A model generated the notes under the pieces. That model had not been told where the DNA came from. It saw only the letters and a list, made by a program, of their open reading frames with translations, and did no database searches. Below, piece by piece: positions 1 to 64,000 of a DNA stretch of 64,000 bases (position 1 is its first letter; each line of letters starts with the position of its first letter). The stretch spans positions 4,588,001-4,652,000 of the forward strand of contig NZ_CP081943.1 of NCBI RefSeq assembly GCF_020423045.1, in the 5' to 3' direction. The translations under genes and the position numbers were made by a program. Source of the stretch: Pseudomonas sp. MM213. GTDB lineage: Bacteria; Pseudomonadota; Gammaproteobacteria; Pseudomonadales; Pseudomonadaceae.

Positions 1-184
1 GCACCGCAGGCCAAAGCGACTGCGGCGCAAACAGCCCGACGAAAAATGCCAGCACCCAGCCTGCCCCTGCGAGCGCGCCGAGGCCGATTGCCAACTGCCG
101 CAATCGCCGCCCTTGAAAGACTGCCTGCTGAAAGCGCGGCAGCCCGGCTACCGTTGCGCCCTCAATCTCGAGATCGACTTGCAT
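1..184 (-). CDS. N-terminal part of an unidentified membrane protein
   Basis: An open frame runs from an ATG at 184 off the left edge (61 codons visible, no stop). A GGAG stands about seven bases upstream of the ATG, which supports the start. The visible protein begins MQVDLEIEGATVAG, then has a basic stretch (QGRRLRQ, about residues 25-31) followed by a hydrophobic segment at about 32-54 that looks like a transmembrane helix. I do not recognise the family; only the N-terminus is present. It is divergent from the dihydrolipoyl dehydrogenase gene and would share the 185-401 intergenic region with it. Confidence 0.6.
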   Translation of the reverse strand, partial: MQVDLEIEGATVAGLPRFQQAVFQGRRLRQLAIGLGALAGAGWVLAFFVGLFAPQSLWPAV

Positions 185-218
185 ACCACTCCAGTGATTT
201 TCGTTGCTCACGTCGCAA

Positions 219-237
219 TTCGTTACGATATAACGAA
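219..237. promoter_or_regulatory. Palindromic candidate operator
   Basis: A perfect inverted repeat TTCGTTA-N5-TAACGAA lies about 35 bases upstream of the leftward partial gene and 165 bases upstream of lpd. Its position in a divergent intergenic region fits a binding site for a dimeric repressor. It loosely resembles GTTAT/ATAAC half-site operators (for example Zur-type), but the regulator is not identifiable from the sequence. Confidence 0.45.
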
Positions 238-303
238 AACCGTGAAATTTTCGTACTAAATCTCTTTATCTAAAGACGCTCAACCTGTCGCTTGGCTGAA
301 GCC

Positions 304-333
304 TTGACCGAAAGGCGTGGCTGCGCACATATT
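304..333 (+). promoter_or_regulatory. Candidate sigma-70 promoter of lpd
   Basis: TTGACC (304-309) followed after 18 bases by CATATT (328-333) is the best sigma-70-like pair upstream of lpd, leaving a leader of about 60 bases. The -10 match is weak, so this is tentative. Confidence 0.35.
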
Positions 334-401
334 ACGCTCGTAATTTTATTCAGGAACTACGTTTATCCAGCCCGATTCCCATCCAATTCAGGAGTACATC
401 C

Positions 402-1802
402 ATGAGCAACTATGACGTCGTGATACTGGGCGGAGGCCCCGGCGGCTATAACGCGGCGATTCGCGCCGGCCAGTTGGGCCTTAAAGCCGCCTGTGTCGAA
501 GGCCGCGCCACCCTCGGCGGCACTTGCCTGAACGTCGGTTGCATGCCGTCCAAGGCATTGCTGCATGCTTCTGAATTGTATGACGCGGCCATGGGCGCTG
601 AATTTGCCAACCTCGGTATCGAGGTCAAACCCACGCTGAACCTCGCGCAAATGATGAAGCAGAAGGATGACAGTGTTGCCGGACTGACCAAGGGCATCGA
701 GTTTCTGTTCCGCAAAAACAAGGTCGACTGGATCAAGGGGTGGGGCCATATCGACGGGCCGGGCAAAGTCACGGTGACGGACAGCCAGGGCGGCAAGACT
801 GAGCTGAGCGCCAAGGACATCATCATTGCCACCGGCTCCGAGCCCACTCCCCTGCCCGGCGTGGACATCGACAACACGCGCATCCTCGATTCCACAGGTG
901 CGCTTTCTTTGTCCGAAGTGCCCAAGCATCTGGTGGTGATTGGCGCCGGGGTCATTGGCCTGGAATTGGGCTCGGTGTGGCGGCGTTTGGGCGCACAGGT
1001 GACCGTGGTCGAGTTTCTCGACCGGATCTGCCCTGGTGTGGACGGCGAAGCGGGCAAAACCCTGCAACGTTCGCTGAGCAAGCAAGGCATCAGCTTCAAG
1101 TTGAGTTCGAAAGTCACCCGCGCCACGACTTCGGCGAGCGGTGTTCAACTCAGCGTCGAACCGGCCGCTGGCGGTACTGCCGAACTACTCGAAGCCGATT
1201 ACGTGCTGGTCGCCATCGGGCGCCGGCCTTACACCGAGGGGCTGGGGTTGGAGAACGTCGGCCTCGCCACGGATAAACGCGGCATGCTCGCCAACAAGGG
1301 TCATCGCACTGAAGCGGCAGGCGTGTGGGTCATCGGCGATGTCACGTCGGGACCAATGCTCGCGCACAAGGCCGAAGATGAAGCCATGGCCTGTATCGAG
1401 CAGATCGTCGGCAAGGCAGGCGAGGTCAATTACGACCTGATCCCCAACGTCATTTACACCAGGCCGGAGCTGGCCAGCGTCGGCAAGACCGAAGAGCAAC
1501 TCAAGGCTGAGGGCCGCGCGTACAAGGTCGGTAAATTCCCCTTCACCGCCAACAGCCGGGCAAAGATCAACCACGAGACTGAAGGCTTCGCCAAAGTGCT
1601 GGCCGATGAGCGCACTGACGAGATTCTTGGCGTGCACCTGGTAGGCCCGAGCGTCAGTGAAATGATTGGCGAATATTGCGTGGCCATGGAGTTCAGCGCT
1701 TCGGCTGAAGACATTGCCCTGACCTGTCATCCACACCCGACCCGCTCCGAGGCGTTGCGCCAGGCGGCGATGAATGTGGAGGGGATGGCGACGCAGATGT
1801 AG
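402..1802 (+). CDS. lpd3: Dihydrolipoyl dehydrogenase (E3 flavoprotein)
   Basis: 466-residue FAD-dependent pyridine-nucleotide disulfide oxidoreductase that reoxidises dihydrolipoyl groups of 2-oxoacid dehydrogenase or glycine-cleavage complexes with NAD+. Visible: FAD Rossmann motif GGGPGGYNAA (about 10-19), redox-active disulfide GGTCLNVGC (Cys42 and Cys47), NAD-binding GAGVIGLELGSVW (about 181-193), and the C-terminal dimer-interface active-site motif HPHPTRSEAL with the catalytic His and Glu. Length is normal for the family. A good AGGAG ribosome site lies shortly before the ATG. No E1 or E2 gene is adjacent, so this is a stand-alone Lpd copy like P. aeruginosa Lpd3; the complex it serves cannot be told from here. 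Confidence 0.93.
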   Translation: MSNYDVVILGGGPGGYNAAIRAGQLGLKAACVEGRATLGGTCLNVGCMPSKALLHASELYDAAMGAEFANLGIEVKPTLNLAQMMKQKDDSVAGLTKGIEFLFRKNKVDWIKGWGHIDGPGKVTVTDSQGGKTELSAKDIIIATGSEPTPLPGVDIDNTRILDSTGALSLSEVPKHLVVIGAGVIGLELGSVWRRLGAQVTVVEFLDRICPGVDGEAGKTLQRSLSKQGISFKLSSKVTRATTSASGVQLSVEPAAGGTAELLEADYVLVAIGRRPYTEGLGLENVGLATDKRGMLANKGHRTEAAGVWVIGDVTSGPMLAHKAEDEAMACIEQIVGKAGEVNYDLIPNVIYTRPELASVGKTEEQLKAEGRAYKVGKFPFTANSRAKINHETEGFAKVLADERTDEILGVHLVGPSVSEMIGEYCVAMEFSASAEDIALTCHPHPTRSEALRQAAMNVEGMATQM

Positions 1803-1830
1803 GTTTCAGGGATTTGCTGCGACTGATCGA

Positions 1831-1927
1831 TCGCCATCGCGAGCAGGCTCGCTCCCACACTGGTTTTGTGTACGCCACAGATCACATGTGGGAGCGGCGG
1901 TGCGACGATTCGACTTGCTCGCGAAGG
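1831..1927. repeat. REPIN, family with GAGCAGGCTCGCTCCCACA arm
   Basis: Two REP units in inverted orientation: the left arm reads GCGAGCAGGCTCGCTCCCAC (about 1839-1858), the right arm starts TGTGGGAGCGG at 1887 and ends in TTGCTCGCGAAG. It fills the gap between lpd and the AsnC-type regulator gene, which converge, and may also act as their transcription end. The right arm is a hybrid: it starts like the family at 62734 and ends like the family at 6519. Confidence 0.85.
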
Positions 1928-1939
1928 GGGCAACCCGGT

Positions 1940-2413
1940 CTAGAGCGGCAGGTGTTCCAACGGCAAAGCCCCCGGCGTTTTCACCGTGTGAATCGCAAAG
2001 TTGCTGCGGATGTCACTCACCCCCGGCAACTTGAGCAAACGCCCGGTGAGAAAACGGTCGTACGCACGCAAATCCGGCACCACCACCTGCAACAGAAAAT
2101 CCGATTCCCCTGACACCAGAAACGCCGAAATCACCTCGGGCAATGCCATCACCGCCACACGGAAGGCTTCGGCCTGTTCGTCGTTGTGGCGTTCGACCTT
2201 GACCCCGACAAACACCGTCAGCCCCAACCCGACTTCATCGCGGTCCAGGTTGGCCTGATAGCCGCGAATCACCCCGGCCTCCTCCAGCATCCGCACCCGA
2301 CGCAAACAGGGGGACGCGGACAGACCAATCTCGTCAGCCAGTTGTACGTTGCTCAGACGACCGTCACGTTGCAGGGCCGCGAGAATTTTTCGGTCGTAAG
2401 CGTCCAGTTTCAT
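1940..2413 (-). CDS. Lrp/AsnC family transcriptional regulator
   Basis: 157-residue regulator: N-terminal helix-turn-helix (LDAYDRKILAALQRDGR, then LADEIGLSASPCLRRVRMLE, about 1-55) and a C-terminal RAM ligand-binding domain (LTVFVGVKV onward, ending near SDIRSNFAI). The start used is MKLDAYD at 2413; an in-frame ATG at 2437 would add eight residues, but neither has a strong ribosome site. It is divergent from a LysE-type exporter gene 144 bases away; Lrp-family proteins commonly control such a neighbour in response to an amino acid, so control of the exporter is a reasonable inference. Confidence 0.88.
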   Translation of the reverse strand: MKLDAYDRKILAALQRDGRLSNVQLADEIGLSASPCLRRVRMLEEAGVIRGYQANLDRDEVGLGLTVFVGVKVERHNDEQAEAFRVAVMALPEVISAFLVSGESDFLLQVVVPDLRAYDRFLTGRLLKLPGVSDIRSNFAIHTVKTPGALPLEHLPL

Positions 2414-2557
2414 GTTTGGCAGATCCTGATGGTTCATGCGTCAAAGAATGGCAGGTTATGCCAAGTCAAGACTGTTTAGAAGCAAACTACGCAACCACCT
2501 GCCCTGTGCTTCAGCCCTAGACTGGCGCTACCGAATCGACAACGAAAGGGGTGCAGC

Positions 2558-3187
2558 ATGGCGGGGCTTTGGCTGTTTTTCATGGCACTGGCAGTGGTTT
2601 ACCTGCTCCCAGGCCCGGACATGATTCTGCTGCTGCAAACCGGCGCTCGTCAGGGCAAAGGCGCGGCGCTGGCCACGGCGGTGGGATTGGGCATTGCCCG
2701 AGGATGTCACGTGGCGTTGGCGGCACTGGGGCTGGCGGCACTGTTCAAAGCCGCGCCCTGGACGTTCGATTTGGTGCGCCTGGCCGGGGCCGCGTACCTG
2801 TTGTGGATCGGCATTCAATGTCTGCGGACCACGATGCTCCCGAGCCTGAACGGTGCAGATTCAGCCTGTGGAAAACCTCGTTGGCGCGAAGCCATTCAGC
2901 GCGGATTGTTGACCAACCTGCTGAACCCCAAGGCGCTGCTGTTCTGCTCGGTGCTGCTGCCGCAGTTTATCGATCCGCATGCAGGGCCGGTGCTCGCACA
3001 ATTCGCGACCCTGGGCGTGGTGCTGGTCAGTGTCGGTTTGTTGTTCGACAGCGCGTACGCCTTGGCCGGCGCCGCGCTTGGCCGCTGGCTGCAACGCAGT
3101 CCTTCGGCACAGCGCGTACAGCAGTGGTTGTTTGGCAGCCTGTTGATTGGTTTTGCCCTGCGACTGACCTTTGTTCAACAGGCGTGA
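2558..3187 (+). CDS. LysE/RhtB family amino-acid exporter
   Basis: 209-residue inner-membrane protein with about six hydrophobic helices. The family motif LPGPDMILLLQTGARQGKGAAL is at about residues 16-37, and the second half carries the typical NLLNPKALLFCSVLLPQF motif (about 129-146). The family exports amino acids or homoserine lactone-like compounds by proton antiport. An AGGGG ribosome site precedes the ATG. Divergent from the Lrp/AsnC regulator, its probable controller. Its stop codon touches the stop codon of the next, converging gene with no base in between. Confidence 0.9.
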   Translation: MAGLWLFFMALAVVYLLPGPDMILLLQTGARQGKGAALATAVGLGIARGCHVALAALGLAALFKAAPWTFDLVRLAGAAYLLWIGIQCLRTTMLPSLNGADSACGKPRWREAIQRGLLTNLLNPKALLFCSVLLPQFIDPHAGPVLAQFATLGVVLVSVGLLFDSAYALAGAALGRWLQRSPSAQRVQQWLFGSLLIGFALRLTFVQQA

Positions 3188-5308
3188 TTACTGACGCACC
3201 CTACGCTTGCGACGATTGATCAGTACCAGCGCAATGCCCGTAACTGCCACGACAGCGCCCATTTCCAGCCACTTTTTGTAAGGTCGCAACGTCGCGCGGA
3301 TCGGACTCAATGCCTGGGTGACATAGCGTTTGTCTGCATTATGGAAATCCGGATAAGGGCACCGCTCGCCGAAGAATAATGCCCAATCCACGTAGGGACC
3401 TTCTTTGACATAGCGTTGATAGAAAGCGCTTTTCTCCTCCTGACCCGTGTTCCATCCCGCCGCCGCGCAAAGCACCGCCGCAAAGGCCTGACTGGTATGT
3501 GGCAAGTAATCAGCGGCGCGACTGGCCAAGGCATTCGCGACATAACGGTAATGGAAACGCTGATCGGGTTGAGCGGCACTGGCCTGTTGGCGCCTGACCT
3601 CCTCTTCAGCCACCAATGGACCGACCTTGAGTTCGTTGCTTTCAAGGCTGTAATTGCCCCCGAACGTCGCGTAATCCGGGGACATCTCGTAGCCCAAGAG
3701 CTCCATCCCGCTGAAACGGGCCAGCGTCGCGGCATTGTAGTAAGCGAAGGCACGTTTGCTCGGCCACCATTTCGATTCGGCGTCGTGGCGCAACTCCCCG
3801 TACGACTTGGCCTGATGGTGCAACGTCTCGCTGTCGAAGTACGCGGGCGCCTCGTCATAACGGCCCTCACGCAACAAGCGCCGCCCCAGCAGGTTGCGCA
3901 ACTTCGCCGCCACCGACAACGGCACGTAGTTATCGCGATCCTGTTGAGTCAGTGCTGGCGGCGCCGGCACCTGGGTGTCGACGTAATGCTTGAGTTCATC
4001 GACGGTCAGCACACGCTCAGCGACGGTCGCGGCGTCGAACCAGTAAATGTCGTTGCTGCGATAAAGCTGATCGAATGCCTGCAAATAATCCCCACGTTGC
4101 AACGCCAGGATCGCGCTTTCCCCCTCGACGCGGCACTTGGGCTGAAGCGTTTCGAAATCCCAGTCCGGTGTCCGTCGCTCGCCCCAGGATTCGTTCTGCG
4201 GGAAGGCCTGGGCAGCCTTGGCGTACGCGGCGGCGGCAGCCGTTTTATCACCCTCGCGCATCGCCAGTTTCGCCCGTAGCCACCATGCCAGGCCACCGTC
4301 ACCGGCGTGTTCAAGAAATGCCTTGGCGCTGGCGTAATCGCCCTGTTGATAATTCACGGCCGCCAGTCGATCAGCATTGTCGAGGCTGCCGCGCGTGCTG
4401 TTTTGCAGCAGTTTGATCAGTTTTTGTTCGTTTGGCGGTTGATCACCAAATGACCAACCCAACCGGCTGATCAGTGACGCCGTGACCAGCTGCTGCACCG
4501 GTTTGCCTTTAAGCAACGCGGCCAGTTGCTCGTCGGGCATCGCCGCCAGATCGGCCATCAACAGCTTCAATGAGGTGTAACCCACTGCGGAACCGTGGAG
4601 GTTTTGCGTGGCGTAGAGTTTTATAGCGTTGTCCCAATCGCCCGCCGTGCGAGCGACACGCGCCTCTTCGCCGAGGCTGGCGACGCCCAGCTCCAATGGG
4701 TCGCTGAAGCCGTCGATGCTCAACTGGCGCGCCTGCTCAAAGGCCTTGCGCGACTGCATCAGCAGATCGGGCGCGGCGTCCGCTTCGCTGCTCATGGCAA
4801 ACAGCGCCCGGCCCAGCGAATAAGCGGCCCACGTGCTGCGTAACGCGCGTTGATCCGCCGGCAATGCGAGCACTTTCTGGAAGTAATCGGCGGCCAATCC
4901 ATGGTCACCGGCGCTGAACGCCACGGCGCCTGCCAGATAGAGCCTGTGCTCGGTCGGCAAGCCTGCGCCCTGCGCCTCGACCTGGTGAGCATCGCTCAGC
5001 GTGCGCAGTTCTTTGACCAACGCCTGCTGCTGCGCCGTCAAACCAGCCTGTTCGGCGTCGTCGCGCTGCACGGCATAGTCAGGCGCGTCCATGCTGTAGA
5101 CGACTTCGCTGACGTTCTTCAACCCCGTAATCGCTTGCCCGAGACGACTGATCTCGAACCGGAAGTTGCCTTCCGGCAGCTCCGCCAGCGACTGGCCCCG
5201 GTTGTCGAGCAGGCGCATGGGGAAATCCGGCCCGCAGGCCACTGCCGAACCCAGTGGAAAACCGAGGCTCAGGCAAAGCAAATGGCGGGGCCAGTTACGG
5301 GTGAACAT
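3188..5308 (-). CDS. Secreted, C-terminally anchored helical-repeat protein of unknown function
   Basis: 706 residues from the ATG at 5308, which has a strong AGGAGG site; the open frame extends 50 codons further upstream but that part overlaps the neighbouring lipoprotein gene and lacks a ribosome site. N-terminal signal peptide MFTRNWPRHLLCLSLGFPLG followed by SAVAC, a possible lipobox. The middle is alanine/leucine-rich with helical TPR- or Sel1-like periodicity (phrases such as AAAAYAKAAQAFPQNESW and ALQRGDYLQAFDQLY). A single transmembrane helix (GAVVAVTGIALVLI) and a basic tail RRKRRVRQ end the protein. It probably lies in the periplasm, held to the inner membrane. It overlaps the DUF3142-type lipoprotein gene by 14 bases, so the two are surely cotranscribed. 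Function unknown. Confidence 0.78.
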   Translation of the reverse strand: MFTRNWPRHLLCLSLGFPLGSAVACGPDFPMRLLDNRGQSLAELPEGNFRFEISRLGQAITGLKNVSEVVYSMDAPDYAVQRDDAEQAGLTAQQQALVKELRTLSDAHQVEAQGAGLPTEHRLYLAGAVAFSAGDHGLAADYFQKVLALPADQRALRSTWAAYSLGRALFAMSSEADAAPDLLMQSRKAFEQARQLSIDGFSDPLELGVASLGEEARVARTAGDWDNAIKLYATQNLHGSAVGYTSLKLLMADLAAMPDEQLAALLKGKPVQQLVTASLISRLGWSFGDQPPNEQKLIKLLQNSTRGSLDNADRLAAVNYQQGDYASAKAFLEHAGDGGLAWWLRAKLAMREGDKTAAAAAYAKAAQAFPQNESWGERRTPDWDFETLQPKCRVEGESAILALQRGDYLQAFDQLYRSNDIYWFDAATVAERVLTVDELKHYVDTQVPAPPALTQQDRDNYVPLSVAAKLRNLLGRRLLREGRYDEAPAYFDSETLHHQAKSYGELRHDAESKWWPSKRAFAYYNAATLARFSGMELLGYEMSPDYATFGGNYSLESNELKVGPLVAEEEVRRQQASAAQPDQRFHYRYVANALASRAADYLPHTSQAFAAVLCAAAGWNTGQEEKSAFYQRYVKEGPYVDWALFFGERCPYPDFHNADKRYVTQALSPIRATLRPYKKWLEMGAVVAVTGIALVLINRRKRRVRQ

Positions 5309-6491
5309 TCGAACCTCCTTGATCAATGTTTGTGCAGCGTGCCCAACCGATGGCGCGCTGCCCACCGGCCGGGATCCGACCGTCGCGCAGGCGGGTGAAG
5401 GTAAGCAGATCCGGGCTTTGTTGCAACGCATAACCGGCCAGGGCATCGGCGCCCTCACAACCTCGTGCCGCGAGCGTCAGGCGTTCGGGCCAGGCGCTGT
5501 CGAGGTTGCCTTGATTGCTGATGCTGACGTCATAGAGGCCATCCTGCGCCGAGAGTTTCAGCGTCAGGCGACTATCGAGGGCATCGCCACGGGCCACGGC
5601 GCGCAAGGTCGTCAGGCTCCAGGCCCGGCGATCATTGACCAATGGCAGGCGAAACCAGATCAGCCCGGCCAGATGAGCCGGCGGATCGTCGCGCAACTGG
5701 GTGGCAAGTGTGCTCAGTTGCTGCGGATCGGCCAGCAATTCCCGGCGCTCGCCGACGCGCTCAATGGGCACTTCGCTTTCCACGTCGAGTGCGCCGCCGA
5801 CCTGCGGCAACAACGCTACGCCATAGGCCGGCAGCGCCAGATAAAAAGGTTTCGACGTGATGCGGCTCCAGGCGCTGGCCCATTTTCTGGCCTGATCCGG
5901 ATCAAACAATCCCATGCGCGGGTCGCTCACCGCATGCACCTGCAACACGCTGCTATCGACTGTGGATAACAATGCAGGCAGTTCGGAACTGTCGAGCCAC
6001 GCCGGCAGCGCAGTAATGCTCAACGGCATGGAAGCCGGCAGCACCGCGCGCAAATCCGTGAGGAATTTCCGATAAGCCGGTAGCCGAGCGTTCCCGGCAT
6101 CGTGGTCGATTTCCACGCCGGAGAGCACCAGCCCTTGCGCCTGCCAATCGCTGAGCACTTGCAGGATCTGCGCAGCGACCTCGTCCTGATCCAGCGACTT
6201 GAGCTGGCCATCGAGACGAATCACCGCAATCAGCGGCCGGCCATCCCGTTTGAGCAGCACCGGGTCGATTCGCGCCCGGTTCCAGCCCGCCTTGGGGAAT
6301 GCTTGCAAGGCCAACACCCGCAAGGCCGAAAAATCCGCACGGCTGTCTTTGAGTGCGGCTTCGTGGGCCGGCGTCCATTGTCGTTGCCATACATAAAGTT
6401 GCTGATCGAGCGGCGGTGCGTCCTGTTGTTCGCAACCGCTAAGCAAAGCCAGCATCACCAGCAAGCCTGACAGGCGAGCGAGAAAAACCAT
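5295..6491 (-). CDS. DUF3142-like lipoprotein
   Basis: 398 residues from the ATG at 6491, which has an AGGAG five bases upstream; an earlier in-frame start at 6515 lacks one. The N-terminus MVFLARLSGLLVMLALLSGC is a lipoprotein signal with lipobox LSGC (Cys20). The body resembles the DUF3142 family: QLYVWQRQWTPAHEAAL at the start and an apparent barrel-like region with VLSGVEIDHDAGN and PFYLALPAYG, which is reminiscent of glycoside-hydrolase-type TIM barrels. The glycosidase resemblance is my inference. It is the first gene of a two-gene operon with the 706-residue protein. Confidence 0.72.
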   Translation of the reverse strand: MVFLARLSGLLVMLALLSGCEQQDAPPLDQQLYVWQRQWTPAHEAALKDSRADFSALRVLALQAFPKAGWNRARIDPVLLKRDGRPLIAVIRLDGQLKSLDQDEVAAQILQVLSDWQAQGLVLSGVEIDHDAGNARLPAYRKFLTDLRAVLPASMPLSITALPAWLDSSELPALLSTVDSSVLQVHAVSDPRMGLFDPDQARKWASAWSRITSKPFYLALPAYGVALLPQVGGALDVESEVPIERVGERRELLADPQQLSTLATQLRDDPPAHLAGLIWFRLPLVNDRRAWSLTTLRAVARGDALDSRLTLKLSAQDGLYDVSISNQGNLDSAWPERLTLAARGCEGADALAGYALQQSPDLLTFTRLRDGRIPAGGQRAIGWARCTNIDQGGSNVHP

Positions 6492-6518
6492 AAAACTCCT
6501 AAGCCTGAATCTCATCTT

Positions 6519-6606
6519 GTAGGAGCGAGGCTTGCCCGCGAAGCATTTGGCGGAGTTTAGGACGCCTTCGCGGGCAAGTCGGGTCGCCGCATCGCTCGCT
6601 CCTACA
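6519..6606. repeat. REPIN, family with GTAGGAGCGAGGCTTGCCCGCG arm
   Basis: Inverted pair: TGTAGGAGCGAGGCTTGCCC on the left and GGGCAAGTCGGGTCGCCGCA then GCTCGCTCCTACA on the right, spaced by about 25 unique bases. It lies between the flavin/ferredoxin fusion gene (ending at 6621) and the upstream side of the DUF3142-type gene. Confidence 0.87.
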
Positions 6607-6620
6607 CGCCGCGTCAGATG

Positions 6621-8651
6621 CTACAGGTCGAGCACCAAAGGCTGCGAGCCCTGCGCCGGAATCGCACAACAAATCAGGACGTGTCCTTCTTCCGGCACTT
6701 CTGCTGGCGGCTGTGGATAATTCACCTGACCGCTGATCAGGCGAGTCTTACAGGTCCCGCAGGAACCGCCGCGGCAACTGAATTCCGGGCGCAACCCGCG
6801 GCTTTCCGCCAACTCCAGCAAACTGCCGCCGTCGGGTTGCCAGCGGGCTTCTTTGGCCGAACGCTCGAACACCACCGGCACCGACGTGGTTGCGGCCGGC
6901 GGTTGCTCGATGACCACCGCGTCGGGGTCCGGCCGGCGACGCAAGGTCGACGGGCCGAAGGTCTCGGCGTGAATCCTGCTGTCACGGATGTCCAGTTCCC
7001 GCAGGCTGTCGTACAGCCCTTGAGTAAAACTGCCCGGCCCGCAGAGTACAAAATCCAGCTGATCGTAGTCCTCCACTTCAAGGATGTTCTTGAGCAACGC
7101 GGCGTCTATCCGTCCGGTCAGGTCAAAGTCCTCACCCTCGTGAGCATCGGCCTCCGGCTGACTGAGCAGACGCAGCACCCGCACCGAATCACCGGCGTCA
7201 TCCAGCAAACGATCCAGCTCGGAGCGAAACGGTTGATCCGCCAGCGTGCGCGAACTCTGAAAAAACCATGTAGGCCGAATGTGCCGCGTGCGCAGGCCTT
7301 GATACACCACCTCCCGCACCATCGACAGCAGCGGCGTAATGCCTACGCCGGCGGCCAACAACACCAGCGGCCGACGCTCATGGGTTGCCACGGTGAAGTG
7401 CCCCTGAGGCGCGCGGGCTTCCAGCAGGTCACCGACACGAACCTGCTCATGCAGATGCGAAGACACCCGCCCTTCTCGCTTCACGCTGATGCGGAAAAAG
7501 TCATCGGACGGCGCGCTCGACAGGCTGTAGGTGCGGATATGCACCTCACCGCCAATGTTGAACCGCAGCGGTAGATGCTGCCCCGCTTGAAACAGCGGCA
7601 ACCCGGCGCCATCGGCGGGCTCCAGATAGATCGAGCGGATGTTGTGGCTTTCCGCTTCAATGCGCACCACCCGCAGCGGCCGCCAATGATCACCCAGCGC
7701 CCGGGCTTGCAGGCGTGCGTTGGCCTGCTCCCAGGTGCCCGTCAGCAAACTGGTGGGCGATACGCCGTCGAAGCGCCAGCGCAGAGCCAGTGCTGCGGGC
7801 CGACGCACCACCTGCTCCACCTCGAATGTCCACAGACGCTCGGCGCCTTGAAAGGCTTCGACTTGGGGGCCTTCAAGGATGATTTCGGTACGACCGCTGA
7901 GGTGCAGCAGGTCGCCGGAGTTGAAATCGATAAACAGCAAGCCCGCCCGTGGATTGATCAACAGGTTGCCCAGGGTATTGAAGAACAGATTGCCGGCGAA
8001 GTCCGGGATGGTCAGACGATTACCTTCTACGTGTACGAAACCGGCCTGACCGCCACGGTGGGAAACGTCCACTGAGCGCCGACCGTCGACATCCACATAA
8101 CTGGCGACGAAGAAGGTATCGGCGTCGGCAATCATGGCTTTGGCAGCGTCATCCAGAGCGCCCAGGTGCTGCGCGATGCGCGTCGAGGGATCCGCCAGCG
8201 GCACCGAACGAAACTGCCGCAATTGAATGTATTGCGGGCAGTTGCCGAAGGACTGTTCGACCGTTACGCCGAAGCCATTCGCCGTCACGGCGCCGACGCG
8301 ACCATTGAGGCGGTTGCGCCGCCGCGTGTGCAGTTCGATCCCCAACAAGCCGATCGCCGCGCCATCAGTCAATTGCGCCGGGTCATCCGCCCCCGGCAAG
8401 CTGTTGAATTGCAGCGCACCCGGCTGGGGCGAATGAGCGAAGCCCGGTTGCCCCTCAAGAATGCTCGCCCAAGGATTGCCGTCGATGTCCACTGCGCCGT
8501 ACAGCATGAACGGCAGTTGCTCATAGAATTTGCGGTGTTGGTCCGGCATCTCAGTGCGAACCACCCTACGACCCAACTCCTCCATTCGCTGGGCAACACC
8601 GACGTGTGCCTGCAACTGTTTTTCGCCCGCGTGCCAAGGTGACTGGTCCAT
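6621..8651 (-). CDS. Split-barrel flavin / ferredoxin-reductase / 2Fe-2S ferredoxin fusion oxidoreductase
   Basis: 676 residues with three parts. Residues about 30-320 form a pyridoxamine-5-phosphate-oxidase-like FMN split barrel (DKFYEQLPF-type start, then SYVDVDGRRSVDVSHRGG and LLFIDFNSGDLLHLSGRTEI). About 330-560 are a ferredoxin-NADP reductase module with FAD motif RTYSLSSAPSDDF and nucleotide motif LLAAGVGITPLLSMV. About 590-676 are a plant-type ferredoxin with FSCRGGSCGTC (Cx4Cx2C) and a later ICCAIP cysteine. This suggests electron flow from NAD(P)H through FAD and the 2Fe-2S cluster, probably to the barrel domain or a partner; the substrate is unknown. It stands upstream of a REPIN and downstream of a GST gene on the same strand. 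Confidence 0.85.
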   Translation of the reverse strand: MDQSPWHAGEKQLQAHVGVAQRMEELGRRVVRTEMPDQHRKFYEQLPFMLYGAVDIDGNPWASILEGQPGFAHSPQPGALQFNSLPGADDPAQLTDGAAIGLLGIELHTRRRNRLNGRVGAVTANGFGVTVEQSFGNCPQYIQLRQFRSVPLADPSTRIAQHLGALDDAAKAMIADADTFFVASYVDVDGRRSVDVSHRGGQAGFVHVEGNRLTIPDFAGNLFFNTLGNLLINPRAGLLFIDFNSGDLLHLSGRTEIILEGPQVEAFQGAERLWTFEVEQVVRRPAALALRWRFDGVSPTSLLTGTWEQANARLQARALGDHWRPLRVVRIEAESHNIRSIYLEPADGAGLPLFQAGQHLPLRFNIGGEVHIRTYSLSSAPSDDFFRISVKREGRVSSHLHEQVRVGDLLEARAPQGHFTVATHERRPLVLLAAGVGITPLLSMVREVVYQGLRTRHIRPTWFFQSSRTLADQPFRSELDRLLDDAGDSVRVLRLLSQPEADAHEGEDFDLTGRIDAALLKNILEVEDYDQLDFVLCGPGSFTQGLYDSLRELDIRDSRIHAETFGPSTLRRRPDPDAVVIEQPPAATTSVPVVFERSAKEARWQPDGGSLLELAESRGLRPEFSCRGGSCGTCKTRLISGQVNYPQPPAEVPEEGHVLICCAIPAQGSQPLVLDL

Positions 8652-8714
8652 TACGGCTTCTCCCGTGCGCGCCAGGCGCAGTGTGAACGGCCCGACAATG
8701 CCGGGCCGCAGGTA

Positions 8715-9341
8715 TCAGGCAGTTTTTTGCAGGCCGGCGACGGTGCGCGGCATGCCGACAAACCCTGGCAAGGCTTCGATGCGCGCCAGCCAGGCTCGTA
8801 CGTTGGCGTAGTCCTCGAGCGACACGTTGCCTTCCGGTGCGTGGGCGATGTAACTGTAGGCGGCCACGTCGGCAATGGTCGGTTCGCTGCCGGTCAGGTA
8901 AACCGTATCCGCCAGTTCCTGATCGATCAGTTTGAGCCAGACGTGGGCGTAAGAGATCGTCTCTTCAGCCCTGTAAGGCGCGCCAAACACCGTGATCAGC
9001 CGCGCCCGGCCCGGGCCAAAGGCAATCGGTCCAGCCGCCACTGACAACCAGCGTTGAACCTTGGCGGCGCCGAGCGGGTCGTCTGGCAGCCAGCGACCGT
9101 TACCGTATTTTTTCGCCAGGTAAACCAGAATTGCGTTGGAATCGGCCAGCACCACGCCTTGATCGTCGATGGCCGGGACCTGTCCGAACGGGTTGATCGC
9201 CAGGTAATCGGGCTGTTTGTGCGCGCCCTTGGCCATATCGACCAGGATCAGCTCGGTCGGCAGTTGCAGCAGGGATAACATCAGCTCCACACGGTGAGCA
9301 TGGCCGGAACGTGGGAAGTTGTAGAGTTTGATCGCTTGCAT
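8715..9341 (-). CDS. Glutathione S-transferase family protein
   Basis: 208 residues from the ATG at 9341; an open frame continues upstream to 9446 but begins outside the conserved fold. The N-terminal thioredoxin-like half ([20 protein letters not shown], then [20 protein letters not shown], with the cis-proline VPAI and the ADSNAI glutathione-binding motif) is followed by an all-helical C-terminal half (about 90-205). It likely conjugates or reduces electrophiles with glutathione in the cytosol. A LysR-type regulator gene lies 130 bases upstream on the same strand and the flavin/ferredoxin fusion 63 bases downstream. Confidence 0.88.
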
Positions 9342-9471
9342 GGTCGACTCCGCTGGGTGGTGGCGCCGTTCTGAAACGATCAGCGCCGATGGGAGCCATC
9401 TTCCACCCCCAACCAAAACAACAGAATAACCAGCAAACGCAATCAATTATTTCAGCCAGTGCAATAACCCA

Positions 9472-10374
9472 TCAGCCCTGCAAGGCCGGGTGTTCCCGCA
9501 GCGCTTTCACCGTGAAGTCGACAAAACTGCGAATCCGGGCCGGCGCATTGCGGCCGCCCTGATACACCACATGGATGGGCAATGGCGGCAGTTCGAAGTC
9601 AGCCAATACGATTTCCAGTTCGCCGGAAGCGACTTTACTGGCGACTTGATAAGACAGGACACGGGTGAATCCCAGCCCGAGACACGCTGCCGTAATGGCT
9701 GCCTGATTCGCCGTCACCACCAATCGCGATTCAACCCGTACGCTGAGTGGCTCGCCCGCATCCTGAAAAGGCCAGCTTTTAAGCTGACCGATAGCAGACG
9801 TTGAAATAACCGGTGCACACGCCAGATCCTGAGGATGCACCGGCCTGCCCTGCGTCTCCAGAAATGGCGGAGCAGCGCAAATCACCCGCCGTACTTCGCC
9901 GACGCGGATCGCGTGCTGGTTGCTGTCGGGCAACTCACCGATGCGCACAGCCACATCAATCCCCTCCTCGACCATGCTCACTACCCGATTGACCAGCAAG
10001 CCGTTGATGCAGACTTCAGGAAACTGCTTCAGATAACTCACCATTACCGGCGTAACGAACAACTCGCCAAATAACACCGGCGCGGTGATCGTCAGTTGCC
10101 CACGGGGTTCGGCATGACTGCCCGCAGCTGAATCCTCCGCTTCCTGCACCTCGGCAAGAATCCTCCTACAGTCTTCGAGATACCGCTGACCCGCCTCACT
10201 CAAATGCACGCTGCGTGTGGTGCGCGTCAGCAAGCGTGTGCCAATGCGTTTTTCCAGCGCGGCCACGGCACGGGTAACACTGGCCGCCGACAGGCCCAAA
10301 CGCCGCGCCGCAGCCGAGAAACCTTGGTCCTGGGCGACGGCGGCGAAGACCTGCATTTCCTGGAATCGGTCCAC
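9472..10374 (-). CDS. LysR family transcriptional regulator
   Basis: 300 residues starting at GTG (10374), with GAGGA eight bases before it. The N-terminal winged helix-turn-helix reads FAAVAQDQGFSAAARRLGLS and continues TRAVAALEKRIGTRLLTRTTRSV (about 10-54); the rest is a two-lobed periplasmic-binding-like effector domain (GQLTITAPVLFGELFVTPV, about 92-110). Divergent from ppk2 (107 bases) and upstream of the GST gene on its own strand. Either may be its target; the ligand is unknown. Confidence 0.88.
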   Translation of the reverse strand: MDRFQEMQVFAAVAQDQGFSAAARRLGLSAASVTRAVAALEKRIGTRLLTRTTRSVHLSEAGQRYLEDCRRILAEVQEAEDSAAGSHAEPRGQLTITAPVLFGELFVTPVMVSYLKQFPEVCINGLLVNRVVSMVEEGIDVAVRIGELPDSNQHAIRVGEVRRVICAAPPFLETQGRPVHPQDLACAPVISTSAIGQLKSWPFQDAGEPLSVRVESRLVVTANQAAITAACLGLGFTRVLSYQVASKVASGELEIVLADFELPPLPIHVVYQGGRNAPARIRSFVDFTVKALREHPALQG

Positions 10375-10480
10375 TGGGTATGTCCTCTACTCAGATATTC
10401 GCTACCGTCAGGCTGCGAATCCAATACGGCGTTCAAAACAATCTAGTCTGACATAACCGGGAATTTGCGAGGTCTTGATT

Positions 10481-11302
10481 ATGGCAAAGGATAAGAAGCG
10501 CCCGCTTAAGCAGAACGCTGCCGACAGCTCGAAGATGTCTAACAAGGACTACCTGGAAGAACTGCGCCGACTGCACGTCGAAACCGTCAAGTTGCAGGAG
10601 TGGGTACGGCAAAAAGGGATCAAGGTGTGCATTGTTTTCGAGGGCCGCGACGGTGCCGGCAAGGGAGGGACAATCAAGGCCCTGACTGAACGGGTGAGCC
10701 CGCGCATCTTTCGGGTGGTGGCGTTGAGCGCGCCGACCGAACGTGAGAAAACCCAGATGTATGTCCAGCGGTACCTGCCGCATCTGCCGGCAGCTGGCGA
10801 AGTGGTGATCTTCGATCGCAGTTGGTACAACCGTGCGGGCGTTGAGCGCGTGATGGGGTTCTGCACCCAAGAGCAGGTCGACCGTTTCCTGAAGTCGATT
10901 CCGTTGGTGGAACGTGCAATCGTCGATTCGGGCGTCATCCTGATCAAATATTGGCTGGAGGTCAGCCAAGAGGAACAGACACGACGTCTTCAGGCACGCA
11001 TCAAGGATGGACGCAAAATCTGGAAGCTCACCGGCATGGATCTCAAGTCATACAGCCGCTGGTACGACTATTCACGCGCCCGTGACGACATGTTCAAGAT
11101 GACCGACACCGAACATGCCCCTTGGTTCGTGGCCAACTCCAATGACAAGCGACGGGCTCGCCTGAACATCATCACCGACCTGCTCAGCCGCATTCCCTAT
11201 AAGGATGTTCCGAGGGAGCCCGTGAAGTTGCCCAAACGCCAGAAGCCAGGCAGCTATCGAGAGCCGGATTATCCACTGCGATTGATAGAGGAAAAATTCT
11301 GA
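10481..11302 (+). CDS. ppk2: Polyphosphate kinase 2
   Basis: 273-residue PPK2-family kinase that moves phosphate between polyphosphate and nucleoside diphosphates (usually making GTP or ATP from polyphosphate). Walker A FEGRDGAGKGGTIKAL (about 49-64), the Walker B/lid region VIFDRSWYNRAGVERVMGFC (about 109-128), and a C-terminal WKLTGMDLKSYSRWYDYSRARD motif are all present, and the length matches single-domain class I PPK2. The ATG at 10481 is preceded by GCGAGG at a normal distance. The gene ends in a shared bidirectional hairpin with glmS. Confidence 0.93.
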   Translation: MAKDKKRPLKQNAADSSKMSNKDYLEELRRLHVETVKLQEWVRQKGIKVCIVFEGRDGAGKGGTIKALTERVSPRIFRVVALSAPTEREKTQMYVQRYLPHLPAAGEVVIFDRSWYNRAGVERVMGFCTQEQVDRFLKSIPLVERAIVDSGVILIKYWLEVSQEEQTRRLQARIKDGRKIWKLTGMDLKSYSRWYDYSRARDDMFKMTDTEHAPWFVANSNDKRRARLNIITDLLSRIPYKDVPREPVKLPKRQKPGSYREPDYPLRLIEEKF

Positions 11303-11315
11303 GCTGAATGTAAAA

Positions 11316-11351
11316 GGGGCAAGGTCCTGTGAACAACAGGAACCTTGCCCC
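11316..11351. terminator. Hairpin between ppk2 and glmS
   Basis: GGGGCAAGGTCCTGT pairs with ACAGGAACCTTGCCCC apart from one bulged A. Read leftward, it is followed by TTTTA, so it is a good intrinsic terminator for glmS; in the ppk2 direction there is no clear T run. It also contains the predicted Tn7 insertion point. Confidence 0.85.
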
Positions 11352-11407
11352 TCGATTCAGCTGTGGATAACTTATTCCACGGTGACTGACTTCGCCAGGT
11401 TGCGCGG
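11345..11407 (-). other. attTn7 site (unoccupied)
   Basis: Tn7 recognises the last roughly 35 bases of glmS (here 11372-11407) and inserts about 25 bases past its stop, which would be about 11347. The glmS end is intact and is followed directly by its terminator and ppk2; no Tn7-like end is visible, so the site is empty. Recognition follows from established attTn7 biology rather than from any test here. Confidence 0.7.
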
Positions 11408-13204
11408 CTGGTCAACGTCTGTGCCTTTCAACACCGCGACGTAGTACGACAGCAACTGCAGCGGGATGGTGTAGAGGATCGGCGACAGGATGTCGTGGAT
11501 GTGCGGCATGTGCACAACGTGGGTGCCTTCGCCGTTGGTCATGCCGGCCTGTTCGTCTGCGAAGACGATCAGTTGGCCGCCACGGGCGCGCACTTCCTGG
11601 AGGTTGGACTTCAACTTCTCCAGCAGTTCGTTGTTGGGCGCCACGGTCACGACCGGCATGTCGTTATCCACAAGCGCCAACGGGCCGTGTTTCAGTTCAC
11701 CGGCCGGGTACGCTTCGGCGTGGATGTAGGAGATTTCCTTGAGTTTCAAGGCACCTTCCATCGCTACCGGGAATTGCGCGCCACGACCGAGGAACAGGGT
11801 GTGATGCTTCTCGGCGAACAACTCGGCGATTTTCTCCACAGTGCTGTCCATGGCCAGGGCTTCGCCCAGACGGGTCGGCAGGCGACGCAGTTCTTCGACC
11901 AGAGTGGCTTCGACGCCTTCAGCCAGGGTGCCGCGCACTTGACCCAGGGACAGCGTCAGCAACAGCAGGCCAACCAACTGAGTGGTGAAGGCTTTGGTCG
12001 AGGCCACGCCGATTTCGCGGCCGGCCTGGGTCAGCAAAGTAAGGTCGGACTCACGCACCAGCGAGCTGATGCCGACGTTGCAGATCGCCAGGCTGGCGAG
12101 GAAGCCCAGCTCCTTGGCGTTGCGCAGCGCGGCCAGGGTGTCGGCGGTTTCGCCGGACTGGGAAATGGTCACGAACAGGGTGTCGGGCTGCACCACGACT
12201 TTGCGATAGCGGAATTCACTGGCGACTTCGACCTGGCACGGGATGCCGGCCAGCTCTTCCAGCCAGTAACGGGCGACCATGCCGGCGTGGTAGCTGGTGC
12301 CGCAGGCGACGATCTGCACGTTGCGCACTTTGGCGAACAGCTCGGCAGCCTGTGGGCCGAAAGCTTGCACCAACACACCGTCCGGGCTCAGACGACCTTC
12401 GAGGGTACGCTGCACCACAGCCGGTTGTTCGTGGATTTCCTTGAGCATGAAGTGGCGGAATTCGCCCTTGTCAGCCACGTCGGCACCGTCACGATACTGC
12501 ACGGTTTGGCGCTCGACGACCTTGCCGCTAACGTCCCAGATCTGCACGCTATCGCGACGAATTTCGGCGATATCGCCTTCTTCCAGGTACATGAAGCGGT
12601 CAGTGACCTGGCGCAGGGCCAACTGGTCGGAAGCGAGGAAGTTTTCACCCAGGCCAAGGCCGATAACCAACGGGCTGCCACTGCGAGCGGCGAGCAGACG
12701 ATCCGGTTGCCGAGCGCTGATCACGGCCAGGCCGTAAGCACCGTGCAACTCTTTAACGGTGGCCTTGAGGGCCACGGTCAGGTCGTTCAGATCTTTGAGT
12801 TTGTGGTTCAGCAGGTGGGCGATGACTTCAGTGTCGGTGTCCGATGTGAACACGTAACCCAATGCCTTGAGTTGTTCGCGCAGGGCTTCGTAGTTCTCGA
12901 TGATGCCGTTGTGCACCACCGCCAGATCACCGGAAAAATGCGGGTGAGCGTTGCGCTCGCACGGCGCACCGTGAGTGGCCCAGCGAGTGTGGGCGATGCC
13001 CAGGCGACCGGCCAGCGGCTCGGCTTCGAGCGCCAGTTCCAGCTCGCTGACTTTACCCGGACGACGCATGCGCTCGAGCTGTTGATCATTGGTATAGACC
13101 GCCACACCGGCGCTGTCATAGCCACGGTATTCCAGGCGCTTGAGGCCTTCGAGGAGGATGGCAGTGATGTTACGTTCTGCGACTGCACCGACAATTCCAC
13201 ACAT
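11372..13204 (-). CDS. glmS: Glutamine-fructose-6-phosphate aminotransferase (isomerising)
   Basis: 610 residues. Makes glucosamine-6-phosphate from fructose-6-phosphate and glutamine, the first step towards UDP-GlcNAc for peptidoglycan and LPS. The N-terminus [12 protein letters not shown] exposes the catalytic Cys2 of the class II glutamine amidotransferase domain (about 2-220, with [11 protein letters not shown]). Two SIS sugar-isomerase domains follow ([12 protein letters not shown] near 300 and [29 protein letters not shown] near 470). The C-terminus [13 protein letters not shown] is the family end. The stop of the DeoR-type regulator lies one base upstream of its start, so they form one transcript. 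Confidence 0.97.
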
Positions 13205-13205
13205 G

Positions 13206-13982
13206 CTATTTCTCCTGACTGACAGCCGCGCATATCAGCGTGATACCGCGGGCTTGTATCTGATCGCGTGCCTCCAGCGGCAGGCGATCATCGGTAATTA
13301 GGGTATGGACGCTGCTCCATGGCAGCTCCAGGTTGGGAATCTTGCGGCCTATCTTGTCGGACTCCACCATCACGATCACTTCGCGGGCAACATCCGCCAT
13401 GACGCGGCTGAGTCCCAGCAATTCATTGAAGGTGGTGGTACCGCGCACCAGGTCGATGCCGTCGGCACCGATGAACAACTGATCGAAATCGTAGGAGCGC
13501 AGCACTTGCTCGGCGACCTGCCCCTGGAAAGACTCGGAATGCGGGTCCCAGGTACCGCCGGTCATCAGCAGCACCGGTTCGTGCTCGAGTTCACTCAAGG
13601 CGTTGGCGACATGAAGCGAGTTGGTCATCACCACCAGGCCCGGCTGCTGGCCGAGTTCCGGAATCATCGCTGCCGTGGTGCTGCCGCTGTCGATGATGAT
13701 CCGGGCATGCTCGCGGATCCGCGCAACGGCAGCACGGGCGATCGCCTGTTTGTACCTGGAAACCGGTTGCCCGATATCGGCGACCAGTTCCTGAGGCATG
13801 GTGATCGCACCGCCATACCGGCGCAACAAAAGACCATTGCTTTCGAGCGCCGCCAGGTCCTTGCGAATCGTAACTTCCGAGGTTTCGAAGCGCTTGGCCA
13901 GTTCATCAACACTGACTTCGCCCTGCTCATTGAGCAAGGCGAGGATATTGTGACGGCGTTGAGGTGTATTGCGCTTCGACAT
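13206..13982 (-). CDS. DeoR/GlpR family transcriptional regulator next to glmS
   Basis: 258 residues from the ATG at 13982 ([14 protein letters not shown]); the open frame reaches 14024 but the earlier part is unconserved-looking. N-terminal winged helix-turn-helix [33 protein letters not shown] (about 22-54) and a C-terminal sugar-phosphate-binding DeoR domain ([18 protein letters not shown], about 94-111). The position between glmU and glmS suggests that it senses an amino-sugar phosphate and controls UDP-GlcNAc supply; this is inferred from neighbourhood only. Confidence 0.88.
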
Positions 13983-14082
13983 GACCTGGTAAGTTTCGAT
14001 TCGAAAGATAACGGAAGCAATCAAAACCTATTGGCGAAACTTCGTCAAGCGCGAGGCGATAAAAAGGTCTGTGGATAAAAGC

Positions 14083-14187
14083 TTCGCGGGCAAGTCGGAT
14101 CGCCGCACCGCTCGCTCCTACGGGATCGTAGTCAATCCACATAATGTGTACGACTTTAACTGTAGGAGCGAGGCTTGCCCGCGAAGG
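14083..14187. repeat. REPIN between glmU and the DeoR-type gene
   Basis: Left unit CTTCGCGGGCAAGTCGGATC then GCTCGCTCCTAC (14083-14121); right unit TGTAGGAGCGAGGCTTGCCC through GCGAAGG (14161-14188). The two units are in the reverse order relative to the copy at 6519. It is flanked on both sides by exact TGTGGATAA copies (14070 and 14201). It separates glmU from deoR-glmS, so it may define or stabilise transcript ends. Confidence 0.85.
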
Positions 14188-14210
14188 CGATGACATGAAC
14201 TGTGGATAAC

Positions 14211-15578
14211 TCAGGCCTTTTTGATTTTCTCTGGCCGCTTCCAGCCATCGATATTCTTCTGGCGTGCACGGCCGACGGCCAACTGCGCGTTATCCACATT
14301 TTGCGTAATAGTCGATCCGGCCGCAGTGGTCGCACCGCTAGAGATATCCACAGGCGCCACCAACGAGTTGTTGGAACCGATGAACACATCCTCACCCAAC
14401 ACGGTTTTCCACTTGTTAGCACCGTCATAGTTGCACGTGATAGTGCCCGCACCGATGTTGGTGCGTGCGCCAATCTCGGCATCGCCCAGATACGCCAAGT
14501 GACCGGCCTTGGCGCCTTCGCCCATGTGAGCGTTTTTCAGCTCGACAAAGTTACCCACATGCGCGCGAGCCTCCAGCACGGAGCCGGGACGCAGGCGCGC
14601 GAATGGACCGGCATCACTGCCTTCGCCCATGATCGCGCCTTCGATATGGCTGTTGGCCTTGATCACCACGCCTTTGCGCAAAGTGCTGTCCTTGATCACG
14701 CAGTTCGGGCCGATCACCACGTCATCTTCGATGACAACCTTGCCTTCGAGAATCACGTTGATGTCGATCAGCACATCGCGACCGACAGTGATGTCACCGC
14801 GGACATCGAAACGTGCCGGGTCGCGCAGGGTCACGCCCTGGGCCATCAAACGACGACCCGCGCGCAGTTGATAATGACGCTCGAGCTCGGAAAGCTGCTT
14901 GCGATCATTGGCGCCCTGCACTTCCATCGCATCGTGAGGCTGCTCGGTCGCCACCACCAGACCATCGCTGACTGCCATGGCAATCACGTCAGTCAGGTAG
15001 TACTCGCCCTGGGCGTTGTTGTTGGAGAGACGGCTCATCCAGCCGCCCAGTTGCGCGAACGGCAGCGCGAGAATACCGGTGTTGCCTTCAGTGATCGCAC
15101 GCTCGGCTTCGTTGGCGTCTTTCTGCTCGACGATAGCCGTCACCTTGCCGGCAGCATCACGAACGATGCGGCCATAGCCGGTTGGATCATCCAGCTGAAC
15201 GGTCAGCAAACCCAATTGCTGCGGCGCAACCTGCTTGAGCAGACGTTGAAGGGTCTCGACTTCGATCAACGGCACGTCGCCGTAAAGAATCAGGACGGTG
15301 TCGGACTCAATGAACGGCACTGCTTGAGCAACCGCGTGGCCAGTACCCAGCTGTTTGTCCTGCAGGACGAAATTCAGATCATCGGCTGCCAGTCGCTCAC
15401 GTACGGCGTCGGCACCATGGCCAATCACCACGTGAATGCGCTGTGGATCAAGTTGCCGCGCGCTGTGGATAACATGGCCAAGCATCGAGTTGCCGGCAAT
15501 CGGATGCAGGACTTTCGGCAGTGCCGAACGCATGCGAGTGCCTTGGCCGGCAGCGAGGATAACAATTTCAAGAGACAT
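14211..15578 (-). CDS. glmU: Bifunctional UDP-N-acetylglucosamine pyrophosphorylase / glucosamine-1-phosphate acetyltransferase
   Basis: 455 residues. The N-terminal nucleotidyltransferase ([19 protein letters not shown], about 8-26) couples GlcNAc-1-P to UTP; the C-terminal left-handed beta-helix hexapeptide domain (about 250-455, with [20 protein letters not shown] and [11 protein letters not shown]) acetylates GlcN-1-P. Both activities make UDP-GlcNAc for cell wall and LPS. Length and both catalytic regions are complete. Downstream of the atp operon on the same strand but separated from it by an intrinsic terminator. Confidence 0.97.
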
Positions 15579-15638
15579 GACTGGCTACCAATCCTGGATG
15601 GTCAGCGGCTGCGACCTGGTTATGAAAATCGGAAAAGA

Positions 15639-15666
15639 AAAAAGGGTAGCCGAGGCTACCCTTTTT
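15639..15666 (-). terminator. Terminator of the atp operon
   Basis: AAAGGGTAGCC (15641-15651) pairs with GGCTACCCTTT (15654-15664) around a two-base centre, with A/T runs on both sides, so it would work in the atp direction (leftward). It lies 28 bases after the atpC stop. Confidence 0.92.
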
Positions 15667-15694
15667 AATCAATCGCGCAACAAGTGATGGCCTG

Positions 15695-16120
15695 TTAGTG
15701 GCCAAACTTCTTGCGGATCTGCTGGACGGTGCGCAGCTGAGCTGCAGCCTCGGCCAGACGTGCGGCAGCAGAACCGTAATCGAATTCCGCGCCCCGCTCA
15801 TGCAAGGCCTTCTCGGCAGCCTTAACGGCTTCCTGAGCGGAGGCTTCGTCCAGGTCGGCAGCTCGTTGCACGGTGTCGGCAAGAACCTTGACCATGTTCG
15901 GCTGAACCTCGAGGAAACCACCGGAGATGTAATACACCTCCTCTTCCCCGCCCTGCTTGACCAGGCGGATCGGGCCAGGCTTGAGATTAGTGATCAGCGG
16001 CGCGTGGCCCAGGGCGATACCAAGATCACCCAGTGCACCGTGCGCAATCACCATCTCGACCAGGCCGGAAAAGATTTCTCCTTCCGCGCTGACGATATCG
16101 CAATGGACTGTCATAGCCAT
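15695..16120 (-). CDS. atpC: ATP synthase epsilon subunit
   Basis: 141 residues. Central-stalk subunit of F1 that couples to gamma and can inhibit ATP hydrolysis. N-terminal beta-sandwich ([15 protein letters not shown], then [20 protein letters not shown], about 6-45) and a C-terminal helical hairpin ([20 protein letters not shown]). The first ATG at 16120 has a GAGG seven bases upstream. Last gene of the atp operon, 45 bases after atpD. Confidence 0.96.
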
Positions 16121-16142
16121 CTGATTGCCTCAACCTAAATTA

Positions 16143-16160
16143 GCGCCCGTTGCCGGGCGC
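16143..16160 (-). other. Intercistronic hairpin atpD-atpC
   Basis: GCGCCCG (16143-16149) and CGGGCGC (16154-16160) form a seven-base-pair stem with a TTGC loop between the atpD and atpC reading frames. No T run follows, so it is more likely an mRNA stability or translation element than a terminator. Confidence 0.5.
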
Positions 16161-16165
16161 CGGGA

Positions 16166-17572
<1,407 letters not shown>

Positions 17573-18433
17573 TTAAACCGCGGCAGCGCCGCCGACGATT
17601 TCCGAGATCTCTTGGGTGATCGCAGCCTGACGCGCCTTGTTGTAGACCAGCTGCAAATCGCTGATCAAATCACCGGCGTTGTCGGTAGCGTTCTTCATCG
17701 CGATCATCCGCGCAGCTTGTTCAGCCGCGTTGTTCTCGACCACCGCCTGGTAGACCTGCGACTCCACGTAACGGACCATCAAGCCGTCAAGCAGCTCTTT
17801 GGCGTCCGGTTCGTACAGATAATCCCAGTGGTGCTTGAGTCCTTGATCCGGGGTTGCCACCAGTGGAATCAACTGCTCCACGGTAGGCGTTTGCGTCATG
17901 GTGTTGATGAACTTGTTGGATACCACGGACAGGCGGTCAATACGGCCGTCCAGGTAGGCATCCAGCATCACCTTGACGCTGCCGATCAGGTCATTGATCG
18001 ACGGCTCTTCACCCAGGTGGCTGATAGCTGCTACGACGTTACCGCCGAAGTTGCGGAAGAAAGCCGCACCCTTGCTACCAACAACACACAGATCAATCTC
18101 GACGCCGTTTTCGCGGTTTACCGCCATGTCCTTGACCAGAGCCTTGAACAGGTTGGTGTTCAAGCCACCACACAGACCACGGTCACTGCTCACCACGACA
18201 TAACCAACACGCTTTACTTCACGGTCGATCATGAATGGGTGGCGATATTCCGGGTTAGCGTTGGCCAAATGGCCAATAACCTGGCGGATGCGCTCCGCGT
18301 AAGGACGGCTAGCAGCCATGCGCATTTGTGCCTTGCGCATTTTACTGACCGCCACTTTTTCCATGGCGCTGGTAATCTTTTGCGTGCTTTTGATGCTCGC
18401 AATCTTACTGCGAATCTCTTTTGCGCCTGCCAT
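17573..18433 (-). CDS. atpG: ATP synthase gamma subunit
   Basis: 286 residues. Rotating central shaft of F1. N-terminal helix [28 protein letters not shown] and C-terminal helix [39 protein letters not shown] form the coiled-coil shaft; between them is the Rossmann-like domain ([15 protein letters not shown], about 76-90). Twenty-seven bases separate its stop from the atpD start. Confidence 0.97.
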
Positions 18434-18454
18434 GTAACACCTATCAGGTTAGCA

Positions 18455-18478
18455 AGCGGGAGCCTTGCGGCTCCCGCT
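18455..18478 (-). other. Intercistronic hairpin atpA-atpG
   Basis: AGCGGGAGCC (18455-18464) and GGCTCCCGCT (18469-18478) form a perfect ten-base-pair stem with a TTGC loop between atpA and atpG. The strong GC stem lacks a T run in the operon direction; it may set relative expression (atpA, with three copies per complex, from atpG, with one) by mRNA processing. This role is inferred. Confidence 0.6.
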
Positions 18479-18483
18479 GCGGC

Positions 18484-20028
18484 TTACCAGGTTTGGGTGG
18501 CCTTGAACTTCTCGATACCGGCTTTCATGCCAGCGTCGATTTCGTCATTGAAGTCACCCTTCACGTTGATCTTCGCCATCAATTCGGCGTGATCGCGGTT
18601 GAAGAAAGCAATCAGCGCTTGTTCGAAGCTGCCGATCTTGGCGATTTCAACGTCAGTCAGGAACCCACGCTCAGCGGCATACAGCGACAGCGCCATGTCA
18701 GCGATCGACATTGGTGCGTATTGCTTCTGCTTCATCAGCTCGGTAACGCGCTGACCATGCTCAAGTTGCTTACGGGTCGCTTCGTCCAGGTCAGAAGCGA
18801 ACTGGGCGAATGCCGCCAGTTCACGGTACTGAGCCAGAGCGGTACGGATACCACCGGAGAGCTTCTTGATGATCTTGGTCTGAGCGGCACCACCCACACG
18901 GGATACCGAAACACCGGCGTTCACAGCAGGACGGATCCCGGAGTTGAACATGGCCGATTCCAGGAAGATCTGACCGTCGGTGATGGAAATCACGTTGGTC
19001 GGAACGAACGCGGAAACGTCGCCAGCCTGGGTTTCGATGATCGGCAGTGCGGTCAGGGAACCGGTTTTGCCGGTCACTGCGCCGTTGGTGAACTTCTCTA
19101 CGTATTCTTCCGAAACGCGGGATGCGCGCTCCAGCAGACGGGAGTGGAGATAGAACACGTCGCCTGGGTAAGCTTCACGGCCTGGTGGACGGCGCAGCAG
19201 CAGGGAAATCTGGCGGTAAGCCACTGCTTGCTTGGACAGATCGTCATAAACGATCAGCGCGTCTTCACCGCGGTCGCGGAAGTATTCACCCATGGTGCAA
19301 CCGGAGTACGGTGCCAGGAATTGCAGTGCTGCAGATTCCGAAGCGCTCGCTGCCACGACGATGGTGTTAGCCAGTGCGCCGTTTTCTTCCAGCTTGCGAA
19401 CCACGTTGGCGATGGTCGATTGTTTCTGACCGATCGCTACGTAGACGCAGAAAATGCCGCTGTTTTTCTGGTTGATGATCGCGTCGATCGCCAGAGCGGT
19501 TTTACCGATCTGACGGTCACCGATGATCAGCTCACGCTGGCCACGGCCGACAGGGATCATGGCATCGACAGCCTTGTAGCCAGTCTGTACAGGCTGGTCT
19601 ACCGACTTACGCCAGATCACGCCTGGAGCAACTTTCTCGACCGCGTCGGTCTCGGTGTTGTTCAGCGGACCTTTGCCGTCAACTGGGTTACCCAGTGCGT
19701 CGACTACGCGACCCAGCAGTTCCTTACCAACCGGAACTTCGAGGATGCGGCCGGTGCACTTGGCGCTCATGCCTTCAGCCAGAGTCTGGTATGCGCCCAA
19801 TACAACGGCACCTACAGAGTCTTGCTCCAGGTTGAGGGCCATACCGAAGACGCCGCCCGGAAACTCGATCATCTCGCCGTACATTACGTCGGCCAGACCG
19901 TGAATCCGCACGATACCGTCAGATACGCTGACGACAGTGCCTTCGTTACGGGCTTGGGAGGTCACATCGAGCTTGTCGATGCGGCCCTTGATAATTTCAC
20001 TTATTTCGGAAGGATTGAGTTGCTGCAT
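18484..20028 (-). CDS. atpA: ATP synthase alpha subunit
   Basis: 514 residues. Regulatory nucleotide-binding F1 subunit. Walker [12 protein letters not shown] (about 170-180), the [21 protein letters not shown] signature (about 282-302), and the C-terminal helical domain with [16 protein letters not shown] are visible. Complete and of standard length. Lies between atpH (21 bases upstream) and atpG. Confidence 0.98.
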
Positions 20029-20049
20029 TGCTCTGCTGCCCCTTCAAAC

Positions 20050-20586
20050 TCAAGATTTCAATGCTTCGGCAAGGCTCGCGAGTTTGCCGCGAACCGAGCC
20101 ATCGATAACCAGGTCGCCGGCGCGGATGACAATGCCCCCAATAAGGGATTTGTCTTCCTCGACTTGCAGGCGCACTTCCCGGTTGAGTCGTGCACTGAGA
20201 ACCTTGGCGAGTTTGTCTTGCTGTTCTTGGTTCAATGCAAAAGCACTGGTCACTTCAACGTCTACCGACTTCTCTTGTTCGGCCTTGTACAGGTCGAACA
20301 GAGCGGATATCTCCGGCAACAGCGGGAGACGGTCGTTTTCGGCAACGACGTTGATGAAGTTCTGTGCCTTGGCATCAAACTTGTCGCCGCACACGTCAAT
20401 AAACGTGGCGGCCTTGTCTGCGCTCGTCAGTCGCGGGGCCTTGAGCACGCGCTGCATGGTGTCGTCTTGCGACACTGCTGCAGCCAGGCCGAGCATGGCT
20501 GACCAAGAGGCCAGTTGCTGGTGGGCCTGGGCGTGCTCGAAGGCTGCCTTAGCGTAAGGTCGGGCCAACGTGGTCAATTCTGCCAT
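20050..20586 (-). CDS. atpH: ATP synthase delta subunit
   Basis: 178 residues. Peripheral stator subunit that links the b dimer to F1. N-terminal helical domain ([28 protein letters not shown]) and C-terminal [37 protein letters not shown] are characteristic of the OSCP/delta family. Twelve bases after atpF. Confidence 0.97.
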
Positions 20587-20598
20587 GATCGCCCTCGC

Positions 20599-21069
20599 TT
20601 AAATTTCAGCAGCCAGTTTGTTTACCAGCTCCGCGTGCGCGTTTTGATCGATTGTGGCACCCAGGATCTTCTCGGCGCCGCCAACGGCCAGTGCACCCAG
20701 TTGGGCACGCAGCGCGTCTTTGACACTGTTCAGTTCCTGCTCGATCTCGGCCTGAGCCTGAACCTTCACACGGTCAGCGTCGATACGGGCTTTTTCAACA
20801 GCCTCTTCAACAATCTGGTTACCGCGTTTCTTGGCTTGCTCAATGATTTCAGCTGCCTGAGCCTTAGCTTCGCGCAGTTGTTGACCCGCTTTATCTTGGG
20901 CCAACTCCAGGTCGCGAGCTGCTCGGGCGGCAGCGTCCAGTCCATCCGCGATCTTCTTCTGACGTTCGTGCAAAGCCGCGATGACCGGAGGCCACACGAA
21001 CTTCATGCAAAACAGTACAAAAATGAAGAACGCAACGGACTGGCCAATCAGGGTTGCATTAATGTTCAC
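20599..21069 (-). CDS. atpF: ATP synthase subunit b
   Basis: 156 residues. Membrane-anchored stator. One N-terminal transmembrane helix ([25 protein letters not shown], about 5-29) is followed by a long charged coiled coil (about 30-125), as usual for AtpF. The C-terminal part ([13 protein letters not shown]) contacts delta. Confidence 0.97.
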
Positions 21070-21125
21070 GCCAACACCTCGCTCGTTCGTTGCACATCAA
21101 ACCAATCACTCGAAGGTTCGAGTGA

Positions 21126-21398
<273 letters not shown>

Positions 21399-21470
21399 TT
21401 ACGTCGTATGGTTTAGGTTTTTTAGATTTTAAAGCGGTAAAACAAATCGTTTCATAGCCCTGTTCGGGCC

Positions 21471-21492
21471 CCCACCCGTTTGACCGGGTGGG
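21471..21492 (-). other. Intercistronic hairpin atpB-atpE
   Basis: CCCACCCG (21471-21478) and CGGGTGGG (21485-21492) form an eight-base-pair GC stem 24 bases past the atpB stop and before atpE. No T run follows in the operon direction. It may protect or process the atpE message, the most highly needed subunit. Confidence 0.5.
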
Positions 21493-21516
21493 ACATCAGA
21501 CTAGTCGAGACTGGCC

Positions 21517-22810
<1,294 letters not shown>

Positions 22811-22887
22811 CACTAATACTCCCCAATGGTCGGCTGCCAGAATTCAATAACTTGGCATAATTTGTGCCGACAAAATGCGCGCAGAGT

Positions 22888-22909
22888 ATAGGGGCGGTTC
22901 TGCCCCTAT
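22888..22909 (-). terminator. Hairpin between parB and atpI
   Basis: ATAGGGGC (22888-22895) and GCCCCTAT (22902-22909) form a perfect eight-base-pair stem with a six-base loop, 50 bases past the parB stop. There is no clear T run in the leftward direction, so it may be a weak end for the parAB transcript. The atp promoter would have to lie between here and 22811. Confidence 0.5.
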
Positions 22910-22958
22910 TCAACTGTCAGGTAGTGATTTCCGACTGCACGCTACATGAGGAAATGTT

Positions 22959-23831
22959 TCAGCGAATGTGTGCGAGCACACCCTGAAGCTCATCGAGGGA
23001 GTTGTAACCAATGACCAACTGCCCTTTCCCCTTCTTTCCGTGTCGGATCTGCACCGCAGAGCCTAGGCGCTCAGCCAGACGCTGCTCGAGTCGGGCGATA
23101 TCCGGGTCCGGTTTTACCGGTTCGGCAGGCTCCTGTTTGCCACTCAACCACTGGCGAACCAGTGCCTCAGTCTGGCGCACAGTCAGCCCCCGTGCGACAA
23201 CATGTCGCGCCCCTTCAACCTGTTGATTCTCCGGCAAACCAAGCAAAGCACGGGCATGACCCATTTCCAGGTCACCGTGCGACAGCATGGTCTTGATAAC
23301 TTCCGGCAACGCGATCAAGCGTAGCAGGTTGGCCACAGTCACGCGGGATTTGCCCACCGCTTCGGCCACTTGTTGCTGAGTCAGCTGGAATTCCTGCTGC
23401 AAACGCTGCAGGGCCACCGCTTCTTCGATCGGATTGAGGTCTTCGCGCTGGATGTTCTCGATCAGCGCCATGGCGATGGCGGTTTCATCCGGCACATCGC
23501 GCACCATCGCCGGGATGGTTTCCTGGCCAGCCTGCTGGCTCGCACGCCAGCGACGTTCGCCGGCGATGATTTCGAAGCGGCCGCTGCCGATCGGGCGAAC
23601 CACAATCGGCTGCATCACGCCCTGGGCCTTGATCGATTGCGCCAGTTCTTCCAGCGCTTGCGGGTCCATGTCCCGACGCGGCTGGTACTTGCCGCGCTGG
23701 ATCAGGTCCAGGGGCAAATGCTGCAGCTCACGCTGATCGGCTTGTACAGCCTGCTCTTCCAGCGAGCTGACGGTCGGACCGCTCAGCAGTGCATCCAGTC
23801 CACGTCCGAGACCTCGTTTCTTGACGGCCAT
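22959..23831 (-). CDS. parB: Chromosome-partitioning protein ParB
   Basis: 290 residues. CTP-dependent DNA clamp that loads at parS and recruits SMC/ParA. N-terminal KKRGLGRGLDALLSG is the ParA-contact segment; the CTP-binding region contains IIAGERRWRASQQAG (about 87-101); the central helix-turn-helix is LTQQQVAEAVGKSRVTVANLLRL (about 153-175); a dimerisation domain ends at LDELQGVLAHIR. It sits nine bases after parA. Two matching parS sites are in recF of this window. Confidence 0.96.
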   Translation of the reverse strand: MAVKKRGLGRGLDALLSGPTVSSLEEQAVQADQRELQHLPLDLIQRGKYQPRRDMDPQALEELAQSIKAQGVMQPIVVRPIGSGRFEIIAGERRWRASQQAGQETIPAMVRDVPDETAIAMALIENIQREDLNPIEEAVALQRLQQEFQLTQQQVAEAVGKSRVTVANLLRLIALPEVIKTMLSHGDLEMGHARALLGLPENQQVEGARHVVARGLTVRQTEALVRQWLSGKQEPAEPVKPDPDIARLEQRLAERLGSAVQIRHGKKGKGQLVIGYNSLDELQGVLAHIR

Positions 23832-23840
23832 GGGGATTCC

Positions 23841-24638
23841 TTAAGTTGCCTGAGCAGCGGCAGTGCGTGAATTTTTGCGCTGACGGCGAACCATCTCGCC
23901 GGCAAGTGCCAGATAGGCAATGGCGCCCCGCGAAGTCTTGTCGTAAGCCAGCGCCGGCATGCCATAGCTTGGCGCTTCGGCCAGGCGGATGTTACGCGGG
24001 ATAACCGTGTCGTAGAGCTGCTCGCCGAAGTGTTCTTTCAACTGCGCCGATACGTCGTTCATCAGGCTCAGGCGCGGGTCATACATCGTGCGCAACAGGC
24101 CTTCGACTTTCAGGTTCGGGTTCAGCAGTTCTGCTATGCGCTTGATGTTATCCACAAGGTCGCTCAAGCCTTCGAGCGCAAAGTACTCGCACTGCATGGG
24201 GATAATTACCCCGTCAGCCGCGACCAAAGCGTTCAGCGTGAGCATCGACAGCGACGGCGGGCAGTCGATCAAAATGTAATCGTAGTTTTCACGGATCGGC
24301 GCCAGCGCGCTGCGCAGGCGGCTTTCCTTCATCTGCATTTCCAGCAGAACTACTTCGGCCGCGGTCAGGTCGCGGTTGGCCGGCAACAGCTGGTAACCAC
24401 CGTGCTCGGAGAAGTGCATGGCCTGGGCCAGATCGCATTCGCCGATCAGCAAGTCGTAGACCGAGTTTTCCAGGCCGTGTTTATCCACACCGCTACCCAT
24501 GGTGGCGTTGCCCTGTGGATCGAGATCGATCAACAGCACCCGGCGCTTGGTAGCAACCAGGGAAGCTGCGAGGTTGATGCAGGTGGTGGTTTTACCCACA
24601 CCACCCTTTTGGTTCGCTATCGCGAATACCTTAGCCAT
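23841..24638 (-). CDS. parA: Chromosome-partitioning ATPase ParA (Soj)
   Basis: 265 residues from the ATG at 24638 (MAKVFAIANQKGGVGKTTTC); an upstream in-frame start at 24656 would add six residues of no conserved sequence. Deviant Walker A KGGVGKTT at about 11-18, Walker A prime DLDPQGNATMGSG (about 40-52) and Walker B ILIDCPPSLSMLTLNAL (about 117-133) mark a ParA/MinD ATPase. It drives segregation of the ParB-bound origin. Eighteen bases after rsmG, so probably cotranscribed with mnmG-rsmG. Confidence 0.96.
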   Translation of the reverse strand: MAKVFAIANQKGGVGKTTTCINLAASLVATKRRVLLIDLDPQGNATMGSGVDKHGLENSVYDLLIGECDLAQAMHFSEHGGYQLLPANRDLTAAEVVLLEMQMKESRLRSALAPIRENYDYILIDCPPSLSMLTLNALVAADGVIIPMQCEYFALEGLSDLVDNIKRIAELLNPNLKVEGLLRTMYDPRLSLMNDVSAQLKEHFGEQLYDTVIPRNIRLAEAPSYGMPALAYDKTSRGAIAYLALAGEMVRRQRKNSRTAAAQAT

Positions 24639-24656
24639 TCTTGCTTGTGTTCCCAA

Positions 24657-25301
24657 TCATGCCGTGCGGCGCAGTATCAGCAGATGGCGTTGGCCTTGGC
24701 AACCAGGTACGGCCAGGGCGTGTTCGCTATCGAGGTGGAAGTCTGCCGGCAATGCTACCAGCTCATCGGCCGGATGAACGCCCTTCATTGCCAGCCAACG
24801 TGTATCGGCGTCGCCAAGGTGGCGCGTCCAGTTGCTGAAGTTCTCCATGCTGCTGAACGCCCGGGAAATGATCCCGTTGAAAGGCTGTGCAGGCTGGAAG
24901 GCTTCGACGCGACTGTGGATAACTTGCAGGTTATCCAGTTTGAGTTCGAGTTTGACCTGGGTCAGGAAGCGGGTTTTCTTGCCGTTGCTGTCCAGGCAGG
25001 TCACTTGGGACTCTGGAAACAGGATTGCAAGCGGAATGCCCGGCATGCCGCCGCCGCTGCCAACGTCCAGCCAGCGACCGTTTTCGATGAACGACATCAC
25101 GCTCAAACTATCGAGCAGGTGACGCGAGACCATTTCGTCCGGATCGCGCACGGCGGTCAGGTTGTAGGCCTTGTTCCATTTGATCAACAGGGCCAGATAA
25201 CCCAACAACTGCGCGTGCTGGGTTTCGGTCAATGTGACACCGAGCTGGCGAGCACCTGTGGATAACTCTTCGGCGTGTTGCGAGGTGACCAACGAACTCA
25301 A
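24657..25301 (-). CDS. rsmG: 16S rRNA (guanine527-N7)-methyltransferase
   Basis: 214 residues starting at TTG (25301), whose last two bases plus the next form the mnmG stop (TTGA overlap of four bases, 25298-25301). A GGAG eight bases upstream supports this start. SAM-binding motif [17 protein letters not shown] (about 73-89) and the [12 protein letters not shown] motif (about 137-148) are present. It methylates G527 of 16S rRNA. Formerly called GidB. Confidence 0.95.
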
Positions 25302-27196
25302 GCGCTTTGCTCCAACTGACGGCCCGCGCCGCGTTTTTTCAAATGAATCATCAACAGCGAAATGGCTGCCGGTGTGACACCCGGAATGCGTGACGCCTGG
25401 CCCAGTGTTTCTGGACGGGTCGCACCGAGCTTGCTCTGGATCTCTTTGGAGAGACCGGAAATGTTCGTGTAGTCGATATCCACAGGCAGTTTCGTGTCTT
25501 CGCTCGCCCGCAGACGTGCGATTTCATCTTGCTGACGATCGATATAACCGGCGTATTTGGTCTTGATTTCGACCTGCTCGGCGACTTGTGGATCTTCTGC
25601 GCCCCCGCCAGTCACGGCGATCAGACCAGCGTAGTCGATTTCCGGACGGCTCAAGAGGTTGAGCAGGTTGTATTCGTGAGTCAGCGGCGTGCCGAACTTC
25701 TCGGATATCGCGTCGCCCTGCTCGGTGCCGGGGCGAACCCAGGTACTTTTCAGGCGCTGCTCTTCCAGCGCGATGCTTTCGCGTTTGGTGCAGAACGCCG
25801 CCCAGCGCGCGTCATCCACCAGACCCAACTCGCGACCTTTTTCGGTCAGGCGCAGGTCCGCGTTGTCTTCACGCAAGATCAGACGGTACTCGGCGCGGGA
25901 TGTGAACATCCGGTACGGCTCTTGAGTTCCAAGGGTAATCAGGTCGTCAACCAACACGCCGATGTACGCCTCGTCGCGACGCGGGCACCAGGCGTCTTTG
26001 CCTTGCGCACGCAGTGCAGCGTTGGCCCCGGCCAGCAAACCCTGGGCGCCGGCTTCTTCGTATCCGGTGGTGCCATTGATTTGCCCGGCGAAAAACAGAC
26101 CGCCGATAACTTTGGTTTCCAGGCTGTACTTCAGGTCACGCGGGTCGAAGTAGTCGTACTCGATGGCGTAGCCCGGACGCACGATGTGCGCGTTTTCCAT
26201 GCCGCGAATCGATTGCACGATCTGCAATTGCACGTCGAACGGCAGGGATGTGGATATCCCGTTCGGGTACAGCTCGTGAGTGGTCAAACCTTCCGGTTCG
26301 ATGAAGACCTGGTGGCTTTCCTTGTCGGCAAAGCGGTGGATCTTGTCTTCGATCGACGGGCAGTAACGCGGGCCGATACCTTCGATCAACCCCGCATCGG
26401 AATACATCGGCGAACGGTCGAGGTTCGCTGCGATGATTTCGTGGGTCCGGGCGTTGGTGTGGGTAATCCAGCAGCTGACCTGTTTCGGATGCTGCTCTTT
26501 GGAACCCATGAACGACATCACCGGGATCGGCGTATCACCGGCTTGCTCGGTCATCACCGAGAAATCCACAGACCGACCGTCGATACGCGGCGGCGTACCG
26601 GTTTTCAATCGGCCAACACGCAGTGGCAATTCGCGCAGACGGTGAGCCAGGGCGATCGACGGCGGATCACCGGCACGACCGCCGGAATAATTCTGCATTC
26701 CGATGTGGATAAGTCCACCGAGGAAGGTGCCAGTGGTCAACACCACGGAGTCAGCGAAGAAACGCAGGCCCATTTGGGTGACAACACCACGCACTTGTTC
26801 CTGTTCAACGATCAGGTCATCAGCGGCTTGTTGAAATATCCACAGGTTGGGCTGGTTTTCCAATGCTTCGCGGACAGCGGCCTTGTACAGAACCCGGTCT
26901 GCCTGGGCGCGGGTTGCACGCACGGCCGGGCCTTTGCGGCTGTTCAACACGCGAAACTGAATGCCGCCTTTATCGGTAGCCATGGCCATCGCGCCGCCGA
27001 GGGCATCGATTTCTTTTACCAAGTGGCTTTTGCCGATCCCGCCGATGGCCGGGTTGCAACTCATGGCACCGAGGGTTTCCACGTTATGCGTCAGCAACAG
27101 GGTTTTTGCCCCCATACGTGCTGAGGCCAGTGCTGCCTCGGTACCGGCATGACCGCCGCCGATGACGATCACTTCAAAACGGGAAGGGAAATCCAC
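25298..27196 (-). CDS. mnmG: tRNA uridine-5-carboxymethylaminomethyl modification enzyme MnmG (GidA)
   Basis: 632 residues. FAD enzyme that acts with MnmE on the wobble uridine of several tRNAs. Two GTG codons stand in tandem; the second (27196) gives the usual N-terminus [15 protein letters not shown] and lies six bases after GAGG, so it is preferred over 27199. FAD Rossmann motif [14 protein letters not shown] (about 13-26), the conserved [15 protein letters not shown], and the C-terminal tRNA-binding helical domain ([25 protein letters not shown]) are visible. It opens directly beside the second origin-like region. Confidence 0.97.
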
Positions 27197-27304
27197 CACG
27201 CACCTCGTGCCTGCTTAAGTAGGTAATTCAGGAATAGTTTGAGCTCAGGTTTTTGGACCTGGTCGACAAGTATAGGGACTTCGCCCTTCCTAAAGAAGCC
27301 TTTG

Positions 27305-27611
27305 CACAAAATTTAACCAGCTGTGGAGAAGTCGGGGTTATAGAAATTAAAAAGAAAGAAATTTATTAAATCTTTGTTTTTATGTTTATTTCTACTGAGC
27401 ACCATTTCTGTGGATAGATTCGTACAGCCCTTTGTTTTCAATATGTACAGAGAATCAAAACCCTGTGGTCATGTGCCAATGAGGCCCTTGGATAACCGGT
27501 GTAAGCCTGTGGATGAAAGGGGTGGTTATCCACAGAGGCGGTTATCTTCAGTTTTGAGGCCCTGTTATCAACTGCCCTTAGCGGCAGTTATTCACAGGGC
27601 TTAATCCACAG
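27305..27611. other. Second origin-like region (oriC2 type) between mnmG and mnmE
   Basis: The 550-base gap between mnmG and mnmE has no plausible gene. An AT-rich stretch at about 27305-27400 (A/T runs around TTAAAAAGAAAGAAATTTAT) is followed by DnaA-box-like 9-mers: TGTGGATAG at 27409, TGTGGATGA at 27508, exact TTATCCACA at 27526, TTATTCACA at 27588 and TAATCCACA at 27602. The block aligns with the rpmH-dnaA region at a constant offset of 4493 bases (see findings). From 27612 to 27746 there is only a further TGTGGACAA near 27729. Origin activity is inferred. Confidence 0.72.
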
Positions 27612-27746
27612 AAAAGCAGCGATTGATCAAATCCCGGGCGCAGAAAATCCGCCCAGGCAGAAAGAATCTGCTCGGCACTGGAGGCAATTCAGGAAAAGGG
27701 GGAGAACAGACAGGCGCGAATGGCCTGTCTGTGGACAACGATAGGG

Positions 27747-29117
27747 CTATTTGCCGATACAGAAACTGGAAAAGATCCGTCCCAGCAGGTCATCGGAGCT
27801 GAATGCACCGGTGATCTCGCCCAAGGCATGTTGAGCCTGGCGCAAATCTTCGGCCAGTAGCTCACCGGCACCCGCCAGCGTCAGCTGCGCACGGCCGTGC
27901 TCGAGGGACGCACTGGCATGACGCAACGCCTCAAGGTGACGCCTGCGAGCACTGAAGCTGCTTTCCGACGTCTGCTCATAGCCCATGCAGGCCTTGAGAT
28001 GATCACGCAGCAGTTCCAGGCCTTCGCCAGCCGACTTGGCACTCAGGCTGATGGTCACATGGCCATCCTCACTGACTTCCAGGGCAATTGCTTCGCCAGT
28101 GAGGTCGGCCTTGTTACGGATCAACGTGACTTTCGCCGGATCCGGGCGGGTTTCCAGGAACTCTGGCCACAACGCGAACGGATCAAGCGCTTCCGGTGCG
28201 GTGGCATCGACCACCAACAGCACTCGATCAGCTTCGCTAATGGCTTTCAACGCCCGTTCAACACCGATTTTTTCCACATGGTCATCGGTATCTCGCAGAC
28301 CAGCGGTATCTACCACGTGAAGCGGCATGCCATCGATGTGGATATGTTCGCGCAAAATGTCACGGGTGGTGCCGGCAATCTCGGTCACGATCGCTGCTTC
28401 ACGACCCGCCAGTGCGTTGAGCAAACTGGATTTACCGGCATTTGGCCGACCGGCGATCACCACCGTCATGCCGTCACGCAGCAACGCACCCTGCCCGGCT
28501 TCGCGCAGCACGGTGGATAACTCTTCCCTGACTTTGTCGAGCATGCTCAGTACATGGCCATCGGCAAGGAAGTCGATTTCTTCTTCCGGGAAGTCGATGG
28601 CCGCTTCTACGTAAATCCGCAGGCCGATCAGTTGCTCGGTGAGGTTATGCACACGATCGGAAAATGCCCCCTGCAAGGAGCGCAATGCATTGCGGGCGGC
28701 CTGTGCAGAACTGGCCTCGATCAGGTCGGCGATTGCTTCGGCCTGTGCCAGATCGAGTTTGTCATTGAGGAACGCACGCTCGCTGAATTCACCTGGTCGT
28801 GCCAGACGGCACCCCAGTTCAAGGCATCGCTTGAGCAGCATGTCGAGAACAATCGGGCCGCCATGGCCCTGGAGTTCCAGCACATCTTCGCCGGTGAACG
28901 AGTTCGGGCCCGGGAAATACAAGGCAATGCCCTGGTCCAGGACCTCTTCGTTTTGATCGAAAAACGGGCCGTAGTGGGCGAATCGCGGCTTGAGTTCACG
29001 ACCGCTGAAGGCCTTGGCCGCAACGCTCGCCAGCGGCCCGGAAATACGGACGATGCCTACGCCGCCACGACCTTGAGCGGTGGCGACGGCGGCGATGGTT
29101 TCACGAGGAGCGCTCAT
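27747..29117 (-). CDS. mnmE: tRNA modification GTPase MnmE (TrmE)
   Basis: 456 residues from the ATG at 29117 ([21 protein letters not shown]); an in-frame TTG further upstream is less likely. N-terminal folate-binding domain (about 1-118), helical domain, and an inserted Ras-like G domain (about 215-380) with [24 protein letters not shown] and NKAD. The C-terminal CIGK tetrapeptide (SFCIGK) is intact. Partner of MnmG. The upstream yidC terminator (29150-29174) implies its own promoter or read-through. Confidence 0.97.
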
Positions 29118-29149
29118 AAACCGGTATCCAGACAAAAGTGACAGATAGC

Positions 29150-29174
29150 AAAACGCCCCACTAGGGGGCGTTTT
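29150..29174 (-). terminator. Terminator after yidC
   Basis: AAAACGCCCC (29150-29159) pairs with GGGGCGTTTT (29165-29174), flanked by A/T runs. It lies 23 bases past the yidC stop, before mnmE, and could also stop transcripts in the opposite direction. Confidence 0.92.
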
Positions 29175-29196
29175 GAGTGGTTATCCACAGTGTAAA

Positions 29197-30882
29197 TCAG
29201 GCCGCTGCTTTAGTAGCCGCTTCGATTTTACGAGTGATGTACCACTGTTGGGCGATGGACAGGCAGTTGTTCACTACCCAGTACAGCACCAGACCAGCCG
29301 GGAACCACAGGAAGAAGAAGGTGAAGATGATTGGCATCAGCTTCATCACCTTGGCCTGCATCGGATCCGGAGGAGTCGGGTTCAACTGCTGCTGGATGAA
29401 CATGGTTGCACCCATGATGATCGGCAGAATGAAGAACGGATCCTTGATCGACAGGTCAGTAATCCACAGCATGAACGGCGCTTGGCGCATTTCAACGCTT
29501 TCCAGCAGAACCCAGTACAGCGAGAGGAAAACCGGCATCTGCACGAGGATTGGCAAGCAACCACCCAGCGGATTGATCTTCTCTTTCTTGTACAGCTCCA
29601 TCATGGCTTGCGACATTTTCTGCCGGTCATCGCCATGTTGCTCTTTCAGTGCGGCCAGTTTCGGTGCCACTGCGCGCATGCGGGCCATGGATTTGTAGCT
29701 GGCTGCCGACAGCGGGAAGAAAATCCCTTTGATCAGCATGGTCAGGAAGATGATCGACCAGCCCCAGTTACCGACCAGCGCGTGGATGTGTTGCAGCAGC
29801 CAGAAGATTGGCTGGGCAATGAACCACAGAATGCCGTAGTCGACGGTCAGTTCCAGACCTGGGGACAACTCTTTCAGCACAGCCTGGCTTTTCGGACCGG
29901 CGTACAGAACAGCGCTGGTTTCGGCTTTCGCACCTGGCGCAACAGTCATTGCCGGGGCGGTGTAGCCGATGATGTAGTTGCCTTTGCTGTCTTTACGGGT
30001 CTGGACGACGTTGTTTTCGCCCTTCGCCGGAATCCATGCGGTCACGAAGTAGTGTTGCAACCAGGCAACCCAACCACCGTTCACGGTTTCTTTCAGCTGA
30101 GCCTTGTCCATGTCCTTCATCGACACTTTCTTGTACGGCTCGTTACTTGTCCACAGGGCGGCGCCCAGGTAAGTCGCGGTGCCGGTGGCAGTGCTGGAAG
30201 AAGGATCGGAGCTGGCGTCACGCTTCAGTTGGGCGAACATCGCACCCGACCAAGGCTTGGCGCTTTCGTTGTCGATCACGTAGGAAACGGTTACGTCGTA
30301 CAGGCCACGTTTCAGTGTGAAACGCTTGATGTAGTTGACGCCGTCCTTGCTGAACTTCAGGTCTACAACCAATTGGTCCTGACCGTCGGCCAGTTGGTAG
30401 ATCTTCTTCTCGGAGGAGTAAACCGGACGACCGGCAGGACTTGCGTCCGGACCATCGGTACCGATCAAACCGCTTTGAGCCAGATAAGTCCGCTCGTTGC
30501 CGTTATCGAACAACTGGAATGGAATTTCCGGATGGTCCTGGCGACGTGGATACAGCGGCAGAGTCAACTGTGCAACATCGCCACCTTGTGGATCGATAGC
30601 CAGGTTGAGCACATCCGTTTTGATCTGGATGAGGTCTTTGCTTGCAGCTACTGGTGTTTCAGCAGGTGCAGTGGCACTGGTATCGCTTGCGGCGCGCGGA
30701 ATGTCGTCACTGACAGAAGCATTATTGCCAGTCGCCGTATCCGGTAGGCCCGGTGCGGTAGTACTGGAAGCAACATTCTGAGTCGGCAGGGCAGCCTGGC
30801 CATAGTCCTGGTTCCATTTAAGAACCATAACGTAGGACACGATTGCCAGGGCGACGATCAGGATCGTGCGTTTGATATCCAT
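29197..30882 (-). CDS. yidC: Membrane protein insertase YidC
   Basis: 561 residues. N-terminal transmembrane helix (IKRTILIVALAIVSYVMVLKW, about 3-23), a large periplasmic beta domain (about 60-340), then the conserved five-helix insertase core (NWGWSIIFLTMLIKGIFFPLSAASYKSMARM near 370-400; the hydrophilic-groove Arg is in this region) and a basic C-terminus. It inserts and folds inner-membrane proteins such as AtpE. Two bases after yidD. Confidence 0.97.
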   Translation of the reverse strand: MDIKRTILIVALAIVSYVMVLKWNQDYGQAALPTQNVASSTTAPGLPDTATGNNASVSDDIPRAASDTSATAPAETPVAASKDLIQIKTDVLNLAIDPQGGDVAQLTLPLYPRRQDHPEIPFQLFDNGNERTYLAQSGLIGTDGPDASPAGRPVYSSEKKIYQLADGQDQLVVDLKFSKDGVNYIKRFTLKRGLYDVTVSYVIDNESAKPWSGAMFAQLKRDASSDPSSSTATGTATYLGAALWTSNEPYKKVSMKDMDKAQLKETVNGGWVAWLQHYFVTAWIPAKGENNVVQTRKDSKGNYIIGYTAPAMTVAPGAKAETSAVLYAGPKSQAVLKELSPGLELTVDYGILWFIAQPIFWLLQHIHALVGNWGWSIIFLTMLIKGIFFPLSAASYKSMARMRAVAPKLAALKEQHGDDRQKMSQAMMELYKKEKINPLGGCLPILVQMPVFLSLYWVLLESVEMRQAPFMLWITDLSIKDPFFILPIIMGATMFIQQQLNPTPPDPMQAKVMKLMPIIFTFFFLWFPAGLVLYWVVNNCLSIAQQWYITRKIEAATKAAA

Positions 30883-30884
30883 GA

Positions 30885-31130
30885 TTACTCGGCCATCGAA
30901 GAAGAACGGGAGGTAGGGATAGGTGGAACCGGGTCATAACCACCGGGATTCCACGGATGACAGCGACCTAAACGACGAAAGGTCAGCCAGCCACCGCGCA
31001 GAAGGCCATGATTTTCTATGGCTTCTAACGCGTAGCAGGAACAACTGGGGTAGAAACGACAGTGACTGGCCATCAGAGGACTAATGGCATAGCGATAAAA
31101 CTGGATCGGAACGAGTGCCAGTTTACGCAT
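30885..31130 (-). CDS. yidD: Membrane protein insertion efficiency factor YidD
   Basis: 81 residues. Small membrane-associated protein with the family motif [22 protein letters not shown] (about 18-39, three conserved Cys) and [24 protein letters not shown]. Helps YidC. Its start overlaps the end of rnpA by eight bases. Confidence 0.95.
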
Positions 31131-31524
31131 CTGGACTGTCTACCCCTACAGTTTCGGTTTTGACTGCTGGTACCGGCGTGCTGCGTGCCAGACGCTTCCA
31201 GAGTTTGCCGAAATGCTGAATCAATTCGGGGTTTTCTACGTCACCCAAACCTTTGCGCGCGACGATAACGATATCCCAGCCGACCAGTGAATCCTGGTTC
31301 AGACGGAACGATTCGCGCATCAGACGTTTGAGGCGATTGCGCTCGACGGAGAGCTTTACGCTCTTTTTCCCGATAACCAGCCCTAGACGGGGGTGATCTA
31401 GATCGTTGTTGCGCGCAAGGAGCAGGAGATTTTTCCCCGGAACCTTGCCGGTAGGGGAGTCAAAGACTGCCTTGAAATGCCGGGGAGTAAGCAGACGCTT
31501 TTCCCGACTGAAGTCCTGACTCAC
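31123..31524 (-). CDS. rnpA: Ribonuclease P protein component
   Basis: 133 residues from GTG at 31524, giving the usual Pseudomonas start [21 protein letters not shown]; the frame is open further upstream but would run into rpmH. The GGAG lies directly against the GTG, so initiation is unusual and perhaps coupled to rpmH. RNA-binding motif [14 protein letters not shown] (about 61-74) is intact. With the RNA subunit it matures tRNA 5-prime ends. Sixteen bases after rpmH. Confidence 0.92.
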
Positions 31525-31540
31525 CTCCAGTGCCGGCTTA

Positions 31541-31675
31541 TCAAACTGCCAGACGCGCACGACCTTTGGCGCGACGACGCGACAGAACGGCACGACCGTT
31601 CTTGGTAGCCATGCGAGCACGGAAACCGTGGGTACGAGCGCGTTTGATAGTGCTTGGTTGGAAAGTACGTTTCAT
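31541..31675 (-). CDS. rpmH: 50S ribosomal protein L34
   Basis: 44-residue basic protein translated from the ATG at 31675: [20 protein letters not shown] at the N-terminus and a final KGRARLAV, the standard L34 sequence. First gene of the rpmH-rnpA-yidD-yidC cluster transcribed leftward from the oriC region. Confidence 0.97.
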
Positions 31676-31789
31676 TGTCGTGTTACCTGGTTCGTCCACA
31701 ACGGGCCGGAATGGCCCCCGTTTTAAGAGACCGGGGATTCTAGAGAAAGCAAGCCTCTAGGTCAATTTCCAACCAACGTTTCCTTATAA

Positions 31790-32175
31790 ATAGATCTCCA
31801 GACGTTTTGCTCGTCTTCACCTCCAGCCAAATATAAAAATAAAGAAGGAAAGTATTTAAAGCTTTTCTGTAAAGCTTATAAAAGCTAGGACACCGATCAT
31901 CTGTGGATAACTACCTTCAGACCTTCTATCCCGTGATGTACAGAGAATGACAACTACGGTGGAAAACGGTGGTCAGCCTGTGCTGCGCTGTCGGATAAGC
32001 TGTGTGTGAAAGGGGCTGTTATCCACAGGCAGGTTATCCACCGAGTTTCGCCCCCACTTGTGCAACGACCTCAAGGGCGGTTATCCACAGAGCTTATGCA
32101 CAGACCACTGGTCGTCTTTTTTACCTATAAAACGTTGATTCTTCTTGGTCAGTGAGCCACCTACGTGTGGATAAG
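31790..32175. other. oriC: Chromosomal replication origin oriC (rpmH-dnaA gap)
   Basis: The 566-base gap has no gene. AT-rich unwinding-element candidate at about 31785-31890 (ATATAAAAATAAAGAAGG and TTATAAAAGC). DnaA boxes: TGTGGATAA at 31902, TTATCCACA at 32019, TTATCCACC (one mismatch) at 32034, TTATCCACA at 32081, TTATGCACA (one mismatch) at 32094, and TGTGGATAA at 32166. The position between rpmH and dnaA is the known origin location in Pseudomonas, and transcription on the two sides mostly diverges from here. From 31676 to 31789 lies the leader of rpmH. Confidence 0.93.
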
Positions 32176-32196
32176 TCGGCGTCTGGTCGCTACAAT
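32166..32196 (+). promoter_or_regulatory. Candidate dnaA promoter overlapped by a DnaA box
   Basis: TACAAT at 32191-32196 is a good -10. The place of its -35 (about 32168-32173) falls inside an exact DnaA box (32166-32174), so DnaA binding would block RNA polymerase: a classic autorepression layout. The -35 itself is poor. The GTG start of dnaA is about 45 bases further on. Confidence 0.5.
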
Positions 32197-32241
32197 GGCC
32201 GCTTGTTTTTGCCTCACCGGCTTTCAACTTAGGGGATATCC

Positions 32242-33762
32242 GTGTCAGTGGAACTTTGGCAGCAGTGCGTGGAGCTTTTGCGCGATGAGCTGCCTGCCCA
32301 ACAATTCAACACTTGGATCCGTCCACTACAGGTCGAAGCCGAAGGCGACGAGTTGCGTGTCTACGCACCGAATCGTTTTGTTCTCGACTGGGTCAACGAA
32401 AAGTACCTGGGCCGCGTCCTTGAACTGCTGGATGAGCATGGCAACGGCATGGCGCCGGCGCTTTCCTTATTAATAGGCAGCAAACGCAGTTCGGCTCCAC
32501 GGGCTGCCCCGAATGCGCCACTGGCTGCCGCCGCGTCTCAGGCACAGGCGGCTCAAGCGTCTGTCAGTGCTCCGGCACCTGCCCCGACGGCCACACCGAC
32601 CAAGCGTTCGACACAGAAAGTTGCCGAAGTCAGTGAAGAGCCATCGCGCGACAGCTTCGATCCGATGGCTGGCGCCAGTTCTCAACAGGCCCCGGTGCGT
32701 TCCGAGCAGCGCACCGTGCAGGTCGAAGGTGCGCTCAAGCACACCAGTTACCTGAACCGCACTTTCACCTTCGAGAACTTCGTCGAAGGTAAGTCCAACC
32801 AACTGGCCCGGGCTGCGGCCTGGCAGGTGGCGGACAACCCCAAGCACGGTTACAACCCGCTCTTCCTTTATGGCGGTGTTGGCTTGGGTAAAACTCACTT
32901 GATGCACGCTGTGGGTAACCATCTATTAAAGAAGAACCCGAATGCCAAGGTCGTGTACCTGCATTCGGAGCGTTTCGTGGCCGATATGGTCAAGGCTCTG
33001 CAACTGAACGCGATCAACGAGTTCAAGCGCTTCTACCGTTCGGTGGACGCATTGCTGATCGATGACATTCAGTTCTTCGCCCGCAAGGAACGTTCGCAGG
33101 AAGAGTTTTTCCACACCTTCAACGCCCTGCTCGAAGGTGGCCAGCAGGTCATTCTCACCAGTGACCGCTACCCTAAAGAAATCGAAGGCCTTGAAGAGCG
33201 CCTCAAATCCCGCTTCGGCTGGGGCTTGACGGTAGCCGTCGAGCCGCCGGAGCTGGAAACCCGTGTCGCGATCCTGATGAAAAAGGCCGACCAGGCCAAA
33301 GTCGATCTGCCCCACGACGCGGCGTTCTTCATCGCCCAACGTATTCGCTCCAACGTCCGTGAGCTGGAAGGTGCGCTTAAACGCGTGATCGCCCACTCGC
33401 ACTTCATGGGCCGCGATATCACCATTGAGCTGATTCGCGAATCCCTGAAAGATCTGTTGGCGCTGCAAGACAAACTGGTCTCTGTGGATAACATTCAGCG
33501 CACTGTCGCCGAGTACTACAAGATCAAGATTTCCGACCTGCTGTCCAAGCGTCGTTCACGCTCGGTCGCTCGTCCGCGTCAGGTTGCCATGGCGTTGTCC
33601 AAAGAGTTGACTAACCACAGCCTGCCGGAAATCGGCGATGTGTTTGGCGGCCGCGACCACACAACTGTTTTGCACGCCTGCCGCAAGATCAACGAACTTA
33701 AGGAATCCGACGCGGACATCCGCGAGGACTACAAGAACCTGCTGCGTACTCTGACAACTTGA
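32242..33762 (+). CDS. dnaA: Chromosomal replication initiator protein DnaA
   Basis: 506 residues starting at GTG (32242). Domain I ([23 protein letters not shown], about 2-24); a long Ala/Pro/Ser-rich domain II linker (about 85-165); AAA+ domain III with Walker [14 protein letters not shown] (about 212-224) and Walker [10 protein letters not shown]; domain IV with the DNA-binding signature [15 protein letters not shown] (about 470-484). An exact DnaA box (33483) lies in its own reading frame. Confidence 0.98.
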
Positions 33763-33801
33763 TGAACACCAGCGCAGCTTATTAAGGCAAGGGACTAGAC
33801 C

Positions 33802-34905
33802 ATGCATTTCACCATTCAACGCGAAGCCCTGTTGAAACCCCTGCAACTGGTCGCAGGCGTCGTCGAGCGCCGACAGACCTTGCCGGTGCTCTCCAACGTG
33901 CTGCTGGTTGTCGAAGGCCAGCAACTGTCGCTGACCGGTACCGACCTGGAAGTCGAGCTGGTCGGTCGTGTACAACTCGAAGAGCCGGCTGACCCGGGTT
34001 CCATCACTGTGCCTGCGCGCAAGCTGATGGACATCTGCAAAAGCCTGCCGAACGACGCGCTGATCGACATCAAGGTCGACGAGCAGAAGCTGGTGGTGAA
34101 GGCTGGCCGTAGCCGCTTCACCCTGTCGACCCTGCCGGCGAACGATTTCCCGACTGTTGAAGAAGGCCCGGGTTCGCTGACTTGCAGCCTTGAGCAAAGC
34201 AAACTGCGTCGTCTGATTGAACGCACCAGCTTCGCCATGGCCCAGCAGGACGTGCGTTATTACCTGAACGGCATGCTGCTGGAAGTCTCGGCCGGGATCA
34301 TCCGCGCCGTGGCCACCGACGGTCACCGTCTGGCCATGTGCTCGATGCAGGCCGACATCGGTCAGCCGGATCGCCACCAGGTCATCGTGCCGCGCAAGGG
34401 TATCCTTGAGCTGGCGCGCCTGCTGACCGAGCCGGACGGCAATGTCAGCATCGTCCTGGGTCAGCATCACATCCGCGCCACCACTGGCGAGTTCACCTTC
34501 ACCTCTAAACTGGTCGACGGTAAATTCCCGGACTACGAGCGTGTTCTGCCGAAGGGCGGCGACAAACTGGTGCTCGGCGATCGTCAGGCGTTGCGTGAAG
34601 CTTTCAGCCGTACCGCGATTCTGTCCAACGAGAAGTACCGCGGTATCCGTCTGCAACTGGCCAGCGGTCAGTTGAAGATCCAGGCCAACAACCCGGAGCA
34701 GGAAGAAGCGGAAGAAGAAGTGGGCGTTGAGTACAACGGCGGCAATCTGGAAATCGGCTTCAACGTGAGCTACTTGCTCGACGTGCTGGGCGTGATGACC
34801 ACTGAGCAGGTTCGCCTGATCCTGTCCGACTCCAACAGCAGTGCGCTGGTGCAAGAGTCCGACAACGATGACTCGGCCTACGTTGTCATGCCGATGCGTC
34901 TGTAA
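33802..34905 (+). CDS. dnaN: DNA polymerase III beta sliding clamp
   Basis: 367 residues. Three repeated clamp domains; starts MHFTIQREALLKPLQLVAGV and ends VVMPMRL, the family C-terminus that lines the clamp. Ring dimer that tethers polymerases to DNA. Follows dnaA by 39 bases in the dnaA-dnaN-recF-gyrB operon. Confidence 0.98.
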   Translation: MHFTIQREALLKPLQLVAGVVERRQTLPVLSNVLLVVEGQQLSLTGTDLEVELVGRVQLEEPADPGSITVPARKLMDICKSLPNDALIDIKVDEQKLVVKAGRSRFTLSTLPANDFPTVEEGPGSLTCSLEQSKLRRLIERTSFAMAQQDVRYYLNGMLLEVSAGIIRAVATDGHRLAMCSMQADIGQPDRHQVIVPRKGILELARLLTEPDGNVSIVLGQHHIRATTGEFTFTSKLVDGKFPDYERVLPKGGDKLVLGDRQALREAFSRTAILSNEKYRGIRLQLASGQLKIQANNPEQEEAEEEVGVEYNGGNLEIGFNVSYLLDVLGVMTTEQVRLILSDSNSSALVQESDNDDSAYVVMPMRL

Positions 34906-34925
34906 TTATGCTCAGCAGAAGCTAG

Positions 34926-38452
<3,527 letters not shown>

Positions 38453-38475
38453 TCCAGCGGTTCTGCCAAAAATAA

Positions 38476-38507
38476 AAAAAGGCCAGCGCAATGCGCTGGC
38501 CTTTTTG
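38476..38507 (+). terminator. Terminator of gyrB
   Basis: GGCCAGCGCA pairs with TGCGCTGGCC around a single A, followed by CTTTTTG and preceded by an A run. It lies 24 bases past the gyrB stop and may also work in the opposite direction. Confidence 0.93.
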
Positions 38508-38578
38508 TTTTTGAATGGCTCTGATTACAGTCACATCGTGGTGTTGTTCAGCGATTGAAGTACAGTAATCGAAGGCAT

Positions 38579-38610
38579 AAAAAAACCGGCTATATCAGCC
38601 GGTTTTTTTA
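38579..38610. terminator. Second bidirectional terminator in the gyrB-plsC gap
   Basis: AAAAAAACCGGCT pairs with AGCCGGTTTTTTT around ATATC; long A/T runs on both sides make it effective on either strand. It could end the leftward plsC transcript or a short transcript starting in the 70 bases between the two terminators. Confidence 0.9.
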
Positions 38611-38738
38611 CGTCCGAAAAAAACTTATGCACCTTTTTCCATATTTTATGAGCTTAGGAAATATGTATATAAATCATAAGCCTACAAACTAAATACGCTA
38701 CTTTTCAGCGAAACGGTACACAGGTTATCCACAGAATC
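38611..38738. other. AT-rich segment with DnaA boxes downstream of plsC
   Basis: This 128-base stretch is markedly AT-rich (ATATGTATATAAATCATAAG near 38660-38680) and has TTATGCACC at 38625 and exact TTATCCACA at 38725. No gene is visible. It resembles a miniature origin module, but has only two boxes; whether it has any replication role is unknown. Confidence 0.45.
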
Positions 38739-39518
38739 TCAGACAGCCATCTGATCATTGGCAGCCGGCGCTTGCGGAGCGGGTGGGAGCGAGCCCATTT
38801 CCCGTTGCATCTGCTCGTTCCAGGCCTGAACCCGGTCATTGAGGTTAGCAATCGCACGGGGCCCGCTGCCTTCGGCGTACATCGGCTCGCCGATGATCAC
38901 AGTGATGACGCCCTGCTTCTTGGCCCAACCGGTTTTCGGCCAGAACTTGCCGGCATTGTGCGCAATCGGCAGCACCGGAAGTTCGGCGTTGACGGCTAAC
39001 GCCGTACCACCTCGTGAGAATTTTCCGATGGTGCCGTAAGGGACCCGCGTTCCTTCAGGGAATATCAGTACCCAGACGCCATCCTTCAGCAGTTCATCGC
39101 CCTGCTTCGCTACATGTTTGAGCGCGGCCTTCGGATTATCGCGATCGATGGCGATCGGCCGCAGCATGGCCATGGCCCAACCGAAGAACGGTACAAACAG
39201 CAATGAACGCTTCAGTACCTGGCTCAACGGCTCGAAATAGGCCGAGAGGAAGAACGTCTCCCAGGTGCTCTGGTGGTTCGACTGAATCACGCAGGGCTGG
39301 TCTGGCACGTTCTCGGCACCTTTCACTTCGTAGCTGATGCCCAGAAAGACTTTGCTCAGCCACAAGGCGCAACGGCACCAGTACACGTTGATAAAACGAT
39401 AGCGCGCCTTGAACGGCAGAAAAGGCGCGATAAAAAAGCTCAGGCTGCACCAAAGCAAGGAGCTGGTGCCCAGCAGCAGGTAAAAGAGGAAGGTTCTGAT
39501 GGCCTGCAATATCGACAT
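38739..39518 (-). CDS. plsC: 1-acylglycerol-3-phosphate acyltransferase (PlsC family, HdtS-like)
   Basis: 259 residues. Acylates lysophosphatidic acid in phospholipid synthesis at the inner membrane. N-terminal hydrophobic region (FLFYLLLGTSSLLWCSLSFFIAPFLPF), active-site box NHQSTWETFF (about 81-90) with Glu instead of the usual Asp in HX4D, and the second motif FPEGTR (about 154-159). The protein and its place beside gmhB-glyS match P. fluorescens HdtS / P. aeruginosa LptA (PA0005), for which acyl-homoserine-lactone synthesis has also been claimed. The C-terminal tail is Ala/Pro-rich. Confidence 0.92.
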   Translation of the reverse strand: MSILQAIRTFLFYLLLGTSSLLWCSLSFFIAPFLPFKARYRFINVYWCRCALWLSKVFLGISYEVKGAENVPDQPCVIQSNHQSTWETFFLSAYFEPLSQVLKRSLLFVPFFGWAMAMLRPIAIDRDNPKAALKHVAKQGDELLKDGVWVLIFPEGTRVPYGTIGKFSRGGTALAVNAELPVLPIAHNAGKFWPKTGWAKKQGVITVIIGEPMYAEGSGPRAIANLNDRVQAWNEQMQREMGSLPPAPQAPAANDQMAV

Positions 39519-39600
39519 GGCGACGTTTACCGTGCGGGCTCTGCCCGTCTATATAAAGCGCACTCCCGATCAATCCTTGGTCAGGAATCTCGAAAACGCT

Positions 39601-40134
39601 CTAATTGTGGATAAGTTCTGCGGCAATCGCCGCGAGATCGTCAAAAATCAAAGTGCCTACCGGTAGGGTTTTGCCCAAAGTCTTTTCGCCTTTCCCGGTC
39701 TTTACCAAAACTGGCTGAGAATCGACGGCTTTGGCGGCTTCCAGGTCACCAAGACTGTCGCCGACGAACCATAGATTAGTCAGCGATACGTTGTAATGCG
39801 TGGCGATGGTTTTCAGCATCCCGGGTTTTGGCTTGCGGCAATCGCAGCCTTCGTCCGGCCCGTGCGGGCAATAGACGATCAGCCCGACTTCACCGCCCTG
39901 CTCCGCGACCAACGAGCGCAAGCGCTCGTGCATGGCGTCCAGGGTGGCGACGTCGTAATAGCCGCGAGCGATGCCGGACTGGTTGGTAGCGACTGCTACC
40001 GTCCAGCCGGCCTTGCTCAACTGCGCGATGGCTTCGATCGAACCGGGGAGCGGTTTCCACTCCTCCACCGACTTGATGTAAGCGTCGGAGTCGTAATTGA
40101 TCACCCCGTCCCGATCGAGAATCAGCAGTTTCAA
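39601..40134 (-). CDS. gmhB: D-glycero-beta-D-manno-heptose-1,7-bisphosphate 7-phosphatase
   Basis: 177 residues starting at TTG (40134); no ATG is near the conserved N-terminus MKLLILDRDGVINYDSD, whose DRDGV is the HAD nucleophile motif. The zinc-binding loop CPHGPDEGCDCRKPKPGML (about 104-122) is typical of GmhB. It removes phosphate in ADP-heptose synthesis for the LPS core. Six bases after glyS. Confidence 0.95.
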   Translation of the reverse strand: MKLLILDRDGVINYDSDAYIKSVEEWKPLPGSIEAIAQLSKAGWTVAVATNQSGIARGYYDVATLDAMHERLRSLVAEQGGEVGLIVYCPHGPDEGCDCRKPKPGMLKTIATHYNVSLTNLWFVGDSLGDLEAAKAVDSQPVLVKTGKGEKTLGKTLPVGTLIFDDLAAIAAELIHN

Positions 40135-40140
40135 ACAGTC

Positions 40141-42195
40141 TTACCCCAGCAACGAAATATCGGCGACGCCAAGGAACAAGCCACGCAGACGCGCCAGCAG
40201 CGCATAGCGGTTGGCACGGACCTTGGCATCTTCAGCGTTGACCATGACGGCTTCGAAGAAAGCATCCACAGGCTCGCGCAAGGCTGCCAGACGTGCCAGC
40301 GACTCGCTGTACTGACGCGCAGCAGCCATCGGTTGAACCGCCTGGTCCGCCTGCTGAATCGCCGAGTACAGGGAGAATTCGTTGGCGTTGTCGAAGTACT
40401 TGGCTTCAACGACTGTAGGAACAGAACCTTCGACCTTGCTCAGCAAGTTCGAAACGCGCTTGTTCACAGCAGCGAGGGCCGCCGCTTCAGGCAATTTGCG
40501 GAACGCTTCAACCGCTTGTACGCGCTGATCGAAGTCCAGTGCCGAACCTGGCTTCAGGGCACGAACCGACAGGTAAGTCGCCACGTCCACGCCTTCATCT
40601 TCGTAACGGGCACGCAGACGGTCGAACACGAATTCCAGTACCGAGTCGGCCAGGCCAGCAGCCTTGACCTTGGCGCCGAACGCATTCACGGCAAAGGCCA
40701 CGGCGTCGTTCAGGTCGAGGTCGAGCTTCTTGTCGATCAGGATGCGCAATACGCCCAGTGCAGCACGGCGCAGGGCATACGGGTCTTTGCTACCGGTTGG
40801 CAGCATGCCGATCCCGAAGATACCGACCAGCGTGTCGAGTTTGTCGGCGATGGCCACAGCCGCACCGGTCAGGGTGGTCGGCAGTTCAGCACCGGCACCG
40901 CGCGGCATGTATTGCTCGTTCAGCGCCAGCGCGACTTCTTCCGGCTCGCCATCGTTCAGGGCGTAGTAGTAACCGGCGACGCCTTGCATCTCCGGGAACT
41001 CACCGACCATCTCGGTTGCCAGGTCGCACTTGGACAGCAGGCCGGCACGGGAAGCCCATGCCGCGTTGCCGCCAATGCGTTGCGCGATGAAAGCTGCAAG
41101 CTTGGAAACGCGCTCGGCCTTGTCGTAGACGCTGCCGAGTTTTTCCTGGAACACCACGTTTTGCAGGCGCAGGTTGAAGTCTTCGAGTTTCTGCTTCTTG
41201 TCTTGCTTGAAGAAGAACTCGGCGTCGGTCAGGCGTGGGCGAACCACTTTCTCGTTGCCGGCGATGATTTGCTGCGGGTCTTTGCTTTCGATGTTGGCCA
41301 CGGTAATGAAACGTGGCAGCAACTTGCCGTCGGCATCCAGCAGGCAGAAATACTTCTGGTTGTCCTGCATGGTGGTAATCAGCGCTTCTTGCGGCACGTC
41401 GAGGAAACGCTCTTCGAACGAGCACACCAGCGGCACCGGCCATTCAACCAGCGCGGTCACTTCGTCGAGCAGGGCTGGCGGAACGATCGCCGTGCCTTCC
41501 TGCATCGTCGCCAGTTCTTCGGTGCGCTTGCTGATAATTGCGCGACGCTCGTTGGCATCGGCCAGAACGTAAGCGGCACGCAAGTCGGTCAGGTAGTTGG
41601 CCGGCGAGGTGATGCGCACGCTTTGCGGGTGATGGAAGCGGTGACCACGGGAGTCGCGGCCGGCCTTCTGGGCGAGGATCGTGCAATCGATGATCTGGTC
41701 ACCGAGCAGCATGACCAGCCATTGGGTCGGACGAACGAATTCTTCCTTGCGCGCACCCCAGCGCATGCGCTTCGGGATCGGCAGGTCATTCAGGGAGTCT
41801 TCGACGATGGTCGGCAGCAGGCTCGCGGTCGGCTTGCCGGCGATGCTCTGGCTGTAACGCAGTTTAGGGCCGCTCTGATCGATTTCGCTCAGCTCTACAC
41901 CGCACTTCTTGGCGAAACCCAGTGCCGCTTGAGTCGGGTTGCCTTCGGCATCGAACGCCGCCTGACGTGGCGGGCCGTCGAGGTTGATGCTGCGATCCGG
42001 TTGCTGGGTAGCCAGCGCGGTGATCAGCACAGCCAGACGACGCGGCGCGGCGTAGACGGTTTTGGTCTCGTAGTTCAGACCAGCGGCTTGCAGGCCTTTG
42101 TCGATACCGGCCAGGAACGCTTCGGCCAAGGTGTTCAGGGCCTTGGGTGGCAGTTCTTCGGTGCCCAGTTCAACCAGGAAATCTTGAGCACTCAT
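40141..42195 (-). CDS. glyS: Glycyl-tRNA synthetase beta subunit
   Basis: 684 residues. Supplies the tRNA-recognition parts of the alpha2-beta2 synthetase. Starts [20 protein letters not shown], the conserved beta-subunit N-terminus; an HD-like domain and a C-terminal anticodon-binding region ([19 protein letters not shown]) are visible. Overlaps glyQ by four bases. Confidence 0.97.
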
Positions 42196-43145
42196 TGTGC
42201 AGCCTCCAGCTTGGCCAGTACTTCGTCACGCAGGTCCGGGGTCGCCATCGGGAAGCCCAGCTTGGCGCGAGCCAGCAGATAGGCTTGCGCAACGGAACGC
42301 GCCAGGGTGCGCACACGCAGGATGTATTGCTGACGCGCAGTCACCGAGATCGCCCGGCGCGCATCCAGCAGGTTGAAGGTGTGGGACGCCTTCAACACCA
42401 TTTCGTAGCTCGGCAACGGCAGCGGCTGGTCGAGTTCGATCAGGCGCTTGGCTTCGCTTTCGTAGAAGTCGAACAGTTCGAACAGCTTCTCGACGTTGGC
42501 GTGTTCGAAGTTGTAGGTCGACTGCTCCACTTCGTTCTGGTGGAACACGTCGCCGTAGGTCACTTTGCCGAACGGACCGTCAGCCCAGACCAGGTCGTAG
42601 ACCGAGTCCACGCCTTGCAGGTACATGGCCAGACGCTCGAGGCCGTAAGTGATCTCACCGGTCACCGGGTAGCACTCGATGCCGCCCGCCTGCTGGAAGT
42701 AAGTGAACTGCGTCACTTCCATGCCGTTGAGCCAGACTTCCCAGCCCAGACCCCAGGCGCCCAGGGTCGGCGATTCCCAGTTGTCTTCGACGAAGCGAAT
42801 GTCGTGGACCAGCGGGTCCAGGCCGACATGCTTGAGGGAGCCCAGGTACAGTTCCTGGAAGTTGTCCGGGTTCGGCTTCAGGACTACCTGGAACTGATAG
42901 TAGTGCTGCAGGCGGTTCGGGTTTTCGCCGTAGCGGCCGTCAGTCGGGCGACGACTGGGCTGCACATAAGCGGCGTTCCAGGTTTCCGGGCCGATGGCGC
43001 GCAGAAACGTGGCAGTGTGGAAAGTCCCGGCGCCTACTTCCATATCGTAGGGCTGAAGTACCACGCAACCTTGCTCGGCCCAGTATTGCTGGAGGGCGAG
43101 GATCAAGTCTTGGAAGGTACGCACGGCTGGCGTAGGCTGGCTCAC
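42192..43145 (-). CDS. glyQ: Glycyl-tRNA synthetase alpha subunit
   Basis: 317 residues from GTG at 43145 ([20 protein letters not shown]), preceded by CAGGTGA. The frame is open further upstream across the divergent tag gene start but that sequence is not conserved. Class II catalytic core: [28 protein letters not shown] and [29 protein letters not shown]. Activates glycine. Confidence 0.97.
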
Positions 43146-43226
43146 GAAATTCACCTGTTTCTTGGGCTGCGATTTAAAGAGCGGGAGTATACCCGATTCA
43201 TTGCTGCGCACGCCCCCTGGAGCCTT

Positions 43227-43784
43227 ATGCCACGCTGCTTTTGGTGTTCCGAAGATCCGCTGTACATGGCTTATCACGACCAGGAGTGGGGCACGCCGCT
43301 ACGCGATGCGCAGGGATTGTTCGAGTTGCTTTTGCTCGAAGGGTTCCAAGCCGGCCTTTCCTGGATCACCGTGTTGCGTAAACGCGAGCGATATCGCGAG
43401 GTGCTGTTCGGCTTCGATGTACAGCGCGTGGCGCAAATGAGCGACGCCGAAATCGATGAATTGATGCTCGATCCCGGGATCATCCGCAATCGCCTCAAAC
43501 TCAACGCCGCCCGGCGCAATGCCCAGGCCTGGCTGGCGCTTGAAGACCCGGTCGAGTTTCTCTGGTCTTTCGTTGGCGGTACGCCTGTGATCAATCATTT
43601 CAAGGATCGCACCGAAGTCCCGGCGGTCACGCCAGTCGCCGTGGAAATGAGCAAAGGCCTGAAAAAAGCCGGCTTCACCTTCGTCGGCCCGACCATTTGC
43701 TATGCGTTGATGCAGGCCTCGGGGATGGTCATGGACCACACCCAGGATTGCGATCGCTACGCGACCTTGTCGATCGGCGGTTAG
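43227..43784 (+). CDS. tag: 3-methyladenine DNA glycosylase I
   Basis: 185 residues from the ATG at 43227. Removes 3-methyladenine from alkylated DNA. Zinc ligands of the family are present: Cys4 (MPRCFWC), His17 ([10 protein letters not shown]) and the C-terminal HTQDCDRY His/Cys pair. Active-site [25 protein letters not shown] (about 46-70). Divergent from glyQ with 81 bases between them. Confidence 0.95.
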
Positions 43785-43824
43785 AATAGCCGCCTCGCGC
43801 ACAGCACAAGATCAGGAGTGACCT

Positions 43825-44712
43825 GTGGATAAGTTGAAAGGCGCCTTGCTGGTAGGCGCTCTGCGGCTGTTTGCCCTGCTTCCCTGGCGAGCAGTGCAGG
43901 TGGTTGGCTCGGCCATTGGCTGGGTAATGTGGAAAACCCCTAACCGTTCCCGTGATGTGGTGCGGATCAATCTGGCCAAGTGTTTTCCGGAGATGGACCC
44001 TGCCGAGCGCGAGCGCCTGGTCGGCCAGAGCCTGAAAGACATCGGAAAATCACTGACCGAAAGTGCCTGCGCGTGGATCTGGCCGGCACAGCGTTCCATC
44101 GATCTGGTGCGCGAAGTCGAAGGGCTCGACGTCTTGAAAGACGCCCTCGCCTCCGGCAAAGGTGTGGTCGGCATCACCAGCCACCTCGGCAACTGGGAAG
44201 TGTTGAACCACTTCTATTGCAGCCAGTGCAAACCGATCATTTTCTATCGCCCGCCAAAGCTCAAGGCTGTGGATGAATTGCTGCGCAAGCAGCGAGTGCA
44301 ACTGGGTAACAGGGTCGCCGCCTCTACCAAGGAAGGCATCCTCAGCGTCATCAAGGAAGTGCGCAAAGGTGGTGCAGTGGGCATTCCCGCTGACCCGGAA
44401 CCGGCCGAATCCGCCGGGATCTTCGTGCCGTTCTTCGCTACTCAGGCACTGACCAGCAAGTTTGTACCGAACATGTTGGCAGGCGGCAAAGCGGTCGGCG
44501 TGTTCCTGCACGCCCTGCGGCTGCCGGACGGTTCGGGCTACAAAGTGATTCTCGAAGCGGCGCCAGAGGCCATGTACAGCACTGATACCGAGACGTCCTG
44601 CGCGGCGATGAGCAAGGTGGTCGAACGTTATGTGCGGGCGTATCCGAGCCAGTACATGTGGAGCATGAAACGCTTCAAGAAGCGGCCTCCGGGTGAAGAG
44701 CGCTGGTATTGA
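43825..44712 (+). CDS. lpxL: Lipid A biosynthesis late acyltransferase (LpxL/HtrB family)
   Basis: 295 residues from GTG at 43825, seven bases after AGGAG. N-terminal membrane helix (ALLVGALRLFALLPWRAVQVVGSAIGWVMW, about 7-36) and the acyltransferase box TSHLGNWEVLNHFY (HX4E, about 115-128), then RPPKLKAVDELLRKQR. It adds a secondary acyl chain to Kdo2-lipid A or a related acceptor at the inner membrane. The start codon lies inside an exact DnaA 9-mer (43824-43832). Confidence 0.9.
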   Translation: MDKLKGALLVGALRLFALLPWRAVQVVGSAIGWVMWKTPNRSRDVVRINLAKCFPEMDPAERERLVGQSLKDIGKSLTESACAWIWPAQRSIDLVREVEGLDVLKDALASGKGVVGITSHLGNWEVLNHFYCSQCKPIIFYRPPKLKAVDELLRKQRVQLGNRVAASTKEGILSVIKEVRKGGAVGIPADPEPAESAGIFVPFFATQALTSKFVPNMLAGGKAVGVFLHALRLPDGSGYKVILEAAPEAMYSTDTETSCAAMSKVVERYVRAYPSQYMWSMKRFKKRPPGEERWY

Positions 44713-44739
44713 GTTGATTGGCATGATCTGTGGATAACT

Positions 44740-44833
44740 TGTAGGAGCGAGGCTTGCCCGCGAAGAGGCCATTACATTCAACATTGATGTTGGATGTGAT
44801 ATCGCCTTCGCGAGCAAGCTTCGCTCCTACAAG
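44740..44833. repeat. REPIN upstream of the PilZ gene
   Basis: Left unit TGTAGGAGCGAGGCTTGCCC at 44740, right unit GCCTTCGCGAGCAAGCTTCG then CTCCTACA. Flanked by DnaA 9-mers facing inward (TGTGGATAA 44729, TTATCCACA 44840). The spacer holds its own small palindrome around CAACATTGATGTTG. Confidence 0.85.
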
Positions 44834-44873
44834 TTCGGGTTATCCACAACTGTTCATAAAAAGGGCGCAGAAG

Positions 44874-45113
44874 ATGTCCGAACACCGCAAATCGTTTCGC
44901 ATCAAGATCAGTCACGAAAGCTTCGGCGAATGCCTCGGCCAGACCCGAAATCTCTCGACCACGGGCGTCTACGTCAAGCATCCGGGCTTGTCGGCGTTGC
45001 CCAAGGGGGCGGTGGTCTATGGTCAGGTACAGGATTTACCCACAGGCGCGCCGCGGGTTCGCATGGAAGTGGTGCTTGTAGACGCTGACGGCATCGGCCT
45101 GCGCTACCTCTGA
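44874..45113 (+). CDS. PilZ domain protein (c-di-GMP effector)
   Basis: 79 residues from ATG at 44874. Nearly only a PilZ domain: RxxxR motif as RKSFR (residues 5-9) and NLSTTG as the [D/N]xSxxG motif (about 26-31), the two cyclic di-GMP-binding motifs. A compact stand-alone receptor that probably controls a partner protein. The stop codon abuts the stop of the converging TPR gene (TGATCA). Confidence 0.9.
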   Translation: MSEHRKSFRIKISHESFGECLGQTRNLSTTGVYVKHPGLSALPKGAVVYGQVQDLPTGAPRVRMEVVLVDADGIGLRYL

Positions 45114-45428
45114 TCAGTGCGCCTGGCGCTCAAGTTTCTTCAGGAACACCGTCATCTCCTTCTCCGCCTGCTTGTCGCCGTGAGCACGAGCCGCTTCCAG
45201 ACCCTGCTCCCACGCCTGACGCGCGGCCGGATAGTCCGCCAGCGCCAGATATGCCTTGCCCAACAGCTTCCAGGCCGCTGAATACTTCGGGTCGAATTCG
45301 ACGCAACGCTGGAAATGCTCGGCGGCCTTGGCGTTTTCCCCAAGATCCAGATAACCCTTGCCGAGGCCGAAGCGCAGCAATGAGTTATCCACACCCTTGG
45401 CGAGCATTTTTTCCAGGGATTCGATCAT
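45114..45428 (-). CDS. Small tetratricopeptide-repeat protein
   Basis: 104 residues from ATG at 45428 (MIESLEKMLAKGVDNSLL); the open frame extends to 45476 into REPIN sequence. Two to three TPR units: LRFGLGKGYLDLGENAKAAEHFQRCVEFDPKYSAAWKLLGKAYLALADYPAARQAWEQGL covers two. Probably a cytosolic scaffold; partner unknown. Converges with the PilZ gene. Confidence 0.85.
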   Translation of the reverse strand: MIESLEKMLAKGVDNSLLRFGLGKGYLDLGENAKAAEHFQRCVEFDPKYSAAWKLLGKAYLALADYPAARQAWEQGLEAARAHGDKQAEKEMTVFLKKLERQAH

Positions 45429-45461
45429 GGTGCACCTCGGTTTATGGGTGAGCTTCGGAAT

Positions 45462-45536
45462 CGCCTTCGCGGGCAAGCCTCGCTCCTACAGGTAACATGC
45501 ATATCCCTGTAGGAGCGAGGCTTGCCCGCGAAGAGG
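45462..45536. repeat. REPIN between trkA and the TPR gene
   Basis: CCTTCGCGGGCAAGCCTCGC with CTCCTACAG (left) and CTGTAGGAGCGAGGCTTGCC through GCGAAGAGGCC (right), 22 bases apart. Arms are nearly perfect inverse copies. It ends eight bases before the trkA stop. Confidence 0.88.
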
Positions 45537-45544
45537 CCTTCGGA

Positions 45545-46918
45545 TCAGAAGAAGCTGAGCCCCACATGGAACAACTTCTCCACATCCCGAATATGCTTCT
45601 TATCCACAAGGAACAGAATCACATGGTCACCCGCCGCGATCACCGTGTCATCGTGGGCAATGATCACTTCTTCATCACGAATGATCGCGCCAATCGTGGT
45701 GCCCGGGGGCAGACCGATGTTCTCGATGGCCTTACCAATCACCTTGCTCGACTTCGCATCACCATGGGCAATCGCCTCGATGGCCTCCGCCGCACCACGG
45801 CGCAATGAATGCACGCTGACAATGTCGCCGCGCCGCACGTGGGCCAGCAAGGTGCCGATGGTCGCCAGTTGCGGGCTGATGGCGATGTCGATGTCGCCAC
45901 CCTGGATCAAGTCGACGTAAGCCGGGTTGTTGATGATCGTCATCACCTTCTTCGCGCCCAGGCGCTTGGCCAGCAGCGACGACATGATGTTGGCTTCGTC
46001 GTCGTTGGTCAGCGCCAGGAAGATGTCGGCGTCGGCGATGTTCTCTTCCATCAGCAAGTCGCGGTCGGAGGCACTGCCTTGCAGGACCACGGTGCTGTCG
46101 AGGGTGTCCGAGAGATGGCGGCAGCGGGCCGGGTTCATCTCGATGATCTTCACCTGATAACGGCTTTCGATGGCCTCGGCCAGACGCTCGCCGATCTGCC
46201 CGCCCCCGGCGATGACGATGCGCTTGTAGCTCTCATCGAGGCGGCGCATTTCGCTCATCACTGCGCGAATATTCGCCTTGGCGGCGATGAAAAATACTTC
46301 GTCGTCCGCCTCGATCACCGTATCGCCCTGAGGCAAAATCGGCCGGTCACGGCGGAAAATCGCCGCTACGCGGGTTTCGACATTCGGCATGTGTTCACGT
46401 AACTGACGCAGTTGCTGACCCACCAGCGGTCCGCCGTAATACGCCTTCACCGCGACCAGCTGCGCTTTGCCTTCGGCGAAATCGATCACCTGCAACGCAC
46501 CCGGATGCTGGATCAGGCGCTTGATGTAGTTGGTGACCACTTGTTCCGGGCTGATCAGCACATCCACCGGAATCGCTTCGTTATCGAACAGCTCGGAGCG
46601 CGTGAGGTACGCCGCTTCGCGTACCCGGGCGATTTTCGTCGGGGTGTGGAACAGGGTGTGGGCGACCTGGCAGGCGACCATGTTGGTTTCGTCACTGTTG
46701 GTCACCGCCACCAGCATGTCGGCATCGTCCGCGCCGGCCTGGCGCAGCACCGTCGGCAGCGAGCCGCGGCCTTGCACGGTGCGGATGTCCAGCCGGTCGC
46801 CGAGGTCGCGCAGGCGTTCGCCATCGGTGTCGACCACGGTGATGTCGTTGGCCTCGCTGGCCAAGTGTTCCGCCAGCGAACCGCCGACCTGCCCTGCGCC
46901 GAGGATGATGATTTTCAT
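45545..46918 (-). CDS. trkA: Trk potassium uptake regulatory protein TrkA
   Basis: 457 residues. Peripheral NAD-binding subunit that gates TrkH/TrkG potassium channels. Two tandem RCK units: [20 protein letters not shown] (residues 1-20) and [21 protein letters not shown] (about 231-251), each with GxGxxG, plus RCK-C domains. rsmB lies 22 bases upstream on the same strand. Confidence 0.97.
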
Positions 46919-46940
46919 CCAGTCACTCCCTTAAAACCGG

Positions 46941-48251
46941 TTAACCGCGCGCGGCGGCGATCTTGATCAGCTTGGCGTAATAGAACCCGTCGTGGCCGCC
47001 TTCCTGTGCCAGCAGCTGGCGACCGTGGGGCTGCTTGATGCCGGCCGTGGTGGCGAGGTCCAGCTCACGGGCGCCCGGCGTGCGGGCGAGGAAGGCTTCG
47101 ATGACTTCGGTGTTCTCGGTCGGCAACGTGGAACAGGTGGCGTAAAGCAGAATCCCGCCGACCTCCAGAGTTATCCACATGGCATCGAGCAATTCGCCTT
47201 GCAGCACTGCCAGCGCGGCGATGTCATCCGGTTGGCGAGTCAGCTTGATGTCCGGGTGACGACGGATCACGCCGGTGGCCGAGCATGGCGCATCGAGCAG
47301 GATGCGTTGGAACGGTTTGCCATCCCACCAAGTGGCCGTGTCGCGGCCGTCGGCGGCGATCAGTTCGGCGCTCAGGCCCAGACGTGCGAGGTTTTCTCGC
47401 ACACGCACCAGACGCTTGGCTTCCAGATCCACGGCGACGACGCCCGCCAGTGCGGGTTCGGCTTCGAGGATGTGACAGGTCTTGCCGCCCGGAGCGCAGC
47501 AGGCGTCGAGCACCCGTTGACCCGGCGCAAGGTCGAGCAGGTCGGCGGCCAGTTGCGCCGCTTCGTCCTGCACGCTGATCCAGCCTTCGGCGAAGCCCGG
47601 CAGGCTGCGTACGTCGGCGGCGGCGTCGAGAATGATGCCGTCCCGGCTGTAAACGCACGCCGTGGCGGTGATGCCCGCTTCGGTAAGCAGACCCAAGTAG
47701 GCATCGCGGCTGTGATGGCGACGGTTGACCCGCAGAATCATCGGCGGATGCGCGTTGTTTGCCGCGCAAATGGCTTCCCACTGCTCAGGCCAAAACGCTT
47801 TCAGGGATTTTTGCAGCCAGCGTGGGTGGGCGGTGCGCACCACCGGGTCGTGTTCCAGCTCGGCCAGCAGCGCTTCGCTTTCACGTTGGGCGCGGCGCAA
47901 CACGGCGTTGAGCAAGGCTTTGGCCCACGGCTTCTTCAGCTTGTCGGCGCAACCGACGGTTTCGCCGATGGCGGCGTGAGCCGGGACGCGGGTGTAAAGC
48001 AGTTGATAGAGGCCGACCAGCAGCAACGCCTCGACATCGGCGTCGGCAGCCTTGAACGGCTTCTGCAGCAACTTGGCCGCGAGCGCCGACAAACGCGGCT
48101 GCCAGCGCGCGGTGCCGAACGCCAGGTCCTGGGTGAAGCCGCGATCGCGGTCTTCGACCTTGTCCATTTGTGTCGGCAGCGAACTGTTGAGTGAGGCTTT
48201 TCCGTTTAGAACAGCAGCAAGTGCCTTGGCGGCGGCCAGACGTGGATTCAT
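46941..48251 (-). CDS. rsmB: 16S rRNA (cytosine967-C5)-methyltransferase
   Basis: 436 residues. N-terminal NusB-like domain (about 1-135) and C-terminal SAM methyltransferase with [16 protein letters not shown] (about 247-262) and the catalytic [19 protein letters not shown] (about 369-387). Overlaps fmt by four bases (48248-48251). Confidence 0.97.
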
Positions 48252-49207
48252 TGAGCGTCCGCCGTTTGACCGAGCACGGTGCCGACGGCGAATTTCTCAC
48301 GACGGCTGTTGAACAAATCGCTGAAGTTCAGCGCCTTGCCGCCGGGCAATTGCAGACGGGTCAGACACAGAGCCTGCTCACCGCAAGCGACGATCAGACC
48401 GTCTTTGCTGGCGCTGAGGATTTCACCTGGTGCGCCCTTGCCTTCGGCGAGGCTCGCGGCCAGCACTTTCAGCGCTTCGCCATTCAACGTGCTGTGGGTG
48501 ATCGGCCACGGGTTGAAGGCGCGGACCAGACGTTCCAGCTCAATGGCCGGGCGGGTCCAGTCGATGCGCGCTTCGTCCTTGTTCAATTTGTGTGCGTAGG
48601 TGGCGAGGCTGTCGTCCTGCACTTCGCCTTCCAGCGTGCCGGCGGCGAGGCCGGCGATGGCTTGAATCACTGCCGGTGGGCCGAGTTCCGCCAGGCGGTC
48701 GTGGAGGCTGCCGCCAGTGTCTTCAGCGCTGATCGGCGTAGTGACCTTGAGCAGCATCGGCCCGGTGTCGAGGCCCAGTTCCATGCGCATCACGGTCACG
48801 CCGCTTTCGCTGTCGCCGGCTTCGACGGCGCGCTGGATCGGCGCCGCACCGCGCCAGCGTGGCAGCAACGACGCGTGGCTGTTGATGCAACCCAGGCGCG
48901 GAATATCCAGTACCACTTGCGGCAGGATCAGGCCGTAGGCGACCACTACCAGCAAATCCGGCTTCAGCGCGGCCAGTTCGGCTTGAGCGTCTTCGTTGCG
49001 CAGGGTTGGCGGTTGCAGCACCGGGATATTGTTTTCCAGTGCCAACTGCTTGACCGGGCTCGGCATCAGCTTTTGCCCGCGACCTGCCGGACGGTCCGGT
49101 TGGGTGTAGACCGCGACGATCTCGTAAGGGCTGTCGAGCAGGGCCTTGAGGTGTTCGGCGGCGAATTCCGGGGTGCCGGCAAAGACGATGCGCAGTGGCT
49201 CAGTCAT
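48248..49207 (-). CDS. fmt: Methionyl-tRNA formyltransferase
   Basis: 319 residues. Formylates initiator Met-tRNA. Rossmann formyltransferase domain with [15 protein letters not shown] (about 5-19), the motif [21 protein letters not shown] (about 107-127) and a C-terminal OB-like tRNA-binding domain. Cotranscribed with rsmB; an intrinsic terminator separates it from def upstream. Confidence 0.97.
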
Positions 49208-49240
49208 GGGAAGCTCTCATTTACAAAGCAGTCGCAAAAG

Positions 49241-49266
49241 AAAAAGGCTTGCCGCAGCAAGCCTTT
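49241..49266 (-). terminator. Terminator between def and fmt
   Basis: AAAGGCTTGC (49243-49252) and GCAAGCCTTT (49257-49266) form a perfect ten-base-pair stem with loop CGCA. Read leftward it is followed by a T-rich stretch, so it ends def transcripts before fmt. Confidence 0.9.
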
Positions 49267-49278
49267 GAAAGGAGGGCA

Positions 49279-49785
49279 TCAAGCGTTCTGGCGATGGAGC
49301 TTTTCCAGTTTTTTCTTGATTCGGTCACGTTTGAGATTCGACAGGTAGTCGACGAACAATTTGCCGTTCAGGTGGTCGCATTCATGCTGGATGCACACGG
49401 CGAGCAGGCCTTCGGCGATCAGTTCGTAAGGCTGGCCGTCGCGGTCCAGGGCCTTGACCTTGACCTTCTGCGGGCGATCGACGTTTTCGTAGAAACCCGG
49501 CACCGAGAGGCAGCCTTCCTGGTATTGCTCCATCTCGTCGGTCAGGGGCTCGAACTCGGGGTTGATGAACACCCGCGGTTCGGTGCGGTCTTCGGAGAGG
49601 TCCATCACGACGATACGTTTGTGCACGTTGACCTGGGTCGCGGCGAGGCCGATGCCTGGCGCTTCATACATTGTTTCAAACATATCATCGACCAACTGAC
49701 GCACTTCGTCGTCCACTACGGCCACAGGTTTGGCGATAGTGCGCAGGCGCGAGTCGGGGAATTCGAGGATGTCTAAAATGGCCAT
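49279..49785 (-). CDS. def: Peptide deformylase
   Basis: 168 residues from ATG at 49785 ([19 protein letters not shown]). Removes the formyl group from nascent proteins. All metal-site motifs present: [14 protein letters not shown] (about 44-57), EGCLSVPGF (about 89-97) and [14 protein letters not shown] (about 132-145). The frame is open further upstream but that part overlaps the leader of the divergent LysM gene. Confidence 0.97.
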
Positions 49786-49956
49786 AAGCTTGATTGCTGC
49801 ACGTGTGAGGTAAAGTCGGGTCGATGGCCTGGCAGGTCCGAAGATGCAGGCTACCGTTGTGAAGCGTAGCTCCTTTTCTTTTAGGTAAAGAGTCGGGAGC
49901 GAGCCACGAGGGCTCTGGCGTTTCACGCGAACGCACATAATAAAGGGATTCACCGC

Positions 49957-50982
49957 ATGAGGAAATCACTACTCGCCTTGCTCCTTCTGGCCTCGGCCGG
50001 TTTGGCGCATGGGCAAGTGCAACTCAAGGAAGGTTTTCCACAGCAATACACAGTGGCGGCGGGTGACACACTCTGGGACATCTCCGGGAAATTCCTCCGT
50101 GAGCCGTGGAAGTGGCCCGAGCTCTGGCAGGCCAATCCGCAGATCCAGAACCCCAATCTGATCTACCCCGGCGATTTGCTGTCGCTGGTCTACGTTGACG
50201 GGCAGCCGCGCCTGACCCTCAATCGCGGGGCTTCCCGGGGCACCATCAAGCTCTCGCCACGGGTGCACAGTTCGCCGGTGGCCGACGCCATCCCGAGCAT
50301 TCCGTTGCAGTCGATCAACAGTTTTCTGCTGAGCAACCGCATCGTCGACAAGGTCGAGGACTTCGACAAGGCGCCTTACATCGTCGCCGGCGATGCCGAA
50401 CGGGTGCTCAGCGGCACCGGCGACCGGATTTTCGCCCGCGGCCATTTCGATCCGAACCAGCCGGCCTACGGCATCTTCCGCCAAGGCAAGGTTTATACCG
50501 ACCCCGAGAGCAAGGAGTTCCTGGGGATCAATGCCGACGACATCGGCGGCGGTGAAATTGTCGCTACCGAAGGTGATGTCGCGACGCTTGCACTGCAACG
50601 CACCACTCAGGAAGTGCGCCTCGGCGATCGCTTGTTCAGCGGCGAGGAACGATCGATCAACTCGACCTTCATGCTCAGTGCGCCAAAAAAACCGATCAAC
50701 GGCCTGATCATCGACGTACCGCGCGGGGTTACCCAGATCGGCGCGATGGATGTCGTGACGCTGAACCGGGGCCAACGCGACGGTCTCGCCGAAGGCAACG
50801 TGTTGGTGGTGATGAAAACCGGCGAAACCGTGCGTGACCGGGTCTCCGGCCAGCCTCTGAAAATTCCCGATGAACGCGCCGGTTTGCTGATGGTGTTCCG
50901 CACCTACGACAAACTCAGTTACGGATTGGTGCTCACCGCATCGCGCTCCTTGGCGGTGATGGACAAGGTGCGAAATCCGTAA
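49957..50982 (+). CDS. LysM domain secreted protein
   Basis: 341 residues. Signal peptide [19 protein letters not shown]. LysM peptidoglycan-binding domain right after ([50 protein letters not shown], about 29-78). The remaining 260 residues have no motif known to me. Orthologue of PA0020, cell-envelope associated. Divergent from def with 170 bases of shared upstream region. Confidence 0.88.
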
Positions 50983-51062
50983 GCAGGCTCCACAAGTTAC
51001 CAACAGAGTTATCCACAGCTTATTCCCGTTTGAACGGGGCTCATAACGATCAAGGATGATCC

Positions 51063-52163
51063 ATGTCGCTGCCTGCTGTTACACCGGTTTCCCCTGCGGA
51101 ACTGGAAGCCCGTTTACGTCTGCATCGTTTGCCGGAGCTCGGTCCTGCGCGTTTCAGGAAGCTGCTCGAAGCCTTCGGCTCGGCGTCCAAAGCCATCAGC
51201 GCGCCGGCCAGTGCCTGGCGTTCGCTGGGCTTGCCGTTTGCTTGCGCCGAGGCTCGCCGGGCCGATGATGTCCGGGACGGCGCCAGCCACGCATTGGCCT
51301 GGCTAGACCGTCCCGGCCAGCATTTACTGATGTGGGACCAGCCTGACTACCCGGCATTGCTGGCGGAAATCAGCGACGCGCCGCCACTGCTATTCGTCGC
51401 GGGCGATCCGGGCATACTGGAAAAACCGCAATTGGCGATGGTCGGCAGTCGTCGCGCTTCCCGTCCGGGGATGGACACGGCCGCCGCGTTTTCGCGCAGT
51501 CTGGCTGGCGCCGGTTTTGTCATCACCAGCGGTCTGGCGCTGGGGATCGATGCCGCCGCACATCAAGCCGCTCTGGACGTGGGCGGGCAAACGGTCGGCG
51601 TACTTGGCACGGGACTTGAAAAGTTTTATCCACAGCGCAACCGCAGGCTTGCCGATGCCATGATTGCGTCGGGCAGCGCGGTGCTTTCAGAGTTCCCACT
51701 GGACGCCGGGCCTACGGCCAGCAACTTCCCGCGACGCAATCGAATCATCAGTGGTTTGTCCCTCGGCGTGCTGGTGGTCGAGGCCAGTGTCGCCAGCGGT
51801 TCCTTGATCACCGCGAGGCTGGCGGCGGAACAAGGTCGTGAGGTGTATGCGATTCCGGGATCGATCCATCATCCCGGCGCCAAGGGGTGTCATCAGCTGA
51901 TTCGCGACGGTGCGATGCTGGTGGAAACCATCGAACATATCCTCGAAGCGTTGCGCGGCTGGCAGCAGTTGCCGTTAGCCATGCAGGCTCCGTCGGTGGC
52001 ACATCCGCTGTTGATGCTGCTGCACGCGGCGCCGCACACCAGTGAAGCGTTGTCCGTCTCCAGCGGCTGGGCGCTGCCCAAAGTGCTGGCGGCGCTGACG
52101 GAACTGGAAATGGACGGCCGGGCGGTCTGCGAAAGCGGGCGCTGGTTTGCGCGGGTGAGCTAG
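51063..52163 (+). CDS. dprA: DNA-processing protein DprA
   Basis: 366 residues. Binds single-stranded DNA and loads RecA during transformation. Rossmann-like core with LAMVGSRRASRPGMDTA (about 123-139), ITSGLALGIDAAAHQAAL (about 156-173) and GCHQLIRDGA. A C-terminal winged-helix domain follows. Preceded by CAAGGATGATCC. Confidence 0.95.
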   Translation: MSLPAVTPVSPAELEARLRLHRLPELGPARFRKLLEAFGSASKAISAPASAWRSLGLPFACAEARRADDVRDGASHALAWLDRPGQHLLMWDQPDYPALLAEISDAPPLLFVAGDPGILEKPQLAMVGSRRASRPGMDTAAAFSRSLAGAGFVITSGLALGIDAAAHQAALDVGGQTVGVLGTGLEKFYPQRNRRLADAMIASGSAVLSEFPLDAGPTASNFPRRNRIISGLSLGVLVVEASVASGSLITARLAAEQGREVYAIPGSIHHPGAKGCHQLIRDGAMLVETIEHILEALRGWQQLPLAMQAPSVAHPLLMLLHAAPHTSEALSVSSGWALPKVLAALTELEMDGRAVCESGRWFARVS

Positions 52164-52217
52164 GTTTTATAAGGAACATCGGTAAACTGCGCAGAGCCTT
52201 ATTCCGGAGAGTTTTTC

Positions 52218-52775
52218 ATGGTCAACAGTTGGCGTGTGCAACAAGCCGCGCAAGCCATTCGCGCAGGGGCGGTGATTGCCTATCCAACCGAGGCGGTCTG
52301 GGGCCTGGGTTGCGACCCGTGGGATGAAGAAGCGGTCGAACGTCTGCTGATGCTCAAGGGCCGGTCGGTGGACAAGGGCCTGATTCTGATCGCCGACAAC
52401 ATCCGCCAGTTCGACTTCCTGTTCGAAGACTTCCCAGAGCTGTGGATGGACCGCATGGCCAGCACCTGGCCGGGGCCGAATACCTGGCTGGTGCCGCATC
52501 GGAATCAGTTGCCGCAGTGGATTACCGGCGTGCACGAAACGGTGGCGTTGCGGGTCAGCGATCACCCGTTGGTGCGGGATTTGTGCGCATTGGTCGGGCC
52601 GTTGGTGTCGACCTCGGCCAACCCGCAGGGCCGGCCGGCGGCGCGGACGCGGATTCGCGTGGAGCAGTATTTCAGCGGGCAGCTTGATTTGATTCTTGGC
52701 GGCAACCTCGGTGGGCGCAAGAATCCGAGCGTGATTCGCGATCTGGCGACCGGGAACGTCATTCGCCCGGGTTGA
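52218..52775 (+). CDS. tsaC: Threonylcarbamoyl-AMP synthase TsaC
   Basis: 185 residues. Makes threonylcarbamoyl-AMP for the t6A37 modification of ANN-decoding tRNAs. YrdC/Sua5 fold: [22 protein letters not shown] (about 13-34), [15 protein letters not shown] and [17 protein letters not shown] (about 132-148). Length is that of the short TsaC form. Fifty-four bases after dprA. Confidence 0.95.
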
Positions 52776-52789
52776 GACCGCGTCATCGT

Positions 52790-52872
52790 TCTTCGCGGGC
52801 AAGCCTCGCTCCTACAGGGATCGCATACAAACTGTAGGAGCGAGCGGGCGGCGATCCGACTTGCCCGCGAAG
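52790..52872. repeat. REPIN between tsaC and qor
   Basis: CTTCGCGGGCAAGCCTCGCT with CCTACAG on the left, CTGTAGGAGCGAGCGGGCGG with CGATCCGACTTGCCCGCGAA on the right. It sits between the converging tsaC and qor genes, directly before the qor stop. Confidence 0.87.
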
Positions 52873-52878
52873 AGGCCC

Positions 52879-53856
52879 TCAAGGCAAAAGAACAGTCGAA
52901 CCTGTCGTCCGCCGCGCCGACAACTCGGTCTGCGCCTTCGCCGCGTCAGCCAGTGAATACTTCTGGCTGATCTCCACCTTCAGCTTCCCGCTGATGATCA
53001 TCTCAAACAACTCATCCGCCATCCGCTGCAGGTTTTCAGCGTTGTTGGCATAAGTCGCCAGTGTCGGCCGGGTCACGTACAGCGATCCCTTCGCCGACAG
53101 AATCCCCAGGTTGACCCCATCCACCGCGCCCGAAGCGTTGCCAAAACTCACCACCAGGCCCCGAGGCGCTGTGCTATCCAGCGAAGTCAGCCAGGTGTCT
53201 TTGCCGACACCGTCGTACACCACCGGGACTTTTTTGCCGTCGGTCAATTCCAGTACGCGTTGAGCGACGTTTTCGTGGCTGTAGTCGATGGTCGCCCACG
53301 CACCGTTGGCCATTGCCAACGCGGCTTTCTCCGGCGAGCTGACCGTGCCGATCAACTTCACGCCCAGCGCCTTGGCCCATTGGCAGGCCAGCGAACCGAC
53401 ACCCCCGGCAGCGGCGTGAAACAGAATGGTTTCGCCACCCTTGAGTTCATAGGTCTGACGCAACAGGTACTGCACGGTGAGGCCCTTGAGCATCACCCCG
53501 GCGGCCTGTTCGAAGCTGATCGCGTCCGGCAGGTGCACCAGATTGGCTTCCGGCAATACGTGAACCTCGCTGTAGGCGCCCAATGGGCCGCTGCCGTACG
53601 CCACGCGATCACCGACCTTGAAGCGGGTGACTTCGCTGCCCACCGCCTCGACCACGCCCGCACCTTCCGAACCCACGCCCGACGGCAAGGCCGGCGGCGC
53701 ATAGAGGCCGCTGCGGAAATAGGTGTCGATGAAGTTCAGGCCGATGGCCTTGTTGGTCACGCGCACTTGCTGCGGGCCGGGCTCGGCCGGTTGGTAATCC
53801 ACATACTCGAGCACTTCGGGGCCGCCATGGGCGCGGAACTGGATACGCTTTGCCAT
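52879..53856 (-). CDS. qor: NADPH:quinone oxidoreductase
   Basis: 325 residues. Zinc-free medium-chain dehydrogenase/reductase. GroES-like N-terminus (IGLNFIDTYFRSGLYAPPALPSGVGSEGAGVVEAVG, about 38-73) and NADPH-binding VLFHAAAGGVGSLACQWAKALG (about 144-165) are the Qor signatures. Divergent from hemF. Confidence 0.94.
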   Translation of the reverse strand: MAKRIQFRAHGGPEVLEYVDYQPAEPGPQQVRVTNKAIGLNFIDTYFRSGLYAPPALPSGVGSEGAGVVEAVGSEVTRFKVGDRVAYGSGPLGAYSEVHVLPEANLVHLPDAISFEQAAGVMLKGLTVQYLLRQTYELKGGETILFHAAAGGVGSLACQWAKALGVKLIGTVSSPEKAALAMANGAWATIDYSHENVAQRVLELTDGKKVPVVYDGVGKDTWLTSLDSTAPRGLVVSFGNASGAVDGVNLGILSAKGSLYVTRPTLATYANNAENLQRMADELFEMIISGKLKVEISQKYSLADAAKAQTELSARRTTGSTVLLP

Positions 53857-53923
53857 CAGAACTCTCCTTAGGTCTTCAGCTACTAGAGGTGTAGTGCCAA
53901 GCGCCCTATCGAACTCCCAAGCT

Positions 53924-53966
53924 TGATCCCCGTCAACTGTGGCGAGTCCATCTGCAATGTTATGCT
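53924..53966 (+). promoter_or_regulatory. hemF promoter with Anr/FNR-type box
   Basis: TTGAT-CCCC-GTCAA (53924-53937) matches the Anr/FNR consensus TTGAT-N4-ATCAA at nine of ten positions. A -10-like TATGCT (53961-53966) follows, putting the box centre about 42 bases before the expected start of transcription, the standard class II activator position. Confidence 0.72.
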
Positions 53967-54012
53967 ACGCGCCCATTTGCGCCGGCCCCCGCTCCCATGG
54001 AGCGCCGCGTAG

Positions 54013-54951
<939 letters not shown>

Positions 54952-54960
54952 GGATTTCTG

Positions 54961-55782
54961 ATGGATCGTTACGTCGTTTTCGGTAACCCGATCGGCCACA
55001 GCAAGTCGCCGTTGATCCATCGTCTTTTCGCCGAGCAGACCGCTCAGCAACTGGACTACAGCACTTCGCTGGCACCGCTCGACGATTTTTCCGACTTTGC
55101 CCGGGAGTTTTTCCTGGAAGGTTGCGGGGCGAACGTGACGGTGCCGTTCAAGGAAGAGGCGTTCCGTCTGGCCGACAGTTTGACGGCGCGAGCGCAGCGG
55201 GCTGGCGCGGTGAACACCCTGAGCAAGCTCGCCGATGGCACGCTGCTGGGCGACAACACCGATGGTGCCGGGCTGGTGCGGGACCTGACGGTCAACGCCG
55301 GTTTCAGCCTCAAGGGCAAACGCATCCTGCTGCTCGGCGCCGGCGGCGCAGTGCGCGGTGCGCTGGAGCCACTGCTGGCCGAGCAACCCGCCTCGGTGAT
55401 CATCGCCAACCGCACGGTGGAAAAAGCCGAGCTGCTGGCTGAGTTGTTTGCGGATCTGGGGCCGGTGTCGGCCAGTGGTTTCGACTGGTTGCGGGAATCG
55501 GTGGACCTGATCATCAACGCGACATCGGCCAGTTTGTCGGGCGATGTACCGCCGATTGCGGGCAGTCTGATCGAGCCGGGCAAGACCGTTTGCTACGACA
55601 TGATGTACGGCAAGGAACCGACCTCGTTCTGCCGTTGGGCTACGGCGCATGGCGCTGCCGTGTCGATGGATGGTTTGGGGATGCTCGCCGAACAAGCGGC
55701 AGAAGCCTTCTTGCTGTGGCGCGGCGTACGCCCGGACACCGCGCCGGTGCTGGCCGAACTGCGCCGCCAATTGGCCTTGTAG
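54961..55782 (+). CDS. aroE: Shikimate dehydrogenase
   Basis: 273 residues. NADPH-dependent reduction of 3-dehydroshikimate. Substrate domain with [14 protein letters not shown] (about 7-20), TVPFKEEAF and [12 protein letters not shown] (about 96-107), NADP motif [12 protein letters not shown] (about 126-137). The last codon and stop (TTGTAG) are already part of the following REPIN. Confidence 0.97.
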
Positions 55783-55867
55783 GAGCCGGCTTGCTGGCGA
55801 TGGGCGCGCCGCGGTGTATCAGGCAAACCGCGTTATCGTTGAATCGCCAGCAAGCCGGCTCCTACAG
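55779..55867. repeat. REPIN, family with GTAGGAGCCGGCTTGCTGGCG arm
   Basis: Left unit TGTAGGAGCCGGCTTGCTGG, right unit CCAGCAAGCCGGCTCCTACA, spaced by about 45 bases. A third REP family in this window. The aroE stop codon lies in the first unit. Confidence 0.9.
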
Positions 55868-55915
55868 TCGGTTGGTATGCCGTGATCGCGGTCATTGTCC
55901 GGAGATGGGTGTGTT

Positions 55916-57484
55916 TCAATCTTCGAAATGAATCGGGCATTTCTCCGCGCCTTCGAGCTTTCGCAACTCCTCCACCACCGGCGGTCTCGCCCCGCGCAAG
56001 GTCAGGCTACGGTCCTGCTTGCGTAGTCGCCGCGCTTCCTGGTGCAGCATTTCCACCCCCGAATAGTCGATGAAGTTGATCTGCTGCGCCTCGATCACCA
56101 CCCGCGCCCCGTGCATGCGTTGCAGGCGCACTTGCAGGTAATGGCTGGCGCCGAAAAAGATCGAACCGCCGACCCGCAGAATGTCTTCATCGCCATCGCG
56201 CCAATGCTGCACCCGTGGTTGCGAGGTGCGCTTGAGGTAGAAAAACAACGACGCGAGCACGCCGGCATAGATCGCTGTCTGCAATTCCAGCAACAGCGTG
56301 GCGACACAGGTCAGCGCCATCACCATGAACTCGGCGCGGCTGACCCGCAGCAACGCACGAATGCCGCGATGATCGACCAACCCCCAGGCGATCAGCAGGA
56401 TGCTGCCAGCCATGGCCGGGATCGGAATATGCGCAATCAGGTTGGCGCCGAAGATCGCAAACAGCGCCACCCACAACGCGGAAAACACCCCCGCCATTGG
56501 CGAACAGGCACCCGCTTCGTAGCTGAGGCCGGAACGGGTGAAGGAACCGGCAGACAGCGAACCGGAAAAAAACGCACCGACCATGTTCGATAAACCCTGC
56601 GCGCGGACCTCCTGATTGGCATCGAGCAATTGCTGCGAGCGTGCCGACAAGGAACGGGCAATCGACAGGCTCGTCACCAGCCCGAGCATCCCCACCGCTA
56701 CTGCGCTGGGCAGCAATCGCAAAATCATGTCCAGATCCAGTGGCAACGGGCTGAAGGGCGGCAGCCGCCCGACAAACGCGCTCACCAGGTTCACGTGGCC
56801 GAACATCGATGGCCACAGCCAAACCAGCAGCCCGGCGAGGATCAGGGTGATCAGCAGCGTCGGCCAGCGAGGCAGCAACCCTTTCAGGATTATGCCGACG
56901 ACGACTGTTGCCAGCCCCAGCACGAGCGAGGGTTTATCCACCGCATCGAGGTGCTGCAGCAGCATCAAAAAGCTGTCCAGTGCGGTGGCCTGGCTGGGCA
57001 AGTCCAGCCCCAGCAGGTTGGGCATTTGACCGATGGCAATCACCACGGCGGCGCCGAGGGTGAAGCCCAATACCACCGAGTGCGAGACAAAATTCACCAG
57101 CGCGCCGAACCGCAGCAAACCCAGTAGCCACTGGAAAATGCCGGCGAGCAGCGTCAGAAGCAGGATCAGCGTGATGTAGTCCTTGGACGCAGGGACGGCC
57201 AGAGGACTGACACTGGCGAACAGGACGATGGAGATCGCTGCCGTAGGCCCACAGATCAAATGCCACGATGAACCCCAGAGGCAGGCGATCAGCACCGGGA
57301 TGATGGCGGCGTATAAGCCGTATTCCGGTGGGAGACCGGCGATCAGCGCGTAGGCAATGGATTGCGGCAACGCGAGAATGGCGCCGCTGAGACCGACGAT
57401 CAGGTCACGGCCGACGCTGGCGCGGGTCTGCCGGGGCAACCACGTGAGGAAGGGGAAGAGTGAATGGCGGCTGGGGAAGGCCAT
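55916..57484 (-). CDS. SulP family anion (sulfate) permease
   Basis: 522 residues. About ten to twelve hydrophobic helices (LIVGLSGAILALPQSIAYALIAGLPPEYGLYAAIIPVLIACLWGSS near 28-73 is the SulP signature region) and a C-terminal STAS domain (about 425-520; VVIEAQQINFIDYSGVEMLHQEARRLRKQDRS). Located beside the choline-sulfatase genes, so it may carry sulfate released from choline sulfate or import the ester; in P. aeruginosa the same neighbour is PA0029. The exact substrate is not visible. Confidence 0.9.
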   Translation of the reverse strand: MAFPSRHSLFPFLTWLPRQTRASVGRDLIVGLSGAILALPQSIAYALIAGLPPEYGLYAAIIPVLIACLWGSSWHLICGPTAAISIVLFASVSPLAVPASKDYITLILLLTLLAGIFQWLLGLLRFGALVNFVSHSVVLGFTLGAAVVIAIGQMPNLLGLDLPSQATALDSFLMLLQHLDAVDKPSLVLGLATVVVGIILKGLLPRWPTLLITLILAGLLVWLWPSMFGHVNLVSAFVGRLPPFSPLPLDLDMILRLLPSAVAVGMLGLVTSLSIARSLSARSQQLLDANQEVRAQGLSNMVGAFFSGSLSAGSFTRSGLSYEAGACSPMAGVFSALWVALFAIFGANLIAHIPIPAMAGSILLIAWGLVDHRGIRALLRVSRAEFMVMALTCVATLLLELQTAIYAGVLASLFFYLKRTSQPRVQHWRDGDEDILRVGGSIFFGASHYLQVRLQRMHGARVVIEAQQINFIDYSGVEMLHQEARRLRKQDRSLTLRGARPPVVEELRKLEGAEKCPIHFED

Positions 57485-57542
57485 GGGTCCTCTCGGTTGA
57501 AAATTTTGCGCAAGGGTATCAGGAGACGACGATCCTTCCCTT

Positions 57543-57663
57543 TGTAGGAGCGAGCGATGCGGCGATCCGACTTGCCCGCGAAGAACGTAACGCGGTTCTT
57601 TAGAAAAACCGCGTTATCGTTCTTCGCGGGCAAGTCGGATCGCCGCATCGCTCGCTCCTACAG
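57543..57663. repeat. Large near-perfect palindromic REPIN
   Basis: From about 57543 to 57663 the sequence folds on itself: the outer arms (GTAGGAGCGAGCGATGCGGC and its reverse) match over more than 40 bases, and the inner part is a second palindrome around GCGGTTCTTT-AGAAAAACCGC. It lies between the SulP and choline-binding-protein genes and could terminate transcripts from both sides. Confidence 0.9.
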
Positions 57664-57676
57664 AGGATAGGATCAC

Positions 57677-58597
57677 TTACAACTTGGCTTTTACCGCCGG
57701 CAACGCATCCTTGCCGTCCGCGGTCTTCACGCCTTCCAGCCATTTATCCAGCACCGCCGGATTGGCCTTGATCCACGCCTTGGCCGCATCCGCATTGCTG
57801 ACCTTCTTGTTCACCACATCCGCCATGATGCTGTTTTCCATCTCCTGGGTGAAACTCAGGTTGGTCAGCAACTTGCCCACATTCGGGCAGGCCTCGGCGT
57901 AACCCTTGCGGGTCAGGGTATGGACGCTGCCGGTGTCGCCGAAGTATTTCTCGCCGCCCTTCAGATAATGCATTTTCAGCTGCACGTTCATCGGGTGCGG
58001 CGTCCAGCCGAGGAAGGTCACGAATTTCTGTTTCTTCACCGCACGAGACACTTCGGCCAGCATCGCCTGTTCGCTGGACTCGACCAGTTTCCACTGGCCC
58101 ATGTCGAAGTCGTTCTTCTTGATGATTTCTTGCAGCGAGATGTTCGCCGGCGCGCCGGAGCCGATGCCGTAGATCTTCTTGTCGAACTTGTCGGCGAACT
58201 TGTTCAGGTCGGCGAAGCTATGCACACCCGCGTCCCACACGTAATCCGGCACCGCCAGGGTGAACTCGGTGCCATCGAGGTTCTTCGCCAGTTGTGTGAC
58301 GTCGCCGGTGGCGACGAACTTGTCATAGAAACCCTGCTGCGCCGGCATCCAGTTGCCGAGAAACACGTCGACCTGGCCATCCTTCAACCCGCCAAAGGTA
58401 ATCGGCACCGCGAGGGTGTCGACTTTGGGCTTGTAGCCCATGCCGTCCAGCAGAAACCCGGTGATGGCGTTGGTTGCGGCGATGTCGCTCCAGCCAGGGT
58501 CGGCCATTTTCACCGTCTCGCAGCTCTGATCGGCATACGCCGACGCACTGCCCAGAGCCAGCAGTCCGACCGTCAGTACTGTGGATAACTTTTGCAT
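57677..58597 (-). CDS. choX: Choline ABC transporter substrate-binding protein
   Basis: 306 residues. Signal peptide MQKLSTVLTVGLLALGSASAYA, cleaved before DQSCETVKMADPGWSDI. OpuAC-type glycine-betaine/choline-binding fold with GGLKDGQVDVFLGNWMPAQQ (about 68-87) and FLGWTPHPMNVQL (about 193-205), which provide the aromatic choline-binding box. No permease or ATPase gene is next to it, so it must share the membrane parts of a transporter coded elsewhere. Sixteen bases after betC, hence in its operon. Confidence 0.9.
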   Translation of the reverse strand: MQKLSTVLTVGLLALGSASAYADQSCETVKMADPGWSDIAATNAITGFLLDGMGYKPKVDTLAVPITFGGLKDGQVDVFLGNWMPAQQGFYDKFVATGDVTQLAKNLDGTEFTLAVPDYVWDAGVHSFADLNKFADKFDKKIYGIGSGAPANISLQEIIKKNDFDMGQWKLVESSEQAMLAEVSRAVKKQKFVTFLGWTPHPMNVQLKMHYLKGGEKYFGDTGSVHTLTRKGYAEACPNVGKLLTNLSFTQEMENSIMADVVNKKVSNADAAKAWIKANPAVLDKWLEGVKTADGKDALPAVKAKL

Positions 58598-58613
58598 GGA
58601 CTTCCCCTTAACA

Positions 58614-60128
58614 TTATTGGTTTTGGCAGGGTTGTGGATAACGTGCTTTACGCTCCAGATCGTCGAGGTCGATGTGGTTGCGCATGTACTGCTGACTGGC
58701 GTCCACCAGTGGCTGGTGATCCCAGCTCTTCAGCTTGCCGATGGTCAGCGCTTCGGCGACGAAACGCCGACGACGCTGGCTCGCGAGCACCTGTTGGTGT
58801 ATCGCCGGGATGTTCCATTTGGCCCGTGCTTCGGCAAGAAATTCCTCGAACAGGAGCCGATGTTGCGGCGACTGGCTGAGTTCTTCCTGCTCACGCGGGT
58901 CGTTGTGTACGTCGAAGAGCAGGCACGGATCGTCTTCGCTGTAGATGAATTTATAGGCACCGCGGCGAATCATCATCAGCGGACTGATGGTGCCTTCGGC
59001 CATGTATTCGCCGAAGACCTCGTCGTGACCGCCCTGCCCTTGCAGGTGCGGAACCAGCGACCGGCCATCCAGCGGCAAGCCCGGTTCCAGAGCGCCACCG
59101 GCCAACTCGACAAACGTCGGCAGCAGGTCGGCGGTGGAAACCGCTGCGCTGACCCGTCCGGCGCCAAACTGGCCGGGTGAACTGATCAACATGGGCACGC
59201 GCGCGGCCATTTCGTACCAGTGCATTTTGTACCAGAGGCCACGCTCGCCGAGCATGTCGCCGTGGTCGCCGGAGAACACGATGATCGTGTCGTTGATCAG
59301 CCCGGTATCTTCGAGCGTTTGCAGAAGTTTGCCGACGTTACTGTCGATATAGCTGCAAGCACCGAAATAAGCCCGGCGTGCATCGCGGATCTTATCCACA
59401 GGCAGCGGCTTGTCCCACAGGTCGTAGACCTTGAGCAAACGCTGGGCGTGCGGATCGAGCTCGGTTTGTGCCGGGGTTTCGGGCAATGGGATGTCGGCGT
59501 CGTCGTACAGATCCCAGAAAGCCTTGGGAATGGTGTACGGGTCGTGTGGGTGAGTCATCGACACGGTCAGGCAGAACGGCTGGTCGCCATCCTCACGAAT
59601 GTGGTCGAACAGATATTGCTGGGCCTTGAACACCACCTCTTCATCGAAATCCAGTTGGTTGGTGCGCACGCAAGGCCCGGCCTGCAGCACCGACGACATG
59701 TTGTGATACCAGGTCGGACGCACGTCCGGTTCGTCCCAGTTCACTGCCCAACCGTAGTCGGCCGGGTAAATGTCGCTGGTCAGGCGTTCTTCGTAACCGT
59801 GCAGTTGGTCCGGGCCGCAAAAGTGCATTTTCCCGGACAACGCGGTGCGATAACCGAGGCGCCGCAGGTAGTGGGCGTAGGTGGGCACGTCGGCAGGGAA
59901 ATCGGCCGCGTTATCGTAGGCGCCGATCTTGCTCGGTAACTGACCGCTGACCAAGGTAAAACGCGACGGCGCGCAGAGTGGGCTGTTGCAATAAGCGGCG
60001 TCGAACACCACGCCTTCGGCGGCGAGGCGGCTGAGATTGGGCAATTTGATCGGCGAAGGGCCGTAGAACGGCAACATTGGCGCGGCCATCTGATCGGCCA
60101 TGATGAAAAGAATATTCTTGCGCTTCAT
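58614..60128 (-). CDS. betC: Choline sulfatase
   Basis: 504 residues from ATG at 60128 (MKRKNILFIMADQMAAPMLP); another ATG 18 bases upstream has no ribosome site. Hydrolyses choline-O-sulfate to choline and sulfate. Sulfatase signature LCAPSRFTLVSGQLPSKIG: Cys52 would be turned into formylglycine. Metal-binding ADQ and GDHGDMLGERGLW segments are present, as is the C-terminal domain of choline sulfatases. Confidence 0.95.
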   Translation of the reverse strand: MKRKNILFIMADQMAAPMLPFYGPSPIKLPNLSRLAAEGVVFDAAYCNSPLCAPSRFTLVSGQLPSKIGAYDNAADFPADVPTYAHYLRRLGYRTALSGKMHFCGPDQLHGYEERLTSDIYPADYGWAVNWDEPDVRPTWYHNMSSVLQAGPCVRTNQLDFDEEVVFKAQQYLFDHIREDGDQPFCLTVSMTHPHDPYTIPKAFWDLYDDADIPLPETPAQTELDPHAQRLLKVYDLWDKPLPVDKIRDARRAYFGACSYIDSNVGKLLQTLEDTGLINDTIIVFSGDHGDMLGERGLWYKMHWYEMAARVPMLISSPGQFGAGRVSAAVSTADLLPTFVELAGGALEPGLPLDGRSLVPHLQGQGGHDEVFGEYMAEGTISPLMMIRRGAYKFIYSEDDPCLLFDVHNDPREQEELSQSPQHRLLFEEFLAEARAKWNIPAIHQQVLASQRRRRFVAEALTIGKLKSWDHQPLVDASQQYMRNHIDLDDLERKARYPQPCQNQ

Positions 60129-60179
60129 GTGATCGCGGCATTCCATAGTGAATATTTATGCGAGAGTGCTGCAATCGAG

Positions 60180-60192
60180 CATGGAGTCCATG
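60180..60192. promoter_or_regulatory. Palindrome in the betC-lysR divergent region
   Basis: CATGGA-G-TCCATG is a perfect palindrome halfway between the start codons of betC and its divergent LysR gene. Such a site between divergent genes is a natural operator for the LysR regulator, though it is not of the strict T-N11-A form. Confidence 0.4.
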
Positions 60193-60242
60193 TGATTTGT
60201 GGTAAAGCCCATGCCAGGCAATGACTAGGATAAGCACAGCTT

Positions 60243-61193
60243 ATGTATGACGCCCTCGGTGATTTGTCTCTGGATCTGCTCCGCGCCTTCGAAGCGGCTG
60301 CCCGCCATCACAGCTTCACCGCCGCTGCGGTAGAGCTCGGCACCACGCAACCGGCCATCAGCCAGCAGATCAAACGGCTGGAGGATCAACTCGCCACACG
60401 GCTGTTCGATCGCATTTATCGCGGGATCGAATTGACCGAGGCCGGGGCGATTCTTTTCGAGCAGGTTCAGCTCGGTTTGCAGAATATCGACGCAGGATTA
60501 AGTGCGATCAGTGCACAGCAACAGCATGAAGTGTTGCAGGTCGCCACCGATTTTGCCTTTGCCGCTTACTGGCTGATGCCCCGGTTGCACCGCTTTCACG
60601 CGGCCAATCCTCACGTGGACGTTAGCCTGGTCACCAGCGAGCGCAGCCTCAACATGCTGCGCACCGATATCGATGTCGCCGTGCTGTTTGGTGACGGGCG
60701 TTTTAAACAGGGCGAAAGCCATTGGCTGTTCAGCGAAGAAGTGTTCCCGGTGTGCAGTCCGCTGCTATTGAAGGACCGTCCCCTGCCCTTGCCGCCCCAA
60801 GGGCTGCTGGAATTTCCGCTGCTGCACCTGCGTGGCGAAAACAGCAGCAACTGGTTCGACTGGAGTGGCGTGTTCCGCGAATTGGGGATTACTTCGGCGC
60901 CAGCGCCCGGGCAGTTGCGATTCGACAATTACACGTTGTTGATTCAAGCGGCGATTGGCGGCCAGGGCGTGGCGATTGGCTGGCGGCACCTTGTGGATAA
61001 CTTGCTGGCGCAAGGTTTGTTGTGTCGGCCAATTGCTGAAACGGTGATGTCCCGGCAGGGCTATTACGTGGTCCTGCCCCAACGCAAACGGCGTGGGGTG
61101 TTGATTCAACAGTTTGTGGATTGGTTGATGGCCGAGCAGGCCAGCAGTGCGCAATCGCTGAATGGCCTGCCTTTGCCTTCGATTGCGGTGTGA
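60243..61193 (+). CDS. LysR-type regulator of choline-sulfate utilisation
   Basis: 316 residues. GcvA-like LysR protein: helix-turn-helix DLLRAFEAAARHHSFTAAAVELGTTQPAISQQIKRLEDQL (about 9-48) and a C-terminal inducer-binding domain. The gene is divergent from betC-choX with 114 bases between the starts, the same arrangement as PA0031/PA0032 in P. aeruginosa. An exact DnaA 9-mer lies in its frame at 60992. Confidence 0.88.
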   Translation: MYDALGDLSLDLLRAFEAAARHHSFTAAAVELGTTQPAISQQIKRLEDQLATRLFDRIYRGIELTEAGAILFEQVQLGLQNIDAGLSAISAQQQHEVLQVATDFAFAAYWLMPRLHRFHAANPHVDVSLVTSERSLNMLRTDIDVAVLFGDGRFKQGESHWLFSEEVFPVCSPLLLKDRPLPLPPQGLLEFPLLHLRGENSSNWFDWSGVFRELGITSAPAPGQLRFDNYTLLIQAAIGGQGVAIGWRHLVDNLLAQGLLCRPIAETVMSRQGYYVVLPQRKRRGVLIQQFVDWLMAEQASSAQSLNGLPLPSIAV

Positions 61194-61230
61194 AAGCAAA
61201 AAGGTCGTCCGGGCGCGGCCCGAGCTTTCA

Positions 61231-61893
61231 CTACTCTGAAGTCGCCACGAAATTCACGTGTTCGCCCACGTGAAGATTGAAGTGCATTTCATCGGCGATC
61301 CCTATCGCGACACGTTTCAAGCGATCCAGCGGTTCGGCCAGCCCCGGTTCCAGGCTGCTGCTGGCGTGGCTGAAATGCTCGATCGTCAGCCCAGGGACGC
61401 CACGCGGCGCATTCACCAGCGTCCAGTGCAACTTACTGCTTTGCAGGGATTCGCGGATTTCTTCGGCGGCGTGGCGTTGCAGTTGATCCTCGATCTCCGG
61501 ATCGTCCAACACCTCGAAATCCCCCACCAGAAACAGTCGGGCAATGCCGGCAGCCTGCATGCCGGCTATCAGCGCATCGACGGCGAGCACCTGTTCGACC
61601 GGGCCCGGAACAATGGTTTTTTCAACGTGTTCGCTGTTGAACGGCAAGCCTGGTGCGTCTAATAGACAGATGACGGCCGAACAGCCCGCGACGCTTTGTT
61701 TGACGCGCTCGGCCTCAAACAGGTCGCCCGTCTTGGTGCGCAAACCCGGACGTGGCGCGAGTGCCGTCAAGTCATCGAGGATGGCGATCACTTCGTGTTG
61801 CCGCCGCAGCATCTCAGCCATCAGCGCACTGCCCAGGCTACTCATGGCACCATAAAGCACCACTTTTACCACCGGGGTTTCGGCATTTTTCAT
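61231..61893 (-). CDS. NAD(P)-binding Rossmann protein of unknown role
   Basis: 220 residues from ATG at 61893 (MKNAETPVVKVVLYGAMSSL). Resembles NmrA/SDR-type NAD(P)H-binding proteins: nucleotide motif VVLYGAMSSLGSALMAEML (about 11-29, a variant of the usual glycine motif) and GDLFEAERVKQSVAGCSAVICLL (about 55-77). The longer frame upstream overlaps the DOPA-dioxygenase-like gene and is not plausible as protein. Substrate unknown. Confidence 0.75.
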   Translation of the reverse strand: MKNAETPVVKVVLYGAMSSLGSALMAEMLRRQHEVIAILDDLTALAPRPGLRTKTGDLFEAERVKQSVAGCSAVICLLDAPGLPFNSEHVEKTIVPGPVEQVLAVDALIAGMQAAGIARLFLVGDFEVLDDPEIEDQLQRHAAEEIRESLQSSKLHWTLVNAPRGVPGLTIEHFSHASSSLEPGLAEPLDRLKRVAIGIADEMHFNLHVGEHVNFVATSE

Positions 61894-61974
61894 GGCTGGG
61901 CTCCGTTTCCTGGGTGTATAGCATTTGACCTGTGGGAGACGGTGAGGGTTCGACAGGGATTCAGAGGGTTTCAG

Positions 61975-62301
61975 ATGCAACAGATCAAGGGTTACCACGC
62001 CCACGTGTATTTCGACGCCAGCACCATCGACCAGGCGCGAGCCTTGTGTGAGCGGGCGGCGCAGCTGTTCCCGCTGAAAATGGGTCGGGTGCACGAACGT
62101 CCGGTCGGCCCGCACCCGGACTGGAGTTGCCAACTGGCATTCGGGCCGGAACTCATCGGCGACGTGTTGCCGTGGCTGGCGCTCAACCGCAAGGGTTTGG
62201 TGGTGTTCCTGCACCCGGACACCGGCGACGATCTGCTCGACCACACCGAACATGCCATCTGGATGGGGGCGATCCGGCCGCTGGATCTGTCTATTTTTTG
62301 A
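61975..62301 (+). CDS. DOPA 4,5-dioxygenase family protein
   Basis: 108 residues from ATG at 61975, after AGAGGG. The family has His-rich motifs: GYHAHVYFD (about 7-15), VHERPVGPHPDWSCQL (about 39-54) and VVFLHPDTGDDLLDHTEHAIWMG (about 77-99), all present. In fungi and plants the family cleaves DOPA; the bacterial role is not established. Its TGA abuts the TCA stop of the converging GFA gene. Confidence 0.85.
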   Translation: MQQIKGYHAHVYFDASTIDQARALCERAAQLFPLKMGRVHERPVGPHPDWSCQLAFGPELIGDVLPWLALNRKGLVVFLHPDTGDDLLDHTEHAIWMGAIRPLDLSIF

Positions 62302-62703
62302 TCAGAGTGTTTCTTCGGCTTCGCCCGGCAGGTGTTCGTCCAGATGCAGCCAGGGCAGACGGCTGTCGGTCCAGATGTGCCGCTCGGCCGGAGCCTGCTC
62401 GGGATGATCGAGCGTGGCGATGGTCAGGTCGATGCTCTCGGGACTGAGGTGTGTCACCAGCGCGAGTTGCGCCCCACAGTTCGGGCAGAAATATCGTACG
62501 CAACTGGATGACGAGGCGTACTGCGCCGGTGTGCCTTTCAGCCATTCAAAGGTCGATGCGGGCACGGTGATCCAGGTGGTCACGATCCCGCCGCTGACTC
62601 GTCGGCAGATTGAGCAGTGGCAGTGGGCGATGTCTCTCAAAGGTCCGCTGAATTGATAGCGCAGTTGTCCGCAGTGGCAGCCGCCGGTGTGAAGTTCGTT
62701 CAT
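62302..62703 (-). CDS. GFA family protein (zinc-binding CENP-V/GFA fold)
   Basis: 133 residues from ATG at 62703, seven bases after AGGAGG; the GTG just before it is less well spaced. Zinc-binding cysteines: GGCHCGQLRY (about 7-16), AHCHCSICRRVSGG (about 31-44) and RYFCPNCGAQL (about 91-101). This matches GFA proteins; a glutathione/formaldehyde activity is only implied by the family name. Confidence 0.9.
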   Translation of the reverse strand: MNELHTGGCHCGQLRYQFSGPLRDIAHCHCSICRRVSGGIVTTWITVPASTFEWLKGTPAQYASSSSCVRYFCPNCGAQLALVTHLSPESIDLTIATLDHPEQAPAERHIWTDSRLPWLHLDEHLPGEAEETL

Positions 62704-62733
62704 CACATTTCCTCCTGTTGCGTATGTTCCGAC

Positions 62734-62804
62734 GCCATCGCGAGCAGGCTCGCTCCCACAGGGGAACGCATTTCCATGTGGGAGCGAGCCTGCTCGCGAT
62801 CGTG
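62734..62804. repeat. REPIN, family with GAGCAGGCTCGCTCCCACA arm
   Basis: ATCGCGAGCAGGCTCGCTCC with CACAG on the left and TGTGGGAGCGAGCCTGCTCG with CGAT on the right. Same family as the left arm at 1831. It lies in the 407-base gap between the GFA gene and the citrate transporter; the remaining gap (62805-63110) holds the transporter leader. Confidence 0.9.
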
Positions 62805-62970
62805 TCGACGCGGTTTAAAGCCTAGCCCCCGTCCGACGACCGGTCGCACATCCGGTCAATGCTTTCATCGGCGAAAGCTGGGTGAAAGCTTCCCCGATTA
62901 GGATCGCCCCCACTACCGGCAACAGACCGGTCGGCCAATGCCAGTGTTTTATCGCTCGCACAGCCCATTT

Positions 62971-63061
62971 AACAACAACAATGGTGACCCTGATGTCCTT
63001 TGATACCCGCCGCTTCGCCGCAACTCCGCCCGTACGCCTCGTGCTTCCCGTTCTGCGCTGA
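62971..63061 (+). promoter_or_regulatory. Leader of the CitMHS gene: Hfq/Crc-type motif and 26-codon ORF
   Basis: AACAACAACA-ATGG (62971-62984) contains the AANAANAA catabolite-activity motif bound by Hfq with Crc in Pseudomonas. It runs directly into an ATG (62981) opening a frame of 26 codons (MVTLMSFDTRRFAATPPVRL and six more), ending at TGA 63059-63061, 49 bases before the transporter start. Whether the short ORF is translated is unknown. Confidence 0.5.
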
Positions 63062-63110
63062 CCCACCCGGTTCGCCCATTCCCTAGCCGCGCTACGCCTG
63101 GAGTATTCCC

Positions 63111-64000
63111 ATGCTGACTTTCCTTGGCTTCGCCATGGTCATCACGTTCATGTTCCTGATCATGACCAAGCGCCTGTCCGCGCTGATCGCCCTGATCATC
63201 ATTCCAATCGTCTTCGCTCTGTTCGGCGGTTTTGCGCCGAAGATCGGCCCGATGATGCTCGAAGGCATCACCAAGCTTGCGCCGACCGGCGTGATGCTGA
63301 TGTTCGCCATCCTCTACTTCGCCCTGATGATCGACTCCGGCCTGTTCGACCCGGCCGTGCGCAAGATCCTCAAACTGGTCAAGGGCGACCCGTTGAAAGT
63401 TTCGGTCGGCACCGCCGTACTGGCGCTCGTCGTCTCCCTCGATGGTGACGGCGCGACCACTTACATGATCTGCGTGGCCGCCATGCTGCCGCTCTACAGC
63501 CGCATCGGCATGAGCCCGCGGATTATGGCTGGCCTGATCATCCTCGCCGGTGGCGTGATGAACATGACCCCATGGGGCGGTCCGACTGCCCGTGCGGCCA
63601 GTGCGTTGCATGTGGACCCGTCGGACATCTTCGTACCGATGATTCCGGCAATGGCTTTCGGTGTCCTGGTCATCCTGGCCATCGCTTACTTCTACGGCAA
63701 ACGTGAACGTGCGCGTCTGGGTGAGCTTCACCTGGTGGGCGACGAAATCGACCACAGCGAAATCAGCGTTTCGCAGTTCCCGGACGCCCGTCGTCCAAAG
63801 CTGATCTGGTTCAACGGTGCCCTGACATTCGCACTGATGTGCACCCTGATCGCAGGCCTGCTGCCGTTGCCGGTGCTGTTCATGGTGGCGTTCAGTATTG
63901 CCATGATCGTTAACTACCCTTGCCTGCAACAGCAGAAGGATCGTGTTGCGGCCCACGCCGGCAGCGTGCTGGCAGTGGTCGGTTTGATCTTCGCGGCAGG
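63111..64000 (+). CDS. CitMHS family citrate:metal transporter (3-prime end cut)
   Basis: 296 codons visible from ATG at 63111 to the window edge, with a TGGAG seven bases upstream; the protein continues. Strongly hydrophobic with several transmembrane helices (MLTFLGFAMVITFMFLIMTKRL; ALIALIIIPIVFALFGGF; GVMLMFAILYFALMIDSGLFDP). DGDGATTYMICVAAMLPLY and MNMTPWGGPTARAASAL are CitMHS motifs. It takes up citrate as a complex with divalent metal and protons. The leader suggests Crc-dependent control. Confidence 0.93.
   Translation, partial: MLTFLGFAMVITFMFLIMTKRLSALIALIIIPIVFALFGGFAPKIGPMMLEGITKLAPTGVMLMFAILYFALMIDSGLFDPAVRKILKLVKGDPLKVSVGTAVLALVVSLDGDGATTYMICVAAMLPLYSRIGMSPRIMAGLIILAGGVMNMTPWGGPTARAASALHVDPSDIFVPMIPAMAFGVLVILAIAYFYGKRERARLGELHLVGDEIDHSEISVSQFPDARRPKLIWFNGALTFALMCTLIAGLLPLPVLFMVAFSIAMIVNYPCLQQQKDRVAAHAGSVLAVVGLIFAA

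Follow-up and report, generated by a model that had tools for sequence, protein, structure and literature searches.

Bacteria are taught to carry a single replication origin, and the position of the Escherichia coli origin away from dnaA is an old question. In the window, that is, the whole 64,000-nucleotide stretch of Pseudomonas DNA analysed here, origin-like modules are found both in the mnmG-mnmE gap (U) and in the rpmH-dnaA gap (D). Are U and D copies of one origin, and what would a second copy do? We consider it reasonably probable, from the sequence comparisons described below, that both go back, as paralogous copies, to a single gammaproteobacterial origin module, and that D would be the main origin and U a weaker second one. 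The features are listed in Table 1.

When U and D were compared without gaps at 1000 offsets (4000–4999), 106 of 190 bases from position 27407 were identical at an offset of 4493, while the runner-up registers gave 72 (at 4491) and 71. The binomial probability of 106/190 is 1.5e-19, uncorrected for the offset search. The gapless register over about 200 bases described in the initial annotation is thus borne out, and its landmark pairs are all found at the offset of 4493: TGTGGATA (27409 in U, 31902 in D), the 13-mer ATGTACAGAGAAT (27443, 31936), TGAAAGGGG (27514, 32007), TTATCCACA (27526, 32019), and finally TTATTCACA in U (27588) against TTATCCACA in D (32081). No further copy of ATGTACAGAGAAT occurs between 26000 and 33000. 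Among the columns outside DnaA-box-like 9-mers, defined for this exclusion as any 9-mer with at most two mismatches from the DnaA box, 63 of 117 are identical (P = 2.4e-11). The gapped local alignment of the two gaps scores 69, compared with a mean of 20 and a maximum of 29 in 500 dinucleotide shuffles and with 29 for the reverse complement control. The AT-rich parts, which had been said to align at about the same offset, do so with small gaps. The correlation between the conservation profile of U and that of D peaks at zero lag (0.41).

Table 1. Features of the two modules and neighbouring genes (window positions; box offsets counted from R1).
Feature	Position	Strand	Details
Module U, candidate second origin copy, upstream of mnmG	27330..27620	+	core/profile matches; profile match at genome C1:4615350-4615602, E 5.3e-44
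Module D, candidate rpmH-dnaA origin copy	31823..32113	+	core/profile matches; profile match at genome C1:4619841-4620095, E 7.8e-41
U unwinding element and DnaA-trio start	27330..27408	.	YTA 27392-27394, 14 nt left of R1
D unwinding element and DnaA-trio start	31823..31901	.	YTA 31885-31887, 14 nt left of R1
U box R1	27409..27417	-	TGTGGATAG, 1 mismatch
U box +99	27508..27516	-	TGTGGATGA, 1 mismatch
U box +117	27526..27534	+	TTATCCACA, perfect
U box +179	27588..27596	+	TTATTCACA, 1 mismatch
D box R1	31902..31910	-	perfect
D box +117	32019..32027	+	perfect
D box +132	32034..32042	+	TTATCCACC, 1 mismatch
D box +179	32081..32089	+	perfect
D box +192	32094..32102	+	TTATGCACA
Shared 13-mer, U copy	27443..27455	+	+34 from R1
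Shared 13-mer, D copy	31936..31948	+	
mnmG (gidA)	25298..27199	-	NCBIfam TIGR00136
mnmE	27747..29135	-	NCBIfam NF003661; start codon per ORF tool
yidC	29197..30882	-	NCBIfam NF002352
rpmH	31541..31675	-	NCBIfam TIGR01030
dnaA	32242..33762	+	NCBIfam TIGR00362

Going away from mnmG, U presents an AT-rich element, DnaA-trios and boxes, and the box positions common to both copies are 0/+117/+179. Among 99 U modules of the family, 99% have a box with at most one mismatch at +117 (±1) and 94% have one at +179; the corresponding figures for 130 D modules are 94% and 99%. The earlier description of one copy as having mostly degenerate DnaA boxes was too strong, since the U boxes at 0, +99 and +179 carry one mismatch each and that at +117 is perfect. 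Of 100 U modules, 65% have the trio start at a distance of exactly 14 nt from R1, as do 69% of 131 D modules; distances of 13 or 15 nt are seen in 1–7%. The shared 13-mer is retained in only part of the family. A promoter/terminator scan gave nothing beyond chance.

In PMC8287927, the basal unwinding system of oriC is described as a DnaA box, a spacer and DnaA-trios with a conserved middle A, and the program given there allows a spacer of up to 16 bp. Both window copies likewise contain a box, a short spacer and phased DnaA-trios; here the system is present twice. An unstable AT-rich element adjoins the box array in U and in D: the least stable 50-bp segment of the 64 kb starts at 27339 (U) and the second least stable at 31831 (D), and with 80-bp segments U ranks first and D third in instability. 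The mean conservation of U is 0.888, between a higher left flank (0.923) and a clearly lower right flank (0.662), and conservation falls from 0.87 to 0.61 at 27620, the right edge of U. The D module, at 0.856, is no more conserved than its flanks (0.867 and 0.851). A module of this kind measures about 250–290 bp and consists of an unwinding element rich in A and T, the DnaA-trios, and a first DnaA box followed by others at set distances. DnaA would attach to the first box and to the array at +117/+179, would then spread along one strand over the trios, and would open the AT-rich element.

With the family profile, this genome has two strong sites (5e-44 and 8e-41), followed by the reverse strand of U (E 0.02) and a site at 0.26, among the 150 of 586 first-look candidates that were scored. 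This is so although TTATNCACA occurs 172 times in the same genome. The cores of the window, used before any profile training, already recognise the opposite copy at E<1e-3: that of U does so in 115 of 132 family regions, and that of D in 95 of 100. Under a strict cut-off, 76 of the 80 named Pseudomonas loci have two modules on the same strand, the remaining four being loci whose sequence does not cover both sites; so do 41 of 52 other family loci, and the orientation is identical in all 117 pairs. The offset is fixed at 4493 in this window, whereas relatives show distances between about 4.3 and 9.2 kb, with ~4.5 kb in 42 of the 76 named loci and ~8.5–8.6 kb in 19. The conserved property is the register inside each module and not the distance between modules. 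Wherever both U and the start of mnmG were read (98 family loci), the centre of U is 250–334 bp from that start, while in 11 of these loci U is more than 1 kb from mnmE, which ties U to mnmG.

The mnmG-mnmE copy, whose absence from related strains would have spoken against the initial annotation, is thus present in nearly all Pseudomonas loci but missing from two family genomes. In G167 and G173, where mnmE and mnmG are 72 and 243 nt apart, respectively, no U was found by profile even at E 1, and U is therefore not indispensable. One U match in G173 came from a profile trained on G173 itself and was not borne out by later profile searches. When the modules of 100 family genomes are grouped by sequence, those of type U and those of type D fall into different clades (the best split is 97% pure), and the nearest neighbour is of the same module type in 195 of 200 cases, which indicates that the duplication predates most of the family radiation. 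The identity between U and D is 51.8% within one genome, only slightly above the 48.0% between distant genomes, so that age and gene conversion are inseparable in this comparison. The proposal of an old duplication of a whole origin under constraint is supported by the cross-matching cores and the family-wide clades, and, judging from their sequences, both copies are maintained in nearly all Pseudomonadaceae read.

E. coli oriC is recognised by the family profile as well (E = 7.5e-11), positions 2–249 of the 255-position model aligning to 4739–4991 of the E. coli locus (L159), where oriC is annotated at 4745–4976. Five box-preserving shuffles of this site gave E 0.31 or worse; the U profile alone reached only 0.0017. 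Plain nhmmer with a merged profile, which is less sensitive than the search used for typing, missed E. coli, and no profile match was found within the E. coli rpmH-dnaA stretch. E. coli oriC (mnmG-oriC-mioC) lies on the same side of mnmG as U, and has the same order of an AT-rich part, a reverse first box and forward boxes (R1, R2 and R4). It also has a TAA 14 nt from R1, as in the trio phase of U and D. Its spacing of 0/106/180 is not that of Pseudomonadaceae (0/117/179): the first and last boxes agree within 1 bp (R1-R4 180 bp versus 179), whereas R2 at +106 is shifted by 11 bp from the middle box at +117. PMC8287927 describes the E. coli score as relatively weak and its oriC as separated from dnaA. 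At the level of sequence, paralogy, common parts, register, upkeep and a nearly full-length match to E. coli oriC are demonstrated.

Typing was extended to 75 genomes that belong to the order but not to the family, and placed the module at mnmG only in 43, at dnaA only in 23, at both in 6 and at neither in 3; matches with E >1e-4 or shorter than 120 nt were left out, several U typings rest on E 1e-6 to 1e-4 (e.g., L098, L121, L128, L264, L375, L376), and the D match of G130 is weak and partial (E 3e-5). Three further groups within the order likewise include two-copy genomes. The paralogy first noted for Pseudomonas holds, and its scope is wider, given these groups and the E. coli match, with U lost in two family genomes. 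On the order tree, whose backbone support is low in places, U presence changes at least 10 times and D presence at least 8 times; parsimony requires 13 changes, compared with a mean of 38 and a minimum of 31 in 1000 shuffles (G167 scored without U). In whole-genome searches of 17 genomes, the top profile match adjoins the start of mnmG or dnaA.

The real sequence outscored its five box-preserving shuffles in all 64 outside-family matches. Sequences with boxes kept and the rest shuffled passed E<1e-3 in 14 of 320 cases, fully shuffled ones in 0 of 320, and reversed sequences gave no match among 93. With boxes masked, only 14 of the 64 keep E<1e-3 and the E. coli match is lost, so much of the distant signal is carried by the boxes. 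A simple gapless-diagonal test gave nothing clear outside the family, and profiles are therefore needed there. Matches on the dnaA-dnaN side, with looser spacing, were seen in 14 of the 30 class genomes in which that side was readable, and are a lead.

D is inferred to be the main initiation site because its first and last boxes are stronger, and because the genes lying between U and D are oriented away from D, so that forks from D would be co-directional with them and forks from U head-on. U would be a weaker but conserved origin, firing seldom, as a reserve, or when the level of DnaA is different. The codon-position strand skew of yidC and mnmE did not separate D-type from U-type genomes after correction by mnmG/dnaA, and the skew profile of the window in 4 kb steps is too flat to place the replication start.

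U may instead be a DnaA-binding control site, either a decayed former origin acting as a DnaA sink or sensor, or a DnaA-regulated element of the mnmG promoter; we regard this as fairly unlikely. Its narrow range of distances from mnmG in 98/98 loci and its loss in two family genomes fit this reading. The U box at +179 is perfect in 2 and imperfect in 97 of 99 family modules by differing substitutions (TTATTCACA in 48, TTTTCCACA in 17, TTATCAACA in 11, plus others), which fits weakened binding and is also compatible with decay. However, neither the least stable DNA of the region nor a 14-nt trio phase would be required of a sink or promoter, and U retains both. U is also the sole module found in 43 of 75 outside-family genomes, where its layout should be the origin if the profile finds origins.

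A single bipartite origin, with U and D as its two parts looped together through DnaA, is improbable. Their close spacing, the same orientation in 117 pairs and the abundant boxes in both fit this reading, and the bipartite oriC of Bacillus subtilis and Helicobacter pylori likewise has two box clusters near dnaA. According to PMC4285127, described bipartite origins have an unwinding element in one subregion only, whereas U and D each have their own; moreover, the U-D spacer comprises several genes and varies in length, and most related genomes have a single module. Convergence of both gaps on one DnaA-binding layout without common descent is highly improbable, since, although DnaA binding and unwinding dictate a common spacing and 50 of 64 distant matches vanish after box masking, the identity outside boxes, the failure of most box-preserving shuffles, the family-wide clade formed by each module and the zero-lag correlation stand against it.

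The reading of U and D as paralogous origin copies has a counterpart in Pseudomonas aeruginosa, where two autonomously replicating elements or putative origins (oriI/oriII) were reportedly found by Yee and Smith in 1990, Smith in 1991 and Jiang in 2006. That two Pseudomonas origins might already be known was a fair expectation, as reviews cite two such elements; perhaps, as a guess, they are these two gaps. The characterised P. aeruginosa oriC adjoins dnaA, according to PMC3642087. The present analysis adds the paralogy with its register, the family-wide spread and the connection with E. coli oriC. In the literature searched, no account was found of paralogy at the level of the register, of its maintenance, or of repeated switching between mnmG and dnaA. 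An origin tool reports the Pseudomonas origin motif TTCTGTGGATAGA (PMC7174414, Table 1); of 73 loci read for the mnmG copy, 45 contain it there, against 4 of 119 for the dnaA copy, so databases may mix U and D.

A broader reading, which we hold tentatively and at somewhat less than even chances, is that of a movable gammaproteobacterial origin of ~250 bp with few fixed addresses, which would move by duplication followed by loss of the earlier copy, most Pseudomonadaceae being in a two-copy state with both copies usable. The addresses would be upstream of mnmG (E. coli and many Pseudomonadales), rpmH-dnaA (other Pseudomonadales) and, in reverse orientation, the dnaA-dnaN side (other gammaproteobacteria). 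Already on the main reading of U and D as paralogous copies, the two-copy state would be an intermediate through which related lineages shifted the origin between dnaA and mnmG by loss of one copy. If the broader reading is true, the E. coli origin lies away from dnaA because that lineage kept the mnmG copy. The two copies and the one-copy relatives suggest how a bacterial origin can change its chromosomal address; two homologous modules in nearly all family members, together with one-copy sister lineages, would be natural intermediates that make such a move testable.

Along the gene order mnmG(-), gap U, mnmE(-), yidC(-), ..., rpmH(-), gap D, dnaA(+), the two gaps each contain an origin-like module, U and D. 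The initial annotation had described them as register-aligned copies sharing landmarks at a fixed offset of 4493 bases, and every landmark was found, all at this offset. The gapless register likewise held, with 106 identities in 190 bases at offset 4493, while none of 999 further offsets gave more than 72; 63 of the 117 columns outside the DnaA boxes are identical. The two register-aligned modules are real, and their reading as an old origin duplication is well supported. YidC of the window has its nearest relatives, at 99% identity, in Pseudomonas species, which places the window in this genus. The features are listed in the table.

Coordinates of the modules and related features (L, locus handles; G, genome handles of relatives; C1, chromosome record)
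Feature	Record	Positions	Remark
Window	C1	4588001-4652000	genome of 6.75 Mb
Module U	window	27330-27620	mnmG-mnmE gap
Module D	window	31823-32113	rpmH-dnaA gap
13-mer ATGTACAGAGAAT in U	window	27443-27455	not a DnaA box
13-mer ATGTACAGAGAAT in D	window	31936-31948	not a DnaA box
Perfect DnaA box	window	29181-29189	short mnmE-yidC gap, directly after inverted repeat
TTATNCACA copies	window	5961-61000	37, both strands
Conservation dips at D	window	31796-31836; 32116-32156	79 sequences
mnmE-mnmG gap, G173	L195	10106-10350	243 nt
mnmE-mnmG gap, G167	L202	10087-10160	72 nt
Extra mnmE-U DNA	L070	9208-13201	encodes TonB-dependent receptor, FecR, sigma-70 type factor
Profile match, E. coli	L159	4739-4991	E 7.5e-11
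Annotated oriC, E. coli	L159	4745-4976	
Best profile match outside the order	L347 (G249)	2509-2748	80 bits; dnaA 3' side, reverse orientation

Starting from the mnmG or rpmH side, both modules consist of an AT-rich element, a first DnaA box in reverse orientation (R1), and forward boxes at +117 and +179 from R1. Among all 50-bp windows of the 64 kb, stability is lowest at the AT elements of U (50.3 kcal/mol) and D (53.8 kcal/mol), the median being 76.7 kcal/mol; at 80 bp, U ranks first and D third in instability. For 65% of 100 U and 69% of 131 D modules of the family, the DnaA-trios (TAR; YTA on the top strand) start exactly 14 nt from R1; starts at 13 or 15 nt account for 1-7%, and additional trio positions in relatives continue at three-nt steps. 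From established DnaA work, DnaA would bind R1 and polymerise on the trios, and the AT element would open. The 13-mer survives with two mismatches or fewer in 76 of 131 D and 49 of 100 U modules; in the others it has diverged further. The inverted repeat beside the mnmE-yidC box is visible in the sequence and absent from the terminator-scan output.

A sequence-only profile built from 27 Pseudomonadaceae modules was searched against the whole genome, where 150 of 586 first-look candidates were scored. Among these, two sites are strong (E 5e-44 and 8e-41); next come U on its reverse strand (0.02) and a site at 0.26, yet TTATNCACA occurs 172 times in the genome. Whole-genome searches of 17 further genomes put their best site next to the start of mnmG or dnaA. 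The window copies of TTATNCACA compare with 0.55 expected from 64-kb shuffles; about a fifth of all copies (37/172) lie within 1% of the chromosome, and this density may represent a putative DnaA-binding cloud around the origin.

Used untrained, the window's U core picked up D in 115 of 132 family regions; with its D core, U was matched in 95 of 100 (E<1e-3). With the merged profile at the strict cut-off of E<1e-10, two modules were found in 76 of 80 named Pseudomonas loci; the other four lack one because of contig ends (L037, L045, L055) or because mnmG lies outside the locus (L058). At this cut-off the 52 other family loci comprise 41 with two modules, seven with one and four with none. In nine of these 11 exceptions U is not judgeable because mnmG lies outside the locus; three of the nine (L178, L179, L207) match D at a looser cut-off. 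The modules of these three are very AT-rich (GC 20-22%), and D is still recognised. U was thus found in 98 family loci with mnmG read but is absent from two, L195 and L202, which show no U even at E 1; the D match in L202 is weak (32 bits). These two absences, in G173 and G167, are recent losses inside the two-copy family.

U and D lie on the same strand in 117 of 117 pairs. Among 99 U and 130 D modules, a box with at most one mismatch stands at +117 in 99% of U and 94% of D; the shares for +179 are 94% and 99%, respectively. At 27620, where the module ends on its right, conservation of the U gap drops from 0.87 to 0.61 (43 sequences). In whole-flank averages, module conservation is not above that of the flanks, except for the right flank of U.

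In 98 family loci, 250-334 bp separate the U centre from the start of mnmG; in 11 of these loci, U is more than 1 kb away from mnmE. A U-D distance of 6.3-8.6 kb, in place of about 4.5-5 kb, was measured in 26 of the 76 named Pseudomonas loci; the extra DNA of one locus, L070, is given in the table. Because U remains next to mnmG where that gene was read, the mnmE side seems to be an insertion hotspot.

Over 100 genomes, U and D sort into two sequence clades, with a split of 97% purity and a nearest neighbour of like type for 195 of 200, which indicates that the duplication, judged by sequence, is older than most of the Pseudomonadaceae radiation. U-D identity is 51.8% within one genome against 48.0% between distant genomes, with 86 of 100 genomes above, so some later sequence exchange between U and D is possible. 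In the family, a perfect R1 occurs in 36% of U and 72% of D modules; for the +117 box the shares are 79% and 68%, and for the +179 box 2% and 82%. The +179 box of U departs from consensus by varying substitutions among modules. Gene direction and box quality suggest that D would be the main origin and U a weaker putative second origin.

Outside the family, 75 genomes of the same order (Pseudomonadales, a name inferred) carry the module only at mnmG (43), only at rpmH-dnaA (23), at both (6) or at neither (3). The two-address genomes are G007, G050 and G085, all in one family, G073 and, with a weak match, G130 in another, and G103. Where both sites are readable (64/75), the counts are U 37, D 20, both 5 and none 2; typing with the two family profiles instead gives U 30, D 20, both 4, none 19 and partly unreadable 2. 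A tree of MnmG, DnaA and YidC, pruned to 86 typed tips and with weakly supported deep branches, requires 13 changes among the three address states, against a mean of 38 and a minimum of 31 in 1000 label shuffles; U presence needs at least 10 changes and D presence at least 8. The sister group of one two-copy family unites one U-only with one D-only family (support 1.00 and 0.91).

The Pseudomonadaceae profile also aligns with E. coli oriC, and the E. coli rpmH-dnaA stretch gives no match to it. R1-R4 spans 180 in E. coli against 179, and TAA stands 14 nt from R1, the trio distance of U and D; R2, however, lies at +106 instead of +117, a difference of about one helical turn. As evidence against the likeness, the single-type profiles gave E 0.0017 (U) and 2.5e-9 (D), and the match was lost once the boxes were masked, although five box-preserving shuffles of the site also failed. 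Among the controls on distant matches, 14 of 320 sequences with DnaA boxes kept and the rest locally shuffled passed E<1e-3, and in all 64 comparisons the real sequence scored above its five such shuffles. Full local shuffles passed in 0 of 320, reversed sequences matched in 0 of 93, and 14 of 64 matches remained after box masking. The distant match therefore does not come from the boxes alone, yet the boxes supply much of the signal.

The module was found at mnmG in four further class genomes (G259, G320, G409, G479), with E. coli-like box spacing in G409 (106/178) and G479 (107/181). The dnaA 3' side was matched in reverse orientation in 14 of the 30 class genomes with that side readable (E 4e-23 to 6e-6), with looser box spacing, and is a lead for a third module address. 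No match was obtained in 38 of 58 class genomes, many read at mnmG only. The best match outside the order is that of L347, from a distant genome of the class.

In E. coli, the genes from rpmH to mnmE (+ strand) occupy 3.884-3.888 Mb, and oriC lies at 3.926 Mb; therefore, forks from oriC toward dnaA meet these genes head-on, whereas in Pseudomonas forks leaving D are co-directional with them. A departure of the E. coli origin from the dnaA side after gene direction was set would fit this arrangement.

In P. putida, DnaA boxes close to gidA had reportedly been noted in 1989, and the dnaA-side copy was reportedly found to be the needed one of the two. As the initial annotation had guessed, the idea of two origins has precedents: PMC4403523 mentions that P. 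aeruginosa has two autonomously replicating elements (Yee and Smith 1990; Smith 1991), and PMC4285127, PMC4403523 and PMC3642087 cite functional work on a pair of putative origins (Jiang 2006). The characterised oriC adjoins dnaA (PMC3642087), E. coli oriC is apart from dnaA (PMC8287927), and an ancestral cluster of origin genes has been raised as possible (PMC2099444); passages of PMC5124646, PMC5098823, PMC4588119 and PMC6275241 hold nothing further on this point. The titles and abstract openings listed in the literature searches, which left most subscription journals outside, gave no account of the Pseudomonas two-gap paralogy or of mnmG/dnaA origin switching. As far as sequence reaches, the parts, order, spacing and paralogy of U and D are established; what the analysis adds, measured against the literature listed, is the paralogy at register level, its upkeep, the likeness to E. 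coli oriC that followed from it and the pattern of switching.
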